A stretch of 64,000 nucleotides of DNA from Archangium sp. (lineage in GTDB: Bacteria; Myxococcota; Myxococcia; Myxococcales; Myxococcaceae): contig JAUYRZ010000106.1 of assembly GCA_030695565.1 (NCBI GenBank), positions 1-64,000 of the forward strand, in the 5' to 3' direction. Every line of letters starts with the position of its first letter. The stretch's first letter is position 1. Below, one piece after another: positions 1 through 64,000 of the stretch. A program made the translations under genes and the position numbers. The notes beneath the pieces were generated by a model. That model searched no databases and was not told the DNA's origin. It saw only the letters and a list, made by a program, of their open reading frames with translations.

Positions 1-197
1 TTGTTGTTGCCAGGGCCTCGGTTGTCCACGATGCGCACGTGCTTGCGGTGACCCGGCTTGTAGACGACCACTCGAGGCGCCGGCGCCACGACGCGAACCA
101 CCGGCACGGGCACGTTGACTTGCACGTACACCTCGGCCGCCGCCACGCCTGCAAACAACGACACTCCGACGACCACGGTTCCGATGAGATTTCGCAT
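1..197 (-). CDS. Small secreted protein, N-terminal part only
   Basis: A leftward reading frame starts with ATG at 197 and is cut by the window edge after about 65 codons. The N-terminus (MRNLIGTVVVGVSLFAGVAA) is a plausible Sec signal peptide, followed by a short chain rich in Val and Pro and then a basic stretch (YKPGHRKHVRIVD). No family is recognised. It is probably a small periplasmic or exported protein. The rest of the gene lies outside the window, so length and function are open. Confidence 0.5.
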   Translation of the reverse strand, partial: MRNLIGTVVVGVSLFAGVAAAEVYVQVNVPVPVVRVVAPAPRVVVYKPGHRKHVRIVDNRGPGNN

Positions 198-301
198 GAC
201 GCCCCACTGAGCAGCTTTCGAGCCACGGGCGCGCCATCGAAAATCAGCCCGTTGCGCGCGGCTGCTCAGTCGAAGTGACTGACTTGCCATCAGCTTGATG
301 G

Positions 302-937
302 CTACCCGCCGAGCTGCACGGCTTTCCCCAGGAAGGTCGATGACTCGCAGGCCTCGACCATGAAGTCGGCCACATCGGCGCGCGAGATGGCGCCGGGCAC
401 GGACTCGAGCTGGGCGGTCTTCTTGTACTTCCCTCTGGCCGGGCCGTTGGTCAACCGCGTCGGCCGGGCGATGACGTACTCGAGGCCGCTTTCTTCCGTG
501 AGGCGCTCCTGCACGCCGTGATCGGTGAAGGGAATCTTCAAGATGCCGCCGATGACGAAGGTCTTGAGGAACCACGGCGCGGTCTTGATGCTGTCACCGG
601 CACCCGCGGCGCTCAGCACGATGAGCCGCTTTGCGCCGTGCGCCTTCATTGCGTCGATGCAGTGCCGGGTGCCGCTGGAGAAGTAGTCGGGCTTCGTCTT
701 GAACGCCGAGAGCGACGTCGCTGACGCGCAGATGATGACGGCGTCGTGACCCTTCACTGCCTCGTTGACCGACTTCGCGTCGTGGAAGTCGCCGGCGACT
801 TTGGTGAGTTGAGGGTGCGTGAGCTCGAGCTTGCCCGGCGAACGCGCGAAGGCCGTGGCGGAGTGGCCCTTCGCGAGCGCTGCTTTGACGCACAACGCGC
901 CGGTTCCCTGTGAGGCGCCGATGACGATGATCTTCAT
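302..937 (-). CDS. NAD(P)-binding NmrA/atypical SDR-like oxidoreductase
   Basis: A 211-residue single-domain Rossmann protein. The first strand and glycine loop are at the N-terminus (MKIIVIGASQGTGALCVKAA, residues 1-20), the usual dinucleotide-binding signature of NmrA-like and atypical short-chain dehydrogenases. A second conserved element is AVIICASAT around residue 70. The classical YxxxK catalytic pair is not obvious, so it may act as a redox sensor or as an epimerase-like enzyme. The ATG at 937 was chosen because the glycine loop follows directly. It is divergent from the DUF2236 gene at 1001. The family call is good; the substrate is unknown. Confidence 0.8.
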   Translation of the reverse strand: MKIIVIGASQGTGALCVKAALAKGHSATAFARSPGKLELTHPQLTKVAGDFHDAKSVNEAVKGHDAVIICASATSLSAFKTKPDYFSSGTRHCIDAMKAHGAKRLIVLSAAGAGDSIKTAPWFLKTFVIGGILKIPFTDHGVQERLTEESGLEYVIARPTRLTNGPARGKYKKTAQLESVPGAISRADVADFMVEACESSTFLGKAVQLGG

Positions 938-1000
938 GTGCGCGCACCTTCGCACACCGGCCTCTCCCCCGGAGAACACAGGAAGAATAGGGTGCGGCGC

Positions 1001-2083
1001 ATGGACCTGACCCGGCCGCAGAAGGAGCTCGACGCCACGCTCGACTCGTACCGGCGCGTCGGTGACGACCTCGGCGACGGGGTGGTGGCGGAGCTGATCA
1101 GCGCGGGCGCTCTTCGCAAAAACGGTGGCGATCTCGTGAGTGCAGCCGAGACGCACGCGAAGGCGGGCGGTACCGCGTGCGCTGCACTGCTGGAGCAGGC
1201 CTTCACCGTGCCCTCGTGGGTCCGCTTCCCCGACATGCGCGCCGGCACGCAGCTGGGGTTGCGGACGCCGGTGCAGTCGGCGCTCTCGTTGATCCTCGGC
1301 AGCCTGCTCGAGACCTACGGCGCGGCCAACGGCGCGAAGGTGCTCATCCGCGGCGGCATGCTGAAGGACCACGTGCTCCAGCGGCTGCGCGACACCAACA
1401 CCTTCGTGCTGGAGATCGCCGCCTCGCGCGGCCCGATGCCCGGCACCCGGGCGCATCGCCACATCCTGCGCACCCGCCTCGTGCACGCGTTCATTCGCCA
1501 CGGCATGCTCAAGCGCGGCGATTGGAACTTCGACTGGGGCCATCCCATCAACCAGGAGGACTCCGCCTCCACGCTGCTCGCGTTCTGTCACGTGTACCTG
1601 CGCTCGATGGTTCGCATCGGCGCCACGCCCACCGAGGAGGAAGAACACTCGCTCCATCACCTGTGGCGCTGGGTCGGCTACGTGATGGGCATCGTGCCTG
1701 ACCTGATCACCCGCGATCGCGCCGAGGAGCAGCTGCTCTACGCGCACATCACCCGCCGGCAATTGCACCCCGATGACGACAGCCGGGTGCTGGCGAAGAG
1801 CCTCATCGATGCGCTCGCGGGCCGGCGGCCCACCTTCCTTCCCGGCAACGCGTTGTCGGCGCTCGCGCGGCGCATGCTCGGTGATGAGTTCAGTGATCAG
1901 CTCGGGCTGACCCCTTCGCGTGCGTGGACCACCGTGACCAACGCCTTGCCCCTGTTCAGCCGCGCGCAGCTCAGGGTGGAGAAGGTGCCGTTCACCCGCT
2001 TCCCCCTGGAGCACCTCGGTGAGCGCGTGGCGCGGCTGGTGTACGAGCACGGCTTCGTCACGAACGTCGCCCCTCCTGGATGA
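1001..2083 (+). CDS. MpaB/Lcp-type (DUF2236) oxygenase family protein
   Basis: A 360-residue protein matching the MpaB/latex-clearing-protein family (DUF2236), which contains heme b oxygenases such as rubber oxygenase Lcp. The family signature HxxxRxRLVHAxIR-like segment is visible as HILRTRLVHAFIRHGM, followed by the conserved GHPINQEDSASTLLAF region. The start was set at the ATG at 1001, after a GGAAG-type ribosome site; upstream in-frame codons look non-coding. The gene is divergent from the Rossmann oxidoreductase to its left. Family assignment rests on recognised motifs. Heme binding and a polymer or lipid substrate are inference only. Confidence 0.75.
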   Translation: MDLTRPQKELDATLDSYRRVGDDLGDGVVAELISAGALRKNGGDLVSAAETHAKAGGTACAALLEQAFTVPSWVRFPDMRAGTQLGLRTPVQSALSLILGSLLETYGAANGAKVLIRGGMLKDHVLQRLRDTNTFVLEIAASRGPMPGTRAHRHILRTRLVHAFIRHGMLKRGDWNFDWGHPINQEDSASTLLAFCHVYLRSMVRIGATPTEEEEHSLHHLWRWVGYVMGIVPDLITRDRAEEQLLYAHITRRQLHPDDDSRVLAKSLIDALAGRRPTFLPGNALSALARRMLGDEFSDQLGLTPSRAWTTVTNALPLFSRAQLRVEKVPFTRFPLEHLGERVARLVYEHGFVTNVAPPG

Positions 2084-2155
2084 CCTGGTGGGTCTCAGCG
2101 GTGAGTCGTTTCTGATTCAGGGCACGACCGTCTACTCGCGGGTACGCTGAGGGCC

Positions 2156-2548
2156 GTGCTCGCTCTCGCCCGGTTCGTGTTGGTGATGACGCTGGTGTCG
2201 GCTTCGTTGGCCCTCGCCGCTCCGAAGAAGAAGAAGCCCGCGCCCAAGCCAGCGGCGAACGTGGTGACCGAGGCCGAGATCAAGAAGACGCTCGATGGCG
2301 CCGAAGCGAAGGTGGGTGCCTGCGTGCTCGACAACACGCCGGGCGCGTTCACCCTCGTGGTGAAGGCGCAGCTCATGCTCAACAGCGCGGGGCAGTTGCT
2401 CATCAGCACCGTCACGCTCGCTCCCGAGGGTCCGGGTGCGGAGAACACGCGAGCGTGCATCGACGGCGTGCTCAAGACGCTCATCTGGCCGAAGAGCACC
2501 GGGCCCATCGTCAATGCAGAGCGCGAGTGGACGTTCAGGGCTGAGTGA
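2156..2548 (+). CDS. Secreted small protein, Lys/Pro-rich N-terminus
   Basis: A 130-residue protein starting at GTG 2156. Residues 1-20 form a signal peptide (LARFVLVMTLVSASLALA), then comes an APKKKKPAPKPA linker and a roughly 100-residue domain with one Cys pair. The C-terminal domain (sequence VGACVLDNTPGAFTLVVKAQ, then an ACIDGVLKTL helix) resembles the AgmX/PglI-type C-terminal modules of myxobacteria, in which a fractional output of paired cysteines is usual; this is a weak resemblance. The protein at 31825 has the same style of N-terminus. The 3' end overlaps the convergent coiled-coil gene by 14 bp. Confidence 0.65.
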   Translation: MLALARFVLVMTLVSASLALAAPKKKKPAPKPAANVVTEAEIKKTLDGAEAKVGACVLDNTPGAFTLVVKAQLMLNSAGQLLISTVTLAPEGPGAENTRACIDGVLKTLIWPKSTGPIVNAEREWTFRAE

Positions 2549-2840
2549 CCTTTCTGGTGAGCTGCGCGAGTCGTTGCTGCAGCTTGTCTCGCTCGGCGGT
2601 GAGGTTGGTGAGCTGGAGCTTCTGGGCCTGCAGCTGCGCGTGAAGGCGGACCAGTTCCCGTTGTTCGCCGGGCGCGGGGAGCAGTTTTTGTTCGGCGTCG
2701 TCGAGGGCCTGCCGGAGCACGAGGAGGTCGTCGGCCAGCGCTTCGCGATCTTCGGATTCTTCGGCCAGCAGGCGTTCGAGGGTCTTGATGCGGGCCTGCG
2801 CTCGTTCGAGGGCGTCTCTGAGTTGGCGATCGTCTGACAT
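2535..2840 (-). CDS. Coiled-coil protein, 101 aa
   Basis: Almost the whole protein is a heptad-rich helix (for example LERAQARIKTLERLLAEE and LHAQLQAQKLQLTNLTAERD), with no signal peptide and no membrane segment, so a soluble cytoplasmic coiled coil is expected. ATG 2840 gives MSDDRQ and is preferred because upstream codons are basic and low in coding character. It lies downstream of the HAD phosphatase on the same strand, separated by a GC-rich hairpin repeat. No named family is recognised; a scaffold or cell-division accessory role would be a guess. Confidence 0.65.
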   Translation of the reverse strand: MSDDRQLRDALERAQARIKTLERLLAEESEDREALADDLLVLRQALDDAEQKLLPAPGEQRELVRLHAQLQAQKLQLTNLTAERDKLQQRLAQLTRKVTQP

Positions 2841-2848
2841 GCGTGAGG

Positions 2849-2884
2849 CCCTCACCCTGGCCCTCCCAACGGGGAGAGGGGACC
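2849..2884. repeat. Dispersed palindromic repeat, copy 1
   Basis: The segment consists of a CCCTCACCCTGG tail, then CCCTCCC, a short loop, then GGGGAGAGGG. It belongs to a family of intergenic hairpins seen at eight or more places in this window, here in the reverse orientation. It may serve as a bidirectional terminator between the HAD gene and the coiled-coil gene. Confidence 0.6.
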
Positions 2885-2892
2885 TCGTTGAC

Positions 2893-3663
2893 TTAGCCTC
2901 GACGCAGCCAGGGCAGAAGTTCACCCAACGACTTCACTTCGATGTCTGCCTTCGCGCCACGCGGCTTGAGGCCGCGATCCACCCACGCGGTCGCCATGCC
3001 CGCGTTGATGCCGCCCTGAAGGTCGCGCTCGGGGTTGTCACCCACCATCGCGCAGCGCGCCTTCGGCACCCCCAGCTGGCTGGCCACCCAGTCGAAGATC
3101 TCTGCGTTCGGCTTGCCCACCCCGAGCTCACCGGAGATCGCCACCACGTCGAACCAGTGCAACAGCCCCGAGCCGTTCACCTTGCGCCGCTGCAGCCCGC
3201 TCACCCCGTTGGTCACCATCGCCAGCCTGGTGCGCGGGCGCAGCCGCGCGAGCAGCTCATCTGCATCATCGAACAGCGGGAAACGGGCCCGCAGCTGCTG
3301 CCACCGCTGCTGCAGCCGCTCGGGGTCGCCGCTCGCCCCCACGCTCTTCATCGCCCGCGCCCACACCTCGGGCCGAATGCGCGCGACCTCTTTCTCCAGC
3401 ATCGCCTCGGCCGCGATCGACGCATCGTAGGTGGCCCAGAGCCCCTCCATGGCGGAGTGACCGATGCGAGTGGCGTAGTCGGCGGCCAGGGAAGGCAGCG
3501 TCTGCCAGAGCGCCGAGGCTTCGCGGGCGGCGGCTTCACCCAGCTCGGTGGCGCGCGCTTCGTCGGCGGTCAGCTCGAGCGCGGTGATGTAGAAGGCGTG
3601 ACGGCTCACCGGCTCATCGGGGATGAGCGTCTCGTCGAGATCGAACAGGACGGCTGCGAACAT
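2893..3663 (-). CDS. HAD-superfamily hydrolase (phosphatase)
   Basis: A 256-residue haloacid-dehalogenase-type hydrolase. Motif I is FDLDETLIP at residues 7-15, with nucleophile Asp8 and acid Asp10. Motif II is MVTNG. Motif III is the Lys in GVGKP, and motif IV is GDNPERDLQGGINAG near the C-terminus. The helical cap lies between motifs I and II, so this is subclass I (HAD-IA), the group that includes phosphoglycolate phosphatases and YjjG-like nucleotidases. ATG 3663 puts motif I at the usual distance from the start. Family is certain; the substrate cannot be told from sequence. Confidence 0.9.
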   Translation of the reverse strand: MFAAVLFDLDETLIPDEPVSRHAFYITALELTADEARATELGEAAAREASALWQTLPSLAADYATRIGHSAMEGLWATYDASIAAEAMLEKEVARIRPEVWARAMKSVGASGDPERLQQRWQQLRARFPLFDDADELLARLRPRTRLAMVTNGVSGLQRRKVNGSGLLHWFDVVAISGELGVGKPNAEIFDWVASQLGVPKARCAMVGDNPERDLQGGINAGMATAWVDRGLKPRGAKADIEVKSLGELLPWLRRG

Positions 3664-3769
3664 GGCCCCTTTGTACACGGTGCGCCGGATCGCTCCTCCC
3701 AGTACTTCTGGCGGCAGTCCCGGAATGCATTGGCTCCCATGCATCTGACTGGTTAAGCAACGACCCTCC

Positions 3770-4270
3770 ATGAGCGCCACTGACCACGAGACGACCGTCG
3801 TGTTGGATGGCCTGCGCAGGCTGGTGAAGGAGCTGCGCGAGAGTTCCCGGGAAGCGGAGCACCAGGTGGGGTTGAGCGCCGCGCAGCTCTTCGTGCTCGA
3901 GGTGTTGGGAGCGCAGTCGAGCCTCTCGCTGTCCGAGGTGGCCGCGCGAACGCACACCCATCAGAGCAGCGTCTCGGTGGTGGTGAGCCGGCTGGTGAAG
4001 GCCAGGCTGGTGCGCCGGGTGCGCTCGCCAGATGATGGCCGGCGGCTCGAGCTGGCGCTCACCGCGAAGGGTCGCACGCTGCAGGAGAAGGCGCCCCACG
4101 TCGCGCAGAAGCGGCTGGTCACCGCGGTGCAGCTGTTGCCTCGAGAGCAACGGCGCGCGCTGGGCGAGGGGCTGGCGCAGGTGGCCCAGTTGATGGCGTT
4201 GTCCGATTCGCCCGCGCCGATGTTCTTCGACGACTCGCCCACCACCGTGAAAGGCAAGAAGCCCCGATGA
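3770..4270 (+). CDS. MarR-family transcriptional regulator
   Basis: A 166-residue winged-helix regulator. The recognition region LSLSEVAARTHTHQSSVSVV (about residues 52-71) is followed by the wing LVRRVRSPDDGRRLELALTAKG with the conserved D-D-G-R-R, both diagnostic for MarR. MarR proteins bind palindromic operators as dimers and usually respond to small phenolic ligands or oxidants. Its stop codon overlaps the start of the next gene (ATGA at 4267-4270), so the two are translationally coupled and may be co-regulated. Ligand and targets are unknown. Confidence 0.88.
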   Translation: MSATDHETTVVLDGLRRLVKELRESSREAEHQVGLSAAQLFVLEVLGAQSSLSLSEVAARTHTHQSSVSVVVSRLVKARLVRRVRSPDDGRRLELALTAKGRTLQEKAPHVAQKRLVTAVQLLPREQRRALGEGLAQVAQLMALSDSPAPMFFDDSPTTVKGKKPR

Positions 4271-4650
4271 TGACCGGAGTGTTGCTGCGAATTCGTGACT
4301 CGGCGCGGGAGCCCGTCGCGGCCACCTTGCACGTCGAACCGCTGTCGGCGGGTGCGCGGTTTGGGCGGGGCGTGGTGCGCCTGGTGGTGTGCTGGGTGCT
4401 CGCGGTGGCGTGCGTACTGGTGCCGCTGCTGCACTTCGTGCTCGTGCCGGGCCTCTTCCTCCTGGGGCCGGTGCTGGCCTGGCTGGCCACGCGCGCCACG
4501 GTGGAGGTCAAGAGCGAGCGGATCAGCTGTCCCAGGTGCGAGAAGGAGACGGGCATCGAACCGGGCATCACCGGCTGGCCTGTTTCGCTGCGTTGTTCTC
4601 TGTGCAGCACCACCTTCTCCGCTGCCCAGGGGATTGCTTCAGTGACATGA
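4267..4650 (+). CDS. Membrane protein with C-terminal zinc ribbon
   Basis: A 127-residue protein. A hydrophobic region from about residue 40 to 80 (VVCWVLAVACVLVPLLHFVL and LFLLGPVLAWLA) gives two membrane segments. It is followed by a zinc-ribbon-like CPRCEKE...RCSLCSTTF pair of CxxC knuckles that would be cytoplasmic if the N-terminus is inside. It starts within the MarR gene (4-nt overlap), so it is probably co-expressed. Its 3' end overlaps the convergent kinase gene by 12 bp. No named family is recognised; the zinc ribbon call is from cysteine spacing only. Confidence 0.7.
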   Translation: MMTGVLLRIRDSAREPVAATLHVEPLSAGARFGRGVVRLVVCWVLAVACVLVPLLHFVLVPGLFLLGPVLAWLATRATVEVKSERISCPRCEKETGIEPGITGWPVSLRCSLCSTTFSAAQGIASVT

Positions 4651-5913
4651 GGCGAAGCTGACCTTCAGTCTCTGACGGTCAGCCGCGTCGAGCCCGCTCG
4701 CCACGGCGATGCAGCGCTCTTTGATCAGCTTCGCCAACTCGTCCTGTTTGCCCAGGGCCTCCAACGCGAGCGCCCGCACCGAAGCGGTGCTCGAGTCTTC
4801 CGCCCCCAGCCGCTCCAGCGCCAACGCCGGCTGATTCGCGCGCAACAACCAACGCGCCTGCGTCTTCGGCAGCCAGGGTTGCTCCACCGCGAAGAACGCG
4901 GCTGAACCCATCAGCAACGAGAACAGCACCAGCACCACGCCCATCGAGCTGCCGCCCTTCTTCTTCGGCCTCGGAGTGGGCTCGATCGCGACCGGAAATG
5001 CCGGCACCGCTTTGCTCACCATCGTGGCGGGCAAGATGTCTTCCATCTCCACCGGCGTGACCGGCGTGAGGATCGACACCAGCGCCTGGCCACCTGCGGG
5101 ACGTTTCGCGGGGTCCTTCTGCAGGCAGCTCTCCACCAGCGCCGCCAGCTCGTCGGGCACCTTGCCCTTCAGCGAGGGAGGCTCCTGGTTGGTGTGCTGC
5201 TCGAGGAAGTCGTGCAGCTCGGGCCCATTGAAGGGCAGGTGGCCGGTGAGCATGAAGTACGCGGTGATGCCGAAGCCGTACACGTCGGTGCGGGGATCCG
5301 CCGGCAGGCCTCGCAACTGTTCGGGCGCGGCGTACGCAGGCGTGGCGGCCGTCATGCCCACGTTGGAGACGAACGAGCGGCCATCACCCTCGAGCAGGTC
5401 CGCGTCGAACAACCGCGCCAGCCCGAAGTCGAGAATGCGCGCCTGCGTTCCGGTGGCGCCTTCGCTGAGCATCACGTTCTCGGCCTTGAAGTCACGGTGC
5501 ACCACGCCCCTGGCGTGAATCGCGGCGAGCCCTTCCGCCAGTTGGAGAAGCAATCGCCCCGCGCGCAGCGGATCCATCCTCCTCCCCATGATGGCCTCAT
5601 CGAGCCTCACGCCTTCGACGTACTCGAGGATCACCACCGTGCCTTCGGGCCCGTCGGTCTCGAAGTCGAGAATGCGCACCACCGAGGGATGATCGATGGA
5701 CGAATGAATCAACGCCTCGCGTTTGAAGCGGGCGTGCGCGTCGGGCTGCACCGGCCCTCTGCGCGTGATGACCTTGAGGGCGACCTTGCGTTTGAGCGAG
5801 AGCTGCTCGGCCAGGTACACCTCGGCGCTGCCGCCTGAGCCGAGCGGCTTGAGCACCCGGTACCGCCCGCCCAACACCGTCAACTCACGGGGAGGGAGCG
5901 GGGGCGGACTCAT
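4639..5913 (-). CDS. Eukaryote-like serine/threonine protein kinase
   Basis: A 424-residue Hanks-type kinase. The glycine loop is LGSGGSAEVY, the ATP lysine is in VALKVI, the catalytic loop is VHRDFKAENV (an RD kinase), the DFG motif is LDFGLAR, and the activation segment ends in ATPAYAAPEQL. A transmembrane helix (GVVLVLFSLLMGSAAFFAVE) around residue 340 is followed by an outside tail of about 70 residues with helical, TPR-like character. So the kinase domain is cytoplasmic and the tail periplasmic. It overlaps the upstream OmpA-family gene by 4 nt (ATGA), implying coupling. Such kinases are abundant in myxobacteria; the substrate is unknown. Confidence 0.92.
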   Translation of the reverse strand: MSPPPLPPRELTVLGGRYRVLKPLGSGGSAEVYLAEQLSLKRKVALKVITRRGPVQPDAHARFKREALIHSSIDHPSVVRILDFETDGPEGTVVILEYVEGVRLDEAIMGRRMDPLRAGRLLLQLAEGLAAIHARGVVHRDFKAENVMLSEGATGTQARILDFGLARLFDADLLEGDGRSFVSNVGMTAATPAYAAPEQLRGLPADPRTDVYGFGITAYFMLTGHLPFNGPELHDFLEQHTNQEPPSLKGKVPDELAALVESCLQKDPAKRPAGGQALVSILTPVTPVEMEDILPATMVSKAVPAFPVAIEPTPRPKKKGGSSMGVVLVLFSLLMGSAAFFAVEQPWLPKTQARWLLRANQPALALERLGAEDSSTASVRALALEALGKQDELAKLIKERCIAVASGLDAADRQRLKVSFASCH

Positions 5914-6737
5914 GGCTTGCCTGCTTTCGGCGCGGCGGCGGTGGGCAGGGTGGCCTTCTTCGCCTGCAGCGGCGGCAGCAGGAGGATCTCGATGCGCCGG
6001 TTGGCTGCGCGGCCCCTGGGCGTGGCGTTGGCGCCGATGGGCCGGTACTGGCCGTAGCCTGCGGCGAGCAAACGGCCGGGTTTCACCTGGGCCTTCTCCG
6101 AGAGGAAGCGAACCACGTTCACCGCGCGCGCCGTGGAGAGCTCCCAGTTGGTGGCGAACTTCGCCTTCAGGTCGGGCAGGGTGATGGGCGCGTCGTCGGT
6201 GTGACCGGAGATCTGAATCTGGCGATCCTCGACGCCCTTCAAGATGGCGCCCAGCCGGGTGAGCACCTCTTCACCGCGCGGGGAGACTTCGGCCTGCGCC
6301 GAGTCGAAGAGCACCTTGTCGACCAGGTCGACCTGAATGCGGCCTTCGCTCTGCGAGAGGCGCACGTCACCGCGTTTGATCTCCGCGGCCATCTTGTCCT
6401 CCAGCGAGTTGTAGGTGGCCATCAGCCGGGCCAGCTCTTCCTCCTTCTGAACCAGCGTGGTGGTCAGCTCGCTGGCCTTGTTCTCCAGCTCGTTGGCCTT
6501 ATTGGCGAGGGCCTCTTTCTGCAGGTTCACGTCGTTGAGCGTCGAGGTGGCGACCTCGAGCTCCTTCTGGCAGTCGCTGGCCTTCTTCGAAGCAAGCTCG
6601 GTGGCAGAGATCGCCTCGTTCTGGGCGCTCTGGAGCGCCTCCAGACGTTGCAGCGCAAAGTAGCCAGCCGCGATCGCCGCGGCGAGGGTGAGCACCCACA
6701 ACAACCACGGCAGCTTGCTGCTCTTCTGCTCGTTCAT
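5910..6737 (-). CDS. OmpA/MotB-family peptidoglycan-binding protein
   Basis: A 275-residue protein with an N-terminal membrane anchor (WLLWVLTLAAAIAAGYFALQ), a long coiled coil (residues about 40-130) and a C-terminal OmpA-like domain. The latter has FDSAQAEVSPRGEEVL, ISGHTDD, NWELSTARAVNVVRFL and GYGQYRPIGANATPRGRAAN with NRRIEI, all typical of peptidoglycan-binding OmpA/MotB/Pal modules. The MNEQKSS start (ATG 6737) places the anchor at the N-terminus. It is the first gene of a coupled pair with the kinase at 4639, suggesting envelope sensing linked to phosphorylation. No MotA partner is adjacent. Confidence 0.9.
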   Translation of the reverse strand: MNEQKSSKLPWLLWVLTLAAAIAAGYFALQRLEALQSAQNEAISATELASKKASDCQKELEVATSTLNDVNLQKEALANKANELENKASELTTTLVQKEEELARLMATYNSLEDKMAAEIKRGDVRLSQSEGRIQVDLVDKVLFDSAQAEVSPRGEEVLTRLGAILKGVEDRQIQISGHTDDAPITLPDLKAKFATNWELSTARAVNVVRFLSEKAQVKPGRLLAAGYGQYRPIGANATPRGRAANRRIEILLLPPLQAKKATLPTAAAPKAGKP

Positions 6738-6830
6738 TTCGGCCCTCACGGAAAAAGGTGAGCGGACCATAGCGATCTCGAAGCGAGACCAAGAACCCGA
6801 CACAAGCGTGCAGAACCTACAAAGCCCTAG

Positions 6831-7169
6831 CTAGGTGGGCTCGACGGGCACGCTGAGGCCGGGCTGCGTGCCTTCATCGAGCTCAGGCTCGAGCGACTGC
6901 CCGACTTGAAAGTACGTCCACAGCCGGGTGGCCAACGCCTGCTTCATGTCGACCAGCTCGGCGCGCGCCGTGGCGAAGTCGAGCAGCGAATCAGACAGCG
7001 CCACCACGTCGGCCGACTTCTCAGTCGCCAGCCGAACGAAGTCGGGGTGCGCGCTCGACTCGAACAGCCCGCAGAAGAGCGCGAAGGCCCACGCGCGTTC
7101 GACGTCCTCCTTCAGCGGGGCGTTGACCAACACCGTCTGCAGCAACGTCGGCTCATCGGGCAGCTCCAT
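6831..7169 (-). CDS. Hypothetical protein, 112 aa
   Basis: A small acidic, mostly helical protein without signal peptide or membrane segment. Recognisable stretches are VERAWAFALFCGLFES and LVDMKQALATRLWTYFQ. The Pro/Glu-rich tail (ELDEGTQPGLSVPVEPT) looks unstructured. It sits between two genes on the same strand with 33-93 bp gaps. The reading frame has consistent coding character, but no family is recognised. Confidence 0.55.
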   Translation of the reverse strand: MELPDEPTLLQTVLVNAPLKEDVERAWAFALFCGLFESSAHPDFVRLATEKSADVVALSDSLLDFATARAELVDMKQALATRLWTYFQVGQSLEPELDEGTQPGLSVPVEPT

Positions 7170-7202
7170 GGCGGCTGAGCGCCTAGCACATTCCCCGGGT
7201 CG

Positions 7203-10109
7203 TCACTGCTTGACGACACCGAGGTCGACATACGCCTGATTCACCATCACCACGTACGGGCGCTGCTCGAAGCGCAAGGTGCCTTCGCCGTCGTGTTCGA
7301 TGATCTCCAGCTTGCCCATGCCCGCGCCCATCGGCCCGATGGAGTAGTAGTGCGCTTGCAGCGTGTAGGGGAACGCGCGTTTGCCCTTCGGCAGGCGGAT
7401 GGTGAAACACTCCGGGCCGTAGCCGGTGGTGACGTCGGCGTAGAGCTCGCCGCCCGACGGCAGCACCTTCGACGAGTAGTACGCGTGGCCGCCCTTGCCG
7501 TCGTAGATGTGGAAGTCGACGTCGTTGGCGTCGGTCTCCCAGTTGAGCACGAAGCGCAACGAAGGCCCGGTCTCCGCGATGCCGCCGATGGCCTTCAGCT
7601 TCTGCGAGATCTCCGCGCGGCGTTTGGGCTCGGCCTTGCTCCACGCGGCGGCGACGAGGCCCGCGTCTTCGCGAAGAATGCGATCGACGCCGAGGAAGCG
7701 GCCGTCAGGATACCGCTGCTTGATGCCCACGGAGATCGCCTCGAAGGCCCGCTCGTGTTTCCCCGCGCGCAGCAGGGCGAAAGCGAGCATGCGATGGCTG
7801 GCCGGGTGGTCTGCGCGCTGCTCGGCGGCCCTGGCGAAGGAGTCGGCGGCGAGCTCGAGGCCGGTGGTGAGGCGCTCCAGTCGCACGCCTGCGAAGCGGC
7901 GGAGATCGGCCCGCGCGGGGAACAGGTCGATGATGCTGCCGTACGCGCGCGCGGCGGTGGTGAGGTCACCTGTCTTCTCGAGCGCTTCACCCAACGCGAC
8001 GAGCGCGAGCAGATCGCCCGGCTGCTCTTCGTGCCAACCGTGCGCGAGCGCCAGCGCCTGGGTGGGGTTGCTCTTGAGGCCGTCCATCACCTCCTTGAAC
8101 TTGCCGGTGTACGGGTCGGGCCCCTTCTCGGGGATCGCCGCGCGCGTCGAGCTGGAGCTGTTGGGCATCGGCTCGGGCCTGCGCTCCATGCGCATCGCCG
8201 AGGGCGGGGGCGGCGCACGAGGCGCTTCCGCGGGCGGAGGTGCCGGCGCCGCGGCGATCTCGGCCTGCGGCGGAGACGGCTCCTCTTTGCGCTCGCTCAC
8301 CTTGGGGTCTTCGATGGCGCCTTGCGAGTTGGCACTCTCGTCTGCGCTCGCCCCTCCTTCGTCGTCGCGCGCCCGGGCCTTCATCTTCTTCTCTGGGCTG
8401 GAGCTCGGTTTGGGCTTGGCGATGTCTGCCTTCGGCGGCGGGGCCTGTTTGGCCACCGCGAGCGACTCGGGCCCGCGCTTCTGGCGAATCACCTGGCCGC
8501 CTGCCACCGTGAGGATGTCGCTGAGCGCGCGGCGATCGATGTTGAAGCGCGCGTAGTCGGCTTCGGTCTCCAGCACGAGCAACGCGGTCAGTGACGAGAG
8601 CACCCGGTTCTTCGTTGAGATGTCGATGATCTCATTCTTGAGCTGGGTGCGCTGCGGTGCGCCGTCGGCTTGATCGAGCTGCGCCTGCAACGAGTCGATG
8701 CGCGCCTTCGCCCAGGCACGCTCGAGCAGCGGCCGTTCGATCGAAACGAGCTGGCCGTCGGAGAGCGGCAGCGACTTGCCGTTGATGGACACCTTGAACG
8801 GCGCGTTCGCGGCGAGCTGCGCGTACACCAGCACCGCGTCACCTGCCTGCACGCCGGAGAGCGTGGTGGGCCACACCGCGGTGGCGCCTTCCACCTTCAC
8901 GGCCAGTTTGGACTTCGTGGCGAGGCTCAAGCGGCGAGCGAGCTCCACCGGCGCGAGGCCTCCGTCGAGCACCGCGCCGTCACGCGGCAGCGACCCCGTG
9001 GTGAGCCGGGCCAGCGCCGCTTCGTCACGCAGACCGCCCACCGTGATGGCGTCGAGGCGTTGCACGCTGGCTGCCTTCAGCTTGAGCAGCTGCGCGATGA
9101 GGTTCGGCCCTTCGATGGACCCGGCGGTCATCACGCCATCCGAGATGAGCAGCACCCGCGGCGTGGGGTTGGCCTGCACGTGCTTGAGCGCCAGCTCGAC
9201 GTTGGAGGCGCCCAGCGCCCGGCGAGCGCGCAGCAGCCTGGCTTGTGTGTCGCCGAAGCCAGCAGCGAGCCCCGAGTAGATCGGCGCGACCTCTTGATCG
9301 AACGCCACCACGTTGACCTGGAGCGTGGGCGTCTGCTTCGCCAACGCAGCGAGGAGTTGTTGCACCAGCCTCACCTGCTCGCTCCACCCGAGTGCACGCG
9401 AGCCGCTGGAATCGACCAGCACGGTGAAGGGCACGAGCGCATCGGCGCCCACGTCTTCCACCGGGGTGATGCGGGCCGCGACCAGGTCACCCGAACGAAC
9501 ACCGAGCTGGTTGCGTTTGGGCGGCGCCAGGAAGTCGGCGCTGGGCACGAAGCGCTTCTTGTTCAGCACGCCTTCGCCCAGGACACCTTCGACCTTCACG
9601 TCGAGCTCGCCCACCTCGGGCAGACCCTTGAGCGGCAAGGTGTAGAGCGCGGTGCTGGCCACCAGCTCGTGCGAGTACGAGAGCACCACTTCCTTCACGC
9701 CCCGCGCGGGAATGGGGAAGACCTTCGCGGTGAACTCGTTGCCGCCGCTCTGCTCCAGCAGCGCGGGATCCTGCCGGCGATGCAGGAAGTCTTCGTAGGC
9801 GCGGCGGGCGGCCTGGCGCTCGACCACCTCGCCTTCCTGCCAGCGGCCATCGAGCTTCATCGCGAAGCGGCTCACCGTCGCGCCCGGCGGCAGCGTCACC
9901 TTGAACTGGCCTTCGATGACGCGGTCGAGCGGGTTCTCGAAGGAGAGCGTCAGCTCGGTGAACGCGAGCGGATCCATCACCACCGCGCGGGCCTGCAGCT
10001 TCGTCAGCTTGAGGCCGGTGCCGTCAGAGGCGGTCAACGAAACCGGTGCGTCGGTGTTCTCAGCGAAGGCAGACAACGACACCACGGCGAGCAGCAGCGG
10101 AAGTCTCAT
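7203..10109 (-). CDS. VIT/von Willebrand factor A protein with TPR and DUF2135
   Basis: A 968-residue exported protein. After a signal peptide (MRLPLLLAVVSLSAFA) there is a VIT domain (residues about 20-150, with LSFENPLDRVIEGQFKVTLP and YEDFLHRRQDPALLEQ). Next is a von Willebrand A domain (about 240-400) whose metal site is partly kept (FTVLVDSSGSRALGW). A Pro/Lys/Glu-rich low-complexity linker (about 580-690) and TPR-like helices follow. The C-terminus is a DUF2135 module (NWETDANDVDFHIYDGKGGH, PECFTIRL). Such proteins are common in Myxococcota and are thought to be surface or periplasmic adhesion or assembly factors. ATG 10109 begins the signal peptide. The architecture is clear; the role is not. 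Confidence 0.88.
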   Translation of the reverse strand: MRLPLLLAVVSLSAFAENTDAPVSLTASDGTGLKLTKLQARAVVMDPLAFTELTLSFENPLDRVIEGQFKVTLPPGATVSRFAMKLDGRWQEGEVVERQAARRAYEDFLHRRQDPALLEQSGGNEFTAKVFPIPARGVKEVVLSYSHELVASTALYTLPLKGLPEVGELDVKVEGVLGEGVLNKKRFVPSADFLAPPKRNQLGVRSGDLVAARITPVEDVGADALVPFTVLVDSSGSRALGWSEQVRLVQQLLAALAKQTPTLQVNVVAFDQEVAPIYSGLAAGFGDTQARLLRARRALGASNVELALKHVQANPTPRVLLISDGVMTAGSIEGPNLIAQLLKLKAASVQRLDAITVGGLRDEAALARLTTGSLPRDGAVLDGGLAPVELARRLSLATKSKLAVKVEGATAVWPTTLSGVQAGDAVLVYAQLAANAPFKVSINGKSLPLSDGQLVSIERPLLERAWAKARIDSLQAQLDQADGAPQRTQLKNEIIDISTKNRVLSSLTALLVLETEADYARFNIDRRALSDILTVAGGQVIRQKRGPESLAVAKQAPPPKADIAKPKPSSSPEKKMKARARDDEGGASADESANSQGAIEDPKVSERKEEPSPPQAEIAAAPAPPPAEAPRAPPPPSAMRMERRPEPMPNSSSSTRAAIPEKGPDPYTGKFKEVMDGLKSNPTQALALAHGWHEEQPGDLLALVALGEALEKTGDLTTAARAYGSIIDLFPARADLRRFAGVRLERLTTGLELAADSFARAAEQRADHPASHRMLAFALLRAGKHERAFEAISVGIKQRYPDGRFLGVDRILREDAGLVAAAWSKAEPKRRAEISQKLKAIGGIAETGPSLRFVLNWETDANDVDFHIYDGKGGHAYYSSKVLPSGGELYADVTTGYGPECFTIRLPKGKRAFPYTLQAHYYSIGPMGAGMGKLEIIEHDGEGTLRFEQRPYVVMVNQAYVDLGVVKQ

Positions 10110-10170
10110 GGGCGACCTTGGACACGCAGACGGGGAAAAGAGGTCCCAGTTCAGCACACCGCTCCGCCGA

Positions 10171-10204
10171 GGCCCTCTCCCAAAGGGCCCGAAGGGAGAG
10201 GGGA
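10171..10204. repeat. Dispersed palindromic repeat, copy 2
   Basis: GGCCCTCTCCC, a loop, then GAAGGGAGAGGGG forms a GC-rich hairpin between two leftward genes. It belongs to the same family as the copies near 2.85, 35.4, 44.06, 51.6, 58.9 and 60.3 kb, and it may terminate transcription arriving from the EF-G-like gene. Confidence 0.55.
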
Positions 10205-10205
10205 T

Positions 10206-12257
10206 CTACGGCTCTTCTTCCTGCGTTCGATGCGCGGCTCTCGCGTCGAACAACTTGTTGTGCGTGTGTTGTGGCACCGGCTCGTATTGCGCGAGCTCGA
10301 CGGTGAAGGTGCCGTGCCCGCCCGTCACGCCACGCAGCGTTCCAGCGAAGTCGCGCAGCTCGGCCAATGGCGCGAGCGCTCGCACCACGCTCAGTCCGCC
10401 CGGCAAGGCCTCCATGCCCAGGATACGCCCGCGGATTCCCTTCATCTCTCCGGTGATCGCGCCCATGTATTCCTCGGGAGCGGTGACCTCGAGGTTGCCC
10501 ACCGGCTCGAGCAACGCCGGCCGTGCGCGGGGCAACGCATCACGCACCGCCCACTTCGCCGCCGTGCGGAACGCGATGTCTTTCGAGTCTACCGAGTGGG
10601 TCTTGCCGTCGGTCACCACCACCCGAAGGTCGAACACCGGAAAGCCCGCCAGCACCCCGCGCTCCAAAGCGTCGTGCACACCCTTCTCCACTGAGGGGAG
10701 GAACTGACCGGGGATGGCGCCGCCGAACACCTCGCTCGCGAACTCGAACCCGTGACCGCGCGGCAACGGCTCGAGGCGGAGAAACACCTCAGCGAACTGC
10801 CCCGCACCACCGGTCTGCTTGCGATGCCGATAGTGCCCCTCCGCCACGGTGCCGATGGTCTCGCGATACGGAATCGTGGGCGCGTGTGACACCACGGCCA
10901 CCCGGCTTCGATTCTGCAACCGCTCCAGCATCACCTTGAGGTGCTCTTCGCCCAACCCCGAGAGCACCAGCTCACCGGTGACGGGATCGTGTTTGAAAGA
11001 AAACGTGGGATCTTCTTCCGCCAGCCGCGCCAGCGCCTGACCCACCTTCACGTCGTCGGCCTTCGCCTTGTTCGAGACGGCCAGCGAGAGCATCGGCGTG
11101 GGGTACTTCGGGCGCGGCATCACCAACACGGCCTTCACCTCGGGTGCGTGCAGCAGCTGATCGACGTGCAGTTCTTCGATGCGCGCGAGCGCCACCAGGT
11201 CACCGGCCCAGGCCACCGAATCGAACTCGACGTGTTCGCGCCCTTCCACTTTCAGCAGGTGGGTGGCCTTGCGCGCCTTTTGATCACTCGCGCCGACGAA
11301 GGGCGTGGTCGCGCTGAGCGAGCCCTGCAACACCCTCAGCATCGCCACCTGCCCTCCGTGCGGATCCGCCGTCACCTTGAACACGTGCGCGAGCAACGGC
11401 GCGTCGGGGTCGCAGGCGATCTCCACCAGCTCGCCATTCTTGAGCACGCGTCGGGTGCGGCCACTGAGCGGGCTGGGCGCTTCGTTCACCAGCACGTGCA
11501 GGAGAGCCGCGATGCCCGCGCCGCTCTTCGCCGAGGTGAAGAGCACCGGCACCACCTGGCCCCCCTTCATCGCGCGCACGAAGGTGGCGCGCAGTGAGGC
11601 GGCGGTGAGCGCCGCGCCCGACAGGTAGCGCTCCAGCTCGAGGTCGTCGCCTTCCACCACCGCCTCCACCAGCGCGCGGTGCGCTTCCTTCACCGAGCCG
11701 AAGGCCACCTTGCCGGTCTCCCGCTCGAACACGTCGACCACGTCGTCGAGACCCGGGGTGGGCAGGTTGATCGGCAGCAGCCGCGACCCCAGGGCGAGCG
11801 TCAACTCGGCCAGCAGGTTGGGCAGGCGGGCCGGGGCGAGGTCGAGCTTGTTCACCACCACCATGCGCGCGAGGCCCGCTTCGCCCGCGGCGTGAAACAG
11901 CCGGCGCGTATTGAACTCCACCCCGGTCGCGGCGTTCACCACGATGACCGCCGTCTCCACCGCGCAGAGCGAGGCGAGCGCGCTGCCCACGAACTCCGGA
12001 TGGCCAGGTGTGTCGAGGATGTTGATCTCCACGCCCTCATGCGTGGCGAAGAGCAGCGAACTCGAGGTGGAGTGGTGGTGCCGTCTGGCTTCTGGCTCGT
12101 GATCGCTCGCCGTCGACTCCTGCTCGATCGACCCGGGCCGGGTGATGGCTCCCGTCTTCAGGAGCACCGCTTCCACCAGAGACGTCTTGCCCGCCCCACC
12201 ATGTCCGAGGAGCACGATGTTGCGGAGGTTCTCCGGCCGGTAGCTCGACGCCTTCAT
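10206..12257 (-). CDS. Elongation factor G-like translational GTPase (EF-G paralogue)
   Basis: A 683-residue protein with EF-G architecture: a G domain with P-loop GHGGAGKTSL (about residues 18-27), switch II DTPGHPEF and NKLD; then domain II, domain III (LSGLGEEHLKVMLERL), domain IV (FAEVFLRLEPLPRG) and domain V (EPVGNLEVTAPEEYMGAITG). It resembles the EF-G2-type paralogues found besides the main fusA in many bacteria. No ribosomal-protein or tuf genes flank it, so it is probably not the housekeeping EF-G. ATG 12257 (MKASSYRPENLRNI) is preferred because the P-loop follows at the family distance. Function beyond GTP hydrolysis is uncertain. Confidence 0.9.
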   Translation of the reverse strand: MKASSYRPENLRNIVLLGHGGAGKTSLVEAVLLKTGAITRPGSIEQESTASDHEPEARRHHHSTSSSLLFATHEGVEINILDTPGHPEFVGSALASLCAVETAVIVVNAATGVEFNTRRLFHAAGEAGLARMVVVNKLDLAPARLPNLLAELTLALGSRLLPINLPTPGLDDVVDVFERETGKVAFGSVKEAHRALVEAVVEGDDLELERYLSGAALTAASLRATFVRAMKGGQVVPVLFTSAKSGAGIAALLHVLVNEAPSPLSGRTRRVLKNGELVEIACDPDAPLLAHVFKVTADPHGGQVAMLRVLQGSLSATTPFVGASDQKARKATHLLKVEGREHVEFDSVAWAGDLVALARIEELHVDQLLHAPEVKAVLVMPRPKYPTPMLSLAVSNKAKADDVKVGQALARLAEEDPTFSFKHDPVTGELVLSGLGEEHLKVMLERLQNRSRVAVVSHAPTIPYRETIGTVAEGHYRHRKQTGGAGQFAEVFLRLEPLPRGHGFEFASEVFGGAIPGQFLPSVEKGVHDALERGVLAGFPVFDLRVVVTDGKTHSVDSKDIAFRTAAKWAVRDALPRARPALLEPVGNLEVTAPEEYMGAITGEMKGIRGRILGMEALPGGLSVVRALAPLAELRDFAGTLRGVTGGHGTFTVELAQYEPVPQHTHNKLFDARAAHRTQEEEP

Positions 12258-12288
12258 GAGGCGTACCGAGTGCAGTCGGCGTACCGGC

Positions 12289-12954
12289 TCAGCAGCCGGC
12301 GCGTTGTTCCAGGCCGTTGGCCAGAGCACCCAGAAGATCGCGCGGGTTCACCGCGGCCAGTTCGCAGCACGAAGGGTCGGCCGTCTCGATCAAGCGCCAG
12401 TCGCCGTTCTCGAGCTGACCTGCGTCGGCGGTGAGCCAGGGCACCCGGGTGCGCCGCGCTGCTTCATGCGCGAGGGCGCGAAGTTCGCGTTCATCGCGTT
12501 CGGTCAACGCACCGAACGGATCTTCCGAAACCCGGGGGCCCATCGCCAGCACGTCGGCATCGAGCACGAAGAGCCGGTACTCCCGCGCGAGCGCAGGGCC
12601 GTCCTGCCGCTCCATGCGCCGCAGGGGGAGCGGAGGTGTGCACACGGTCAGGCCCTCGAGCACGGTGCGATCGAACGCCGCGGCGTTGGCGTGTTGGGTA
12701 GGGTCGTTGAGCAGGGTGATGTTGAGCGCGCGCGCGTCGTCGTGCAGCCGCTGGTACCGCGCGGGGTCGAACCGACCGCCGAACAACACGCCCCAATGAA
12801 AGTCACCGCGGTCGAGCGAAGGTTCGGCGTCCGCCAGCGAACCGCCGCGCGGAATGACGTGAACGTGGTGGCCCAGCGCCTGCGCCGCCGCCACCAGCGC
12901 GGGGCGGGCGTCAGGGCCGTTGCTGGCGAGAGAGGCTTCCATCAAGACGAGCAT
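12289..12954 (-). CDS. R2K-clade ATP-grasp domain protein
   Basis: A 221-residue protein resembling the R2K (DUF4343-like) ATP-grasp clade, whose members lack the usual N-terminal lysine pair. Visible elements are AREYRLFVLDADVLAMG and TADAGQLENGDWRLIETADP, where the last segment is the metal-binding part of the ATP-grasp core. The first 90 residues form a pre-ATP-grasp Rossmann-like domain. The family is associated with amide-bond ligation and peptide tagging, but no substrate is known. It lies 31 bp upstream of the EF-G paralogue on the same strand. The family call is from motif memory and is moderate. Confidence 0.6.
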   Translation of the reverse strand: MLVLMEASLASNGPDARPALVAAAQALGHHVHVIPRGGSLADAEPSLDRGDFHWGVLFGGRFDPARYQRLHDDARALNITLLNDPTQHANAAAFDRTVLEGLTVCTPPLPLRRMERQDGPALAREYRLFVLDADVLAMGPRVSEDPFGALTERDERELRALAHEAARRTRVPWLTADAGQLENGDWRLIETADPSCCELAAVNPRDLLGALANGLEQRAGC

Positions 12955-12980
12955 GAGCGCGCACCATACAGGCCTGGCTC

Positions 12981-13358
12981 TCAGCGCGCCGTTCGCAGAA
13001 AGCCGGCCACCTGGTCGGCGAAGAGGCGCGTGTCGATGGGCTTCGAGATGTAGCCATCACAGCCGGCGTCGAGCGCCTTCTCCGCGTCGCCCTCCATCGC
13101 GTAGGCGGTGAAGGCGATGATGATCAGGCCGCGGGTGCTGGGGTCGGCTTTGAGCAGGCGGGTGAGGGTGAGCCCATCGGTGCCGGGCATCTGAAGGTCC
13201 ATCAGCACCAGGGTCGGAGGCCGCGTGGTGATCTCCGCCATCGCCTCTTCGGCGTTCGAGGCGGTGCGCACGTCGAAGCCGCGCGCCTTGAGCACGAAGA
13301 ACGCGAGCTTCACGTTCGCCGGGTTGTCATCCACCACCAGGATCGATGGGGCCGTCAT
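12981..13358 (-). CDS. Single-domain response regulator (CheY-like)
   Basis: A 125-residue receiver domain alone. The acidic pair is DDNP (residues about 10-13), the phosphoacceptor is Asp in LVLMDLQMPG, the Thr of the switch is FTAYA and the lysine is in ISKPID. There is no output domain, so it would act by protein contact or as a phosphorelay shuttle. It starts 3 bp after the stop of the hybrid kinase at 13362, which makes the kinase its likely partner. Confidence 0.92.
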   Translation of the reverse strand: MTAPSILVVDDNPANVKLAFFVLKARGFDVRTASNAEEAMAEITTRPPTLVLMDLQMPGTDGLTLTRLLKADPSTRGLIIIAFTAYAMEGDAEKALDAGCDGYISKPIDTRLFADQVAGFLRTAR

Positions 13359-13361
13359 GGC

Positions 13362-15732
13362 TCAGCCCCCCGCGGTGTGAGCGGGCAAGAACATGCGCAG
13401 CGCCTCCAGCACCACGGTGCCGGCGTGCTTGCCCTTCTGGAGAATGCCCTGCACCGAAGCCTCCAGCCGCCGGTAGTCGGCGACGCTGAGCTCCTTCACC
13501 GTCCACACGATCACCGGCACGGTCTTGCACCGCGGCAGGGCGCGGAAACGCTCGAGGAACTCGAAGCCATCCATCTCGGGCATGAGGAGATCGAGGATGA
13601 CCGCGATGGGCGGGTCTTCGGAGGCGATGGCCAGGCCTTCGGCGCCCCGATGGGCGGTGGTGGCGCGGTAGCCGAGCTGATCGAGCGTGGCCGACATCAA
13701 GCGGGTCGACGCGGCGTCGTCATCGACCACCAGCACCCGGCCTCCTCGCTCGGAGTGAACGCCCGCACGCTCGAGGGAGCCCAGGATCGAAGGGGCGCTG
13801 ACCGGCTTGGGCAGAATGTCATGCACCGTAAAGCCCGCCGCGGCGCCGCCTTCGGTGACCACGGTGATCACGATCACCGGCACGTCGCGGTTGAGTGGGC
13901 TCTGACGAATCGCCTGCAGCACCTCGAGCCCGTTGGCGTCGGGCAAGAGCAGGTCGAGCGTGATGGCGTCGTAGTGTTGCGCGCGGCAGCGGGCCAGGGC
14001 CTGGGTTCCGGTGCTGGCGGTGTCCACCGAGTAGCCGGCGTCGGTCAGGGTGCGCATGATCAACGACTGATCATTCGGCTCGTCTTCCACCACGAGGATC
14101 GAAGGTGCGCCCGGCATGCCCGCCACGCTCCGGGGCGCGGCCACCGGTTCACCACTGACCGCCCTGCGGGGGAGCAACGCGAAGAAGGTGCTCCCTTTGC
14201 CCGGCGCGCTGGTGACGCCCACCGAACCGCCCTGCGCTTCGGTCAGCCGCTTGGTCAACGCGAGCCCCAGACCCGTGCCCGGTTGCGCCTTGCTGGCGCC
14301 GGCGTCGAGTTGCTGGAACTCCGAGAAGAGCTTGTCGATGTCGGCCGTGGTGATGCCGATGCCGGTGTCCTCCACCTCGAGCCGGAAGAAGCCGGGCTCT
14401 TCGGGCTTCGCGCGGATGAGCACCTTGCCGCCCGGTCCGGTGAACTTGAGCGCGTTGGAGACGTAGTTGTAGAGCACCTGCTTGAGCCGCGCGGCGTCGA
14501 TGAAGACCTGGCCCAGCGACGGGTCGACCTCCACCGACACCTTGATGTGTTTCTGCGCGGCGATGGTGCGCAGAATCGCCACCACCTCCTGCACCACCCG
14601 GGGCAGGTCGACCACCTCGGCGTGGAACTCCAGGCGCCCCGCTTCGACCTTCGAGAGATCGAGCACGTCGTTGATCAGCTGCAGCAGGTGACGGCTGCTG
14701 GCGAGGATGTCGCCAGACGAACTCCTCGAACTGCGGCATGTCGGGCGTGACCTGCTGGCTGTGGATCAGCTCGGTGAAGCCGATGATCGCGTTGAGCGGC
14801 GTGCGCAGCTCGTGAGACATGTTGGCGAGGAACTCGCTCTTGAGCCGGCTGGCTTCGTGAACGCGCCGGTTCTCCACCTCGAGCCGCAGGCTGCGCGCGC
14901 GGAACCGCTCGAGCTGCTTCTGCTGGGTGAGATCGAGCGCGAAGGCGATGACGCTGTTTTCGTCGAGCAGCGCCCCGCCCACCAGCACCGGCACGTGTTC
15001 GCCGTTGGGCCTCGAGTACTCCTTCTCGTGTGGCTGCGAGATGCCGGTGGTCTCCAGATCTTTGCAGGCGAGCGCGTCGACGGGGCGCCACTCTTTGGGC
15101 GTGATGTCCCTCGTGAAGAGGCCCGCCTTGAGCTCTTCCCGGGTGCGGCCGATCAAGGTGAGGAAGGCGTCATTCGCCTCGAGCACGTGCCCAGCCATAT
15201 CGGCCTTGATCACGCCCAGGAAGCCCGCATCGCTCAGCCGTTGAAAGCGCGTCTCGCTGCGCACCAGGGCCTCCTGGGAGGCCTCGAGGTAGACCTCGGC
15301 GAGCATGGACATCACGCAATCGAAGAACGCGTGCATGCCCAACAACGCGCCCCGCAGGCGATCAGGGTCCTTCGCGAAGGTGGTGAAGAGGAGGTTCGTC
15401 AGGTCGCGCGTGACGCCTCTCACCACCCCGTACCAGACGGTCAGGGGGATCCCGAGGCGGGCATAGGAGGTGCCCTGGCGCTTCAGGTTCTCCACGTACT
15501 CGCTCCAGTCGCCGCTCATCGCCCTGGCGATGCGCTCGTGGTCGCGGCGCTGCTCTTCGCGCAGGTGCTCCGCCGACATCGAGCCGAGCAGCACCGCGAA
15601 GTGGGGTTCGCCCCGCATCTTCTCCACGGCCGTCTCGCTGAGGCTGAAGTAGTGCGCGTCGTACACGCGCCAGAAATCGGGCAGGCCCGCGAGCTCTTCC
15701 TGGGTGAACCACGACGGCTGTGGAGTGTGCAT
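13362..15732 (-). pseudogene. Hybrid histidine kinase (globin-like-PAS-HisKA-HATPase-REC-REC), 1-nt frameshift
   Basis: One gene read in two frames. From ATG 15732, residues 1-150 form a helical, globin/RsbR-N-like sensor ([20 protein letters not shown]), 160-275 a PAS domain, and 300-320 the HisKA box with His307 in MSHELRTP. The frame then breaks after EFV. A single extra base at 14715 (T in the sense strand) turns the expected Gly-Asp codons into Trp-Arg. Removing it joins the frame that continues [17 protein letters not shown] and then the HATPase domain ([26 protein letters not shown]) and two receiver domains (about 13.8-14.1 kb and 13.4-13.75 kb). The repaired protein would be 789 aa. 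It could be a real mutation or a sequencing or assembly error. Confidence 0.85.
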
Positions 15733-15835
15733 TCCGGGCCCTGGACGGCTCGCTGCGAGAAGCGCGCGACGTCTTGTTGAGTATTGGCACCGACGCCCGA
15801 TTTCCGTGAAGGGACCCGGCCGTCTGCGGGAGCAC

Positions 15836-16537
15836 TCAATGGGGCATCGACTCGGTGGTGCGCAAGCTGATCACCCTCATCACTTCGCCGCCGCCCGGCT
15901 CGCGCACGATCTGCTGTACGCCCGCAAGTTCATGCCCGTTCATCTCGAAGTGGAACTCGCCACCGGATCTGGCGGCCGCGAGCGCCTCGGGTTTGAGCAA
16001 CTCGCCGAACGCGAAGGCCCCCACCGCCGGGCGGGAGAGGTTGAGCAACACCGCAGCGCGCGAAGAGAGCCCGAAGACGTTCCACGCCAGATCGGTCAGC
16101 ACCACTGCGCCGGGCAGGTGATCGAGCAACGCGCTCTCCGAGCCTTCGGCCACCATCAGGCTCGCGCGCAGGCGGGTGAGCAGCTCACGCCGGTCGAACG
16201 GCTTGGTGATGAACTCAGTGGCGCCTGACTTGAGGCCGCGTTCGCGATCTTCGGGCAACGACAAACCCGTGACCATGATCACCGGCAGCGCGCGGAAGTC
16301 GACGTCGCGCCTGACGGTCTCGCACACCTCGTAGCCGGTCATGCCGGGCATGCTGACGTCGAGCAACATCGCCTCGGGCTTCTCGCGGCGCATCAGCTCC
16401 AGCGCCATAGGCCCACTGGTGGCCTCGAGCACCTGGTAGCCCGCCGCGGTGAGGATGGCGCGCATCAGCTTGATGTTGACCGGCGCGTCATCGACGACCA
16501 GGACGCGCGGCCCCGATGACGTGATGGTCTCAGGCAT
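15836..16537 (-). CDS. Response regulator with C-terminal PAS-like domain
   Basis: A 233-residue protein: receiver domain at residues about 8-130 ([11 protein letters not shown]; phosphoacceptor in [22 protein letters not shown]), followed by a PAS-like segment (about 135-225) with [20 protein letters not shown] and [17 protein letters not shown]. There is no DNA-binding or kinase output. It is the first gene of the leftward signalling cluster and lies 103 bp upstream of the frameshifted hybrid kinase, which is its likely partner. Confidence 0.85.
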
Positions 16538-16957
16538 GGTTCATCTTTCTCCCCTTTGTGGCTGGGCCCCCGGAGTCACAGTGCAAGCGCCTCGCCCGCG
16601 GTGACTCCGTCCGGGGCGAGGGGCCCCGGTACTGCGTCGCTGCGCAATGGGTGCAGACGTCGGGTCACGATCGCGCAGAAATTCATCGAAGGCCCATCGT
16701 GGATCGGGCTGGTTACGAGCCGGTGCCTGCTTTCAGCGTCGTCGAAGCGCGCTTCTCGAAGGGAACCGCACCCCCGCCGCGCCGGGGTTCTTGCGCAGCG
16801 CCTCCGCACCAGCCCGCTGACGGGGCGTGCCCCACAACACCTCGAACGAGTCGATGAGTGCGGGCCCGTCACGGAACGGACCGCACTCGAAGGTCGGGAC
16901 CACGTTCCCCAGTTGCGGAGCGGCTTGTTCGGATCCCACTCATTACGGTCATGACCC
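16538..16957. other. Gene-free stretch between divergent genes
   Basis: About 420 bp separate the leftward response regulator from the rightward SGNH lipoprotein. I see no convincing gene. There is an 8-bp inverted repeat, GGAGTCAC at 16572-16579 and GTGACTCC at 16601-16608. There is also a weak leftward frame at 16733-16939 whose middle part (PALIDSFEVLWGTPRQRAG) reads like a protein fragment and may be a decayed gene. Promoters for both flanking genes should lie here, but none is clear by eye. Confidence 0.4.
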
Positions 16958-18481
16958 ATGAGGGTGATCACCTGGTGGTTGACGATGATGCTGTTGGCTG
17001 GCTGTCGCCAAGTCGCACCCCGCACCGAGGCGCCCGACGCGAGCACTCCCTCCCGGGGAACAGATCTCGGTGGGCCACGGCCCACCAAGTTCGTCAGCCC
17101 ACCCCCCGGCGCAGCGCCGACCTGGATTCGCGACGGCGGCCATGCGTTCGACGCGGGCGCGGAGGTCGACGCTGGCTTCGACGCTGGCTTCGATGCAGGC
17201 ACCGAACTCGACGCCGGTCCCACGAGCACCATGTTGCTCTACACGGCGGACCGCACCCAATCGCCCATCGACGACGCCGTGGCGCTCCGGCTGCGGGCCA
17301 TCGCCGCGCGAGGCACGGGTCGGGGCACGGTGTTCAGCAAGGTGGGCGACTCCATCTCCACCAACGGGCCCGGCATCGCTGGCGGCAACTTCCTCAACTG
17401 CTTCGACGGGCCCATCGAAGGCACCGTGAGTTGGGAGACCAACGTGCGCCTCGGGTCGTACAGCGCGCTGGCGCCCACCATCATGCACTTCCGCACCACG
17501 CTCATCGGCTCCGACGACTCGTGGACGCGGCCCAGTCTCGCCACCCGCGTCAGCATGACCGCGCGTTGGCCGATCACCGGCACCCCGACACCGCTGGAGC
17601 AGGAGCTCGCCGCCGCCAATCCCCGGTACGCCGTGGTGATGTATGGCTCGAATGACATCGGCTACGTCGGCGCGCCGTACACGCTGGCCGAAGGCGCCGA
17701 GTACTTCGAGAACAACATGCGCACGATCACCGACCGGTTGATCGCCGCGGGCGTCATTCCCCTGCTCACCACCATGCCTCCCGATGCGGCGGCATTTCGC
17801 CTCGTGCCCGTCTACGCAGGCGTGGTGCGCGGCATCGCGCAGGGCCGGCAGATCCCGCTCATCGACTACAACCGCGAGCTGCTCGCGCTGGGGCCTCCGT
17901 ACGGCCTGGCCTCCGACGGCACGCACCCGACCTGCGCGGCCTACAACACCTGCTGTTGGTTCGATGCCGTCAGCTTGTCGCGGCACGGGTACAACGTGCG
18001 CAACCTCATCACCCTGCAGGCGCTCGATCGCATGCACCAGGTGTTCGAGCTCGGCGTGGCCCGGCTCGATGCCTTCGCGCCGCACATGACCGGTGATGGT
18101 TCGATGAACGCGCCGTACGTGATTCCACAGCTGCCTTTTGGAGAGCTGCGTGACCTGCGCACGTCGACGTGGCGGCCGGCAGAGCCGCTCTCGTGCGCCG
18201 GTGCGCCCGCCGTGGTGGGGCCGCAGAACCTGTACCGGCTGGTGCTCAACCGCACCACTTCACTGCGGGTGGTGCTGGTCGATGGCATCACCCGCCAGCA
18301 GCGCATCAGTCTGCTGTCGGGCCCCACGCTGTCGAGCTGCCTGCAGAGCGCTTCGCGGATCATCGCCACCACGCTGCCCGCAGGCACCTATTACCTGTCG
18401 GTCAACGCACCGGCTGCGACCGGGGGCTCGGAGTACAACCTGTCGGTCACCGAGTGTCTGCCGGGCGACCCCGACTGCTGA
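16958..18481 (+). CDS. SGNH/GDSL-type hydrolase lipoprotein (copy 1)
   Basis: A 507-residue lipoprotein. The signal peptide ends in a lipobox (MMLLAGC, Cys about residue 16). A low-complexity linker of Asp-Ala-Gly repeats (around residues 62-88) is typical of myxobacterial lipoproteins. The SGNH fold follows: block I FSKVGDSIST, block III MYGSNDIGY, and the catalytic D-x-x-H in SDGTHPT. The C-terminal 130 residues look like a beta-rich accessory domain with YYLSVNAP. It would be an outer-membrane-anchored esterase or lipase facing the periplasm or outside. The gene at 18599 is a tandem paralogue with the same order of parts. Confidence 0.85.
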   Translation: MRVITWWLTMMLLAGCRQVAPRTEAPDASTPSRGTDLGGPRPTKFVSPPPGAAPTWIRDGGHAFDAGAEVDAGFDAGFDAGTELDAGPTSTMLLYTADRTQSPIDDAVALRLRAIAARGTGRGTVFSKVGDSISTNGPGIAGGNFLNCFDGPIEGTVSWETNVRLGSYSALAPTIMHFRTTLIGSDDSWTRPSLATRVSMTARWPITGTPTPLEQELAAANPRYAVVMYGSNDIGYVGAPYTLAEGAEYFENNMRTITDRLIAAGVIPLLTTMPPDAAAFRLVPVYAGVVRGIAQGRQIPLIDYNRELLALGPPYGLASDGTHPTCAAYNTCCWFDAVSLSRHGYNVRNLITLQALDRMHQVFELGVARLDAFAPHMTGDGSMNAPYVIPQLPFGELRDLRTSTWRPAEPLSCAGAPAVVGPQNLYRLVLNRTTSLRVVLVDGITRQQRISLLSGPTLSSCLQSASRIIATTLPAGTYYLSVNAPAATGGSEYNLSVTECLPGDPDC

Positions 18482-18598
18482 GTCGTCGAAGCACCCGCAG
18501 GCGCCTGCTGGCTGGAGGCGACGTGCACGGGCCCCTCCGTGCCCGGCTCGCAGCGTATTCAGAGTTGACCGACCTCGCGGTGATGCCAGAACACCACC

Positions 18599-19966
18599 AT
18601 GCGACTTCGCGTGGCGCTCGGCTGTCTGCTCGTCACCGCTGCGTGTGGCTCGCCCACCGAAGGTGATGACGCCGGACCCCGAGTCGATGCGGGCTCGTTT
18701 CTGTTCGACGCCGGGAGCGATGCGGGCGTGGAACCTGACGCAGGCCTCGAGGCCGATGCGGGGGTGGATGCGGGTGTCGTCGACGCGGGCTTCTCGGTGA
18801 TCCGCTATCCGTCAGGGCGCACCCAGTCGCCCCTCACCAGCGAAGTGGCCGCGCATCTGCGGTCCATCGCCGCGCTGGCGCCCTCGAAGAACGGCGCCGC
18901 CTTCTCGAAGATCGGCGACTCGAACACGGTGAACACCAGCTACCTCTCGTGCTTCGCCGGCCCGAACGTCGACCTCGCGGGGCGCAGCACGCTGCAGCCA
19001 GCGCTCGACCATTTCCGTTCGACCCAGTCGTTCGATCGCACCAGCCTCTCCGCCACCGTGGGGTGGAGCGCGTTTTCCCCACTCACCGGCACGCCTTCCC
19101 CGCTGCAGCAGGAGATCGACGCCGCGCAGCCCCGCTACGCCACCGTGATGTTCGGCACCAACGACGTGGGCTTCACCGACACGCACTCCTTTGGCCGCAA
19201 CCTCTTCACCCTCATCGACACGCTCTCGATGCAGGGCGTGGTGCCGATTCTCTCGGCCATTCCTTCACGCGACGACAACCCCACGCTCGATGCGTGGGTG
19301 CCCCGCTACAACCTGGTGGCCCGGGGAATCGCACAGGCGCGGCGCGTGCCGTTCATCGATCTGCACCGCGAATGGCTCACCGTGCCCGCGCATGGGCTGG
19401 GCTCCGATGGCGTGCACCTCAACGTCTACGTGCCGGGCGCGGTGCGGCCCTGCGTGCTGAACGCTGCGGGCCTGGCCTTCGGGCACAACGTGCGAAACCT
19501 CCACACGCTCGAGGGTTTGTCGCGCGCGTGGGACGCGGTGGAAGGCCGGGCTGCTCCCGACACGACTGCGCCGCGCATCGAAGGCACCGGGTTGCCCGGT
19601 GATGAAGTGCTGATCAACTCGTTGCCTTTCGTCGACGTACGCGACACCCGCACCGATGGCGTCGCGCGGATCAACGCGTACTCAGGCTGCGCTTCGGCGG
19701 CCAACGAGAGCGGCCGCGAAGTGCTCTACAAATTGGAGCTCAGCCAGCCCACCACCGTGCGCGTGTTCGTGGTGGCCCTGGGCAGCGCCGACATCGACGT
19801 GCACCTGCTGCGCGATGTGAACTCGGGTCAATCGTGTGTCGTACGCCACGACAAATTTCTCGTCAGACAGCTCTCCGCGGGCACCCATTATCTCTCGCTC
19901 GACACGTACCAATCCTCCGCCGGCGTCGAGGCCGGGGAGTACCTGGTCGGGGTGATCGCGGAGTAG
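18599..19966 (+). CDS. SGNH/GDSL-type hydrolase lipoprotein (copy 2)
   Basis: A 455-residue paralogue of the preceding protein. The lipobox is VTAACG, the linker is again made of DAG repeats (residues about 25-62), and the catalytic blocks are FSKIGDSNTVN, MFGTNDVGF and SDGVHLN. The C-terminal region ends with THYLSLDTYQSSAGVEAGEY, like the first copy. The shared layout and 117-bp spacing point to tandem duplication followed by strong divergence. An ester or acetyl substrate on a surface polysaccharide is plausible but not shown. Confidence 0.85.
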   Translation: MRLRVALGCLLVTAACGSPTEGDDAGPRVDAGSFLFDAGSDAGVEPDAGLEADAGVDAGVVDAGFSVIRYPSGRTQSPLTSEVAAHLRSIAALAPSKNGAAFSKIGDSNTVNTSYLSCFAGPNVDLAGRSTLQPALDHFRSTQSFDRTSLSATVGWSAFSPLTGTPSPLQQEIDAAQPRYATVMFGTNDVGFTDTHSFGRNLFTLIDTLSMQGVVPILSAIPSRDDNPTLDAWVPRYNLVARGIAQARRVPFIDLHREWLTVPAHGLGSDGVHLNVYVPGAVRPCVLNAAGLAFGHNVRNLHTLEGLSRAWDAVEGRAAPDTTAPRIEGTGLPGDEVLINSLPFVDVRDTRTDGVARINAYSGCASAANESGREVLYKLELSQPTTVRVFVVALGSADIDVHLLRDVNSGQSCVVRHDKFLVRQLSAGTHYLSLDTYQSSAGVEAGEYLVGVIAE

Positions 19967-22593
<2,627 letters not shown>

Positions 22594-22594
<1 letters not shown>

Positions 22595-24012
22595 TGTCAG
22601 TTCTTCACGCACGATTTCTCGAGCCGGAGTCGCTGCGCGAGCAGCTTCGTTCGGTGCCCCCGAAGGTGGTCGCGGCCACCTTCGACACCGGCACGCTCAC
22701 CGATGAAGCGGCGGCCGCCCTCGCCACCACCATCCTGCGAGGTGGTGAGCCGGGTGGGGTGCTCGACCTCGAAGGCGCTCCCGACTGGGAGCAGCGCTTT
22801 CACCTCATCGCTTCACTCGCGCTCGCCGATGACGCGCTCGCCACGCAGCTGCTCGAAGGCGGCTGGCTCGATCGCCGCGGGGTGGGTGCCTTCGCGTTCG
22901 GCTCGTTGCCGTTGCGGGTGATCGCGCGGCAGGTGAACAAAGACACCCTGCGGGCGGCCCGCGAAGCCGTTCAATTCGGGTGGGAATCCGACCTGCTCAA
23001 CGTGCTCGAGAGCAGCGGCATGCGGGCGCAACGTGCTCCCGAAGAACACCTGGTGCTGCTGCGCCAGGGCGAGAGCGCGCACGCCCATCAGCCACCCCGG
23101 GGTGACTCGATGCAGATCAGCACGCTGCTCAAAGAGGTGCGCGCGCACGGCGCGACTGACTTGACGCTCACGGTGGGGCTGCCCCCCACGCTGCACGGCG
23201 CCTTCGGCACCCGGACACTCGGTGAAGCGCCGCTCACCCCCGATGAAGTGGCTGACCTGGTCAGCCCGGTGTTGCCCTCATCGTTGCTCGCCGCGCGCGG
23301 GCCGGTGGTGCACTCGGTCGCTTCCACCGAGCTGGGCCGCTTCCGCGTCACCGTCACCACGGAGCGGACCTTTCGCGCCGCCACCTTTCGCGCGATGCCC
23401 GCCACCATTCCCACCCTCGATGCGCTGGGGCTCTCTCCGCTGGTGCAGGGGCCGCTGCTGGCGCTCGAGCGCGGGCTGGTGTTGCTCAGCGGTGAACCGG
23501 GCAACGGGCGCAGCACCTTCTATGCTGCGTTGCTGCAGCGCTTCGTGGCGGAGGGCCGGCACGTCGCTTCGTTGGAAGAGCCGCTGGGGCTTCCGCTCGC
23601 TCCGGGGCCGGGCGCGGCGCGGCAGTCGATCCTGGGCACCGATGCCGATGCGACCGATTTTTCCCGCGCTTCGCGGCTCCAGCCGCTCGACGTGGTTGGC
23701 TTCGACCTGGTCGATGACGCGTTTGCCCTCGACCTCGCGCTCGATGCCGCGATGGATGGGCGGCTGGCGATCTGCGTGTTCCGTTCGCCCAACGTGGCGG
23801 CCGCGGTGCACCGGGCCAGCGTGCTCGATGCCCGGCACCATCGGCGGCGGCTGTCTGAAGGGCTCGCCGCGTTCGTGTATCAGCGGCTGATCGCGCTCGA
23901 CGGCAAGCACCTGCTCGAGGTTGATTTTCACCTGCCGTCGATCGCCTTGCGGCGGCATCTGCGGGCGCATGAGACCCCGCCGCCCCCGGTGGTGTTCGAG
24001 GGCGAATCGTAA
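22594..24012 (+). CDS. Degenerate PilT/GspE-like ATPase, probably inactive
   Basis: A 472-residue protein whose last 300 residues follow the PilT twitching-ATPase layout. The N2 domain reads GATDLTLTVGLPPTLHGAFG, then comes a Walker A-like GEPGNGRST. The key Lys is Arg here. The Asp box is EEPLG, the Walker B region (GEMRD in PilT) is FDLVDD, and the His box is replaced by FRSPN. The first 170 residues are an unrelated, unrecognised domain. Losing Walker A Lys, Walker B Glu and the His box argues for a pseudo-ATPase. It starts at ATG 22594, overlapping the gyrB stop by one base, so translation is coupled to gyrase. Confidence 0.7.
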
Positions 24013-24048
24013 GAAACCTCGCCCCGCTGCGCAGGGAGCGGGAGTACT

Positions 24049-24849
24049 TCAGCGCTTCACCACGGGATCCCTGGGCGCCAGCACGCATGACTCGCATCTG
24101 GAGAGCGCCAGGTTGTGCTCGCTCAACAGCAGCGCGGTCGCTTCACCCGCTTCGATGCGCACCCAGACCAGCCACACCCGCTTGAGCCCATCCTGGCCGG
24201 TGGCCGTCGCCGCCACCCCGTAGCGGCCCGGTGCGAGCTTCGCCTGAAAGCTGCCATCGGCCTGGGTGTGCGTGGTGAACAGCGGCTGCGGCAAGTCGGC
24301 CAGGAAGAACGAACCATCCGCCAGGTGACGGGCCGCCTCTTCGGCTCGATCCGCGTCGCGGCGCGCCGCCTCAGCTTGCTGCTGCATCTCCCTGGCGCGC
24401 TTGCGCACCCCCGCGCTCGCCGCTGTCAGCAACCGCCGCTGCGCCGCCATCTCTCGCACCGAGACCGCGCGGCGAATCACCTCGAGGCGGCGCTGGAGAA
24501 TGTCGGCCCCGCTCCTCACCACCTCATCATTCGCGCGCTGGCTCTCTTCCATCCAGAGCTCCCAGCGCGTTCTCAAGGCCTCGCGGTTCGCCGCCGCCGT
24601 CTCGAACTCGGAGCGCACCTGCGGCAGCCGCGATCGAAGAAAGGGCGCCAGCTGTTCTTCAGTGAGGAACATCACCTCGACCGGCTCGAGATCGATGCCC
24701 AGCTCCAGCTGCCCTTCGACGTTGCCCAGCAGCGGCGAGCTGCCTTCGAGGCACGCTCCCAATGCCAGTCCCACTGCCACTCCCACTCCGACGCGCCGTG
24801 AAGTGAACGACTTCGACACGGCCCGCGCCGCTGGCATCTCTCTGCTCAT
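24049..24849 (-). CDS. Lipoprotein with coiled coil and carboxypeptidase-regulatory-like domain
   Basis: A 266-residue protein with a hydrophobic N-terminus ending in a lipobox-like LALGAC (Cys about residue 33). A long helical, charged middle (about 60-185) follows, then a C-terminal beta module, THTQADGSFQAKLAPGRYGV, of the carboxypeptidase-regulatory or transthyretin-like type. It would be anchored to a membrane and exposed to the periplasm. Translation may begin further in than ATG 24849, since the first residues before the hydrophobic core are basic and rather long. The function is unknown. Confidence 0.65.
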   Translation of the reverse strand: MSREMPAARAVSKSFTSRRVGVGVAVGLALGACLEGSSPLLGNVEGQLELGIDLEPVEVMFLTEEQLAPFLRSRLPQVRSEFETAAANREALRTRWELWMEESQRANDEVVRSGADILQRRLEVIRRAVSVREMAAQRRLLTAASAGVRKRAREMQQQAEAARRDADRAEEAARHLADGSFFLADLPQPLFTTHTQADGSFQAKLAPGRYGVAATATGQDGLKRVWLVWVRIEAGEATALLLSEHNLALSRCESCVLAPRDPVVKR

Positions 24850-25018
24850 GTGCGATTCCCCCCAAACGATTCCGCCCGCCGTGAGTGCCCCGCACTCACC
24901 GTTCGGAGGGGCAGAGCAACGCTCGTGCCGCCCTCACTTCGCTCGGAACCGCCCGGTTGCGTGGGGCCGGGAAAGCGAAAGCACTGCGGGGCGTGCGCGT
25001 AATCGTGACGCGGCCCCC

Positions 25019-25678
25019 TCAGCGTTTGATCAGGTGAACGATGGCGGGGTTCGAACGCGCGCCCTGGTCGTCCCACACCACGTAGGTGAACGCGTCGGTG
25101 CCCGAGAAGCCCTTCATCGGCGTGTAGACGATCACCCCGTTCGAGCCGATGGTCACCCGCCCGTTTTGCGGCGAGCTGACGATGCCGATGGTGCCCGGCA
25201 CGATGTGGCCGTCGACGTCGAAGTCGTTGTCCACCACCGACAGCTTGAGGGGCGCGATGCGCGTGAAGGTGACGCGATCATCCACCGCCACTGGCGGGTC
25301 GTTCACCGCCACCACCGTGATGGCCACGATGGCCGGCGCACTCATGCGCGAGCCGTCGCTGGCCGAGTACGAGAAGACGTCGATGCCCGTGAAGTCGCGC
25401 GCAGGGGTGTAGCTGAGCGCTCCGTTGGCACGCAGGGTCAAGGTGCCGTGGGCGGTGTTGGTGACCAGGATCGCGCTCAGCGCTCCGTTGGCGCGCGGTC
25501 GATCGTTCCCCAACACCCCGGGGAACGACACCATCGCCGCCGTGTCTTCCGGCACCGAGAAGGAGTCATCGTACGCCAGCGGCGGCATCGGCCTGGTCAA
25601 CGCCGCCTCCACGCCGACCGAAGACAACGCCGTGAGCCCACCCACCGTGAGGACCAACACCACCGTCGACCGTTTCAT
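25019..25678 (-). CDS. Secreted protein with two cadherin/Ig-like tandem domains
   Basis: A 219-residue protein with a signal peptide (STVVLVLTVGGLTALSSVGV) and two repeats of the tandem-95 or Ig-like type often found in bacterial adhesins. Repeat one runs from YDDSFSVPEDTAAMVSFPGV to YTPARDFTGIDVFSYSASDG. Repeat two runs from VDDRVTFTRIAPLKLSV to YTPMKGFSGTDAFTYVVWDD. The paired FxGxDxFxYxxxD ends are characteristic. It is a likely cell-surface or extracellular protein. It lies 18 bp downstream of the 25697 gene on the same strand and may share its transcript. Confidence 0.78.
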   Translation of the reverse strand: MKRSTVVLVLTVGGLTALSSVGVEAALTRPMPPLAYDDSFSVPEDTAAMVSFPGVLGNDRPRANGALSAILVTNTAHGTLTLRANGALSYTPARDFTGIDVFSYSASDGSRMSAPAIVAITVVAVNDPPVAVDDRVTFTRIAPLKLSVVDNDFDVDGHIVPGTIGIVSSPQNGRVTIGSNGVIVYTPMKGFSGTDAFTYVVWDDQGARSNPAIVHLIKR

Positions 25679-25696
25679 GGTTGCTCCCTGGAAGAG

Positions 25697-26155
25697 CTAC
25701 TTGACGATCACCGGCTCGACGCGCACGCCGCCGAACGCCAGTGAGACGCGCGCGCCTGGTTTGACGGTGCTGCGCGCATTGGGAAAGAGAACGAAACACG
25801 CCGCGTCTTGCTGCAGGCGAATGTTGCGCCACGGGCCCAGCTCGGGGGCCTGCAACGACCAGCCGGTGTCGTCAGCGATGAGCCGCGGGGTGGCGTCGAT
25901 CAGCTGCCGGGCCTTGAAGGCATCCACCACGACGAAGCCCAACTCCACCAGCCCGCCGGAGTGCGTGACCGAGATGTGCGTCAGCTGAATGCCGAAACGC
26001 CGCTCCAGCGCCCGGGTGGAGATGACCTCGCCCACCGGCGGCAGCAGCTCCACGCGAGGTGAGGTCCACGGAAGGGTGAGCCCGAGCCCGAAACCGAACA
26101 CCACGAGGGCGAACATGGTGCCGGCAATCAGTGACGGTCCGTGTGCACGACCCAT
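25697..26155 (-). CDS. Membrane-anchored hypothetical protein, 152 aa
   Basis: An N-terminal hydrophobic helix (IAGTMFALVVFGFGLGLTLP, about residues 10-29) is followed by a soluble domain of about 120 residues with mixed strands and helices (GIQLTHISVTHSGGLVELGF, VRLEP-type end). It is probably exported and anchored by the helix. I do not recognise a family. The neighbours are the Ig-like protein (downstream) and recF (upstream, 95 bp away). Confidence 0.6.
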   Translation of the reverse strand: MGRAHGPSLIAGTMFALVVFGFGLGLTLPWTSPRVELLPPVGEVISTRALERRFGIQLTHISVTHSGGLVELGFVVVDAFKARQLIDATPRLIADDTGWSLQAPELGPWRNIRLQQDAACFVLFPNARSTVKPGARVSLAFGGVRVEPVIVK

Positions 26156-26250
26156 GACCTCCCCCCCTCAGCGGAGGAGGTGAGCATTTGTCGTGCCCAC
26201 GGGAGCGGCCTGCGAGCGAACGAGCTCGCCACGAAAGGAATGCGCGTGCG

Positions 26251-27369
26251 TCAGCCCTGCGGCGCCACCTGACCTGCGTGCACGCGGTACCACCGGGTAT
26301 CGGCGCCTGCGGCGCGGGCGACGAGGCCTGCGTCGGTGGTGGTGAGCAACGTCTGCGCACCTGAGTCAGCCAGGTAGCCCATGAGGAAGGCGTTCCGCTC
26401 GGGGTCGAGCTCGCTGCTCACATCATCGAGGAGGAGCAGCGGCAGAAAACCATTCTGCTGCTGCAGGTTTTCAATCTCCGCGACCTTCCAGGCCAGCACC
26501 AGCGCGCGGCATTGGCCCTGGCTGGCGAAGGCGCGGGCGGGTTTGTCACCCAGGGTGATCTCCACGTCGTCGGCGTGGGGGCCGACCGAGGTGAAGCCAC
26601 GCTCCACGTCGCGGGTGAGCCGGGCGTCGAGGCGCGCCAGCATGCGCTCGGCCAGCTCGGCCTCTGAGGCGGTGGCGAACACCATGCCTTCACCCAGGTG
26701 CGACGGTTCGTAGTTCCACTGCGCCTCCAGCGGCGAGCGGCCGATGCGTTGGAACGAAGCGCGCGCGCGTTCGACCAGCGCGATCATCAACGAGCGCCGC
26801 CGCACCCACAACCGCGCGCCCATGCGGGCCAGCGTCACGTCCCACGCCTGGAGGTGGCTCATCGGCGCGCGATCCTTCAGCAGCTTGTTGCGGCTCTTGA
26901 GTGCACGCACGTACTCGCGGCTCTCGTCGAGGTAGGCGGGCACCACGTTGAACACGCTGCGATCGAGGAACGCGCGCCGACCATCGGGGCCGCCTTTGAC
27001 CACCGCGAGATCGTCGGGCGTGAAGGCCACCACCGAGACGCCGCCGAAGTACGCGTCGAGCGCGTGCGCGCGTTTGCCGTCGACGAAGGCCGTGCGCCCA
27101 CCGGGGATCACCTCGACTGAGATCTCTCTTTCGGCGCCTGAAATCAGAAATCGCCCGGTCACCTTCGCGCTGGGCTGCCCGAAACGAATGAGCTCGCTCA
27201 ACTTGTTGGCGCGCAGCGGCTTCAAGGTGGCCAGCAGGTAGAGCCCCTCGAGCAGGTTGGTCTTGCCCTGGCCGTTCTCCCCCACCGCGATGGTGGCGTG
27301 GGGCGAAGGCTCGAGTGACACCGACTCGAGGTTGCGAAACCGTTCGTACGAAAGAGAGAGGAGCTTCAC
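26251..27369 (-). CDS. recF: DNA replication/repair protein RecF
   Basis: A 372-residue SMC-like recombination mediator. Walker A is VGENGQGKTNLLEGLYLLA (residues about 28-46), the signature region is FASQGQCRALVLAWKVAE, and Walker B is LLLLDDVSSELDPERN. The N-terminal strand is KLLSLSYERFRNLESV. It loads RecA at gaps together with RecOR. The GTG at 27369 was chosen because the first strand starts directly there. It lies 7 bp from the end of the upstream lipoprotein gene and is probably co-transcribed. No dnaA or dnaN is nearby, although gyrB is 3.7 kb away on the other strand. Confidence 0.96.
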   Translation of the reverse strand: MKLLSLSYERFRNLESVSLEPSPHATIAVGENGQGKTNLLEGLYLLATLKPLRANKLSELIRFGQPSAKVTGRFLISGAEREISVEVIPGGRTAFVDGKRAHALDAYFGGVSVVAFTPDDLAVVKGGPDGRRAFLDRSVFNVVPAYLDESREYVRALKSRNKLLKDRAPMSHLQAWDVTLARMGARLWVRRRSLMIALVERARASFQRIGRSPLEAQWNYEPSHLGEGMVFATASEAELAERMLARLDARLTRDVERGFTSVGPHADDVEITLGDKPARAFASQGQCRALVLAWKVAEIENLQQQNGFLPLLLLDDVSSELDPERNAFLMGYLADSGAQTLLTTTDAGLVARAAGADTRWYRVHAGQVAPQG

Positions 27370-27376
27370 CGCGACG

Positions 27377-29728
27377 TCACTTCCGCAGGTGGTGCGCGAC
27401 CTCGCGCACTTCGTCATCGGTGAAGAGCAGCAGCTGGTGCCGGGTGAGCCCGGCGTCGCCTTCTTTTTCCTGCGTGACGAAGAGCTTGCCCGGCTGGGTC
27501 TTCCACGGCGTGGCGTCGCCCTCGAGCTTCACCTCACGCCAGGTCATCGGCCGGGTGACTCCGTTGGGGAAGCGGTTCTGCAGCTTGCCGTCGACTTGAT
27601 CCCAACCCGCGATGAACAGCCCCGTGCTGGCGTAGGCCACCGGCCAGCCACCGAGGTTCTCGAAGTCGAGCACGCGCGGGAAGACGCCGTCGGGCCCCGC
27701 CGGCAACGCTTCGGCCAGCGGGGAGCCGCCCGGCAACGAGAAGATCTGCCCATCGCGATACCCCACCCGTCCCAGCGCACTGCGCGCGGAGTCGAACCAC
27801 ACCTCGACCGGTTCACCGCCGGCGAGCACCAGCTGCGTCGACGACCAGCGGGCCGGCGTGCCACCCAGCGCCCACGAGTAGACGTCGCGCGAGGTGACGA
27901 GGTACCCGCGTGCGCGGTCGGTTCCGTTGGTGCCCAGCGGCGTGCGCTCGAGCGCGAGGCTGCGAATCGGCACGGAGGGCTCGGGGGTGAGCTGGGGCGT
28001 CAGCGACGTCAGCTCGCCTTCCGGGTCGAGGGTGAGCTCAGGATCTTTCAGGAAATAGAGGCTGTCGTCGGCCACCACGAAGAATGAAATGCCGCCATCC
28101 TGCGCAATGAACGCCTCACCGCCGATGCTGTCGCGAATGGGGTCTTCACTGGCGGTCACCAGCTGCGCACCCGCGGAGAGCCGTGTGCCCCCGTCTGCGT
28201 CCCGGGTGAGCTGCACCAGGTCGCCGCCGTTGACCACCGCCCAGCCGCTGATGCCGTGAATGAAGCCGATGAACTCCAGGCCATCGAGCTCACGCGCGGG
28301 AACGCGGCGAAAGCCGTTGAGCTGCTCGCTGGGCCTGCGGGGGTCGAGCGTCTGCTGAATCGCGAGGTAGTCGTCTGCGATGACGGCCAATGACGGCGTG
28401 TCGCCCAACACCACCGGGGTCACGTCGCGCGGCACCCGGTCGAGAAACTCAGGGGCCAGCGAGGTGAGCGTCTCGCCGCTCCACAGCTGACCGTGCGTGC
28501 CGCCGAAGAGCAGCCCGTCCTGGCTGTCCCACTGCACCAGCCGCCCGCCATCGAGCGCGACGTTCTCGAACGCGATGGGCACTTCGAGCTCCTCGGTCAG
28601 GCAGCCGTCGAACTGAGTCAGCGCGACGCTGCCCACCACCTGGAGCGTTCTGGCCAGGCCCACGGCGCGTCGGCACACCACGTCGACCGTCGGTACCCCG
28701 CTGCGCACCGAGGGCGCCACCAGCTCGACCCGCTCGGTGGGCCGGCAGGGTGCGCAGTCGGGCCACGGCGAGGTGAGCACCGGCCCCTCAGCGCCGACGT
28801 TCACCTGGAAGGTGGAGAGCACGTCGACCGGCGGCGTCGACCCATGGCGCAAGGCCGCGATGATCCGGTTGCCCGGGTCGCTCTTGAGAGAGCCGCCATT
28901 CACCGTGAAAGCAGCGAAGGCGTCGAAGGCAGCGGCCGAGCTGACCCCGGCGTCGGTCGCGTCGATCACCAGGATGGACTCGGGCTGCAGCGCGAGCACC
29001 CACGCCCGGCCGGGCAAGGTCACCGAGGCCACGTCGAGCACGGTGCCCCCATCGACCACCCAGGGCACGAAGTTCCAGTTCATCCCGGCGCGCTGCACCA
29101 CGCCCAGCTCGTTCGTGTTCCACGCCACGGGCATCGCCTGGAAGGGCGATTGATCGACCACCCGGAAGCCGGTGGCGACGAACGGCAGCATGCCCCGGCG
29201 CACGGAGTCGGTCATCAGGCCGCTGCGCACCGCGAGCCTCCCGCTCGCACTCGCCAGCAGCACCTCGAGGCCGGGGCCGGGGCTGTCGTAGAAGGGCTGC
29301 ATCGCGGTGGGGAGCCCGAAGCCAGGGGGAAGGGGCCCCATCAGCACCGAGGTGGCATCACCGACGTGCCCACCCTTCACCTCGAAGATGTTCGAGCCCT
29401 GCTGCAGGTACGCCACGGGGCCGCGGGTGACGGGGAGATTGGCCGTGACCTGGCTCACCACGCCGTCGAGCACCAGCGGGTGCAGCAGCGCACCTTCGCC
29501 GCTCTGAGGGCCGTACTCCGGCAGGGTGGCTTGGCCTTCGAAGCGGGGGCCTTCGTAGATGAAGGGCTTGCAGACGTTGTCGGTGCCGCAGATGTCGCCC
29601 GGGTGACAGACCTCGTCACGCACGCCGGGTCCGTCGGCGAAGTCGCACGGATAGGCGTTGGGGTTCTCCAGGTACAGCCCGGTGCAGGCGGCGCTGGTGA
29701 GCAGCAGGAAGCTCAGTGCGCGGCGCAT
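27377..29728 (-). CDS. Large lipoprotein, beta-propeller-like, function unknown
   Basis: A 783-residue lipoprotein. The signal peptide ends with the lipobox TSAACT (Cys about residue 15), followed by a Cys-rich stretch (YPCDFADGPGVRDEVCHPGD, CGTDNVC) reminiscent of short secreted EGF-like segments. The rest is made of repeated beta-rich units with little similarity to known families. Phrases such as LRRFAPWTIV-like cores are absent, so no propeller family can be named. It is encoded 1 bp into the end of the upstream gene (TGATG) and is followed at 7 bp by recF, so the three genes form one leftward operon. Confidence 0.75.
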   Translation of the reverse strand: MRRALSFLLLTSAACTGLYLENPNAYPCDFADGPGVRDEVCHPGDICGTDNVCKPFIYEGPRFEGQATLPEYGPQSGEGALLHPLVLDGVVSQVTANLPVTRGPVAYLQQGSNIFEVKGGHVGDATSVLMGPLPPGFGLPTAMQPFYDSPGPGLEVLLASASGRLAVRSGLMTDSVRRGMLPFVATGFRVVDQSPFQAMPVAWNTNELGVVQRAGMNWNFVPWVVDGGTVLDVASVTLPGRAWVLALQPESILVIDATDAGVSSAAAFDAFAAFTVNGGSLKSDPGNRIIAALRHGSTPPVDVLSTFQVNVGAEGPVLTSPWPDCAPCRPTERVELVAPSVRSGVPTVDVVCRRAVGLARTLQVVGSVALTQFDGCLTEELEVPIAFENVALDGGRLVQWDSQDGLLFGGTHGQLWSGETLTSLAPEFLDRVPRDVTPVVLGDTPSLAVIADDYLAIQQTLDPRRPSEQLNGFRRVPARELDGLEFIGFIHGISGWAVVNGGDLVQLTRDADGGTRLSAGAQLVTASEDPIRDSIGGEAFIAQDGGISFFVVADDSLYFLKDPELTLDPEGELTSLTPQLTPEPSVPIRSLALERTPLGTNGTDRARGYLVTSRDVYSWALGGTPARWSSTQLVLAGGEPVEVWFDSARSALGRVGYRDGQIFSLPGGSPLAEALPAGPDGVFPRVLDFENLGGWPVAYASTGLFIAGWDQVDGKLQNRFPNGVTRPMTWREVKLEGDATPWKTQPGKLFVTQEKEGDAGLTRHQLLLFTDDEVREVAHHLRK

Positions 29729-30567
29729 CAGAAGGCCCCCGTGAGCACGAGGCCGCTGGTGGTGGGCGAGACGCGCGCGGTGATTCGGGTGCGGGCGTCG
29801 TCGGGGGGAAGCAACCAGAGGCCCAGACCCAGCATCACCGCGCCCGCGGCCATCAAGCCGATGCTCAGGGCTTTCTGCGCGGTGAGCGACTCTTGCTGCG
29901 CGACGTAGAAGGTGCGGTCTCGCAGGTTCACGCCTTCACAACGGCCGTCGGGTTGTGGGGTGGCGGGGCAGAGCTCTTCGTTGAGCTGCGCTTCTTTCGA
30001 CAAGGCGAGCAGGCCCACCACGCCGCCCGAGAGCAACGTGGCGCCGCCCGCGGCGAGCAAGGTCACCGGCAACACGCGCGAAGGCGGCGGCGGCAGGGGA
30101 GAGCCCGTCGCCTCGGAGGCGGCGTACGGCACCAGCGCGCGGAGGGCCTCGAGATCGCCTGCGAGCTTCGAGCTGCGGCTGGAGGTCTGGTCGCGGCTGG
30201 TGTCCACCAACTGCATGGTCAGTTGGTAGGCGCTGCCCACCTTCGCGAGCTGGCCCGACAAGACGAAGCGAGCAGAGAGCAGCTTCGACATGTCCACGCT
30301 GCAGCCCAGCGCGTCTTCGCTGCAGGCGCCGGAGAGCTGCCGTTGCCGCTCGGCGCCCAGCAGGGTCTGCACGTCGCGGGTGGAGAGCACCTCGAAGAGC
30401 CCGCGGGCCGAGAGGTAGGTGACCACCGCGTCGGTGATGGCCTGGGCTTCTTCGGGCGCCACCTTGAGCGCGACGAGATCGTTGATCACCAGGCGCGGCT
30501 TTTGTTCTGTCTCTGCCGCGAGGGACGGCAGGGCCAGGAGCACCGAGAGGACGGCGACGAAGCGCAT
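29728..30567 (-). CDS. FlgO/TolB-N/CsgG-like outer-membrane-associated protein
   Basis: A 279-residue protein with a signal peptide (VAVLSVLLALPSLAA), an N-terminal domain of about 130 residues resembling the TolB-N/CsgG/FlgO fold (RLVINDLVALKVAPEEAQAI, LLSARFVLSGQLAKVGSAYQ, LVDTSRDQ), then two hydrophobic helices (VTLLAAGGATLLSGGVVGLL and SIGLMAAGAVMLGLGLWLL). This type of domain is often a periplasmic sensor or a secretion component. It is the first gene of the operon ending in recF and overlaps the large lipoprotein gene by 1 bp. The fold call is moderate. Confidence 0.65.
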   Translation of the reverse strand: MRFVAVLSVLLALPSLAAETEQKPRLVINDLVALKVAPEEAQAITDAVVTYLSARGLFEVLSTRDVQTLLGAERQRQLSGACSEDALGCSVDMSKLLSARFVLSGQLAKVGSAYQLTMQLVDTSRDQTSSRSSKLAGDLEALRALVPYAASEATGSPLPPPPSRVLPVTLLAAGGATLLSGGVVGLLALSKEAQLNEELCPATPQPDGRCEGVNLRDRTFYVAQQESLTAQKALSIGLMAAGAVMLGLGLWLLPPDDARTRITARVSPTTSGLVLTGAF

Positions 30568-30591
30568 GGGGGCACCGTACCTGTTGATACC

Positions 30592-30688
30592 TCTGCCTGC
30601 GAGAGCGGGGAGAGGTCGGTGCGCAGCACCGGGTCAGGCCCCCTTCGGCCCCAACCGCAGGCTCTCGCAGGGAGAGGGGGCTGCGGGT
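30592..30688. repeat. GC-rich inverted repeat region between divergent genes
   Basis: CCTGCGAGAGCGGGGAGAGG and CGCAGGCTCTCGCAGGGAGAG occur within a 97-bp stretch and could pair. It is related to, but longer than, the other CTCTCCC/GGGAGAG hairpins. It separates the divergent genes at 30567 and 30700 and so overlaps the promoter region. Confidence 0.4.
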
Positions 30689-30699
30689 AGAAGTGGGCC

Positions 30700-31818
30700 A
30701 TGGCGTCTGACGAAGAGCTCCTCCGCCGGCTGGAGGACGCAGCGCCCCTGCTCGAAGCCACCCGGGTCCGCTACCGCGCGTTGATCCCCGCGGTGCAGGC
30801 CTGGGGCTGGCGGCAGCGGCTGCGCGAGGTCTGCGACATCGCCCGGGAAGTCGCGCGCACCGACGCGCAGGTCGAGCAGGCCCTTCGACGAGCCACCCGC
30901 CGCGCCCAGGCCGAAGCGTGGCCCCAAGGTGCCGCCCGCGCGCTGCTCGACGACGTGAACGCCCTCCGCGACCGCTTGAACGACGTGGTGGACCGCCGCC
31001 TCGAAGACACGGGCGGTGGACTGCTCGCCTTGCTGCGGCTGGTCCTCGGCGTGCCTCGCAAGGTCCCCATGGGAGAACGCGACGCCGCGGCGCACGAAGC
31101 GCTGCAGTTGGAGGATGAACTCATCCCCGCGCTGGACCGTTTCGGCACCGCGCTCGAGTCGCTCTTCGGCAGGCCGCTCGTGCGAGGCCACCGGCTGCCC
31201 TTCACGCTGACCGAATACGACGCGTTGCTCGCGCAGTTTGACGACGGCACCCGCGCCCTGGCTCGAGGCTGGGCCGCCATCGCGCGCATCGACACCACCG
31301 GCGGCGTCGAACGTGAGCTGCTTCGCCGTTCGAAACGCGCGCCCCGAACGACGCGCGCCCTGCCGGGCCCGCGCGCGTTGGTGCACGCGACCTTCTGGGA
31401 CACCGCCGCCGACGCACACCTGCGACTGCTGCTCGAAGAACGGTTCGCCCCCGTGCAGCTGAAAGAAGCAGAGCGGGTGCCCGCGTTGCGTTTCCTGCTG
31501 GCCCGCGAAGTCGACGGCGCCGCGCGGATTCCCGAAGACACCCCGCGCGCTGCGTTGCTGATGCTGGCGCACGAGCTGACCGCGTCACCCGAAGGCCGCG
31601 CGTCGCTGAAAGGGGGCCGCGCGCAGGTGAGCGCCTGGGCCGCGCAGGCCGATGCGCTCCTGGGCGATGAAGACTGGCGGCGGGTGCGAGATGGACTGCG
31701 TGCGTTGGCGAGCCGAAGCACACGCCTCGCGTTGCCGCCGCTCTACCGCGTGGGCAAACACACCGAGCGAGCGCCGCTGCCTGAACGCCTGACGGACTTC
31801 TTCTCGACCGGCGAGTGA
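30700..31818 (+). CDS. Hypothetical protein, 372 aa
   Basis: A helix-rich soluble protein, very high in Arg, Ala and Leu, with no signal peptide. Visible features are a coiled-coil-like first 120 residues (LLDDVNALRDRLNDVVDRRL) and the segment ALVHATFWDTAADAHLRLLL. No catalytic motif is recognised. It is followed 6 bp later by the 31825 gene. ATG 30700 is used, though another Met downstream is possible. I can give no function. Confidence 0.6.
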   Translation: MASDEELLRRLEDAAPLLEATRVRYRALIPAVQAWGWRQRLREVCDIAREVARTDAQVEQALRRATRRAQAEAWPQGAARALLDDVNALRDRLNDVVDRRLEDTGGGLLALLRLVLGVPRKVPMGERDAAAHEALQLEDELIPALDRFGTALESLFGRPLVRGHRLPFTLTEYDALLAQFDDGTRALARGWAAIARIDTTGGVERELLRRSKRAPRTTRALPGPRALVHATFWDTAADAHLRLLLEERFAPVQLKEAERVPALRFLLAREVDGAARIPEDTPRAALLMLAHELTASPEGRASLKGGRAQVSAWAAQADALLGDEDWRRVRDGLRALASRSTRLALPPLYRVGKHTERAPLPERLTDFFSTGE

Positions 31819-31824
31819 CGTGCG

Positions 31825-32412
31825 ATGAGTTCTTTCATGTCGCCGCGCCGCTCCCTCTTCTTGCTCGTGCTGCTGGCCACGCCCGGCTTCGCCGCCGCGC
31901 CGAAGAAGAAGAAGGCGCCGCCGCCCCCGCCGCCGACCATCACCGAGCCCTCCACGAAGGTGAGCGAAGCGCTGGGTGACACCGTGCTCAATTCGATGGC
32001 CGGCGCGACGAAGGTGCAGGTGTTTCGGGTGAGCGACTCCGGTGGGCTCCGGCCTGATCCCGCGAGGGCCATCGCCTCCGACTTCGTGCGGGGCGCGCCG
32101 GGCAAGGAGCTCGACGCCGAAACGCTCGAGACCCTGAAGAGCCTGCTCTACGACGACAAGAGCTTCCGCTTCGATCAAGACGTCTCGAAGTGCCGCTTCG
32201 CGCCGCACCTCTCGTTTCAGATGCAGTCGGGCATCGGCACGCTCGAGGCGTTGGTGAGCTTTTCCTGCAACCAGGTCTTGTTCATCTTGGGCAAGCCGGG
32301 GGGCCGCTGGGTTCCGCAAGGCACCTTCGACATGAAGCCGTCACGGAAAAAACTGATCGACCTCGCCAAGGCGACGCTCCCGCAAGACGCGGCCACGCAG
32401 AAGCTGAAATGA
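31825..32412 (+). CDS. Secreted protein with Lys/Pro-rich linker
   Basis: A 195-residue protein with a signal peptide (RRSLFLLVLLATPGFAAAP), a KKKKAPPPPPP linker and a soluble C-terminal domain containing two Cys (KCRFAPHL and FSCNQVLF) that might form a disulfide. The linker style matches the protein at 2156, suggesting a genome-wide family of such proteins. It is probably periplasmic. No known domain is recognised. Confidence 0.65.
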   Translation: MSSFMSPRRSLFLLVLLATPGFAAAPKKKKAPPPPPPTITEPSTKVSEALGDTVLNSMAGATKVQVFRVSDSGGLRPDPARAIASDFVRGAPGKELDAETLETLKSLLYDDKSFRFDQDVSKCRFAPHLSFQMQSGIGTLEALVSFSCNQVLFILGKPGGRWVPQGTFDMKPSRKKLIDLAKATLPQDAATQKLK

Positions 32413-32466
32413 GCTGAGGCGCCCTCGACTCCACTCTGAGGAACGGAGTCGAGAGGCCCATTCTCT

Positions 32467-32991
32467 TTAGAGCTCGCGGCTCATCAGCAGGCGCAGCTTG
32501 CCGCTCTTCTTCGAGACCACCGTGGCGACCGTGGTGAAACCGGCCTTGCGGTAGAACGAAACTGCGGGGCCGTTCGCCGGGTCGACGCGCAAAGCCAGTG
32601 TCTTGCGGTTCATGTCGCGCGCGACAGAAAGGCCCTGGTCGAGCAGCGCGTGCCCGAGGCCCTTTTGACGAAACTCGTTCTTCACCACGATGTTGCGCAG
32701 GTACGCGGCGCCCGGCACCGGGCCATCACGTTCGATGGTCACGTAGCCCACGACGGCGCCGTTGAGCTTGCCGACCGAGATGAACGGTCGAAGCTTGGTC
32801 AGCGTCTCGAGGCTCTCGGCAGCGGTCTCGCCGCGTTGTTTCCACGGCTCGCTTCCCGAGCGCAGCGCAGCGAGCAGACCCATGTCTTCATCGGTCGGCT
32901 GTGCGAACTTCACCTGCTTCCAGTCCGTTGGCATCGCCATCGGGGGGGTCGGGTTCGTTCCCGGCATACCTTCGAGCTGCTTGTCGGTCAT
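32467..32991 (-). CDS. GNAT-family N-acetyltransferase
   Basis: A 174-residue GCN5-related acetyltransferase. The acetyl-CoA binding segment is LRNIVVKNEFRQKGLGHALL (motif A, R/Q-x-x-G-x-G/A) and motif B is LRVDPANGPAVSFYRKAGFT. ATG 32991 (MTDKQLEGM) is used, since upstream codons in the frame look non-coding. An amino-group acceptor cannot be predicted. It is convergent with the 31825 gene and divergent from the GTPase operon at 33177. Confidence 0.85.
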   Translation of the reverse strand: MTDKQLEGMPGTNPTPPMAMPTDWKQVKFAQPTDEDMGLLAALRSGSEPWKQRGETAAESLETLTKLRPFISVGKLNGAVVGYVTIERDGPVPGAAYLRNIVVKNEFRQKGLGHALLDQGLSVARDMNRKTLALRVDPANGPAVSFYRKAGFTTVATVVSKKSGKLRLLMSREL

Positions 32992-33176
32992 CGCCACTCC
33001 TCCACGGTGTTTACTGCTTGGCTCGGCCAGTGCTGATCCTAACCACGACGTCCAACGTCGTGCACGAGCAGACATTTCAATGGCGAGGTAGCTGATGTCA
33101 CCTTTCTGCACACCTCGCCGGTTGGATCACAGCTAGTTCTTGGCGGGTCGGGCGGTTGGGCCCACAATCTGCCGAC

Positions 33177-33884
33177 GTGCAACTGAATCACGCCCAGCGG
33201 GAACTCACCGTCAAGATCGTCTACTACGGCCCCGGGCTTTCGGGGAAGACGACCAACCTGCAGATGGTGCATCAACGGACCAGTCCTGAGGTCCGCGGGC
33301 GGCTGCTCACCGTCGAAACCCACGACGATCGCACCCTGTTTTTCGACCTGCTCCCGGTCTTCTTCAGCACCGCCAATGGTTTCAAGGTGAAGGTGAAGCT
33401 GTTCACCGTGCCGGGCCAGGTGATTCACAACGCAACGCGGCGCATCGTGCTCCAGGGGGCCGACGCGGTGGCCTTCATCGCCGACAGCCGCAGGGCCGCC
33501 GCCGCCGAGAACAACGCGTACTGGAAAAACCTCGTCGAGAACATGAAGGAGAACAATCTCGACCCGGCGCAGGTGCCGGTGGTCATCCAGTACAACAAGC
33601 GAGATCTCCCCGACACGAAGACGGACGCCGAGATCGAGGAGACGCGGAAGAAAGGCAAGGAGCCCGTGGTGGGCGCCATCGCCATTCGGGGCATCGGGGT
33701 GTTGGAGACCCTCTACGCGGTGCTCCAATCGGCCTTCCGCAGCCTCGAAGCGCGCGCTGGGCTGACCAAGAACATCGGCCTGGGTGAACGCGAGTTCCTC
33801 ACGCAGGTGTTCGCGAACATCGACGTCACCGGAACCGAGCTGGAACGCATTCTTCCTCCGAGGACTCCGGGAGCTCGCCCGTGA
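33177..33884 (+). CDS. MglA-type small Ras-like GTPase
   Basis: A 235-residue GTPase of the bacterial MglA/SofG-like class. The P-loop is YYGPGLSGKTTNL, the G3 motif is TVPGQ, and G4 is NKRDLP. The KIVYYGPG start is hallmark for the family. GTG 33177 (VQLNHAQREL) is chosen over TTG 33156, because family members begin only about 10 residues before KIVYYGPG. In Myxococcus such GTPases control cell polarity and motility. This one overlaps its downstream histidine kinase by 4 nt (GTGA), so it may be a signalling partner of that kinase. No MglB-type GAP gene is adjacent. Confidence 0.88.
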   Translation: MQLNHAQRELTVKIVYYGPGLSGKTTNLQMVHQRTSPEVRGRLLTVETHDDRTLFFDLLPVFFSTANGFKVKVKLFTVPGQVIHNATRRIVLQGADAVAFIADSRRAAAAENNAYWKNLVENMKENNLDPAQVPVVIQYNKRDLPDTKTDAEIEETRKKGKEPVVGAIAIRGIGVLETLYAVLQSAFRSLEARAGLTKNIGLGEREFLTQVFANIDVTGTELERILPPRTPGARP

Positions 33885-35356
33885 GCCAGCGCGAGTCGGT
33901 TCTCCAGCGGCGCGTCACCCTGGGGGCGATGCTCGACACCGAGTCTTTCACCGAGGTGGTGAGGGGCTTCGTCGAGCTCTATCGCGTGGGCATCAAGGTA
34001 TTCGACGACAAGGGCGCGAAGCTGGCCGACATCAAGATCGGCAACGGCGATTTCTGCGGCTATGTCTTCAGCTTTCCCGAAGGGCGCCGCCGCTGCACGG
34101 CCACCGTCGGCCGGGTGAAAGACGGCCCGCTCGCGCTCAGCCACGGAGCGCGTTTGCCGGTGCTGGAGCCCGACCTGGTGCCCCAGGCCAGGGGCATGTT
34201 GACCGTGCCCTGCTTCACGGGACTGCGGTACCTCATCGTGCCCATCGCGTGGGAAGGCGACCAGATCGGCCGGGTGGTCTTCGGGCCGTTCATGCCGGAG
34301 GACCTGAAGGACTTCGCGCCGAAGACCCTCACGGAAATCGCCGAAGGTTTCGACGTGGGCAACGCGAAGACGTTGGTGGGCAAAGTGCGTCGCGCGCCGG
34401 AAGGCACCATCGCGCGCGTGATGCTGCACTTCGGCCAGCTGCTGCAGACGATGCTGTTCGGCGGTCAGAAGATGTACCTGACCAGCCAGCTGCACATCGA
34501 GGCCACGCTCGACAACAACCGCGAGCTGGAAGAGCGCAACAAGCGGCTGGAAGACGCCAACACCCGCCTCAAAGAACTCGATCGCCTCAAGAGCGCGTTC
34601 CTCGCCACGGTCAGCCACGAGCTGCGCACGCCGCTCACGTCGATCATCGGCTACTCCGAGATGTTGGCCGAGGGGCTGGCCGGCCCGCTCAACGGTGAGC
34701 AGGTCGACTACGTGCGCACCATCATGGAGAAGGGCGAGACGTTGCTGAAGTTGATCAGCAGCATCCTCGACATCTCTCAAATCGAAGCGGGCAAGGTGCG
34801 CCTCAACTTCGAGCCGATGGACGCGGTGGAGTTGATCAACGGCTCGCTCTCGTCACTGCGCCCGCAGGTGCAGAAGAAGGGCGTGGCGCTCGAGGCGAAG
34901 TTGCCCGCGAAGATGGCCATGGTGAGTGGAGATCGCGATCGCCTGCGCCAGGTGATCGTCAACCTGCTCACCAACGCGGTGAAGTTCACGCCCAAGGGGG
35001 GCCGGGTGGCGGTCACGCTCACCGACGTGCAGCAGCAGCCCGACTTGAACGCGCCGGGCTACCGCATCCTGGTGGAGGACTCCGGGGTGGGCATTCCGGC
35101 CGATCAGTTCGACAAGATCTTCAACAGCTTCTACCAGGTCGATTCTTCCTCCACGCGTGAGTACGGCGGTGCGGGCCTGGGCCTGGCCATCGTGAAGAGC
35201 TTCGTCGAGGGTCACGGCGGGGTGGTGCGAGTCGCCTCGGAGATGGGCCACGGCTCACGCTTCACGCTGGTGCTTCCGGTCACACCCTCGACGCAGCAGC
35301 ACATCTTGATCACACCGCCGGTCACGTCGGTCTCGCCAGCAGACGATCGCTTTTGA
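33881..35356 (+). CDS. PocR-domain sensor histidine kinase
   Basis: A 491-residue kinase. Residues about 15-190 form a PocR-type ligand-binding domain, with the conserved FCGYVFSFPEGRRRC, CFTGLRYLIVPI and GRVVFGPF segments. A coiled-coil linker leads to HisKA (residues about 235-300, His in [12 protein letters not shown]), then HATPase with NLLTNAVKFTP, DSGVGIPADQ and GAGLGLAIVKSF. There is no membrane segment, so it is cytoplasmic. It starts at GTG 33881, overlapping the GTPase stop. No receiver gene is adjacent. PocR domains sense small hydrocarbon-derived molecules in known cases; the ligand here is unknown. Confidence 0.88.
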   Translation: MSQRESVLQRRVTLGAMLDTESFTEVVRGFVELYRVGIKVFDDKGAKLADIKIGNGDFCGYVFSFPEGRRRCTATVGRVKDGPLALSHGARLPVLEPDLVPQARGMLTVPCFTGLRYLIVPIAWEGDQIGRVVFGPFMPEDLKDFAPKTLTEIAEGFDVGNAKTLVGKVRRAPEGTIARVMLHFGQLLQTMLFGGQKMYLTSQLHIEATLDNNRELEERNKRLEDANTRLKELDRLKSAFLATVSHELRTPLTSIIGYSEMLAEGLAGPLNGEQVDYVRTIMEKGETLLKLISSILDISQIEAGKVRLNFEPMDAVELINGSLSSLRPQVQKKGVALEAKLPAKMAMVSGDRDRLRQVIVNLLTNAVKFTPKGGRVAVTLTDVQQQPDLNAPGYRILVEDSGVGIPADQFDKIFNSFYQVDSSSTREYGGAGLGLAIVKSFVEGHGGVVRVASEMGHGSRFTLVLPVTPSTQQHILITPPVTSVSPADDRF

Positions 35357-35358
35357 TT

Positions 35359-35402
35359 CTCCCCCTCGCCCTGCGAAGCGGGGAGAGGGTCGGGGTGAGG
35401 GG
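35359..35402. repeat. Dispersed palindromic repeat, copy 3
   Basis: The CTCCCCCTCGCC / GGGGAGAGGG hairpin is followed by the tail GTCGGGGTGAGGG. It sits right after the histidine kinase and before glgA and could act as a terminator. It belongs to the same family as the copies listed elsewhere. Confidence 0.65.
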
Positions 35403-35412
35403 CCACACTTAG

Positions 35413-36861
35413 ATGAACATTCTGTTCCTCAGCTCCGAAGTCGCGCCGTTCGCAAAAACCGGCGGTCTGGGAGACGTCTCCGCCGCCTTGCCGCGAGCCC
35501 TCCATCGCCGTGGTCACGACGTGCGGGTGTTCATGCCGATGTATTCGCGCATCGAGCAGAACAAGTACCGCTTCCGCTCGATCGACTCACTGCGCGGCAT
35601 GAAGGTGATGTTCGGCACGCGCTCCTTCGAAGTCTCCATCTTCGCGGCCACGCTGCCGGGCTCGACGATGGAGGTCTTCTTCGTGCACTGCCCGCAGCTC
35701 TACGGCCGTCACGCCATCTACGCGCACGACGGCGACGAGCACCTCCGCTTCCTGGTGCTCTGTTACGCGGCCCTCGAAGCCGCCCAGCGCATGCGGTTCG
35801 CGCCCGACGTGGTGCACTGCAACGACTGGCAGACGGCGATGGTGCCGCTGCTGCTCAAGACGCGCTTCGCGTGGGACGGGGCCATCTTCGGCAAGACGAA
35901 GACGGTGCTGACGATTCACAACTTGAACTACCAGGGCGCGTTCCCGGCGAGCGTGTTGCCCGACACGGGGCTGCTGCGTTCAGCGCACCTGCTCCATCAA
36001 GATCAGCTGCACGCGGGGCGGATCAACTTCCTGCTGCACGGCATCTTGTACGCGAGCGCGGTCACCACGGTCTCGCCGACCTACGCGCGGGAAATCCGCT
36101 CGGCCGAATACGGCGCGGGGCTCGAAGGGTTCCTCAAGGCGCGCGAGTCCTCCGTCTTCGGCCTGCTCAACGGCGTCGACTACGACGACTGGAGCCCGCA
36201 GGCCGACAAGTTCATCCCGCAGCGGTACGACGTCGACGACTTCGCCGGCAAAGAGCGCAACAAGCTGGCGCTGCTCTCTCGCGCTCATCTCCCGGTGCTG
36301 CCCGGAGTGCCGTTGCTGGGCATCGTCTCGCGGCTCACCGCGCAGAAGGGCTTCGACCTGTTGCCCGACGCGCTCTCGTTGGGGCTGCGGGAAGGCAAGT
36401 TCCAGCTGGTGGTGCAGGGCAGCGGAGAGAAACGGTTCGAGCGCATGTTCCACCAGCTGCGCGAGCAGTACCCGCGGCAGGTGCGTTTCCAGACGGCGTT
36501 CGACAACCCGCTCGCTCACTGGATTCAGGCAGGCTCTGACTTCTTCCTCATGCCTTCCAAGTACGAGCCGTGCGGACTCACGCAGCTCTACGCCCTGAAA
36601 TACGGGACGGTGCCCATCGTGCGGAAGACGGGCGGGCTCGCTGACACGGTGCAGCTCTGGTCTCCGCGTACGGGAACCGGTACGGGCATCGTGTTCGACG
36701 ACTACGACGCGAAGGCCGTGCACTGGGCACTGGAAGCGGCCTTCAACATCTACCGTGATCGCCCGGCGTACCGTCGGCTGCAGCACAACGGCATGACGCA
36801 GAACTTCTCCTGGGACAACCAGGTGCAAAAATACGAATCGCTGTATTCCAAACTGTCGTGA
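35413..36861 (+). CDS. glgA: Glycogen synthase (ADP-glucose glucosyltransferase)
   Basis: A 482-residue GT5 family glucosyltransferase that elongates alpha-1,4-glucan from ADP-glucose. The N-terminal motif KTGGLGDVSAALPRAL (residues 16-31) is the ADP-glucose binding signature. Other landmarks are VHCNDWQTAM, TIHNLNYQGAFP, NGVDYDDW, GIVSRLTAQKGFDLL and MPSKYEPCGLTQLYALKYG. All parts and the usual length are present. The ATP-grasp gene starts 8 bp after its stop, so the two are probably co-transcribed, although a functional link is not obvious. Confidence 0.95.
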   Translation: MNILFLSSEVAPFAKTGGLGDVSAALPRALHRRGHDVRVFMPMYSRIEQNKYRFRSIDSLRGMKVMFGTRSFEVSIFAATLPGSTMEVFFVHCPQLYGRHAIYAHDGDEHLRFLVLCYAALEAAQRMRFAPDVVHCNDWQTAMVPLLLKTRFAWDGAIFGKTKTVLTIHNLNYQGAFPASVLPDTGLLRSAHLLHQDQLHAGRINFLLHGILYASAVTTVSPTYAREIRSAEYGAGLEGFLKARESSVFGLLNGVDYDDWSPQADKFIPQRYDVDDFAGKERNKLALLSRAHLPVLPGVPLLGIVSRLTAQKGFDLLPDALSLGLREGKFQLVVQGSGEKRFERMFHQLREQYPRQVRFQTAFDNPLAHWIQAGSDFFLMPSKYEPCGLTQLYALKYGTVPIVRKTGGLADTVQLWSPRTGTGTGIVFDDYDAKAVHWALEAAFNIYRDRPAYRRLQHNGMTQNFSWDNQVQKYESLYSKLS

Positions 36862-36869
36862 GGCCCTGA

Positions 36870-38093
36870 ATGCACGTCGTCTTCGTCGAGCCCCGCTTCC
36901 CGGTCAATCAGCGCTACTTCGTGAAGGCCTTGAAGGAGGTCGGCGCCACCGTCACGGCGATCGGCGAAGGCTCCAAGGATTCGTTGAGCGGTGAGATGCG
37001 CCAGTGGCTCACGCACTACGAGCAGGTCGACTCGGTGGTGAACGAAGGCGCCATGCTGCGCGCCGCGAAGTTCATTCACGGCAAACACCGCATCGATCGC
37101 CTGGAAGCGACCGTCGAGGCGCACATCATGTCGACCGCGAAGGTGCGCGAGGCGATGGGCATCGAGGGCACGTCGGTGAAGACCTCGTGGTTGTGCCGCG
37201 ACAAGCCCTCGATGAAGGAAGCGCTGCGGAATGCCGGCGTGCCCTGCGCGATGTCGGCCGCCGTTTCTTCTCTCGATGAGCTGGTGGCCTTCGCGAAGCA
37301 GGTCGGCTTCCCGTTGATCATCAAGCCGCGTGATGGCGCCGGCGCATCAGGCACCAGCCGCTGCGACTCGTTGGCGGATCTCGCCAAGGCGGCCTCTGAG
37401 CTCGGCGTGGATCGCGGCCGTTCGGTCGCCGTCGAAGAGTTCATCGAAGGCCACGAAGGTTTCTACGACACCATCAGCATCGGTGGCCGCGTGGTGCACG
37501 ACTTCGTCACGCACTACTACCCGAACGTGCTCGAGGCGATGCGGCACCGGTGGATCAGCCCGCAGTTCGTCACCACCAATCGCGTCGACTCTGCGCCCGG
37601 CTACAACGAGCTCAAGGTGCTCGGCGGCAAGGTGCTGCGCGCGCTCGACATCGGCACGTCGGCCACGCACATGGAGTGGTTCTCAGGGCCCAAGGGTCTC
37701 AAGTTCTCGGAGATCGGCTGCCGCCCGCCCGGCGTGCGCGCGTGGGATCTCTACAACGTGGGCAACGACGTCGACCTGTACCGTGAGTGGGCGATGGCCA
37801 TCGTGCACGGCCGCCCGGGGGCACGCCTCTCGCGCCGCTTCGCCACCGGCATCGTGGCGCTGCGCCCCAGCCAGGACGGCCGCATCGCGAAGTACGTCGG
37901 CGTGGAGAAGGTCGAGCGTGCGTTCGGTCAGTGGATGATCGACGCCCACCTGCCGCCCGAAGGCACGCCCACGCAGCCGGTGTCCGCCGGCTACATGGCC
38001 AACGCGTGGATGCGCTTCAAGCACCCCGACTACGACACGCTGCGCGAGATGCTCACCGCGGTGGGCGAGACCGTCAAAGTCCTTGCGAGGTAG
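36870..38093 (+). CDS. ATP-grasp domain ligase (left border gene of the island)
   Basis: A 407-residue ATP-grasp enzyme. It has an N-terminal pre-ATP-grasp domain (MHVVFVEPRFPVNQRYFVKA), an ATP-binding lysine pair near FPLIIKPRDGAGASGTSR (about residues 150-167), and the metal-site segment MEWFSGPKGLKFSEIGCRP with Glu and Asn/Arg (about 270-290). These enzymes couple a carboxylate to an amine using ATP. It starts 8 bp after glgA. Its 3' end (37959-38093) recurs in diverged form at 43965-44052 on the far side of the retron/Septu island, so this gene marks an integration point. The substrate is unknown. Confidence 0.85.
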   Translation: MHVVFVEPRFPVNQRYFVKALKEVGATVTAIGEGSKDSLSGEMRQWLTHYEQVDSVVNEGAMLRAAKFIHGKHRIDRLEATVEAHIMSTAKVREAMGIEGTSVKTSWLCRDKPSMKEALRNAGVPCAMSAAVSSLDELVAFAKQVGFPLIIKPRDGAGASGTSRCDSLADLAKAASELGVDRGRSVAVEEFIEGHEGFYDTISIGGRVVHDFVTHYYPNVLEAMRHRWISPQFVTTNRVDSAPGYNELKVLGGKVLRALDIGTSATHMEWFSGPKGLKFSEIGCRPPGVRAWDLYNVGNDVDLYREWAMAIVHGRPGARLSRRFATGIVALRPSQDGRIAKYVGVEKVERAFGQWMIDAHLPPEGTPTQPVSAGYMANAWMRFKHPDYDTLREMLTAVGETVKVLAR

Positions 38094-38095
38094 AC

Positions 38096-38230
38096 ATGGA
38101 ACTATTCGCTCTTGGAGCCGCCCAGTACTGGTCATCCCCGAATAGGTTGTGGCCCGGCGATTGGCAATGGCTGACGGACCGCGGCCAGTGTGTGAGATCT
38201 GTTCGCTCTACCCTGGTTCGCGCGGACTAG
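38096..38230 (+). CDS. Possible small ORF, 44 aa, at the left island edge
   Basis: An ATG at 38096 follows GAGG six bases upstream, which is the best ribosome site in this region, and opens a 44-codon frame (MELFALGAAQYW...VRAD). It begins 2 bp after the ATP-grasp stop and overlaps the ATPase start in another frame. It could be a leader peptide, a remnant, or the true N-terminal part of the ATPase after a frameshift. There is no known family. Confidence 0.3.
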   Translation: MELFALGAAQYWSSPNRLWPGDWQWLTDRGQCVRSVRSTLVRAD

Positions 38231-39717
38231 AGCGCTCCTCAGTCTCAGCGGTCGCTCTGATGGAGCTGTTGTTCTTCGTTTCGCGGCTCGGCAATTTCCG
38301 TGCGCCATGGTTGGATTACGCGATGATATTTCGTCGCTTCGACTCGCTCGTTCAGATGAATGCCGCTGAGCATCTTGGCGTAAGCCTCGTACCCGACCCA
38401 TGGAACGACTATGGATACAGGACTACTTTCTCACTCTTCTATCGGGACCTGCAGGGACAACACGGCCTTGGTTCGGTCAAGATTGCTACGAAGCGTGGAG
38501 ACCAGACAACTGTGGTCCCGGAAAGCTTCGAGACTCTCGGAGACGGTTACTGCACTCTTGGCGCATCATCTTCTGTCTACGCGCGCACGGATGCATTGCT
38601 GGGAAGGACCGCAGCCGATCAAATCTGGAGTGCGCTGCGGGACTGTCATGCTGACGCCACTTCAAGCGATGGCTTCCAGGCCAACCCGGCATTCTCTGAA
38701 TCACTCCTACGCTTCGCCCCTGCCCGGCTGTTGCTGAGTTCGGGGCGGTTGCCAAACTATGCCCTGAATGCGAACCCAGAGCTTCGGTGCTCGATTCGAC
38801 TAAATGGTTTCGAGGTAAGTCATGAAGTGCACCTCAGATTCGGGCTGGCAGAGCCAATAAGCGGAAATGTGGTCGTCTTGATTGGCCCAAGCGGGGTTGG
38901 CAAGACAGGCGTGCTGGCAAAGTTGGCAACAGGGCTCGCAGGGGAGGAGGACGACTCTGTGTCCTGGCTCGCACATCCTCCAGCATTCTCGCGAATCTGT
39001 GCTGCGTCATATGGTGTCATGCTCCCATTCAAGGAGCGAGTGCGCGAAGCTAGCGTGTTTGAGGATCTAGGAACCAATCGAATTGGAGTCTACAGTACGA
39101 GTTCTGCTGTCGTGCATTTCGCAAACACATTAGGCAGGATAGAAGAACTCGGGCTGAGTGATTGGTCGGAAACCGAAGCACTGCTCAAGGATACTCTGCC
39201 GGAGGTTCCTTTGACCTCGCTCTCTCCAGCAGCGGATCTGGCAACGAGGTTCGCAGCGGCGAGTGCTGGTCATCGCATGTTTGCTACCCTTATCACTGAT
39301 CTGCATCTATTCGTAATTCCGGATAGTCTGATTCTCTTAGATGAACCAGAAATACACTTGCATCCAACCCTGCTTACACGCTTGGTTCACTGGTTCTATG
39401 GGATGCTTGCGCGCCGACGCGCCTTGGCAGTTATTGCCACTCACTCCCCCACTGTCGTCCAGTCGACGCTTGGAAAACAGGTTAGAATTTTATCTCGAAA
39501 CGGAAACCGAGCGAAGATGTCCTTGCCGGATCGCGAAACGCTTGGGTCGGGAGTATCAGAATTGAATGATGCGGTCTTCAGAGCGAGTGGCGCAGAGCCG
39601 CGCTATTTGGACGCACTCAAAAGCGCAATTCAAGGTCATGGCGTGGCGAAGGTCCGGGAAAGCTTTATTGCGCCCAGAACGCTGGAGCTCGAAGTCGCGA
39701 TTCGTAGTTTGGCTTAA
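38167..39717 (+). CDS. ABC/SMC-type ATPase, PtuA (Septu)-like
   Basis: A 516-residue protein if started at ATG 38167; the start is uncertain, with GTG 38149, ATG 38260 and ATG 38356 in frame. Residues about 70-210 are an unnamed N-terminal domain (DPWNDYGYRTTFSLFYRD). The ATPase shows Walker A GPSGVGKT (about 240-247), a signature-like SAGHRM, Walker B LILLDEPE and switch His in ATHSP. This is the layout of AAA-15/ABC defence ATPases such as PtuA, which forms a complex with a nuclease. It ends 2 bp before the HNH gene, so the two are an operon. AT-rich codon use (one counted line is 23/60 GC) suggests transfer. It is expected to sense a trigger and license PtuB. Confidence 0.78.
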   Translation: MADGPRPVCEICSLYPGSRGLERSSVSAVALMELLFFVSRLGNFRAPWLDYAMIFRRFDSLVQMNAAEHLGVSLVPDPWNDYGYRTTFSLFYRDLQGQHGLGSVKIATKRGDQTTVVPESFETLGDGYCTLGASSSVYARTDALLGRTAADQIWSALRDCHADATSSDGFQANPAFSESLLRFAPARLLLSSGRLPNYALNANPELRCSIRLNGFEVSHEVHLRFGLAEPISGNVVVLIGPSGVGKTGVLAKLATGLAGEEDDSVSWLAHPPAFSRICAASYGVMLPFKERVREASVFEDLGTNRIGVYSTSSAVVHFANTLGRIEELGLSDWSETEALLKDTLPEVPLTSLSPAADLATRFAAASAGHRMFATLITDLHLFVIPDSLILLDEPEIHLHPTLLTRLVHWFYGMLARRRALAVIATHSPTVVQSTLGKQVRILSRNGNRAKMSLPDRETLGSGVSELNDAVFRASGAEPRYLDALKSAIQGHGVAKVRESFIAPRTLELEVAIRSLA

Positions 39718-39719
39718 CC

Positions 39720-40529
39720 ATGATACCTCTTCAGAAGAGCGATCTCGATCCGTTTGTCCGACTGCAGCAACTGCTTAAGAGAAAGAGCCAAGAAGTGCGC
39801 GCGGAGTTTGAGCCGCAACTTGGTTTTATTGAGCGCGCGTATGCCTCCTTTGACTGTCACACGCCCGAGTTTATGTCTGTTGCTGGGATACGGTTCGGTG
39901 ACGACTCTGATGATCTATGGCGTGAGTTATACAGGTTTGACCAGGCAGATATTGCTTCATTGAAAGAGCAGCTCGATATACAGCTTGACGGTGTCTGCTG
40001 GTATTGCCGGATCGCGCCGGCCGACTCGCTTGATCACGTGTTGCCGCAACGCCAGAATCCGCTATACACGGTCCACAGCAGTAACCTTATTCCTGCGTGC
40101 ACTGCGTGTAACCGGAAGAAAGGTGAATTAAATGCGATCAGTCGCGACACGGTGTATCCGTACGGTGAGATTGAGCGATCGCTTCGATGGTTGTTTGCTA
40201 GAATCGAATTGGTCGGTGGCGATATTGAGGTTCGATTTTTCGCCGATTTCGCCAGGCTCGCCAGCGCAAGAAGTCGCGAGGTTATGGCGCGTCATATCGA
40301 CGAAATGGGCATTTGCGAGACGTATGCGCGGCATTTCGCGCGATTAGGTCGCAGCGACATGGTCGGCCGGTTTGGCTATTTGCGTGGAGGGAGGGAGGTT
40401 GTTGAGGCTATTACCGCTATCCTCCCTGGTTACGAGGTTGGTTTTGGTCCAAACTACTACCTGTCAGTCGGCATGGAGGCGTTGTCGCTGTGCAACGACG
40501 AGACGATTGCTGCGTTTCTACGGAAGTAG
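39720..40529 (+). CDS. HNH endonuclease, PtuB (Septu)-like
   Basis: A 269-residue protein with a Zn-finger HNH core. CWYC (Cys93, Cys96) is followed by SLDHVLPQ (Asp105-His106) and then by SSNLIPACTACNRKKGE, with Cys127, Cys130 and Asn131, the standard C-C/DH/N/C-C pattern. The helical N-terminal 90 residues and C-terminal 130 residues are unassigned. It is translated from ATG 39720, 2 bp after the ATPase. In characterised Septu and Retron-Eco7 (Ec78) systems the ATPase/HNH pair cleaves nucleic acid (tRNA or DNA, by system) and causes abortive infection. That role is inferred here. Confidence 0.8.
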   Translation: MIPLQKSDLDPFVRLQQLLKRKSQEVRAEFEPQLGFIERAYASFDCHTPEFMSVAGIRFGDDSDDLWRELYRFDQADIASLKEQLDIQLDGVCWYCRIAPADSLDHVLPQRQNPLYTVHSSNLIPACTACNRKKGELNAISRDTVYPYGEIERSLRWLFARIELVGGDIEVRFFADFARLASARSREVMARHIDEMGICETYARHFARLGRSDMVGRFGYLRGGREVVEAITAILPGYEVGFGPNYYLSVGMEALSLCNDETIAAFLRK

Positions 40530-40564
40530 CGGTAGCTGTGATCGCCGTGCTGAAGTTCCTCTGT

Positions 40565-41779
40565 CTACGTGACATGGCCAAGCATTGCGCCGCGATGATC
40601 AATGCATGGCCCGATCACCGGCAAGCTCGTATCGATCATCACCCGTGAGTCCTTAAGCAACAGAGTCGTTGAGATTACACTTTCGCCGTCTTGGCTGAGA
40701 GCAAGGACCGTTTCACCGGGATGAGCTGGAACTAGTCTAGGCCGCAGGCTCACAACTCCGCGTCGAAGTTCCCGGAGGGGTTCACGCCAGAACAGCTTTT
40801 CGTCGACCACCGGGGTGCCTAAGAGCCGGTGCATCCAAGTTTGGACGGTCGCATCACCGGCCCCTCGAACTTGGCTGACGAAGGCGATGGTCGATGCGAG
40901 ACGTGCCCGAAAGGTACCAGGTTTGGCAGACGCGCGATGGTGGCCTTCGCACGCCTCCATGCCGCGAATTTCCACCAGTCGCAGCATGGCTTCGATGCGC
41001 TTCACCAAATGGCTGCGCACGTCGAGGCGCGCCCCCAGCCGAATTCCGGTGACGACCAGTCGACCTGACACAGACCGCTCGATTCGAGTCTTGCTTCCGT
41101 TAATCTTGAGTTGCTGGCGACTCAATATTTGTGTGATTATGGGACTTATCACAATTCCGCGTAGAGGCTTTCTGAGTGCGAATGCGAGTTCGGCCGGGAA
41201 TTCGGTGGATTGTGTTGAGAACGTAAAGTCGTCACCGTATCGGCTGTACTGACAGCCCGAGTCATTGGCCAAGCGCGAGTACCGCGCATCGACATCTCTC
41301 ATGAAGATATCGGAAAGGGCTGGTGACGATGGACTCCCGGTTGGGAGGCTTCCTCGAAGACAGCATATGTCGCATATCCATCGAGCCACTTCGGGGGTAA
41401 CGCCAAGTGGAGAGTTCATGAGAGCAGTCACGAGATCGTCATCCACGATTGCGTCGAAAAACCCCTCAACGTCAAAATTTAGCGCGGAATTTGCGCCAAA
41501 ATGAACCAGCGCATTGGACACAATGCTTCGCCCAGTCAAGAAGGCGTGGCTGGCGCGGTGCGGAGTGGCACCGCCGCTCAAGCAGGCGGCGATTCGCGAC
41601 TGAACATCAGCAAGCGGAGGATATGGGGCGTAGATTTTGCGCAAGCCACCGCTCCGCTTCGGAATTGAGAAGGTGTCATAATTCCTATGGAACGACGCGT
41701 TGCGCGCAACAAAGGACTTAAAGGTCGCAAGAGAGCCACGCAAAAGCTCTAACGCCGACTGGGACTCAATCGTTACCAA
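40565..41779 (-). CDS. Retron-type reverse transcriptase
   Basis: A 404-residue retron reverse transcriptase. Key motifs are the retron-specific NAxxH box (NALVH, residues 89-93), catalytic Asp in NFDVEGFFDA (about 101-110), LPTGSPSSPALSD (145-157), the active site YGDD (181-184) inside CQYSRYGDDFTFST, and the VTG triplet of region Y (243-245). Together NAxxH and VTG separate retron RTs from group II intron and DGR enzymes. YGDD replaces the common YADD, and LPTG replaces LPQG. The start is TTG 41779, because an in-frame TAG lies 18 nt upstream. It is convergent with the HNH gene across 35 bp. Confidence 0.88.
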   Translation of the reverse strand: MVTIESQSALELLRGSLATFKSFVARNASFHRNYDTFSIPKRSGGLRKIYAPYPPLADVQSRIAACLSGGATPHRASHAFLTGRSIVSNALVHFGANSALNFDVEGFFDAIVDDDLVTALMNSPLGVTPEVARWICDICCLRGSLPTGSPSSPALSDIFMRDVDARYSRLANDSGCQYSRYGDDFTFSTQSTEFPAELAFALRKPLRGIVISPIITQILSRQQLKINGSKTRIERSVSGRLVVTGIRLGARLDVRSHLVKRIEAMLRLVEIRGMEACEGHHRASAKPGTFRARLASTIAFVSQVRGAGDATVQTWMHRLLGTPVVDEKLFWREPLRELRRGVVSLRPRLVPAHPGETVLALSQDGESVISTTLLLKDSRVMIDTSLPVIGPCIDHRGAMLGHVT

Positions 41780-41821
41780 GGTCCAAGATCCCTACAACAT
41801 TTACTGGTGAACTAGTGGGCA

Positions 41822-42070
41822 GCTATCCACAACCATTTGCGCGAGTATTGGCGATTCGCCAATACAGTCAGTCCCAGCCGGCTTGGTCATGTTAGCCAAG
41901 CGCGCTTGGAACGCAAGATCAACCTTGCGGCTCTTCGGACAGCCAGGACCGCCGCTAGGCTTACGGCGCAAAGAGACGTTTGCCGAAGCCACCCTCGAGC
42001 GACGAGACCGTGGTGCCGAGCGATCGCACCAGGCAGCATCCACACAACTGGGCGGGTTCTTGTGGGAAGC
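41822..42070 (-). ncRNA. Candidate retron msr-msd non-coding RNA
   Basis: This lies within the 303-bp gene-free stretch directly upstream of the RT, in the RT sense orientation. Candidate outer pairing arms are GCTTCCCACAA (42070-42060) and TTGTGGATAGC (41832-41822), 9 of 11 pairs, the layout expected of a1/a2. Inside are hairpins at 42011-42031 (6 bp), 41912-41929 (CGCAAG/CTTGCG), 41896-41909 (perfect 14-nt palindrome), 41881-41901 (6 bp), and 41845-41865 (9 bp, 3-nt loop, GTATTGGCG/CGCCAATAC). Size and position fit retron ncRNAs. No branch-point guanosine can be fixed, so boundaries are tentative. Confidence 0.45.
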
Positions 42071-42082
42071 CTTATCGGGGGT

Positions 42083-42916
42083 CTAAAGCAAATCCAGTTG
42101 GGCAATATGCGGTGCAGGGAAGACGCCGATTACGACCCACGGATTTGGCCCTACCTGATGCCACGCTTGGGTAGTGCCCAGAAGGAGATGAATGTCCGTT
42201 TGGAAGAAGCGGCTAACGTACATCTCGCGCACTTTTGTAATCGCGCGCTCCTCCGTCTCCTCAGATCGGAGACAGTTCCAAAAGAGGGCGCCGATCTCCC
42301 AATCCAAAATTATTAGAGTGCTTTCGCGCCCGCTGTCATCGCGGAAGCGATATGAAAAGCGATACGGCAGTTTCCGGATCAGCGCGAATGTGTTCCGCCA
42401 GGTGTCGTCATTGAACAATTCGGCTTGACGCGAAAGCTCGCGCATCTGCCTCACGCGATCTGGGTTCCACTCACGCTCGTCCTCCTCCTCTATGATGAGG
42501 TCAATCATTTGTGATGGCTTGAATGTCGCAAGTGATCTGCGATTTGCGTGGGCGTCATCGATGAGAACCTGTAATGAGGAGTCAACGCGACCAGTCTCGA
42601 GAAGGATTCGCCGCCGCTCGCGCCATTGATGGTCAGAGCCCGTGCCGAGATGGTCTGTGGCGGCGAGCTCGCTCATGTCGACCGGTCGGTGGCTCTCTGG
42701 ACGCACGTCACTCGAGTGGCGGAGCACGCGGCAGTTGACCCAGTCGTACTTTCGATACTGCTGCGTCTCTTCGAGCCGACGAAATGGAACCGGATAGAGA
42801 CGTATCCAAGACCCATCCTCTCGGACTCCAGCCGTACAGACGGTTTCGCCGTGCCTCTTGGAAAGGGTCGGGTAGGTCTTCACAGTGATCAGGACGCGTT
42901 CGCGAGGGTGTGCCAT
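42083..42916 (-). CDS. Unrecognised protein in the retron island
   Basis: A 277-residue protein from ATG 42916; TTG 42925 would overlap the DUF488 stop. I do not recognise its family. It has no signal peptide or membrane segment. Distinctive stretches are LITVKTYPTLSKRHGETVCT near the N-terminus, SWIRLYPVPFRRLEE, and GRESTLIILDWEIGALFWN in the middle, ending with LLGTTQAWHQVGPNPWVVIG. It is coupled to the DUF488 gene (6-bp gap), and its stop lies 13 bp before the candidate ncRNA. The island context suggests a defence-related or nucleic-acid role, but this is inference. Confidence 0.7.
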   Translation of the reverse strand: MAHPRERVLITVKTYPTLSKRHGETVCTAGVREDGSWIRLYPVPFRRLEETQQYRKYDWVNCRVLRHSSDVRPESHRPVDMSELAATDHLGTGSDHQWRERRRILLETGRVDSSLQVLIDDAHANRRSLATFKPSQMIDLIIEEEDEREWNPDRVRQMRELSRQAELFNDDTWRNTFALIRKLPYRFSYRFRDDSGRESTLIILDWEIGALFWNCLRSEETEERAITKVREMYVSRFFQTDIHLLLGTTQAWHQVGPNPWVVIGVFPAPHIAQLDLL

Positions 42917-42921
42917 CGGCC

Positions 42922-43836
42922 TCAAAGGTGTCGGGGGGCGTAGTTGGTGCCGAACTCCGTCTCAAGTATCTCAGCAACGCAGTGACGATGGCATTGTTGC
43001 GGATCGCGCTCGAAGCACATCAGAGCCACGCGACCCCCATTCGAGAGTTCGCGAAGGCGTCGCAATGCAGGCTTCTGCTCGGGAAGCCAGTCACGTTCAT
43101 AGTCCGCGAAGAGTGCGTCATAATCGGCTTGCGTCTCCAACGTGCGGCGCTTTGATGAGTCGATCCCCAGCTCCGGGATGTGTTCGTAGGCGATACCGAC
43201 GTTGCGGCACGAATTTGCGAGTGTGCTTTTAGAGAATCCTGGTTTTCGGGAGATGGGATTGCGTCGAACGTCGCACAGAACGTCGACCGCGCTGACAATC
43301 AGTGCGTTCAAGAAGCTATCGACAGTCTGCCCTTCGTAGCCGACCGTGAAGATCCGTGTCTGGGTAGTTAGCGGCTTCGCCGCAGTGATCGCTTTGAGCG
43401 CCGGCATATCCCCAGCAAGGACGCGATCTGAGATCTCGCTCCGGGTGGCGAAGTAGGGATAGCGGCGGTAGGTAAGCGCAACCAACGGATCGCCGCGTAG
43501 TTCGCTGTACTTCCTTGCGAATGCCATGAATTCGACGTCCTCCGTCGCGATGGTCTTTTCGGCTTTCGGCGTCAAAACCCAGCCATCCTCATCCACTACT
43601 AGGCCCAGTTCGATCAACTTGCGAAGGTCCGCGTAGGACGTGAAGGAGAATGCCCCGAAACGATACGGGACGAAGGTGTAGGGAGGGGAACTCGATTCTT
43701 GGCAATACAAGAAAAGCAACTTCTGTAGGTCGACTTTGCCAAGCGCGCCCCCAAAGGCCCTCAACAACTGGAGCAAGCGGAGTTGTCGGGGGTAGAGCGG
43801 CACTTGTTTCGGTTCATGGGTTGCTGCGCGTGCCAT
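42922..43836 (-). CDS. DUF488-family protein with N-terminal helical domain
   Basis: A 304-residue protein. The C-terminal DUF488 domain (about 155-300) shows FTVGYEGQTVDSFLNAL, DVRRNPISRKPGFSK and the end ALMCFERDPQQCHRHCVAEI. The DVR-NP-SR and C-HR pairs are diagnostic. The N-terminal part (about 15-110, KVDLQKLLFLYCQE and FVPYRFGAFSFTSYADLRKL) resembles the SocA/Panacea-like or winged-helix fusions seen in this family. The frame is open back to 44097, but ATG 43836 (MARAATHEPK) is preferred because upstream codons include the displaced ATP-grasp fragment. DUF488 is of unknown function. Confidence 0.75.
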   Translation of the reverse strand: MARAATHEPKQVPLYPRQLRLLQLLRAFGGALGKVDLQKLLFLYCQESSSPPYTFVPYRFGAFSFTSYADLRKLIELGLVVDEDGWVLTPKAEKTIATEDVEFMAFARKYSELRGDPLVALTYRRYPYFATRSEISDRVLAGDMPALKAITAAKPLTTQTRIFTVGYEGQTVDSFLNALIVSAVDVLCDVRRNPISRKPGFSKSTLANSCRNVGIAYEHIPELGIDSSKRRTLETQADYDALFADYERDWLPEQKPALRRLRELSNGGRVALMCFERDPQQCHRHCVAEILETEFGTNYAPRHL

Positions 43837-43964
43837 TCCGAGAGGCAGATCACAACCCCGTGAAACAGGCAAACCCGACAGCAGGTAGGCCGGCATCGCA
43901 CCGTGGCTGAATCCCGGGGCCAGTAGAGTTGACCGCCAACGGCTCAAAATTTCTTGAGAATCCG

Positions 43965-44052
43965 GAAGGCGCGCCGACGCAGCCAGTCTCAGCGGGCTAC
44001 ATGGCCCACGGACAAGGTGGTGGGTGAGAGCGTCAAAGTCCTCGCCCGGTAA
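43965..44052 (+). pseudogene. Displaced and deleted 3' end of an ATP-grasp gene (island border)
   Basis: 43965-44006 matches 37959-38000 of the resident ATP-grasp gene at 36 of 42 bases and gives EGAPTQPVSAGYMA against EGTPTQPVSAGYMA. Five of the six changes are synonymous. A net deletion of 47 bases follows, then VGESVKVLAR and stop against VGETVKVLAR and stop. So the fragment is the tail of a once-functional homologue, not a fresh duplication. It sits immediately right of the island and before a palindromic repeat. Confidence 0.75.
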
Positions 44053-44092
44053 CTCCCTCTCCCTTCGGTTCGGGAGAGGGTTGGGGGGGAGG
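44053..44092. repeat. Dispersed palindromic repeat, copy 4
   Basis: CCCTCTCCC, a loop, CGGGAGAGGG and a G-rich tail. It directly follows the displaced ATP-grasp end and ends next to the stop of the leftward ExbB/MotA-like gene. It may serve as a terminator for that gene. Confidence 0.65.
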
Positions 44093-44093
44093 G

Positions 44094-44807
44094 TCAAGTC
44101 TCCTCGACGTTCACCGTGACCTTCTGCATGCAGGCGCGGTGCAGCACGATGAGATTCATCATCGCCACGGAAGCCTGATTCAAATCGTTGAGCATGCCCT
44201 GCGTTCGGCCGTTCAAGACCGAGAACGCAATCAACAGCGGAATCGAAGCGATGAGCCCGAACTGCGTGCAGTTCATCGCCTCGCCGATCGACCCCGCGAG
44301 AATCGTCGCGCGCTCGGCAGCCGGAGCATGAGCCACCGCCTTGAATGATCCGATCAGCCCATGCACCGTGCCGAAGAGGCCGATCAACATCGCCGCGTTC
44401 CCCAACATCGCCAGGTAGCCGGTGCGCGCTTCGAGCCGCGGCGCTTCCCGCAGCGAGGCTTCATCGAGCGACGCCTGAACTTCCTCTTCACCCTTCGGGA
44501 TGTTCATCAGCCCGGCCTTCAACAGGTTGGTCAGGGGCGTCGACTTCTGGCCCCCGATGAAGCTGATGGCCTTGTCCACGTCGCCCGCGACGAGGTGCTT
44601 CTTGATGCCGCGGATCAACGCGTCCTTGTCGTTCGCCGCAGTGAAGAAGAGCGCGACGGCCCGCTCGACGATGATGGCCACCCCGATCACGAACACGATC
44701 GCGATGGGGTACATCGGCCAGCCGCCTTCGCTCCACGAGCCTCCCAACGATTGAAGCAAACCTTCTTCGACCACCGCCTCGGTAGCGAGCACTGCAGGGA
44801 GCGACAT
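44094..44807 (-). CDS. MotA/TolQ/ExbB-family proton channel protein
   Basis: A 237-residue inner-membrane protein of the MotA/TolQ/ExbB family, which uses the proton gradient to power partners in the periplasm. It has a first membrane helix (MYPIAIVFVIGVAIIVERAV), a cytoplasmic loop, and two C-terminal helices (LAMLGNAAMLIGLFGTVHGL and ALIASIPLLIAFSVLNG-like) with the conserved G-LGTV-x-G pattern as GLFGTVHGLIGSF. No TolR/ExbD/MotB partner gene is adjacent. The gene reads towards the island border, so any partner formerly downstream may have been lost. Confidence 0.88.
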   Translation of the reverse strand: MSLPAVLATEAVVEEGLLQSLGGSWSEGGWPMYPIAIVFVIGVAIIVERAVALFFTAANDKDALIRGIKKHLVAGDVDKAISFIGGQKSTPLTNLLKAGLMNIPKGEEEVQASLDEASLREAPRLEARTGYLAMLGNAAMLIGLFGTVHGLIGSFKAVAHAPAAERATILAGSIGEAMNCTQFGLIASIPLLIAFSVLNGRTQGMLNDLNQASVAMMNLIVLHRACMQKVTVNVEET

Positions 44808-44891
44808 GTCGGTGTCCGTGACCTTTCACCCGGGAATGCGGGCGGAGAAGCTCGACACCGACGCGCGAAAAGAGGTTCCGCGTGCTCGATT

Positions 44892-45272
44892 TTACGGTTC
44901 GCGAAGTCGGCGAGTGCCTGCAAGTGCGGCCTTCAGCGCCGCGTGTCGCCGCTCGCGCTCCACCGTCGGTTCCGGAGCCGGGTTCATGAGTGGGAACACC
45001 ATGCCCATGGCGCCACCGAAGGGCCGAAGTACGGCGTTGAGCGTGTTCAAAGTCGGGTTGGCATCGTCTCGGTCTTCGAGTTGCTGCAGCGCCGCACGAG
45101 AGATGCCGACGAGGCGCGCAAAATCGAGCCGGCTCTTCCTCAGCACCACGGCGCGGAGGAACCGCACCGCCTCACCGATCCGCCACTCACTGCCATGCAC
45201 CAGGGCGGCCACATCCTCCAACAGCTCCTTGCGTTGCATCGCGCTCATCGCCGCGATCTCAGCGCGCTTCAC
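44892..45272 (-). CDS. XRE-family HTH regulator (HipB-like antitoxin type)
   Basis: A 126-residue protein with a helix-turn-helix of the Cro/C1 type: LDFARLVGISRAALQQLEDR (residues about 60-79) followed by NPTLNTLNAVLRPFGG, typical of HipB and similar antitoxin repressors. A basic Arg/Ala-rich tail closes it. No HipA or other toxin gene is beside it: its neighbours are the ExbB gene on one side and the divergent S51-like gene on the other. It may autoregulate through the repeated ATTAAAGTAGT sites upstream. The class is clear; the toxin link is uncertain. Confidence 0.75.
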   Translation of the reverse strand: MKRAEIAAMSAMQRKELLEDVAALVHGSEWRIGEAVRFLRAVVLRKSRLDFARLVGISRAALQQLEDRDDANPTLNTLNAVLRPFGGAMGMVFPLMNPAPEPTVERERRHAALKAALAGTRRLREP

Positions 45273-45334
45273 AGCAGCCCCAAGCTGGGTCGCTCGCTGC
45301 GTCGAACCCTGCCTCTGGCCAGCGACCCATGACT

Positions 45335-45430
45335 ATTAAAGTAGTTCATTGAGGGCGTCTGGCGAGGCGCTTTAGATACGAAAAAGTATCAGGCCGGCCG
45401 AGTTGGGCCGGCTTTGCCCATTAAAGTAGT
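45335..45430. promoter_or_regulatory. Divergent control region with repeated ATTAAAGTAGT sites
   Basis: The 206-bp gap between the HTH gene (start 45272, leftward) and the S51-like gene (start 45479, rightward) contains an 11-base exact direct repeat, ATTAAAGTAGT, at 45335-45345 and 45420-45430. The first copy sits in an imperfect palindrome, ACTATTAAAGTAGT. Between them lie ATAC/GTAT (45377-45390) and a GCCGGCC/GGCCGGC stem (about 45394-45413) followed by TTTG. The region is AT-rich for this genome. The repeats are reasonable operators for the HTH protein. Confidence 0.45.
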
Positions 45431-45478
45431 CGAGCGGCTCGAAGCAGAACCTTGAGAAGACCCCCGTCTCCCCGCATC

Positions 45479-46438
45479 ATGTCGCACGGTGTCAGAACGA
45501 GGCAGCAGGACGTGAGAGGCGCACTACTCGGCCCCCAGCAGCTGAAGGTCAGTCTTGGCGACGCGGTGTCCGCGATCGGCCGGGAAGGACCCATCGCGTT
45601 GGTGACCTGCGGTTGGCAGGAGCGTGAGGACCAGGACGAAGATCTCCCCTCTCAGCTCGGCCGCAAGACGATCAACCTGAAGTTGTACGAACGCGGTGAG
45701 CAGGTGCTGGCCGCCGACAAGGTCTTCGCCAAGGCGCACCGCGCCCGCCAGGATCAGCTCCGGCAGATTCAGGAGTTCTACCGGCTGCGCCTCGAGCGCA
45801 CCTTCGACGCCGCGCTCGCGATTTCGCGCAAGGCGGCCGGTACTGATCTCGAGGCCGACGAGCTCCGACTCTCCATGGAGCAGGTGCGCCGCATCGATCA
45901 GGAACACCTCGAGCGGGTGAGCGCCCTGCGTGAAGCGCACGAGCTGCAAGTGCGCCCGATGGAGCGCCCGGTCATCGCGAAGCACCGCGAAGAGCTCAAG
46001 AAGATCCTCAGCAACGTCGGCATTCTCGCCGTGGCCGGTGGGCACGTGGCGGTGTTGATGAACCGCCTGCGCATGTTCGGCGTGAAAGACCTGCTGAACG
46101 ATCACGCGCTCGTCGCCTGGAGCGGCGGCGCGATGGTCACCGGTGAGCGCGTGGTGCTCTTCCACGAGAGCCCCCCTGAAGGTTTCGGCATCAGCGAGGT
46201 GTTGGAGCAGGGCATCGGTCTTCACTCCGGTGTGTTGCCGCTCCCCAACCCGCGGCTGCGCCTCAAGCTCGACGAGCCGCTGCGGGTGGGCTGGCTGAGC
46301 AAACGCTACGCACCGGACAAGTGTGTCGCGATGGATCAAGGTGACTTCGTGCAGTTCGACGGCGAGAAGTGGTTTGGCGAAGAGGGCACCATCTTGCTCA
46401 AGACCGACGGAACGGTCGGTACCGGATGGACCCATTGA
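45479..46438 (+). CDS. Peptidase S51/class I glutaminase-like protein
   Basis: A 319-residue protein whose fold elements match the peptidase E/cyanophycinase (S51) superfamily: first strand IALVTCGWQERE (about 39-50), then a long helical insertion (80-180), then GILAVAGGHVAVLMNRL and the nucleophile elbow VAWSGGAMV with Ser215, followed by a helix-rich GIGLHSGVLPLPNPRLRLKL. Known members cleave Asp-X or cyanophycin bonds. ATG 45479 (MSHGVRTRQ) is used. It overlaps the downstream esterase by 13 bp, so it heads the 45-51.6 kb operon-like run. Its activity is inferred from the elbow motif only. Confidence 0.6.
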   Translation: MSHGVRTRQQDVRGALLGPQQLKVSLGDAVSAIGREGPIALVTCGWQEREDQDEDLPSQLGRKTINLKLYERGEQVLAADKVFAKAHRARQDQLRQIQEFYRLRLERTFDAALAISRKAAGTDLEADELRLSMEQVRRIDQEHLERVSALREAHELQVRPMERPVIAKHREELKKILSNVGILAVAGGHVAVLMNRLRMFGVKDLLNDHALVAWSGGAMVTGERVVLFHESPPEGFGISEVLEQGIGLHSGVLPLPNPRLRLKLDEPLRVGWLSKRYAPDKCVAMDQGDFVQFDGEKWFGEEGTILLKTDGTVGTGWTH

Positions 46439-47574
46439 GCGAGCTCGCCATCGAAGTTTTGAAGAAGGGCCCGCACGACGGGCCGACGATCGACGCGTTC
46501 ATGAAGAGCCACTCCTTCCCCTTGGTGGAGGGCGGCAAGGTCACCTTCTGTTTCCGCGGCCAGGTGGACGGCGTTCACTTGAAGAGCTGGGTGTACGGCC
46601 TGCCCAACAGCCAGCCGCTCCATCACCTGTCTGACTCTGATCTCTGGCACCTCACGCTCGACATCCCTCCGAAGTCGCGGGTCGAATACAAGTTCGAGAT
46701 CGTCCGCAACGGCAACGGTCACTGGATCGAAGATCCCCTCAACCCGTTCCGCGCGACGGATCCGTTCGGCGCGAACTCGGTGGTGCACGGCGAGGGCTAC
46801 TCCATCCCGGAGTGGACACAGGTCGATCCCGATGCGCGCCCCGGCACCCTCGAGCCGTGGGTGGTGAAGAGCAAGGCCTTCAACGACACGCGCGGTTTCC
46901 TCGTCTACCTGCCCGCACGATTCCGCAAGACCCGCCGTTACCCGCTGCTCTTCGTGCACGACGGGCCCGACTACGTGCGCTTCGCGAACTTGAAGACGGT
47001 GCTCGACAACCTGATCCACCGCCTCGAGATCCCCGACCTGGTGGTCGCGCTCACCGGCAGCCCCAACCGCATCGGTGAGTACGCCGACGACGAACGCCAC
47101 GCGCGCTACGTCACCGAAGAGGCGATCCCCGATCTCGAAGCGCGGCTCCCGCTGATCGGCCAGCCCCGCGGCCGCTGCCTCATGGGCGCCAGCTTCGGAG
47201 GCGTCGCCTCGCTGTCTACGGCGGTCCGTTATCCCGGCTTCTATGGGCGGCTGCTCCTCCAGTCAGGCTCGTTCGCGTTCAGTGACATCGGTCACCAGAA
47301 CAAACGCGGACCGGCGTTCGAACCCGTGGTGAAGTTCATGAACCGCTTCCGGGAGAACCCGGTGTTGGTGGCGGACAAGGCGTTCATCAGCTGCGGCATG
47401 CACGAGTCACTCATCTACGAAAACCGCTCGCTCATCCCGATGCTCCAGACCACCCAGCTGGAGCTCAAGTACGTCGAAGCACGCGACGGGCATAACTGGG
47501 AGAATTGGCGAGATCGGCTCCGCGAGGGGCTCTCGTGGCTGTTTCCCGGCCCGCTGCGCATGGTCTACGAGTAA
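46426..47574 (+). CDS. Fes-like serine esterase with N-terminal beta domain
   Basis: A 382-residue alpha/beta-hydrolase of the enterochelin-esterase (PF00756) type. Residues about 30-120 form a CBM48/E-set-like beta domain (VTFCFRGQVDGVHLKSWVYG, VEYKFEIVRNGNGHW). The hydrolase part contains LLFVHDGPDYV, the nucleophile elbow MGASFGGVAS (Ser) and the C-terminal His in DGHNWENWRD. It starts at ATG 46426 inside the preceding gene, so translation is coupled. Substrates in the family are siderophore or peptide esters; the cluster context suggests a compound made by the neighbouring ATP-grasp enzymes. Confidence 0.85.
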   Translation: MDPLSELAIEVLKKGPHDGPTIDAFMKSHSFPLVEGGKVTFCFRGQVDGVHLKSWVYGLPNSQPLHHLSDSDLWHLTLDIPPKSRVEYKFEIVRNGNGHWIEDPLNPFRATDPFGANSVVHGEGYSIPEWTQVDPDARPGTLEPWVVKSKAFNDTRGFLVYLPARFRKTRRYPLLFVHDGPDYVRFANLKTVLDNLIHRLEIPDLVVALTGSPNRIGEYADDERHARYVTEEAIPDLEARLPLIGQPRGRCLMGASFGGVASLSTAVRYPGFYGRLLLQSGSFAFSDIGHQNKRGPAFEPVVKFMNRFRENPVLVADKAFISCGMHESLIYENRSLIPMLQTTQLELKYVEARDGHNWENWRDRLREGLSWLFPGPLRMVYE

Positions 47575-47601
47575 ACTTTCTCTTCTCTCCGAGGGAACAC
47601 A

Positions 47602-48843
47602 GTGGCGAACGTCACGAGAAGCATCGGTCTTTCGTTGGGCGCCGACATCTGCTGGCCGATCTGCTTCGAGCAGATCATGAAGCGGCTGGCGCTCCGCATT
47701 CCGCACCAGGGCGACACGCTCGATTTTCAAGTCGAGCGCGTCACCATCGAACCCTTCGGCCTCACGCAACCCGTGAAGTACGACGTGGTGATCGACCGCC
47801 TGACGCACTGGTACGACACCACGCGCGAGTGGATCAAGAAGGGCGTGTTGATGGACGGGCTCTACGTCTTCAACAACCCCTGGTCCGTGCAGTCGATGGA
47901 GAAGCACACCAGCTACGCCGCGATGACCGCGCTGGGCATGCCCATTCCCGAGACGTGGATGGTGCCGCCCAAGTCGTACGACGCGCTGCCTGACTTGAAG
48001 CCCACCCTCAAGCAGTACGCGAAGCTCTTCGACCTCGCCGCGCTGGGGAAGAAGATCGGCTACCCGCTCTTCATGAAGCCGTACGACGGCGGCGGGTGGA
48101 AGGGCGTCACCTGCATCCGCAACGAGGCCGACCTCAAGAAGGCCTACGACGAGTCGGGCACGCTGGTGATGCACCTGCAGAAGGCCGTCGATCCGTACGA
48201 CCGCTTCGTGCGCACCATCGGCTTCGGGCCGCAGACGCACTCGGTGCTCTACGACCCGGATGCGCCGCTGCACGATCGCTACACCATGAAGAAAGAACCG
48301 GAGTTCCTCGAGGCGAAGGATCGCCGCGTGCTCGAGAACACCACGCTGACCATCAACGCGTTCTTCGGGTGGGACTTCAATTCTTGCGAGACGCTGCGCA
48401 AGGACGGCACCTGGTACCCGATCGACTTCGCCAACCCGTGCCCCGACAGCCAGGTCACCTCGCTGCACTACCACTTCCCCTGGATGGTGAAGGCGTACCT
48501 CAAGTGGGCGATCTTCACGTCGGCCACCAAGCGGCCGATGCGCAAGGCCTTCGATTGGGATCCGTTCTACGCCATCGCGAAAGAAGCGCTTCCGTACGAC
48601 CAGAAGCTGGAGAAGTACGGCGCGCTGTCACGCAAGCTGCTCCAGGCTGATCAGTTCGAAGAGTTCTGCCACAAGAACCTCAAGCACCTCGATGAGGTCG
48701 CGTGGGAGTTCTTCGCCACCGACACCGCCAAGGACGCCGTTCGCCAGAAGGTGACTGCGTTGTTCCCTGCCCACGAGGTGGAGAAGTTCACCGAGCTCTT
48801 CTTCGCGCGCATTCAGCAGTGGCGGGCGGATCAGAAAGCATGA
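47602..48843 (+). CDS. ATP-grasp domain ligase
   Basis: A 413-residue enzyme. The first 150 residues contain a pre-ATP-grasp domain (RSIGLSLGADICWPICFEQI). The ATP-grasp core has YPLFMKPYDGGGWKGVTCIR (about 154-173), an adenine-binding region around VMHLQKAVD, and the metal site in WYPIDFANPCPDS (about 271-283), where Asp and Asn replace the usual Glu and Asn. GTG 47602 is preceded by GAGGGA. The stop overlaps the next start (ATGA), coupling it to an esterase. The pairing of ATP-grasp with esterase may make and release an amide or ester. The substrate is unknown. Confidence 0.82.
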   Translation: MANVTRSIGLSLGADICWPICFEQIMKRLALRIPHQGDTLDFQVERVTIEPFGLTQPVKYDVVIDRLTHWYDTTREWIKKGVLMDGLYVFNNPWSVQSMEKHTSYAAMTALGMPIPETWMVPPKSYDALPDLKPTLKQYAKLFDLAALGKKIGYPLFMKPYDGGGWKGVTCIRNEADLKKAYDESGTLVMHLQKAVDPYDRFVRTIGFGPQTHSVLYDPDAPLHDRYTMKKEPEFLEAKDRRVLENTTLTINAFFGWDFNSCETLRKDGTWYPIDFANPCPDSQVTSLHYHFPWMVKAYLKWAIFTSATKRPMRKAFDWDPFYAIAKEALPYDQKLEKYGALSRKLLQADQFEEFCHKNLKHLDEVAWEFFATDTAKDAVRQKVTALFPAHEVEKFTELFFARIQQWRADQKA

Positions 48844-49586
48844 AGCCCACCGAGAACAAGACGAAGGCCAAGTGGTTCTCGCAGCGCCTGCACCGTGAGG
48901 TGACGATGGCGCGCTGGGGTTCGTTCGGGCAGCCGGTGCTGCTCTTCCCCACCGCGGGTGGTGACTGCGAAGAGATCGAACGGTTCCTGATGATCAAGGC
49001 GCTCGCGCCCCTGATCGATGGCGGGAAGATCAAGGTGTACTCCTGCGACTCCGTGGCCGGCCAGGCGATGGTCACGCAGGAAGGTTCACCCGGGCACCGC
49101 CAGTGGGTGCTCAACCAGTTTCATCAGTACATCCGGCATGAGCTGGTGCCGGCGGTGCGGAAGGACTGCGGCGTCGACAACATCGAGCTGTTCTCCGCGG
49201 GCGCGTCGATCGGCGCCTTCCACGCGGCGGCGGTGGTGTGCCGTTTCCCCGACGTGTTCAGCAAGGCCATCGCGATGTCGGGCACCTTCGACATTCGAAG
49301 GTTCATGAGCGCTGATCAATTCGGCGATGACTTCTGGGTCAGCTCGCCGCTGCACTTCGTGCCCACCTTGTCGGGGCCGCATCTGGAGAAGCTGCGCAGC
49401 CGGTACGTGCTGATGCCTTCCGGAGAAGGCAAGGCCGAAGACATCAATGAGTCGTGGGCGATGGCTCGGGTTCTGGGGAAAGCGGGCATCCCCAATCGCG
49501 TCGACAGCTGGGGCAAAGAGACACCTCACGACTGGATGACGTGGCGTGACATGCTTCCGCGGTACCTGTCGCAGCTGGTCGGTTGA
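48840..49586 (+). CDS. Esterase (alpha/beta-hydrolase, PF00756-like)
   Basis: A 248-residue alpha/beta-hydrolase. The nucleophile elbow is SAGASIGAFHA (Ser about residue 121, G-x-S-x-G). VLLFPTAGGDCEE is the oxyanion-side loop, and the last part has the catalytic His in KETPHDWMTWRD. It resembles the esterase D/acyltransferase-like group. ATG 48840 overlaps the preceding ATP-grasp gene by 4 nt. It is shorter than the Fes-like protein at 46426 and lacks its N-terminal beta domain. It is likely cytoplasmic, as no signal peptide is seen. Confidence 0.83.
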   Translation: MKPTENKTKAKWFSQRLHREVTMARWGSFGQPVLLFPTAGGDCEEIERFLMIKALAPLIDGGKIKVYSCDSVAGQAMVTQEGSPGHRQWVLNQFHQYIRHELVPAVRKDCGVDNIELFSAGASIGAFHAAAVVCRFPDVFSKAIAMSGTFDIRRFMSADQFGDDFWVSSPLHFVPTLSGPHLEKLRSRYVLMPSGEGKAEDINESWAMARVLGKAGIPNRVDSWGKETPHDWMTWRDMLPRYLSQLVG

Positions 49587-49641
49587 GTCTGAGCCCCGGG
49601 AGGGCTCAAAGCCCCCTGGGGCGACGACGAAGGGGAGGAAA

Positions 49642-51561
49642 TTGAGCACCGAAACGACGCGGGCGCACAAAGAGATCGAAGTCGAGCGTGATGCGAAGAC
49701 GGGCCGGGCCTTCACCCGCGCCGTCCTCGCGGATCTCCGAGCCATGGAACGAATGCTCGCTGAGGGGCATTTCGAGAAGGGCGTCAAACGCATTGGTGCC
49801 GAACAGGAGATGTTCCTGACGGACCAGTCGTATCTGCCGGCGCCCGGCGCCCTGGCGATGCTCGACAGGCTGAAAGACCCGCACTTCACCACCGAGCTGG
49901 GCGCGTTCCAGCTCGAGATGAACGCGGCCCCACAAGACTTCTCCGGCACTGGTTTCTCTGCGCTCGAACGGCAGATGACCTCGCTGATGCAGAAGGCGTG
50001 GCAGGCGGCCGAAGACCTGGGCCTGCACGCGGTGCTGATCGGCATCCTCCCCACCATGCGCAAGGCCGACCTGGGCATGGAGAACATGGTGCCCAGCCCG
50101 CGCTATCTGGCGCTCTCCAAAGCGGTCGCCGCGCTGCGGGGTGGTGACTTCGAGTTCGCCATCAAGGGCCTCGACGAGCTGATCATCGCGCACGACTCGG
50201 TGATGGTGGAGGCGTGCAACAGCTCCTTCCAGGTGCACCTGCAGGTCGACGCGAACGACTTCGCGCGGCAGTACAACCTGGCGCAGGTGTTGGCCGGCCC
50301 GCTGATGTCGTTGTCCTGCAACTCGCCGCTGCTCTTCGGTAAGCGGCTGTGGGCCGAGACGCGCATCGCGTTGTTCCAGCAGTCGGTCGACACGCGCAGC
50401 AAGACGCAGCACCTGCGAGACGGCATGGCGCGCGTCACCTTCGGCACGCGCTTCGTGGAGAAGTCGATCACCGAGATCTTCCGCGAAGACATCGCCCGCT
50501 TCCGCACGTTGGTGGGCACCGACCTCGATGAAGATCCGATGGCGGTGCTGAACGAAGGCAAGGCGCCGCAGCTCAAGGCGCTGCGCCTGCACAACGGCAC
50601 CATCTACCGGTGGAACCGCGCCTGCTACGGCATCATCGACGGCAAGCCGCACCTGCGCATCGAGAACCGGGTGATGCCCGCGGGGCCCAGCGTGCCCGAT
50701 GAAGTGGCGAACGCCGCGTTCTGGTGCGGGCTGATGATCGAGTACTCGCAGCGCTACGAAGACATCACCCAGCACATCGACTTCGATCACGCGGCGGGCA
50801 ACTTCTACACGGCGGCGCGTGAAGGCTACGTGGCGCCGATGCACTGGCTCGATGGTGAAGAGGTGCCGGCAGCCAAGCTGGTGCTCGATCGTCTGCTCCC
50901 CGCGGCGGAAGCGGGGCTGCGGCGTCAGCAGGTCGATGAGGCGGACATCAAGCGATACCTGGGCATCGTGGAGTCACGCGTGCGCAGTGGGCGCACCGGC
51001 TCGCGGTGGCTGACGCAATCGCTTCACAAGATGAAGGATCATGGCAGCGCAGGCGAGCGTCAGTGCGCGCTGGTGGCGGCCACGATTCAGCGACAGAAAG
51101 CGGGGAAACCGGTGTCTGAGTGGGAACCTGCGCGGCTCGATGAAGCGGGCTCGCCGAAGCACACGTATCAGCGCGTCGAACAGTTCATGACCACCGACCT
51201 GTTCACGGTCGAGGCAGACGACGCAGTCGATCTCGTCGCCAACATCATGAGCTGGGAGCGGGTGCGCTACATCCTGGTCGAGGACAAGGACCACAAGCTG
51301 GTGGGCCTCATCTCGTACCGCGCGGTCTTACGTTTCCTGGCGGCCGGCGGCATGGCCAAGGACGCTCCGGTGTCTGAGGTGATGAAGCCCGACGTGATGC
51401 ACGTGACGCCGCAGACCTCGACGCTCGATGCCATCTCGCTGATGCGCGACAAGCGGGTGGGGTGTCTGCCGGTGCTGCACGAAGGGAAGCTGGTGGGCGT
51501 GCTCACCGAAGAGAACTTCCTCAAGATCGCGCGCGACCTGCTCGAAGCACAGCTCAGGTAA
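49642..51561 (+). CDS. GCS2-type carboxylate-amine ligase fused to a CBS pair
   Basis: A 639-residue protein. Residues about 45-400 resemble the glutamate-cysteine ligase 2 (YbdK/GCS2) fold: GVKRIGAEQEMFL, EMNAAPQDFSGTGFSALE, VEACNSSFQVHLQVDAND and PHLRIENRVMPAGPS. Residues about 525-635 are two CBS motifs (FMTTDLFTVEADDAVDLVA; VMKPDVMHVTPQTSTLDA), usually a nucleotide-binding regulatory unit. Ligase plus CBS is unusual. TTG 49642 is used, because GGGGAGGAAA lies just before it; this start is unusual but well supported. It ends the run of cluster genes at 51561. Confidence 0.8.
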   Translation: MSTETTRAHKEIEVERDAKTGRAFTRAVLADLRAMERMLAEGHFEKGVKRIGAEQEMFLTDQSYLPAPGALAMLDRLKDPHFTTELGAFQLEMNAAPQDFSGTGFSALERQMTSLMQKAWQAAEDLGLHAVLIGILPTMRKADLGMENMVPSPRYLALSKAVAALRGGDFEFAIKGLDELIIAHDSVMVEACNSSFQVHLQVDANDFARQYNLAQVLAGPLMSLSCNSPLLFGKRLWAETRIALFQQSVDTRSKTQHLRDGMARVTFGTRFVEKSITEIFREDIARFRTLVGTDLDEDPMAVLNEGKAPQLKALRLHNGTIYRWNRACYGIIDGKPHLRIENRVMPAGPSVPDEVANAAFWCGLMIEYSQRYEDITQHIDFDHAAGNFYTAAREGYVAPMHWLDGEEVPAAKLVLDRLLPAAEAGLRRQQVDEADIKRYLGIVESRVRSGRTGSRWLTQSLHKMKDHGSAGERQCALVAATIQRQKAGKPVSEWEPARLDEAGSPKHTYQRVEQFMTTDLFTVEADDAVDLVANIMSWERVRYILVEDKDHKLVGLISYRAVLRFLAAGGMAKDAPVSEVMKPDVMHVTPQTSTLDAISLMRDKRVGCLPVLHEGKLVGVLTEENFLKIARDLLEAQLR

Positions 51562-51573
51562 TCGAAGATGAGT

Positions 51574-51612
51574 TCCCCTCTCCCTTCTTCGGGAGAGGGT
51601 CAGGGTGAGGGC
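51574..51612. repeat. Dispersed palindromic repeat, copy 5
   Basis: CCCCTCTCCCTTCTTCGGGAGAGGG followed by TCAGGGTGAGGG is the clearest copy of the family. It comes right after the GCS2/CBS gene and is a plausible rho-independent-like terminator, though no T-run follows. Confidence 0.7.
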
Positions 51613-51742
51613 CAGGTGAGGCTCTCCCAGTCCCGGGCCGAACTCATGACCGTTCGGTAGCCAAAACCGAGGGACGAACACCTCACAGTGCGGCCATTTC
51701 CCCCCGCGCGGCGCACCCGCCAACCGTTGCATACTGCGCGAC

Positions 51743-53485
51743 ATGTTTGCCGCACGACTCGGGTTGATCAGCGCGTTGTTCGCCTGCTCCGCCTTCGCTC
51801 AGGACCAGTGTCAGAAGCCACCGGTCTCCACCGATCCTCCGAAGGATCTGCTCTCTGACACGCGAATTCTCCGCCGAGTCTCGCTCGCGCTCACCGGCAT
51901 CACACCGCCGGTCTCGAAGTACGAGGCGCTGGTCGCCGTGCCCGCAGCGGGCCGCGCGGCCGCGCTCGACGCGGAGATCGACGCGCTGCTCGCCTCGCCC
52001 GCTTTCTACGAGCAGATGGTGCGCTTCGGTCACGATTGGATCGCGGTGCCCGCGTACACCAAGGGCGCGCAAGGCGACGCGTACCAGGGCGACATGTCGG
52101 GCCATCTGTTCAGGTGCGGTGGCGCCACCGCGCACCCCGGTGCTTTCTACAGCGTGGGTGAGAACGCTTCGCCCGGTGCGCAGTGCGAGCTGCCTGCACC
52201 CGAGATGAACATGGTGGAGCCCTGGTGGGCGCCCGGCACCATGGTCACCGTGCTCGGCAAAGCGGGCAGCGCGGTCACCACCGTGATGGACACCATGGGC
52301 CGTGCGGTGGACTGCGGCGTCGCCAACGGCGGTTACTACGATCCGTCCATCCCCGGCGGCTGCGGCTGCGGCCCCAACCTGGTGTGGTGTTCGCCGCTCT
52401 CGGGCCTGGGCGCAGGCAGCAACCACGATCTCTTCAACAGCCAGCGCCGTCACCCGTTCGAAGAGCCCGCGCGGCTGCTCGCACATCTCGCGTGGCACGA
52501 TCGCCCGCTCTCCGATTTGATCGTCGGCAACTACTCCGTGGGCACCAACTGGCTGCGCGCGCTCTACGTGCGGCAGGGCCGGCAGCAGGGCGCCACCGAC
52601 GTCACCACCACCTGGTGGAAAGGCAGCACCGATGCGAGCCCGCGCGACCCGATTCATCCGACGCCGGATGATCCGCAGGCGTGGCGCGAGTTCACCGTCG
52701 CTGCGCTCAACCCGTACCTGCTGGCGAGTCGCGACTACAAGTTCGACCCCCGCACCACCACGGCCGCTCCCGAGGGGCTCCCTGCCGCGGGCGTGTTGAC
52801 CATGATGGGTTCGCTCTCTGCGTTCCCCCGCGAGCGGGTGAGAGCCGCGCGGTTCCTCGAGATGTTCGCCTGCTCGAGCTTCAGCCCGCCGCCGGCCACC
52901 GCGATGTTCCCTCCGTACACCGGAGACCCGGCCACCGGCGGCACCTGTCTTCACTGTCACCGCGCGCTCGACCCGGCGGCGATCTTCTTCAAGCGCTGGG
53001 ACTTCGGAGCAGGCAGCTACTACGTGCCCTGGCCCTTCATGCCGGGCATCGGGCGGTTTCGCATCACGCCCGCGTGGGTCTCTGGCCAGTACCCGCACAG
53101 CGCCGCGGACAACTCGCCGGGCTTCCGCTGGAAGAACGCCTTCGTGCCCGGCACGGTGATGACGCCCACCACGCCCGCCGAGGCGATGACCAACGCCGAA
53201 GCGCTGCTGCTCGACACCATGCCGCCGAGCTACTCACTGCTGGGCGCGACCAGTGACGGCACCATGGGCCCCCTGGGCTTCGGCAAGTTGTTGATGAGCT
53301 CAGGCGCGTTCGACCAGTGCGCGGTGCGCAAGATGTACTCGCGCTTCGTCGGCCGCGAGCTCGACCCTGCAGTCGAAGGCGCCTACCTCGACACGCTCAC
53401 CAGGGAGTTCGTCGCGCGTGATCGCAAGCTGAAGCCCTTCGTGAAGTACCTCTTCACCCAGCCCGAGTTCCGGAGGGGTTTGTGA
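51743..53485 (+). CDS. Exported DUF1592/1588-like protein with c-type heme motif
   Basis: A 580-residue protein with a signal peptide (LGLISALFACSAFAQ). It resembles the planctomycete/myxobacterial DUF1592-DUF1588-DUF1585 group. RRVSLALTGITPPVSKYEAL is near the N-terminus, the C-terminal third contains the heme motif TCLHCHRALDP (CxxCH), and the end is YLFTQPEFRRGL. Heme attachment would occur in the periplasm. The stop overlaps the next start (GTGA), and with the DUF1501 protein at 54514 it forms a three-gene operon. The function is unknown, though such sets are often linked to extracellular redox or polysaccharide degradation. Confidence 0.78.
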   Translation: MFAARLGLISALFACSAFAQDQCQKPPVSTDPPKDLLSDTRILRRVSLALTGITPPVSKYEALVAVPAAGRAAALDAEIDALLASPAFYEQMVRFGHDWIAVPAYTKGAQGDAYQGDMSGHLFRCGGATAHPGAFYSVGENASPGAQCELPAPEMNMVEPWWAPGTMVTVLGKAGSAVTTVMDTMGRAVDCGVANGGYYDPSIPGGCGCGPNLVWCSPLSGLGAGSNHDLFNSQRRHPFEEPARLLAHLAWHDRPLSDLIVGNYSVGTNWLRALYVRQGRQQGATDVTTTWWKGSTDASPRDPIHPTPDDPQAWREFTVAALNPYLLASRDYKFDPRTTTAAPEGLPAAGVLTMMGSLSAFPRERVRAARFLEMFACSSFSPPPATAMFPPYTGDPATGGTCLHCHRALDPAAIFFKRWDFGAGSYYVPWPFMPGIGRFRITPAWVSGQYPHSAADNSPGFRWKNAFVPGTVMTPTTPAEAMTNAEALLLDTMPPSYSLLGATSDGTMGPLGFGKLLMSSGAFDQCAVRKMYSRFVGRELDPAVEGAYLDTLTREFVARDRKLKPFVKYLFTQPEFRRGL

Positions 53486-54510
53486 AAAAGCTCCTCTTGA
53501 TGGCTGCGCTGGCGTTGGCGGGTTGCGAAGGAAAACTCGGCGGTCCGTCGGGGCCTGCGACGCCTGTAGAGCCAGAGGCCGACGCTGGATGTCCGCCGGA
53601 GGGGAAGAACGACGAGATTCGCGCGGCGCTCGCTCCGGCCTGTGCGAGCTGTCACACCAGCGGCAACAAGCCCTACTTCGCCTCGCTCGACGCCTTCGAG
53701 AACGGGCTCGTCTACGACCCGAAGTGGGTGAACAAGGATGACCCGGAGAACTCCGGCCTCATTCTGCTGCTCCAGGGCCGTGCCCCCGGCAGCTACCCGC
53801 AGATGCCCCCCGGTGAGCCGTACACCGCGTTGGAGACCGACGGCCGCGCGAAGATTTCGCTCGCTGACCTGAAGGCGTGGATCCGTGAGCTGCCCCCGCG
53901 GGGTGTGGTGAACGATGGGCCTTCACCTGAAGCGTTCACGGTGCGGCGCCTGCGCGCTGACGAGATGATCCTCTCGTTGATGGATCAGCTGGGCTTGAGC
54001 CCGGCTGACTTCGTCGACACGTCGCGGCCGACGTGGCGCAATGAGGAGTTCACCGTGCGCGGTGGCCGGCTCTTCACGTGGCCCACCGACTGGGCGCCGG
54101 GCATTTCGCAGCAGTACGTCTCCGACAAACGTGCCACCGAGCGCTACGAGACGTTGGGCGGCGCGGTGATTCTGCAGGGCCGCAAGAATGACGTGGGGCT
54201 CGGGCCCTCCTCGGTGCAGACGTTGGTACAGGTCAGCCAGGCCTGGTGCCGTCTCGCGATCGAGAAGACGGGAAACACGTCGGTGCTCCGGCACGTCACG
54301 CTCGCCGACAAGAGCGCGACGAAGTCGGTCGAGATTCGCCAGAACATCGCCAGCCTGTCGTTGCGCATGTTGGGCGACGTGCCGACCGACGCAGAGGTCA
54401 CCGAAATGTACGAGCAGGTCTACCTGCCGCTCGAGCCCGCGAGCACCAGGGCCGCGTGGACCGGCGTGTGTGCCGCGCTCGTTCGTCACCCCCAATGGCT
54501 GAGCTACTGA
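53482..54510 (+). CDS. Cytochrome c-like lipoprotein
   Basis: A 342-residue lipoprotein: the lipobox LALAGC (Cys about residue 15) is followed by a short linker and a monoheme-like motif, PACASCHTSGN (CxxCH at about residues 53-57). The C-terminal 200 residues are helix-rich (RRLRADEMILSLMDQLGLSP), as in DUF1592-type partners. GTG 53482 overlaps the previous stop. It should be membrane-anchored and periplasmic, in complex with the two neighbours. An electron-transfer role is inferred from the CxxCH motif only. Confidence 0.78.
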   Translation: MKKLLLMAALALAGCEGKLGGPSGPATPVEPEADAGCPPEGKNDEIRAALAPACASCHTSGNKPYFASLDAFENGLVYDPKWVNKDDPENSGLILLLQGRAPGSYPQMPPGEPYTALETDGRAKISLADLKAWIRELPPRGVVNDGPSPEAFTVRRLRADEMILSLMDQLGLSPADFVDTSRPTWRNEEFTVRGGRLFTWPTDWAPGISQQYVSDKRATERYETLGGAVILQGRKNDVGLGPSSVQTLVQVSQAWCRLAIEKTGNTSVLRHVTLADKSATKSVEIRQNIASLSLRMLGDVPTDAEVTEMYEQVYLPLEPASTRAAWTGVCAALVRHPQWLSY

Positions 54511-54513
54511 CCC

Positions 54514-56094
54514 ATGAATTCATCACGGCGAACGATGTTGAAGTGGGCTCTGGGTGCAGGTCAGGTCGCGTTGCTCGATCGCTTCGGGCTGCTGCGTTCC
54601 GGCGTCGCGCGCGCGGCGAGCCCTGATGCGCCCAGCCGGATCTGCGTCATCTACGTGCCCGGTGGTTTCCGGCCGCAGTACCACTTCTGGCCGATGGAGG
54701 ACGCCGACGTGGAGTTCTGCGTGCCCACGCCGGGTGGTTTCGCGAGCGAGCCCATTTTCTTCCGCAAGGAACAGCTGGTCGATCTCGGCCCGGCGAACGG
54801 GGCGTACAAACCGCTGCGCGTCTGGCAGTCGTGGGACCCGATGAACCCGGCCAATCGCGCGGCGGGGTTCTCGCCTTCGATGTACGGCTATCAGCACTTT
54901 GGTCTCGCTGATCAGGTCGCGGTGCTGCACGGCGTCGATCAAGGCACGGCTGATCACGCGAGCGCCTTCGTCTCGGCGATGTGTGGGGTCGCGAGCCCCG
55001 ACTTCCGCTCGCCGGCGTTGCACTCGGTGGTGGCCAATCATCTGCACTCGCGGTTCGCGTCGACCCGGCCGTTGCCGTTCGTGGTGGTCACCAGCGAACG
55101 CGGCATGCCGGTGGCGCAGGGGTTGCCTTCGCACGCGGCGCCGGTGCGGGTGCCTTCGATCGAAGCGCTCACGCCGCAGATGTCGGACGACTCGACCAAG
55201 AACCCCTGGTGGACCGACTTGAACGCGCGCACGGAGCGCCCCGAGACGAACGCGAAGGGTGACGCGCTCGGCTCGATGCTCAAGACCACCACGCTCGAGC
55301 AGCACACGCTCAACCAACCGGGCAAGTACCTGGGCCGGTCCAACAAGAACGTCGATGGCTTCCTCGAAGGGCTGCACGGCTCGTTGCGCAGCGTGAGCCG
55401 CGTGCTGGCCGCCGACGTGGTGTCGGTGCTCGAAGCGCAGAAGGGCATCGACTCACTGATCAGCAACCGGCCCGCATACCTCGCGAACTATTTGCCGACT
55501 CCGTTCAGCTACACCTTCGGCAGCGCGAACTTTCACATGACGGGCCTCGAGCCGCGCTTCGACATGGCGCTGCGGTTGCTCAAGTCGGATCTCACCTCGG
55601 CGGTGCACATCGGGTTGTCGCCGCTCGACTTCGATACGCACTCGGGGCTGGGGCACGCGTTCAGCTGCGCTCACGGGCGGGCCCAGATGGATCTGGTCGC
55701 GCGATTCCTCGGTGAGTTGAAGGCGAGCCCGGCGCCGGGTTTGCCGGGCAAGACGCTGCTCGATGACACGCTGGTGGTGGTGATGTCGGAGTTCGGCCGC
55801 TCGTGGGCGTCGCCGTCGGGGACCAGCGGCTTCAACCTGCCGGACGATCATCACCCGTACACGAGCGTGATGTACGCGGGTGGCAACGTGGCGGGGAACC
55901 GGCAGGTGGGCAGTTATGACCGCCGCGGCTTCGGTGTTCCGGCGACGATCGTCGAGGAGAACAACCAGCCCGCCCAGCGCGTGCCGCGTTCAGCGGATGC
56001 CGTCGCGACGGCGATGCGCATCATGGGGCTCGATTTCCACGAGTTCTTCATCCCCGGCGGGTACGGCGAGGTCGTCGGTCTGCGGAAGAGCTGA
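54514..56094 (+). CDS. DUF1501 protein, probable Tat substrate
   Basis: A 526-residue protein. The N-terminus (SSRRTMLKWALGAG) has the twin-arginine pattern of a Tat signal. The body matches the DUF1501 sulfatase-like family: CVIYVPGGFRPQYHFWP near the start, HIGLSPLDFDTHSGLGHAF in the middle, LLDDTLVVVMSEFGRSW and DDHHPYTSVMYAGGNVAG near the end. DUF1501 proteins usually accompany DUF1592-type cytochromes, as here. It is probably exported and folded before transport. No substrate is known. Confidence 0.88.
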   Translation: MNSSRRTMLKWALGAGQVALLDRFGLLRSGVARAASPDAPSRICVIYVPGGFRPQYHFWPMEDADVEFCVPTPGGFASEPIFFRKEQLVDLGPANGAYKPLRVWQSWDPMNPANRAAGFSPSMYGYQHFGLADQVAVLHGVDQGTADHASAFVSAMCGVASPDFRSPALHSVVANHLHSRFASTRPLPFVVVTSERGMPVAQGLPSHAAPVRVPSIEALTPQMSDDSTKNPWWTDLNARTERPETNAKGDALGSMLKTTTLEQHTLNQPGKYLGRSNKNVDGFLEGLHGSLRSVSRVLAADVVSVLEAQKGIDSLISNRPAYLANYLPTPFSYTFGSANFHMTGLEPRFDMALRLLKSDLTSAVHIGLSPLDFDTHSGLGHAFSCAHGRAQMDLVARFLGELKASPAPGLPGKTLLDDTLVVVMSEFGRSWASPSGTSGFNLPDDHHPYTSVMYAGGNVAGNRQVGSYDRRGFGVPATIVEENNQPAQRVPRSADAVATAMRIMGLDFHEFFIPGGYGEVVGLRKS

Positions 56095-56202
56095 TCCGCG
56101 GAGGGGTGTGCAGGGGTGTGCAGCGCGGTGCACAGGGCGAACTCGCAAGGGGTCGGCATCACGGGCTCACCTGGTGGCCCCGAGCGTGAAGAGCGTCGTC
56201 CC

Positions 56203-56940
56203 ATGATGCCTCGTTCTTCTCTGGTCATTTTCGCGGCGGTGCTCTCGGCGTGCGGCCGGCCGGCGCTCTCGGAGTCAACGCTCACCGTCAGCGTGTTGCG
56301 CGAGGGCGCGCTCGTGAAGCACGTGTGGCTCGCCTTTGAAGACGAGCGGTACCCGTGCGGGCGCCTCGACGCCACGGTGACGCTCAACGGTGTGGCCTTG
56401 CGACAGCAGTCCGATGGAACGAGTGACCGCGGCTTGCACCTCATCTTCCCCTTACCGGGCTGTCAGCCACCCAGCTTCGAGCTCGAGCCCGGGACCCAGG
56501 CTTCCTTGTCGGGTCCCTTCGAGTTGGTGGTGGATGCCGGTGGCGAGCGCGTGGTGATGCGCAGCGAAGGGCTGCTGACGGCGGGCTACGTCGGTCCCGC
56601 GCAGGTGGCTGCGGGCGCTCCGATGCGCTTGTCGCCGAGCGGCGTGTTTCAGGCGTTTCGCATCCTGCGTTCGCTCGCCATCACCGGTCCGGGGCTCGCA
56701 CGTGATGACCAGGACGAGATGGAGGTTTCGCAGCAGAAGTGGCGCTGGACGCGGTGGGAGGCACTGATGGAGAACGAGGCCCTGGTCGCGACCGTACCCG
56801 CTGATCTCCCCGCGGGGACCTACACGTGGAGCGCAGCGGACTTCACGGTCCAGGTACCGGTGCAGCAGTGCGAGGGCGTGCGCAGCTGCGACGTGCGCCT
56901 CGGCCTCGACGTGAGCGGCGTGGTGACCGTCACGCGGTGA
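56203..56940 (+). CDS. Lipoprotein of unknown function
   Basis: A 245-residue protein; the signal peptide has a lipobox-like VLSACG (Cys about residue 16). ATG 56203 is used because upstream codons in the frame look non-coding. The rest is beta-rich (ESTLTVSVLREGALVKHVWL, GTYTWSAADFTVQVPV), resembling a small periplasmic carbohydrate-binding or adhesin domain, with Cys pairs near the end (QQCEGVRSCDV). It follows the DUF1501 operon by 108 bp. No family is recognised. Confidence 0.7.
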   Translation: MMPRSSLVIFAAVLSACGRPALSESTLTVSVLREGALVKHVWLAFEDERYPCGRLDATVTLNGVALRQQSDGTSDRGLHLIFPLPGCQPPSFELEPGTQASLSGPFELVVDAGGERVVMRSEGLLTAGYVGPAQVAAGAPMRLSPSGVFQAFRILRSLAITGPGLARDDQDEMEVSQQKWRWTRWEALMENEALVATVPADLPAGTYTWSAADFTVQVPVQQCEGVRSCDVRLGLDVSGVVTVTR

Positions 56941-57263
56941 AGTGGTTCAGGTGGCCCTTCACCCTGAAGAGGGCAACGGCACTTTGTGCTGCTGGTGGAT
57001 GCCGAGGGTGATGACGGGAACTTCCACTGGCGGGGGCGATCAACTCTTTCGCTACGTCGGCCACGGTGCGCGACGAGTACTTCTCGAACTCCACGTTCAT
57101 CAGGTTGCGCGAGCCCTGCCGCGTTTGAAGGCGAGCCCAGGTTTCCCCAGACGAAGGCCTGCAGCTCCATCTCGCCGGGCATGGCCGCGTTCGTGAGCTG
57201 GCCAGAGCTGTCAAACCAGGTCCCCTCAACCCGACCCTCTTTCCCGCAGGCGAAGGGAGGCAC
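56930..57263 (-). pseudogene. Possible decayed leftward gene, frameshifted
   Basis: Two leftward frames share protein-like character. From 57263 one reads GTWFDSSGQLTNAAMPGEME and LQAFVWGNLGSPSN, and the other continues as SRNLMNVEFEKYSSRTVADV and AKELIAPASG before a stop at 56930. Joining them needs one frameshift near 57125. The overlap with the end of the 56203 gene is 11 bp. I do not recognise a family. It may be a chance arrangement, hence the low confidence. The rest of 56941-57285 shows no other gene. Confidence 0.3.
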
Positions 57264-57285
57264 GTGCTCCTGCTACGGTGTCGCG

Positions 57286-58815
57286 ATGCTCGCGCGCCGA
57301 TGGGTCTGGCTGGTGATGTGCGTTGCAGTCACCGGGTCAGTGGCGGCTGCTCCTCCGCCCGCCCTCACGCGCGAGGCCTTGCGTGAGATGTTCCGCAAAC
57401 GCGACCCGTACTGCGGCACCCGTGACCCCTGGGCGAACTTCGCTTCACGCACCAAGACCGCCGACGAGGTCGCGACGCTGCAGGCCTGGGCAGACGATCG
57501 CACCGAACCGGTCGAAGCCCGCAGGCCCGCACTGCAGGCGCTCTGTCAGCAGCACGACCCGAAGCTGGTCGCGTGGTGGCGGGAGAAGCTGGCTGCTGCC
57601 GGTCAAGACACCCCTGAACGGATGCTCGCGCTCGATGGGCTGCTCAGTGCCGATGCAGCGTCCACGCTCGCAGAGGTCTTTGCTCACCTCGGCGAGACGG
57701 AGGCGATCGACTCCTTCTTGATTCTCAGCGCCACGAACGAGCACCTCACCGCGGCCGTGCCCTTTCTTCGCGGGTATCAACGCTCGAAGAAGGCTTCACC
57801 GAAGATGCAGGCCGAGCTGACGCGCCGGTTGCTTTCGCTCGATCCCGCAGGCGCCGAAGCCGATGCCGACGCGCTGCTGGCGGATGGTGATGACGCGAGC
57901 CTGTGGACGGTGGTCAACGGTGAGACGAAGTTTTCGGTGGCCCGGTTGGAGCAGCTCCTTCCCCGGCTCGAGCGGCCCTCCGATGCACTCCAGGGAGAGC
58001 TCGCCGACCGAATCGCGTTCGAGCTCTTTCACCTGCTCGAGCGCCGCGACCCCGCCGCCGCGCAGCTGGCCACCATCTGGTCGAACCCGCCCGAGGCCAC
58101 TGCGAAACTGCTCGACCGTGCGCCTGCCATCTCGTTGGTGCTCGCGTTGTGGCAGCAGTCTCGCGGCGACTTCAGCTCGGGGCTTCGGCTCTTCACGCAG
58201 GGGCTGGCCAGGCCGCCGGAGCCGCCGACCGAAGATGGCTCCTACGACATGTCGACTCCGCAGGTCGCTTACGCGGGGTTGATGCTGCACCACGCCTGCA
58301 CGCTCGAGATGACGGGTCAGCGCACTGCGGCACTCACGCAGCTGAAGGCCTTCGAGACGTGGTCGATGCCGGTGCGGCACGAGGTGGCCAACCTGCTCGA
58401 CAACCTCCAGTTCCGGGCCTGGTCTCCGTACTGGTGCTACCGCGCGATCTCGTCAGAGACTTTGGCTGCCATGCCGCTCGTGCTGACAGCCACCCGCACC
58501 AGGACGAAGAAGGGCTATCGGCTGGTGGTCGAGGCGCGCAATGCATCGTCACAGGCGGTGAAGGTGCGGGGCTGCCCTGTGAGCGGAGGTGGCTTTCTTC
58601 CCGGTGATCACCTGTGGGTGACGGCCGACGGGCATCAGCTGGATGCCCCCAGGCTGGGGTGTCAGCCCCAACCGCGAACGCTGGAGGCCGGCGCGGTGAT
58701 GAGCGCCCGCTTCGACGTCGCGGCTTCGGGCAACGGTCCCCTTCGCCTCACGCTGCGGCCCGGCGTCGAGATGCGCGGCAAGCCAGATGAGCTCTGGTTC
58801 GTCTTCGCAGACTGA
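57286..58815 (+). CDS. Secreted helical-repeat protein, function unknown
   Basis: A 509-residue protein with a signal peptide (VWLVMCVAVTGSVAAAPPPA). The body is helix-rich, with Leu/Ala repeats of HEAT or TPR appearance (ARRPALQALCQQHDPKLVAW; TLAEVFAHLGETEAIDSFLI), and a C-terminal beta domain (YRLVVEARNASSQAVKVRGC). ATG 57286 is chosen because the signal peptide begins there. It is likely periplasmic. I cannot name a family. Confidence 0.65.
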   Translation: MLARRWVWLVMCVAVTGSVAAAPPPALTREALREMFRKRDPYCGTRDPWANFASRTKTADEVATLQAWADDRTEPVEARRPALQALCQQHDPKLVAWWREKLAAAGQDTPERMLALDGLLSADAASTLAEVFAHLGETEAIDSFLILSATNEHLTAAVPFLRGYQRSKKASPKMQAELTRRLLSLDPAGAEADADALLADGDDASLWTVVNGETKFSVARLEQLLPRLERPSDALQGELADRIAFELFHLLERRDPAAAQLATIWSNPPEATAKLLDRAPAISLVLALWQQSRGDFSSGLRLFTQGLARPPEPPTEDGSYDMSTPQVAYAGLMLHHACTLEMTGQRTAALTQLKAFETWSMPVRHEVANLLDNLQFRAWSPYWCYRAISSETLAAMPLVLTATRTRTKKGYRLVVEARNASSQAVKVRGCPVSGGGFLPGDHLWVTADGHQLDAPRLGCQPQPRTLEAGAVMSARFDVAASGNGPLRLTLRPGVEMRGKPDELWFVFAD

Positions 58816-58926
58816 CGCCCTCGCCGAAAGCGGCGTTTCACTTCTTCGATGGTGGCGTCGGCGCCGGTGTCTCGCGTGAAGAACGCGGTCAACGCTCGAA
58901 CCTGTCGTCGGTCGCCATGTGCGTAA

Positions 58927-58951
58927 GCCCTCTCCCCCGCGGGGAGAGGGA
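58927..58951. repeat. Dispersed palindromic repeat, copy 6
   Basis: GCCCTCTCCCCCGCGGGGAGAGGGA is a short GC-rich hairpin downstream of the 57286 gene and the convergent ATP-grasp gene, so it may serve as a bidirectional terminator. Confidence 0.6.
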
Positions 58952-59004
58952 GCGCGGTGCGTAGGTTCGTTGGTGCGTCGTTCGTTGGTGCGTCGTCGTT
59001 TCGC

Positions 59005-60225
59005 TCAGCCGCCGGCGTAGAGCGTGACGTCGGTCGCCGCGGCGAAGGCGATCTTGTAGGCCGCGTCCCAGTTCGGGTGACGGATCATCAGGTGACCGTC
59101 CGAGAGCAGCGTCTGCTTCCAGTTGCGCCGCATGGTGCCGGGCCGGAGCAGCTGCTCCTCCACCACGTAGTCGCCGTAGCGGTTCATGTAGTCCTTCAGG
59201 CCGGTGATCTTCGTGATGCGGCCCTGGCCCAGCGCCCGCTTGAACACGATGCCCGCGTTGTACTTGCGCTTCGTCGAGCCCTCGAACGACTTCCAGCACG
59301 CCACGCGCGCCCACTCGCGAAAGAGGTCGACGTCACCGGTGTAGTTCATCTGATCCACCAGGTGCGCGCCGCCGGGCCGGCAGCCGATCTCGCCGAACAC
59401 CGCTTCGCCCTTCTTGGTGAGGAACCACTCCATGTGCGTGAAGCCGTCGCCCATGCCGAGCGCCTTGAGCACCTTGCGGCCCAGCACGATGCCCGGCTTG
59501 ATCTTCGGCTGATCGAGCTCGCGCACCGTGATGATCACCGGGCTGACCCACTCGTTGCTGCGCGCGATCAACGGCGGCGGCAGGTACGAGGCCACGTTCT
59601 CGTAGGCCGGTTTGCCGTCGATGCAGACCGTGTCGTAGGTGAACTCTTCGCCGTCGATGAACTCTTCGCAGCTCACCACCTCGACGTGGCGCATCGCTGC
59701 GATGGCCGATTCGAGCTCGGCCTTCGACGACACCTTGTACGTGTCGGCGCTGCCGGCCCCGGAGATGGGCTTCAAGATCAACGGGTAGCCGATCTTCTCG
59801 GCCGCCTCGCGGATCTCCCGTTCACTCTTCACCTTGAACGCGTACGGCACCCGCAGGCCCGCGGCCTTCACGCGATCCTTCATCAACATCTTGTCGCGGA
59901 AGCCGGTCACCGTATCGACCGACATGCCCGGCAGACCGAACCGCTCACGCAGGCGCGCGGCGAGGATCACCAGCGGCTCCCAGTTCGAGAGGATGCGATC
60001 GATGCGGCGGCCGCGCAGCCAGGCCGAGACGCGCTTGATGACGTCGTCCTCGTCCATGATGCGCGGCACCTGGAGGTAGTCGGCGAGGTAGGGCTTGAGG
60101 CTCTTCGGCAGCGCCTGGCGGGCGGAGTCGCCGACGCCAAAGACGTTGGCTCCGACTTCAGCGAGGCCACGCGTGTACTGCTGCATCTCCGGCGGATACG
60201 AGGGCGCGAGGAAGACGACGTTCAT
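59005..60225 (-). CDS. ATP-grasp domain ligase
   Basis: A 406-residue ATP-grasp enzyme. MNVVFLAPSYPPEMQQYTRG starts the pre-ATP-grasp domain. The ATP site is YPLILKPISGAGSADTYKV (about 145-163), and the metal-binding segment is MEWFLTKKGEAVFGEIGCRP (about 265-284), with Glu in the expected place. ATG 60225 is used because it begins the first strand. The protein resembles those at 36870 and 60354 more than the one at 47602. It is divergent from the 60354 gene across a short gap with a hairpin repeat. No substrate is known. Confidence 0.85.
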   Translation of the reverse strand: MNVVFLAPSYPPEMQQYTRGLAEVGANVFGVGDSARQALPKSLKPYLADYLQVPRIMDEDDVIKRVSAWLRGRRIDRILSNWEPLVILAARLRERFGLPGMSVDTVTGFRDKMLMKDRVKAAGLRVPYAFKVKSEREIREAAEKIGYPLILKPISGAGSADTYKVSSKAELESAIAAMRHVEVVSCEEFIDGEEFTYDTVCIDGKPAYENVASYLPPPLIARSNEWVSPVIITVRELDQPKIKPGIVLGRKVLKALGMGDGFTHMEWFLTKKGEAVFGEIGCRPGGAHLVDQMNYTGDVDLFREWARVACWKSFEGSTKRKYNAGIVFKRALGQGRITKITGLKDYMNRYGDYVVEEQLLRPGTMRRNWKQTLLSDGHLMIRHPNWDAAYKIAFAAATDVTLYAGG

Positions 60226-60274
60226 GGGGGGAGCATACCTGCGCTGGGAGGGGGGCCGGCTCCAGAATTGGTGA

Positions 60275-60300
60275 GCCCTCTCCCCCGCGGTGGAGAGGGA
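60275..60300. repeat. Dispersed palindromic repeat, copy 7
   Basis: GCCCTCTCCCCCGCGG followed by TGGAGAGGGA lies between the divergent ATP-grasp genes, in the region that should hold both promoters. It shares the CTCTCCC/GGAGAGGG arms of the family. Confidence 0.55.
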
Positions 60301-60353
60301 GCACATGGAGACAAGGCGTGACTCACGTGCCGCCCAGACGGACAATGCCGCCC

Positions 60354-61562
60354 ATGCGCACCGTCGTGTTCGTCGTCCCCTATCCCGCAGAGGCCAGCCT
60401 TCGTTTCGCCCGGTCGTTTGCCGAGCTGAAGGGTGTCCGGTTGATCGGCCTGGTCCAGAAAGCCCCCACCGGGGCCGCGGCCAAGCCGTTCGCGAACTTC
60501 GTGAAGGTCGACGACGCCTTCGATGCCAAACAGCTGGTGGTGGCGTGCGAGAAGGTGCGCAAGCGCTACGGCGGCATCCACCAGATCGTCGGCGTGCTCG
60601 AGCCGCTCCAGGTGCCCCTGGCCGAGGCGCGGAAGTACTTCGGCATTCCCGGCACCGATCCCAAGACCGCCGATCTCTTCCGCGACAAGTCGCGCATGAA
60701 GGACGCCCTGCGCGCCGCCGGTCTGCCCTGCGCGCGTCACATGTTGATCACCTCGCTCGCCGACGCGGTGGCGTTCGTGAAGCAGGTGCACTTCCCCATC
60801 GTGCTCAAGCCGCCCGCGGGCGCCGGCTGCAAGGCCACCTGGCGGATCAAGAACCTCGACGAGCTCAAGAGCGCCATCGAGGCCGTGCAGCCCCGCCCCG
60901 ACAACCCCACGCTCGCCGAGGAGTTCCTCAAGGGCCGTGAGTACTGCTTCGACACCATCACCGTGAAGGGCAAGGTGCTCTTCGAAAACATCAGCCGCTA
61001 CTACCCCGGCCCGCTCGAGGTGACCGAGAACCCGTGGATCCAGTGGTCGGTGGTGCAGCCGCGTTCACTGATCGATCTCGATGACGCGCGCCTGCTCGGC
61101 CGCAAGTGCATCAAGGTGCTGGGCCTCGCCACCGGCTTCACCCACATGGAGTGGTTTCGCCGCGAAGACGGCACGCTGGCCATCGGCGAAATTGCCGCCC
61201 GCCCGCCCGGCGCCAACTTCGTGGAGATGATGGGCTTCGGTCACGACGCCGACATGTACAAGGCGTGGGCGCGCGCCGTGACGGACAACGCGTTCGATGG
61301 CCCGTATGAGCGGAAGTACGCGGTGGGCTGTGCGTATCTGCGCGGCATCGGTCACGGCCGCGTGCAGCGCGTGCTCGGCGTGAAGGAAGCGAACATGAAG
61401 GTGGGCAACCTCGCGGTGAAGACGCGGCTGCCGAAGATCGGCCAGCCCAAGTCGGATCACTACGAAGGCGAGGGCTACGTCATCGTGCGCCACCCCGACA
61501 CCGAGGTGGTGAAGGCCGCGGTGAAGACCATCGTGGAGACCATTCGCATCGAGTACGCATGA
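60354..61562 (+). CDS. ATP-grasp domain ligase
   Basis: A 402-residue ATP-grasp enzyme. The pre-ATP-grasp strand is MRTVVFVVPYPAEASLRFAR. The ATP site is FPIVLKPPAGAGCKATWRI (about 145-163), followed by EEFLKGREYCFDTI, and the metal site is MEWFRREDGTLAIGEIAARP (about 265-284). ATG 60354 was chosen over 60318 and 60345 because the first strand starts there. Its stop overlaps the next start (ATGA), coupling it to an N-formylglutamate-amidohydrolase-like protein. So the pair may join and later cut an amide-linked product. The substrate is unknown. Confidence 0.85.
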   Translation: MRTVVFVVPYPAEASLRFARSFAELKGVRLIGLVQKAPTGAAAKPFANFVKVDDAFDAKQLVVACEKVRKRYGGIHQIVGVLEPLQVPLAEARKYFGIPGTDPKTADLFRDKSRMKDALRAAGLPCARHMLITSLADAVAFVKQVHFPIVLKPPAGAGCKATWRIKNLDELKSAIEAVQPRPDNPTLAEEFLKGREYCFDTITVKGKVLFENISRYYPGPLEVTENPWIQWSVVQPRSLIDLDDARLLGRKCIKVLGLATGFTHMEWFRREDGTLAIGEIAARPPGANFVEMMGFGHDADMYKAWARAVTDNAFDGPYERKYAVGCAYLRGIGHGRVQRVLGVKEANMKVGNLAVKTRLPKIGQPKSDHYEGEGYVIVRHPDTEVVKAAVKTIVETIRIEYA

Positions 61563-62461
61563 AGCTGCCTCACTCCATCGAGGGTGTGGTCGAGGTCACC
61601 GTGTCGGCTGCTGCCGGCAGCAACAAGTGGCTGCTCATCGAGGTGCCTCACGGCGCCACGCGCAAGAGCGACTACGACGCGGTGGTCTCGAAGCTGAAGA
61701 GCACGTTGCCTGAGCAGCTCGAGCACTTCTTCTTCGTGAACACCGACATCGGTGCGCCCGAAGGCGCCGCGTGGTTGGGCAAGACGTTGTCGGCCCAGGG
61801 CATCAACGTGGTGGTCGCGCGTTGCCTGATTCCCCGCACGTTCATCGACACCAACCGGGTCATTCAGCCGAACGGTGACGGCAAGGTCGTCGATGGGCTG
61901 ACCCCGGGCCTGCCGGGCTACATCGACGCGCCTGAAGACGCGCAGTGGCTCACGGCGCAACATGCGGCCTACCACCAGGTGGTCAGCGCCGCGTACCAGG
62001 AGGTCTGCCGCGGCGCCGATGGCCTCGCGCTGCAGCTGCACTCGTACTCACCGCGTTCGGTGTCGATCGAGAAGACCGATGGGAACATCGTCACGGCGCT
62101 GCACGCGGCGTACGTGCCCGAGGTCTACGAGAAGTGGCCGGAGCGCCCGCCGGTCGATGTGATCAGCGCGCTGCCAGATGGGAGCTTTCGCGCGGCGCCG
62201 AAGCTGGTCGACGCGACGCTCGCTGCGTACGCCGCCGAGGGCATCGCGGCGAAAGAGAACGGCACCTACCACCTGCACACCGTGGCCATGGGTTACGAGT
62301 ACGCGCGCGCGTACCCGCAGCAGGTGCTCTGCGTGGAGCTGAACCGCGGGCTGGTGGCGGATCCCTTCGTCCCATTCGGCGTCTCGCCCATCAGCGAGGA
62401 GAAGGTGGCCAGGATGGTGGCCCCGCTCGGGCGCGTGTTGGCGGCCGCCCTGGCTCAGTGA
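61559..62461 (+). CDS. N-formylglutamate amidohydrolase-like protein
   Basis: A 300-residue protein resembling HutG-type N-formylglutamate deformylases. Segments with likely metal-binding residues are LLIEVPHGATRKSD (His), FFVNTDIGAPEG (Asp), RTFIDTNRVI (Asp, Arg), LQLHSYSPRS (His) and CVELNRGLVADPFVP (Glu, Asn, Arg). The pattern fits a zinc amidohydrolase of that superfamily. It overlaps the ATP-grasp gene by 4 nt. Histidine-degradation genes (hutH, hutU, hutI) are absent, so a hut role is unlikely and a hydrolase for an ATP-grasp product is more probable. Confidence 0.72.
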   Translation: MKLPHSIEGVVEVTVSAAAGSNKWLLIEVPHGATRKSDYDAVVSKLKSTLPEQLEHFFFVNTDIGAPEGAAWLGKTLSAQGINVVVARCLIPRTFIDTNRVIQPNGDGKVVDGLTPGLPGYIDAPEDAQWLTAQHAAYHQVVSAAYQEVCRGADGLALQLHSYSPRSVSIEKTDGNIVTALHAAYVPEVYEKWPERPPVDVISALPDGSFRAAPKLVDATLAAYAAEGIAAKENGTYHLHTVAMGYEYARAYPQQVLCVELNRGLVADPFVPFGVSPISEEKVARMVAPLGRVLAAALAQ

Positions 62462-62541
62462 CGGGCGCTCACCCGCCCGCTGGTTTCTCCGTGCACGCCC
62501 TTCACGTCGTCGGCGCCCTGGCCCCTTCGGGAAAGGGAGAT

Positions 62542-62940
62542 TTAGGCCGGGCCGACCTTTTCGGCGGGTACCGAGGTGCCGACCTTCTTCACCGAGAAGC
62601 CATTGGCGTCGCGTTTGAGCAGGGCGATCGACTCGAAGTTGTGCGCCTGCCACCGCAAGCCGCCGTCGTAGAAGTAGGTCATCGAGACCCCCGCAGTGAC
62701 GGCCTCATCGACCAGGTGGAGCAGCACCGAGACGGTCGAGGAGTTGAACTGGATGAGGTGTTCGAAGTGCAGGTCGAGCTTCGCGCGCCGGGTCGACGCT
62801 TCTGCGAGCGCGACCTTGAAGTAGGCGCGCAGGGCCTCGCCCGGGTTGCGTGAGTTACTCGAACCGCGCCAGATGAGCTCGAGCCCCTCGGCGGTGCCTC
62901 CCACCTCGATGCTCAGGTCTCCGAAGATGGTGCCGTGCAT
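62542..62940 (-). CDS. SiaC/STAS-like regulatory protein
   Basis: A 132-residue domain resembling SiaC (DUF1987) or STAS anti-sigma-antagonist-like proteins. The core has LDLHFEHLIQFNSSTVSVLL, with the Ser/Thr of NSSTVS in the position that is phosphorylated in SiaC. It is divergent from the paralogue at 63044, and a SpoIIE-type phosphatase lies just beyond. ATG 62940 (MHGTIFGDL) is used. In Pseudomonas, SiaC is a substrate of the SiaA phosphatase; a comparable switch is likely here. Confidence 0.6.
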   Translation of the reverse strand: MHGTIFGDLSIEVGGTAEGLELIWRGSSNSRNPGEALRAYFKVALAEASTRRAKLDLHFEHLIQFNSSTVSVLLHLVDEAVTAGVSMTYFYDGGLRWQAHNFESIALLKRDANGFSVKKVGTSVPAEKVGPA

Positions 62941-63043
62941 GAACGCTCCGTAATCCGGTGTGGGCTCAAGTGTACCCCGCCTCTTCGGGCACGACTGTGA
63001 AAGTTGGCGCAGCGGGGTCCTTGGTGGTCTGGTTCGGTCAGTC

Positions 63044-63427
63044 ATGGTGAATCTGCAAGCCGATGAGTTGCTGATCGAAGTCGACGAACGAGAGCCGGGG
63101 ATCCTCGTCCTCAATTGGTTGGGTCGATCAGCCAGCCGGAGCCCCGGCTCCCTGTTGCACCCCTGGTTCGATCAGCTCTTCGGCGTCGCCCGGGAGCGCA
63201 ACGCCGCCCTGGAGATGCGGTTCGAGCGGTTGGAGCACTTCAACTCGTCGACCATCGCCGTGCTGATTCAGCTGATCAACTCGGCGCAGGATCGCCGCAT
63301 TCGCATGACGGTGCGGTACGACGCCAACCTGCGCTGGCAGACCTTGAGCTTCGATGCCCTGCGGCGCGCCTTGCGGCCGTTCGATCACGGGCCTGATCAG
63401 GTGCAGGTGCAGTTCGTGGCTCAGTAG
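63044..63427 (+). CDS. SiaC/STAS-like regulatory protein (paralogue)
   Basis: A 127-residue paralogue of the 62542 protein, with the matching core MRFERLEHFNSSTIAVLIQL and the YDANLRWQTLSFDALRR segment, which corresponds to YDGGLRWQAHNFES in the other copy. ATG 63044 (MVNLQADE) is used, since upstream codons in the frame lack coding character. It reads towards the SpoIIE-type phosphatase on the opposite strand (18-bp gap). The two paralogues may be alternate substrates of one phosphatase. Confidence 0.6.
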   Translation: MVNLQADELLIEVDEREPGILVLNWLGRSASRSPGSLLHPWFDQLFGVARERNAALEMRFERLEHFNSSTIAVLIQLINSAQDRRIRMTVRYDANLRWQTLSFDALRRALRPFDHGPDQVQVQFVAQ

Positions 63428-63444
63428 GCCACGTCGAACGATGG

Positions 63445-64000
63445 TCAGGCGACCCGGCGAAGCATGACGATGGTGAGATCGTCGTCCTGCTTCTGCTGGA
63501 ACGCTTCGACGCGCGCCCGCACCAGGCCCACGGCCTCGCGCAGCGGCACCTTGCCGGCGACCTCCGTGAGCACCCGGCGCAAGCCGGCTTCCCCGAACAT
63601 CACCCCGCTGGCGTTGGCCGCTTCGGTGAGCCCGTCGGTGTGCAGGAGCAACCAGTCACCCACTTCGAGCCGGAGCGTCTGATCCTCCACCGACTTGCGC
63701 ACGTCGTCGACCACGCCGATCCACGGGCCTTCGTTGGTGATGATCTCCACCGTGTTGCTCTTCGCGCGCCAGACGAAGAAGTCCTGGTGTTTGCCGGCGA
63801 TCACCAGCCGGTCGTCTTCCAGGCGAATGATGTTCAACGTCATGTAGCGGTGCCCACCCAGGCGCGACACGTTGTCGCGGATCACCCGGTTGGTGTGCAC
63901 GAACACGTCGGAGGGCGTGCGCGCCGGGTTGGCGTTGACCAGGGTGGCGATCGCCGTCTGCGTCATCATCATCACCAGGCCCGACTCGACGCCGTGGCCT
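63445..64000 (-). CDS. SpoIIE/PP2C-type protein phosphatase, C-terminal part
   Basis: A PPM-type phosphatase domain with the start cut by the window edge. The in-frame segment at the border reads GHGVESGLV, the GHG of the PP2C metal site. The remaining motifs are VGDWLLLHTDGLTEAAN (Asp-Gly) and QKQDDDLTIVMLRR (Asp-Asp). This type of phosphatase acts on STAS or SiaC-like proteins, which are encoded next to it. The N-terminal part, which may hold a sensor domain, is outside the window. Confidence 0.85.
   Translation of the reverse strand, partial: GHGVESGLVMMMTQTAIATLVNANPARTPSDVFVHTNRVIRDNVSRLGGHRYMTLNIIRLEDDRLVIAGKHQDFFVWRAKSNTVEIITNEGPWIGVVDDVRKSVEDQTLRLEVGDWLLLHTDGLTEAANASGVMFGEAGLRRVLTEVAGKVPLREAVGLVRARVEAFQQKQDDDLTIVMLRRVA

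Follow-up and report, generated by a model that had tools for sequence, protein, structure and literature searches.

A reverse transcriptase convergent with an ATPase/HNH pair

In the 64,000-nt stretch of Archangium sp. DNA that we analysed (contig JAUYRZ010000106.1; hereafter the window), a gene for a retron-type reverse transcriptase (RT) runs towards genes for an ATPase and an HNH endonuclease. Do these genes form one defence system and, if so, does their orientation tell us anything about how it might work? The convergent layout reported by a first-pass annotation is real: all three ORFs are intact, and strands and the stop-to-stop gap agree with the earlier description (Table 1). The block is also, as stated there, AT-richer than the backbone, with a GC content of 52-58% against 63-70% in its surroundings. 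One gene boundary shifts, however: the ATPase had been started at 38167 but most likely begins at the ATG at 38323, because homology with the only close relative we found, an Archangium sp. MAG (L007), sets in exactly there.

Table 1. Coordinates of genes and candidate RNA elements in the window
Feature	Position	Strand	Remarks
ABC/AAA_21-type ATPase	38323..39717	+	464 aa; start from L007 homology
ATPase motifs	38323..39717	+	Walker A GPSGVGKT, Walker B LILLDEPE
HNH endonuclease	39720..40529	+	269 aa; PDC-M01B-like
Convergent gap, HNH stop to RT stop	40530..40564	.	35 bp; no terminator-like site
Retron-type RT	40565..41779	-	404 aa; UUG (TTG) start
RT C-terminal tail, residues 317-404	40568..40831	-	stands where RT relatives have a fused effector
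Candidate msr-msd ncRNA	41754..41882	-	129 nt; a1/a2 + hairpin scan, fold, conservation
a2 inverted repeat, AGTCCCAGTCGGC	41754..41766	-	13 bp; within RT codons 5-9
78-nt segment, ssRb + putative msd template	41767..41844	-	76 nt in L007; 9+67=76 in Eco2
RT UUG start codon	41777-41779	-	inside the 78-nt segment
SD-like AGGGA	41789-41793	-	9 nt before UUG in window and L007
msr hairpin	41845..41865	-	9 bp, AAU triloop; Eco2 msr loop also AAU (PMC12405507)
Candidate branching G	41869	-	directly after a1, then ACT (ACU in RNA)
a1 inverted repeat, GCCGGCTGGGACT	41870..41882	-	13 bp
Weak promoter-like TTGCGT-16-TAACAT	41889..41916	-	just upstream of a1

Two minus-strand genes next to the retron (42083-44097) match the candidate defence pair PDC-M19B and PDC-M19A (DUF488 domain), and with retron and PDC-M19 genes side by side the block qualifies as a defence island. 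At its far edge (43962-44052) lies a partial copy, 84% identical, of the 3' end of an ATP-grasp gene (36870-38093). The ATP-grasp gene is present in five genomes of the same genus, with different sequence downstream; going by these comparisons, its 3' end is a variable insertion site.

RT and effectors differ from those of Retron-Eco7

The gene inventory recalls retron type I-A/Septu type II (Retron-Eco7/Ec78, Eco4/Ec83), which likewise combines RT, ncRNA, ATPase and HNH nuclease, and the first-pass annotation implied that its RT is related to Eco7/Ec78. That the enzyme is a retron RT is borne out by its motifs, NALVH (residue 89; NAxxH), YGDD (181; YxDD) and VTG (243), and by strong matches to retron-RT HMMs, the best of which are RT-Protease_XI (1e-70), RT-TIR_XII (1e-63) and RT-Toprim_I-C (4e-55). 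The RT_I-A model, which matches a Vibrio control at 1.5e-146, is absent among the best 25 models for the window RT. In a tree of 24 rows, the window and L007 RTs share a long branch within a superclade (support 97/98) that includes RTs of I-C and XI type but not of I-A or III-A. HMMs and tree thus place the RT in the I-C/XI/XII superclade and outside the I-A clade, at odds with the implied kinship; its exact position inside the superclade is unsure owing to the long branch.

Relatives in this superclade are mostly 510-600 aa long and carry a fused effector. The window RT has no effector fused to it. Its HMM match ends at residue 319, and the 88-aa tail, conserved only in L007 (62% identical), has no Pfam match, no convincing plasmid relative and no known domain. 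AlphaFold models of the RT (pLDDT 41) and the ATPase (pLDDT 31) were too poor to use. The host genome contains at least three further retron-like RTs of different kinds (contigs C124, C21 and C90).

Turning to the effector genes, we find that the ATPase is best matched by the profile PDLC04244 PDC-M01A (6e-72), ahead of one PtuA model (2e-43) and AAA_21 (7e-14), while the HNH protein is best matched by PDC-M01B (3e-22), with Pfam HNH above cut-off and the motif CxxC...DH...N...CxxCN kept in alignment with L007. BLASTP aligns the ATPase to a stand-alone Peribacillus pair at 2e-42 and to the type I-A PtuA of Vibrio only at 0.05; the HNH protein has no detectable match to PtuB of the same Vibrio I-A PtuAB. 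On these profile and alignment scores the ATPase is PDC-M01A-like, a distant PtuA relative, and the pair is nearest to the PADLOC candidate PDC-M01, not to the type I-A PtuA/PtuB of Retron-Eco7. The PtuA/PtuB label given previously is therefore better dropped. More distant ATPase/HNH pairs (~30% identity) occur at seven other myxobacterial loci, and the 14-20 kb read around each contain no RT homologue.

RT and effector genes recur together

A scan with the RT of about 85,000 species genomes, which reaches close relatives only, returned a single relative, the same-genus L007. Its RT, ATPase and HNH proteins are 69%, 72% and 66% identical to those of the window, and the three genes lie adjacent in that order on one strand, RT and ATPase being 67 bp apart. 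The L007 unit occupies a different genomic site, which is AT-rich too and has no PDC-M19 pair. Window and L007 share two homology blocks, 38323-40529 (69.2% at the nucleotide level) and 40570-41903 (70.8%, inverted); these values indicate that effector and RT modules have diverged equally, and both blocks end at gene borders. Across 384 genomes, members of the RT clade or of the close ATPase clade are confined to the window genome and L007, each of which has both.

The earlier proposal that RT and ATPase/HNH belong together gains from this comparison, since both genomes with either component have them side by side, at different sites and in different orientations. As to a single system in the broader sense, the claim stands in so far as a homologous RT adjoins homologous ATPase/HNH genes in L007; it does not extend to the wider ATPase/HNH family, which is not tied to RTs. 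Overall, sequence evidence linking this RT to its ATPase/HNH pair is good but not final, as the known members of the variant number two, from one genus.

A candidate ncRNA that overlaps the RT gene

No ncRNA had been located by the first-pass annotation. Scanning for a1/a2 repeats followed by a hairpin, we identified a new 129-nt candidate with inverted repeats, a G after a1 and an msr hairpin (Table 1). Its score of 21.5 was reached by 0 of 200 region shuffles, the best of which scored 21.0; conservation and the resemblance to controls weigh as heavily in the case for an ncRNA as the shuffles do. The fold z-score is -3.1 in the window and -4.9 in L007; within the 321-nt region upstream of the RT, whose fold as a whole is not significant, only the 129-nt part is. 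BLAST conservation between window and L007 extends past the RT start to 41903. Both substitutions that affect the 22 ncRNA pairs keep pairing, and in a1/a2 the two genomes differ once, a G-C pair becoming G-U. A covariance model matches the window and L007 only (142 genomes), an Rfam search of the block yielded no matches, and viral contigs searched for RT, ATPase or the ncRNA pattern held no relatives. The promoter-like motif upstream of a1 was not picked by a consensus promoter scan; L007 has TTGAGT-16-TACGAT in the matching place (common pattern TTGNGT-16-TANNAT).

How does the element compare with known retron RNAs? In an Ec67-family control the same scan finds 13-bp a1/a2 repeats, a hairpin 4 nt after a1 and a total of 129 nt, and in a Sphingomonas I-C retron 12-bp repeats and a G followed by a hairpin. 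In the cryo-EM structure of Eco2, a1 ends at rA14, followed by the branching rG15, four nucleotides, the hairpin rG20-rU42 with its AAU loop, nine nucleotides and a 67-nt msd (PMC12405507). The 129-nt element is, then, probably a retron ncRNA with the msr layout of Eco2/Ec67. One feature does not fit: Eco2 msDNA is described with a long hairpin (PMC12405507), whereas the msDNA predicted here has no stable one. With -3.5 and -4.5 kcal/mol, the cDNA folds are no better than shuffles (z +1.0 and +0.6, versus -1.2 and -4.0 in two I-C controls; the copied stretch is itself predicted). The mismatch could mean an unusual msDNA, a copied part other than the one assumed here, or an element that is really a leader structure.

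The element also overlaps the RT gene. UUG is the only start codon in the vicinity common to window and L007, and in the window the RT frame is blocked by a TAG a few codons further upstream. Among RT codons 1-9, the 8 that can be tested show no synonymous change between window and L007; synonymous-level identity in the remaining codons is 117/264 (44%), so that the chance of 8/8 is about 0.0015. In Ec67, a2 stops 32 nt short of the RT start, and in the Sphingomonas retron 4 nt short of it; in the window it lies inside the gene, with the result that ribosome-binding site and start codon of the RT both fall within the predicted msd. This arrangement suggests a switch by which either the enzyme or its DNA is made, and through which, we infer, the RT would regulate itself. 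Such an overlap would be a simple route to controlling RT dosage in a toxin-antitoxin-like system.

Orientation is a local feature

Were convergence a conserved new architecture, as previously put forward, we would expect to see it in relatives, yet the only relative is co-directional. With L007 arranged this way at another site, the window layout is explained by a lineage-specific inversion of one module; as far as the two sequences tell, it is a local rearrangement and not conserved. In the absence of a terminator-like site in the gap, the 3' ends of RT and HNH transcripts may overlap.

A Priestia megaterium plasmid (NZ_CP137804) carries a type III-A retron convergent with Septu PtuA/PtuB about 200 bp away. 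We considered this plasmid as support for a convergent single system and rejected it: its RT is of type III-A, and two genes upstream, in the position that phosphoribosyltransferase pairs take at other III-A loci, provide the retron with an effector-like pair of its own. Judged by gene content, retron and PtuAB are most simply two neighbours there, convergent probably by chance, and annotation could mistake them for one system. Orientation alone is therefore weak evidence.

A proposed toxin-antitoxin-like retron and its alternatives

We consider it fairly probable that the locus encodes one toxin-antitoxin-like retron defence system, in which an RT of the I-C/XI/XII superclade works with a separate PDC-M01-type ATPase/HNH pair and the RT module happens to be inverted in the window. 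Two known systems offer analogies: Eco7 PtuAB is toxic and neutralised by RT plus msr-msd (PMC11555353), and in Ec83 msDNA sequesters PtuAB until phage infection degrades the msDNA (PMC12948488). By analogy, a transcript starting from a1 would fold through a1/a2 pairing; the RT would bind the AAU-loop hairpin, prime at the G after a1 and copy the segment upstream of a2. The resulting RT-msDNA complex would keep the ATPase/HNH nuclease inactive until phage damage to the msDNA freed it to cut nucleic acid, aborting the infection. The target may be DNA or tRNA, as known PtuABs differ in this respect (PMC11555353). With the RT start codon inside the predicted msd, any one RNA molecule could serve as template or as RT messenger, never both, which would limit the RT level. 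A bolder version of this model seems possible but rather doubtful to us: RT translation would be incompatible with reverse transcription (or with a1/a2 pairing), a built-in feedback, and the msDNA, a nearly unstructured single-stranded DNA antisense to the RT start, would control a newly recruited PDC-M01 nuclease.

Might RT and effectors instead share a defence island without belonging together, the retron module having its own effector or none and the PDC-M01 pair next to it being Septu-like and self-sufficient? As a rule, PDC-M01-type pairs stand alone, PDC-M19 adjoins, the Priestia plasmid shows PtuAB convergent with a retron that already has an effector-like pair, and in one case a retron effector has been replaced by a self-working system, with the RT dispensable against the phage tested (PMC12548924). 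Yet mere neighbours need not have stayed adjacent in two genomes despite differing sites and an inversion, nor have diverged equally and co-occurred exactly in 384 genomes, and this RT lacks any other attached effector; on balance we regard independence as unlikely, if worth serious attention.

The other two readings concern parts of the locus. Convergence could be functional, antisense overlap of 3' ends tuning toxin against antitoxin, which would be an addition to the single-system explanation and not an alternative to it. Separate upstream regions and a 35-bp gap free of terminator-like sites are compatible with this idea; the co-directional layout of the only relative makes it improbable. 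Somewhat less credible still is that the 129-nt element is an autoregulatory leader of the RT messenger and not an msr-msd. It does overlap ribosome-binding site and start codon, and the predicted msDNA has no stable hairpin, but a1 length, the G after a1, spacer, AAU-loop hairpin and total length closely match the Ec67/Eco2 msr, and the two roles can coexist.

Relation to known retron types

With type I-A/Septu type II the proposed single system would share its components and, presumably, a hold-and-release logic. It differs from type I-A in its RT, in PDC-M01-like effectors, in the inverted RT module of the window, and in an Eco2-like ncRNA that overlaps the RT gene. RT superclade and msr layout are those of type I-C (Eco2/Ec67, RT-Toprim) and XI/XII, from which it is set apart by the 88-aa tail in place of a fused Toprim, protease or TIR and, in the case of I-C, by the position of a2. 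PDC-M01 supplies the closest models for ATPase and HNH, but the pair is RT-linked in the window and without an RT at the other loci examined. Compared at the sequence level, this combination of superclade RT, overlapping Eco2-like ncRNA and PDC-M01-type effector matches no known retron type.

The convergent layout alone matters little. What the locus suggests is that RTs and ATPase/HNH pairs of unrelated families have been combined into this design on more than one occasion, which would make retron sensing modules exchangeable between toxins. A possible further retron variant is found on Picosynechococcus plasmid pAQ5, where the gene for a 370-aa RT, unfused and from the same superclade, is followed, co-directionally, by a hypothetical gene and a gene for a large ATP-binding protein.
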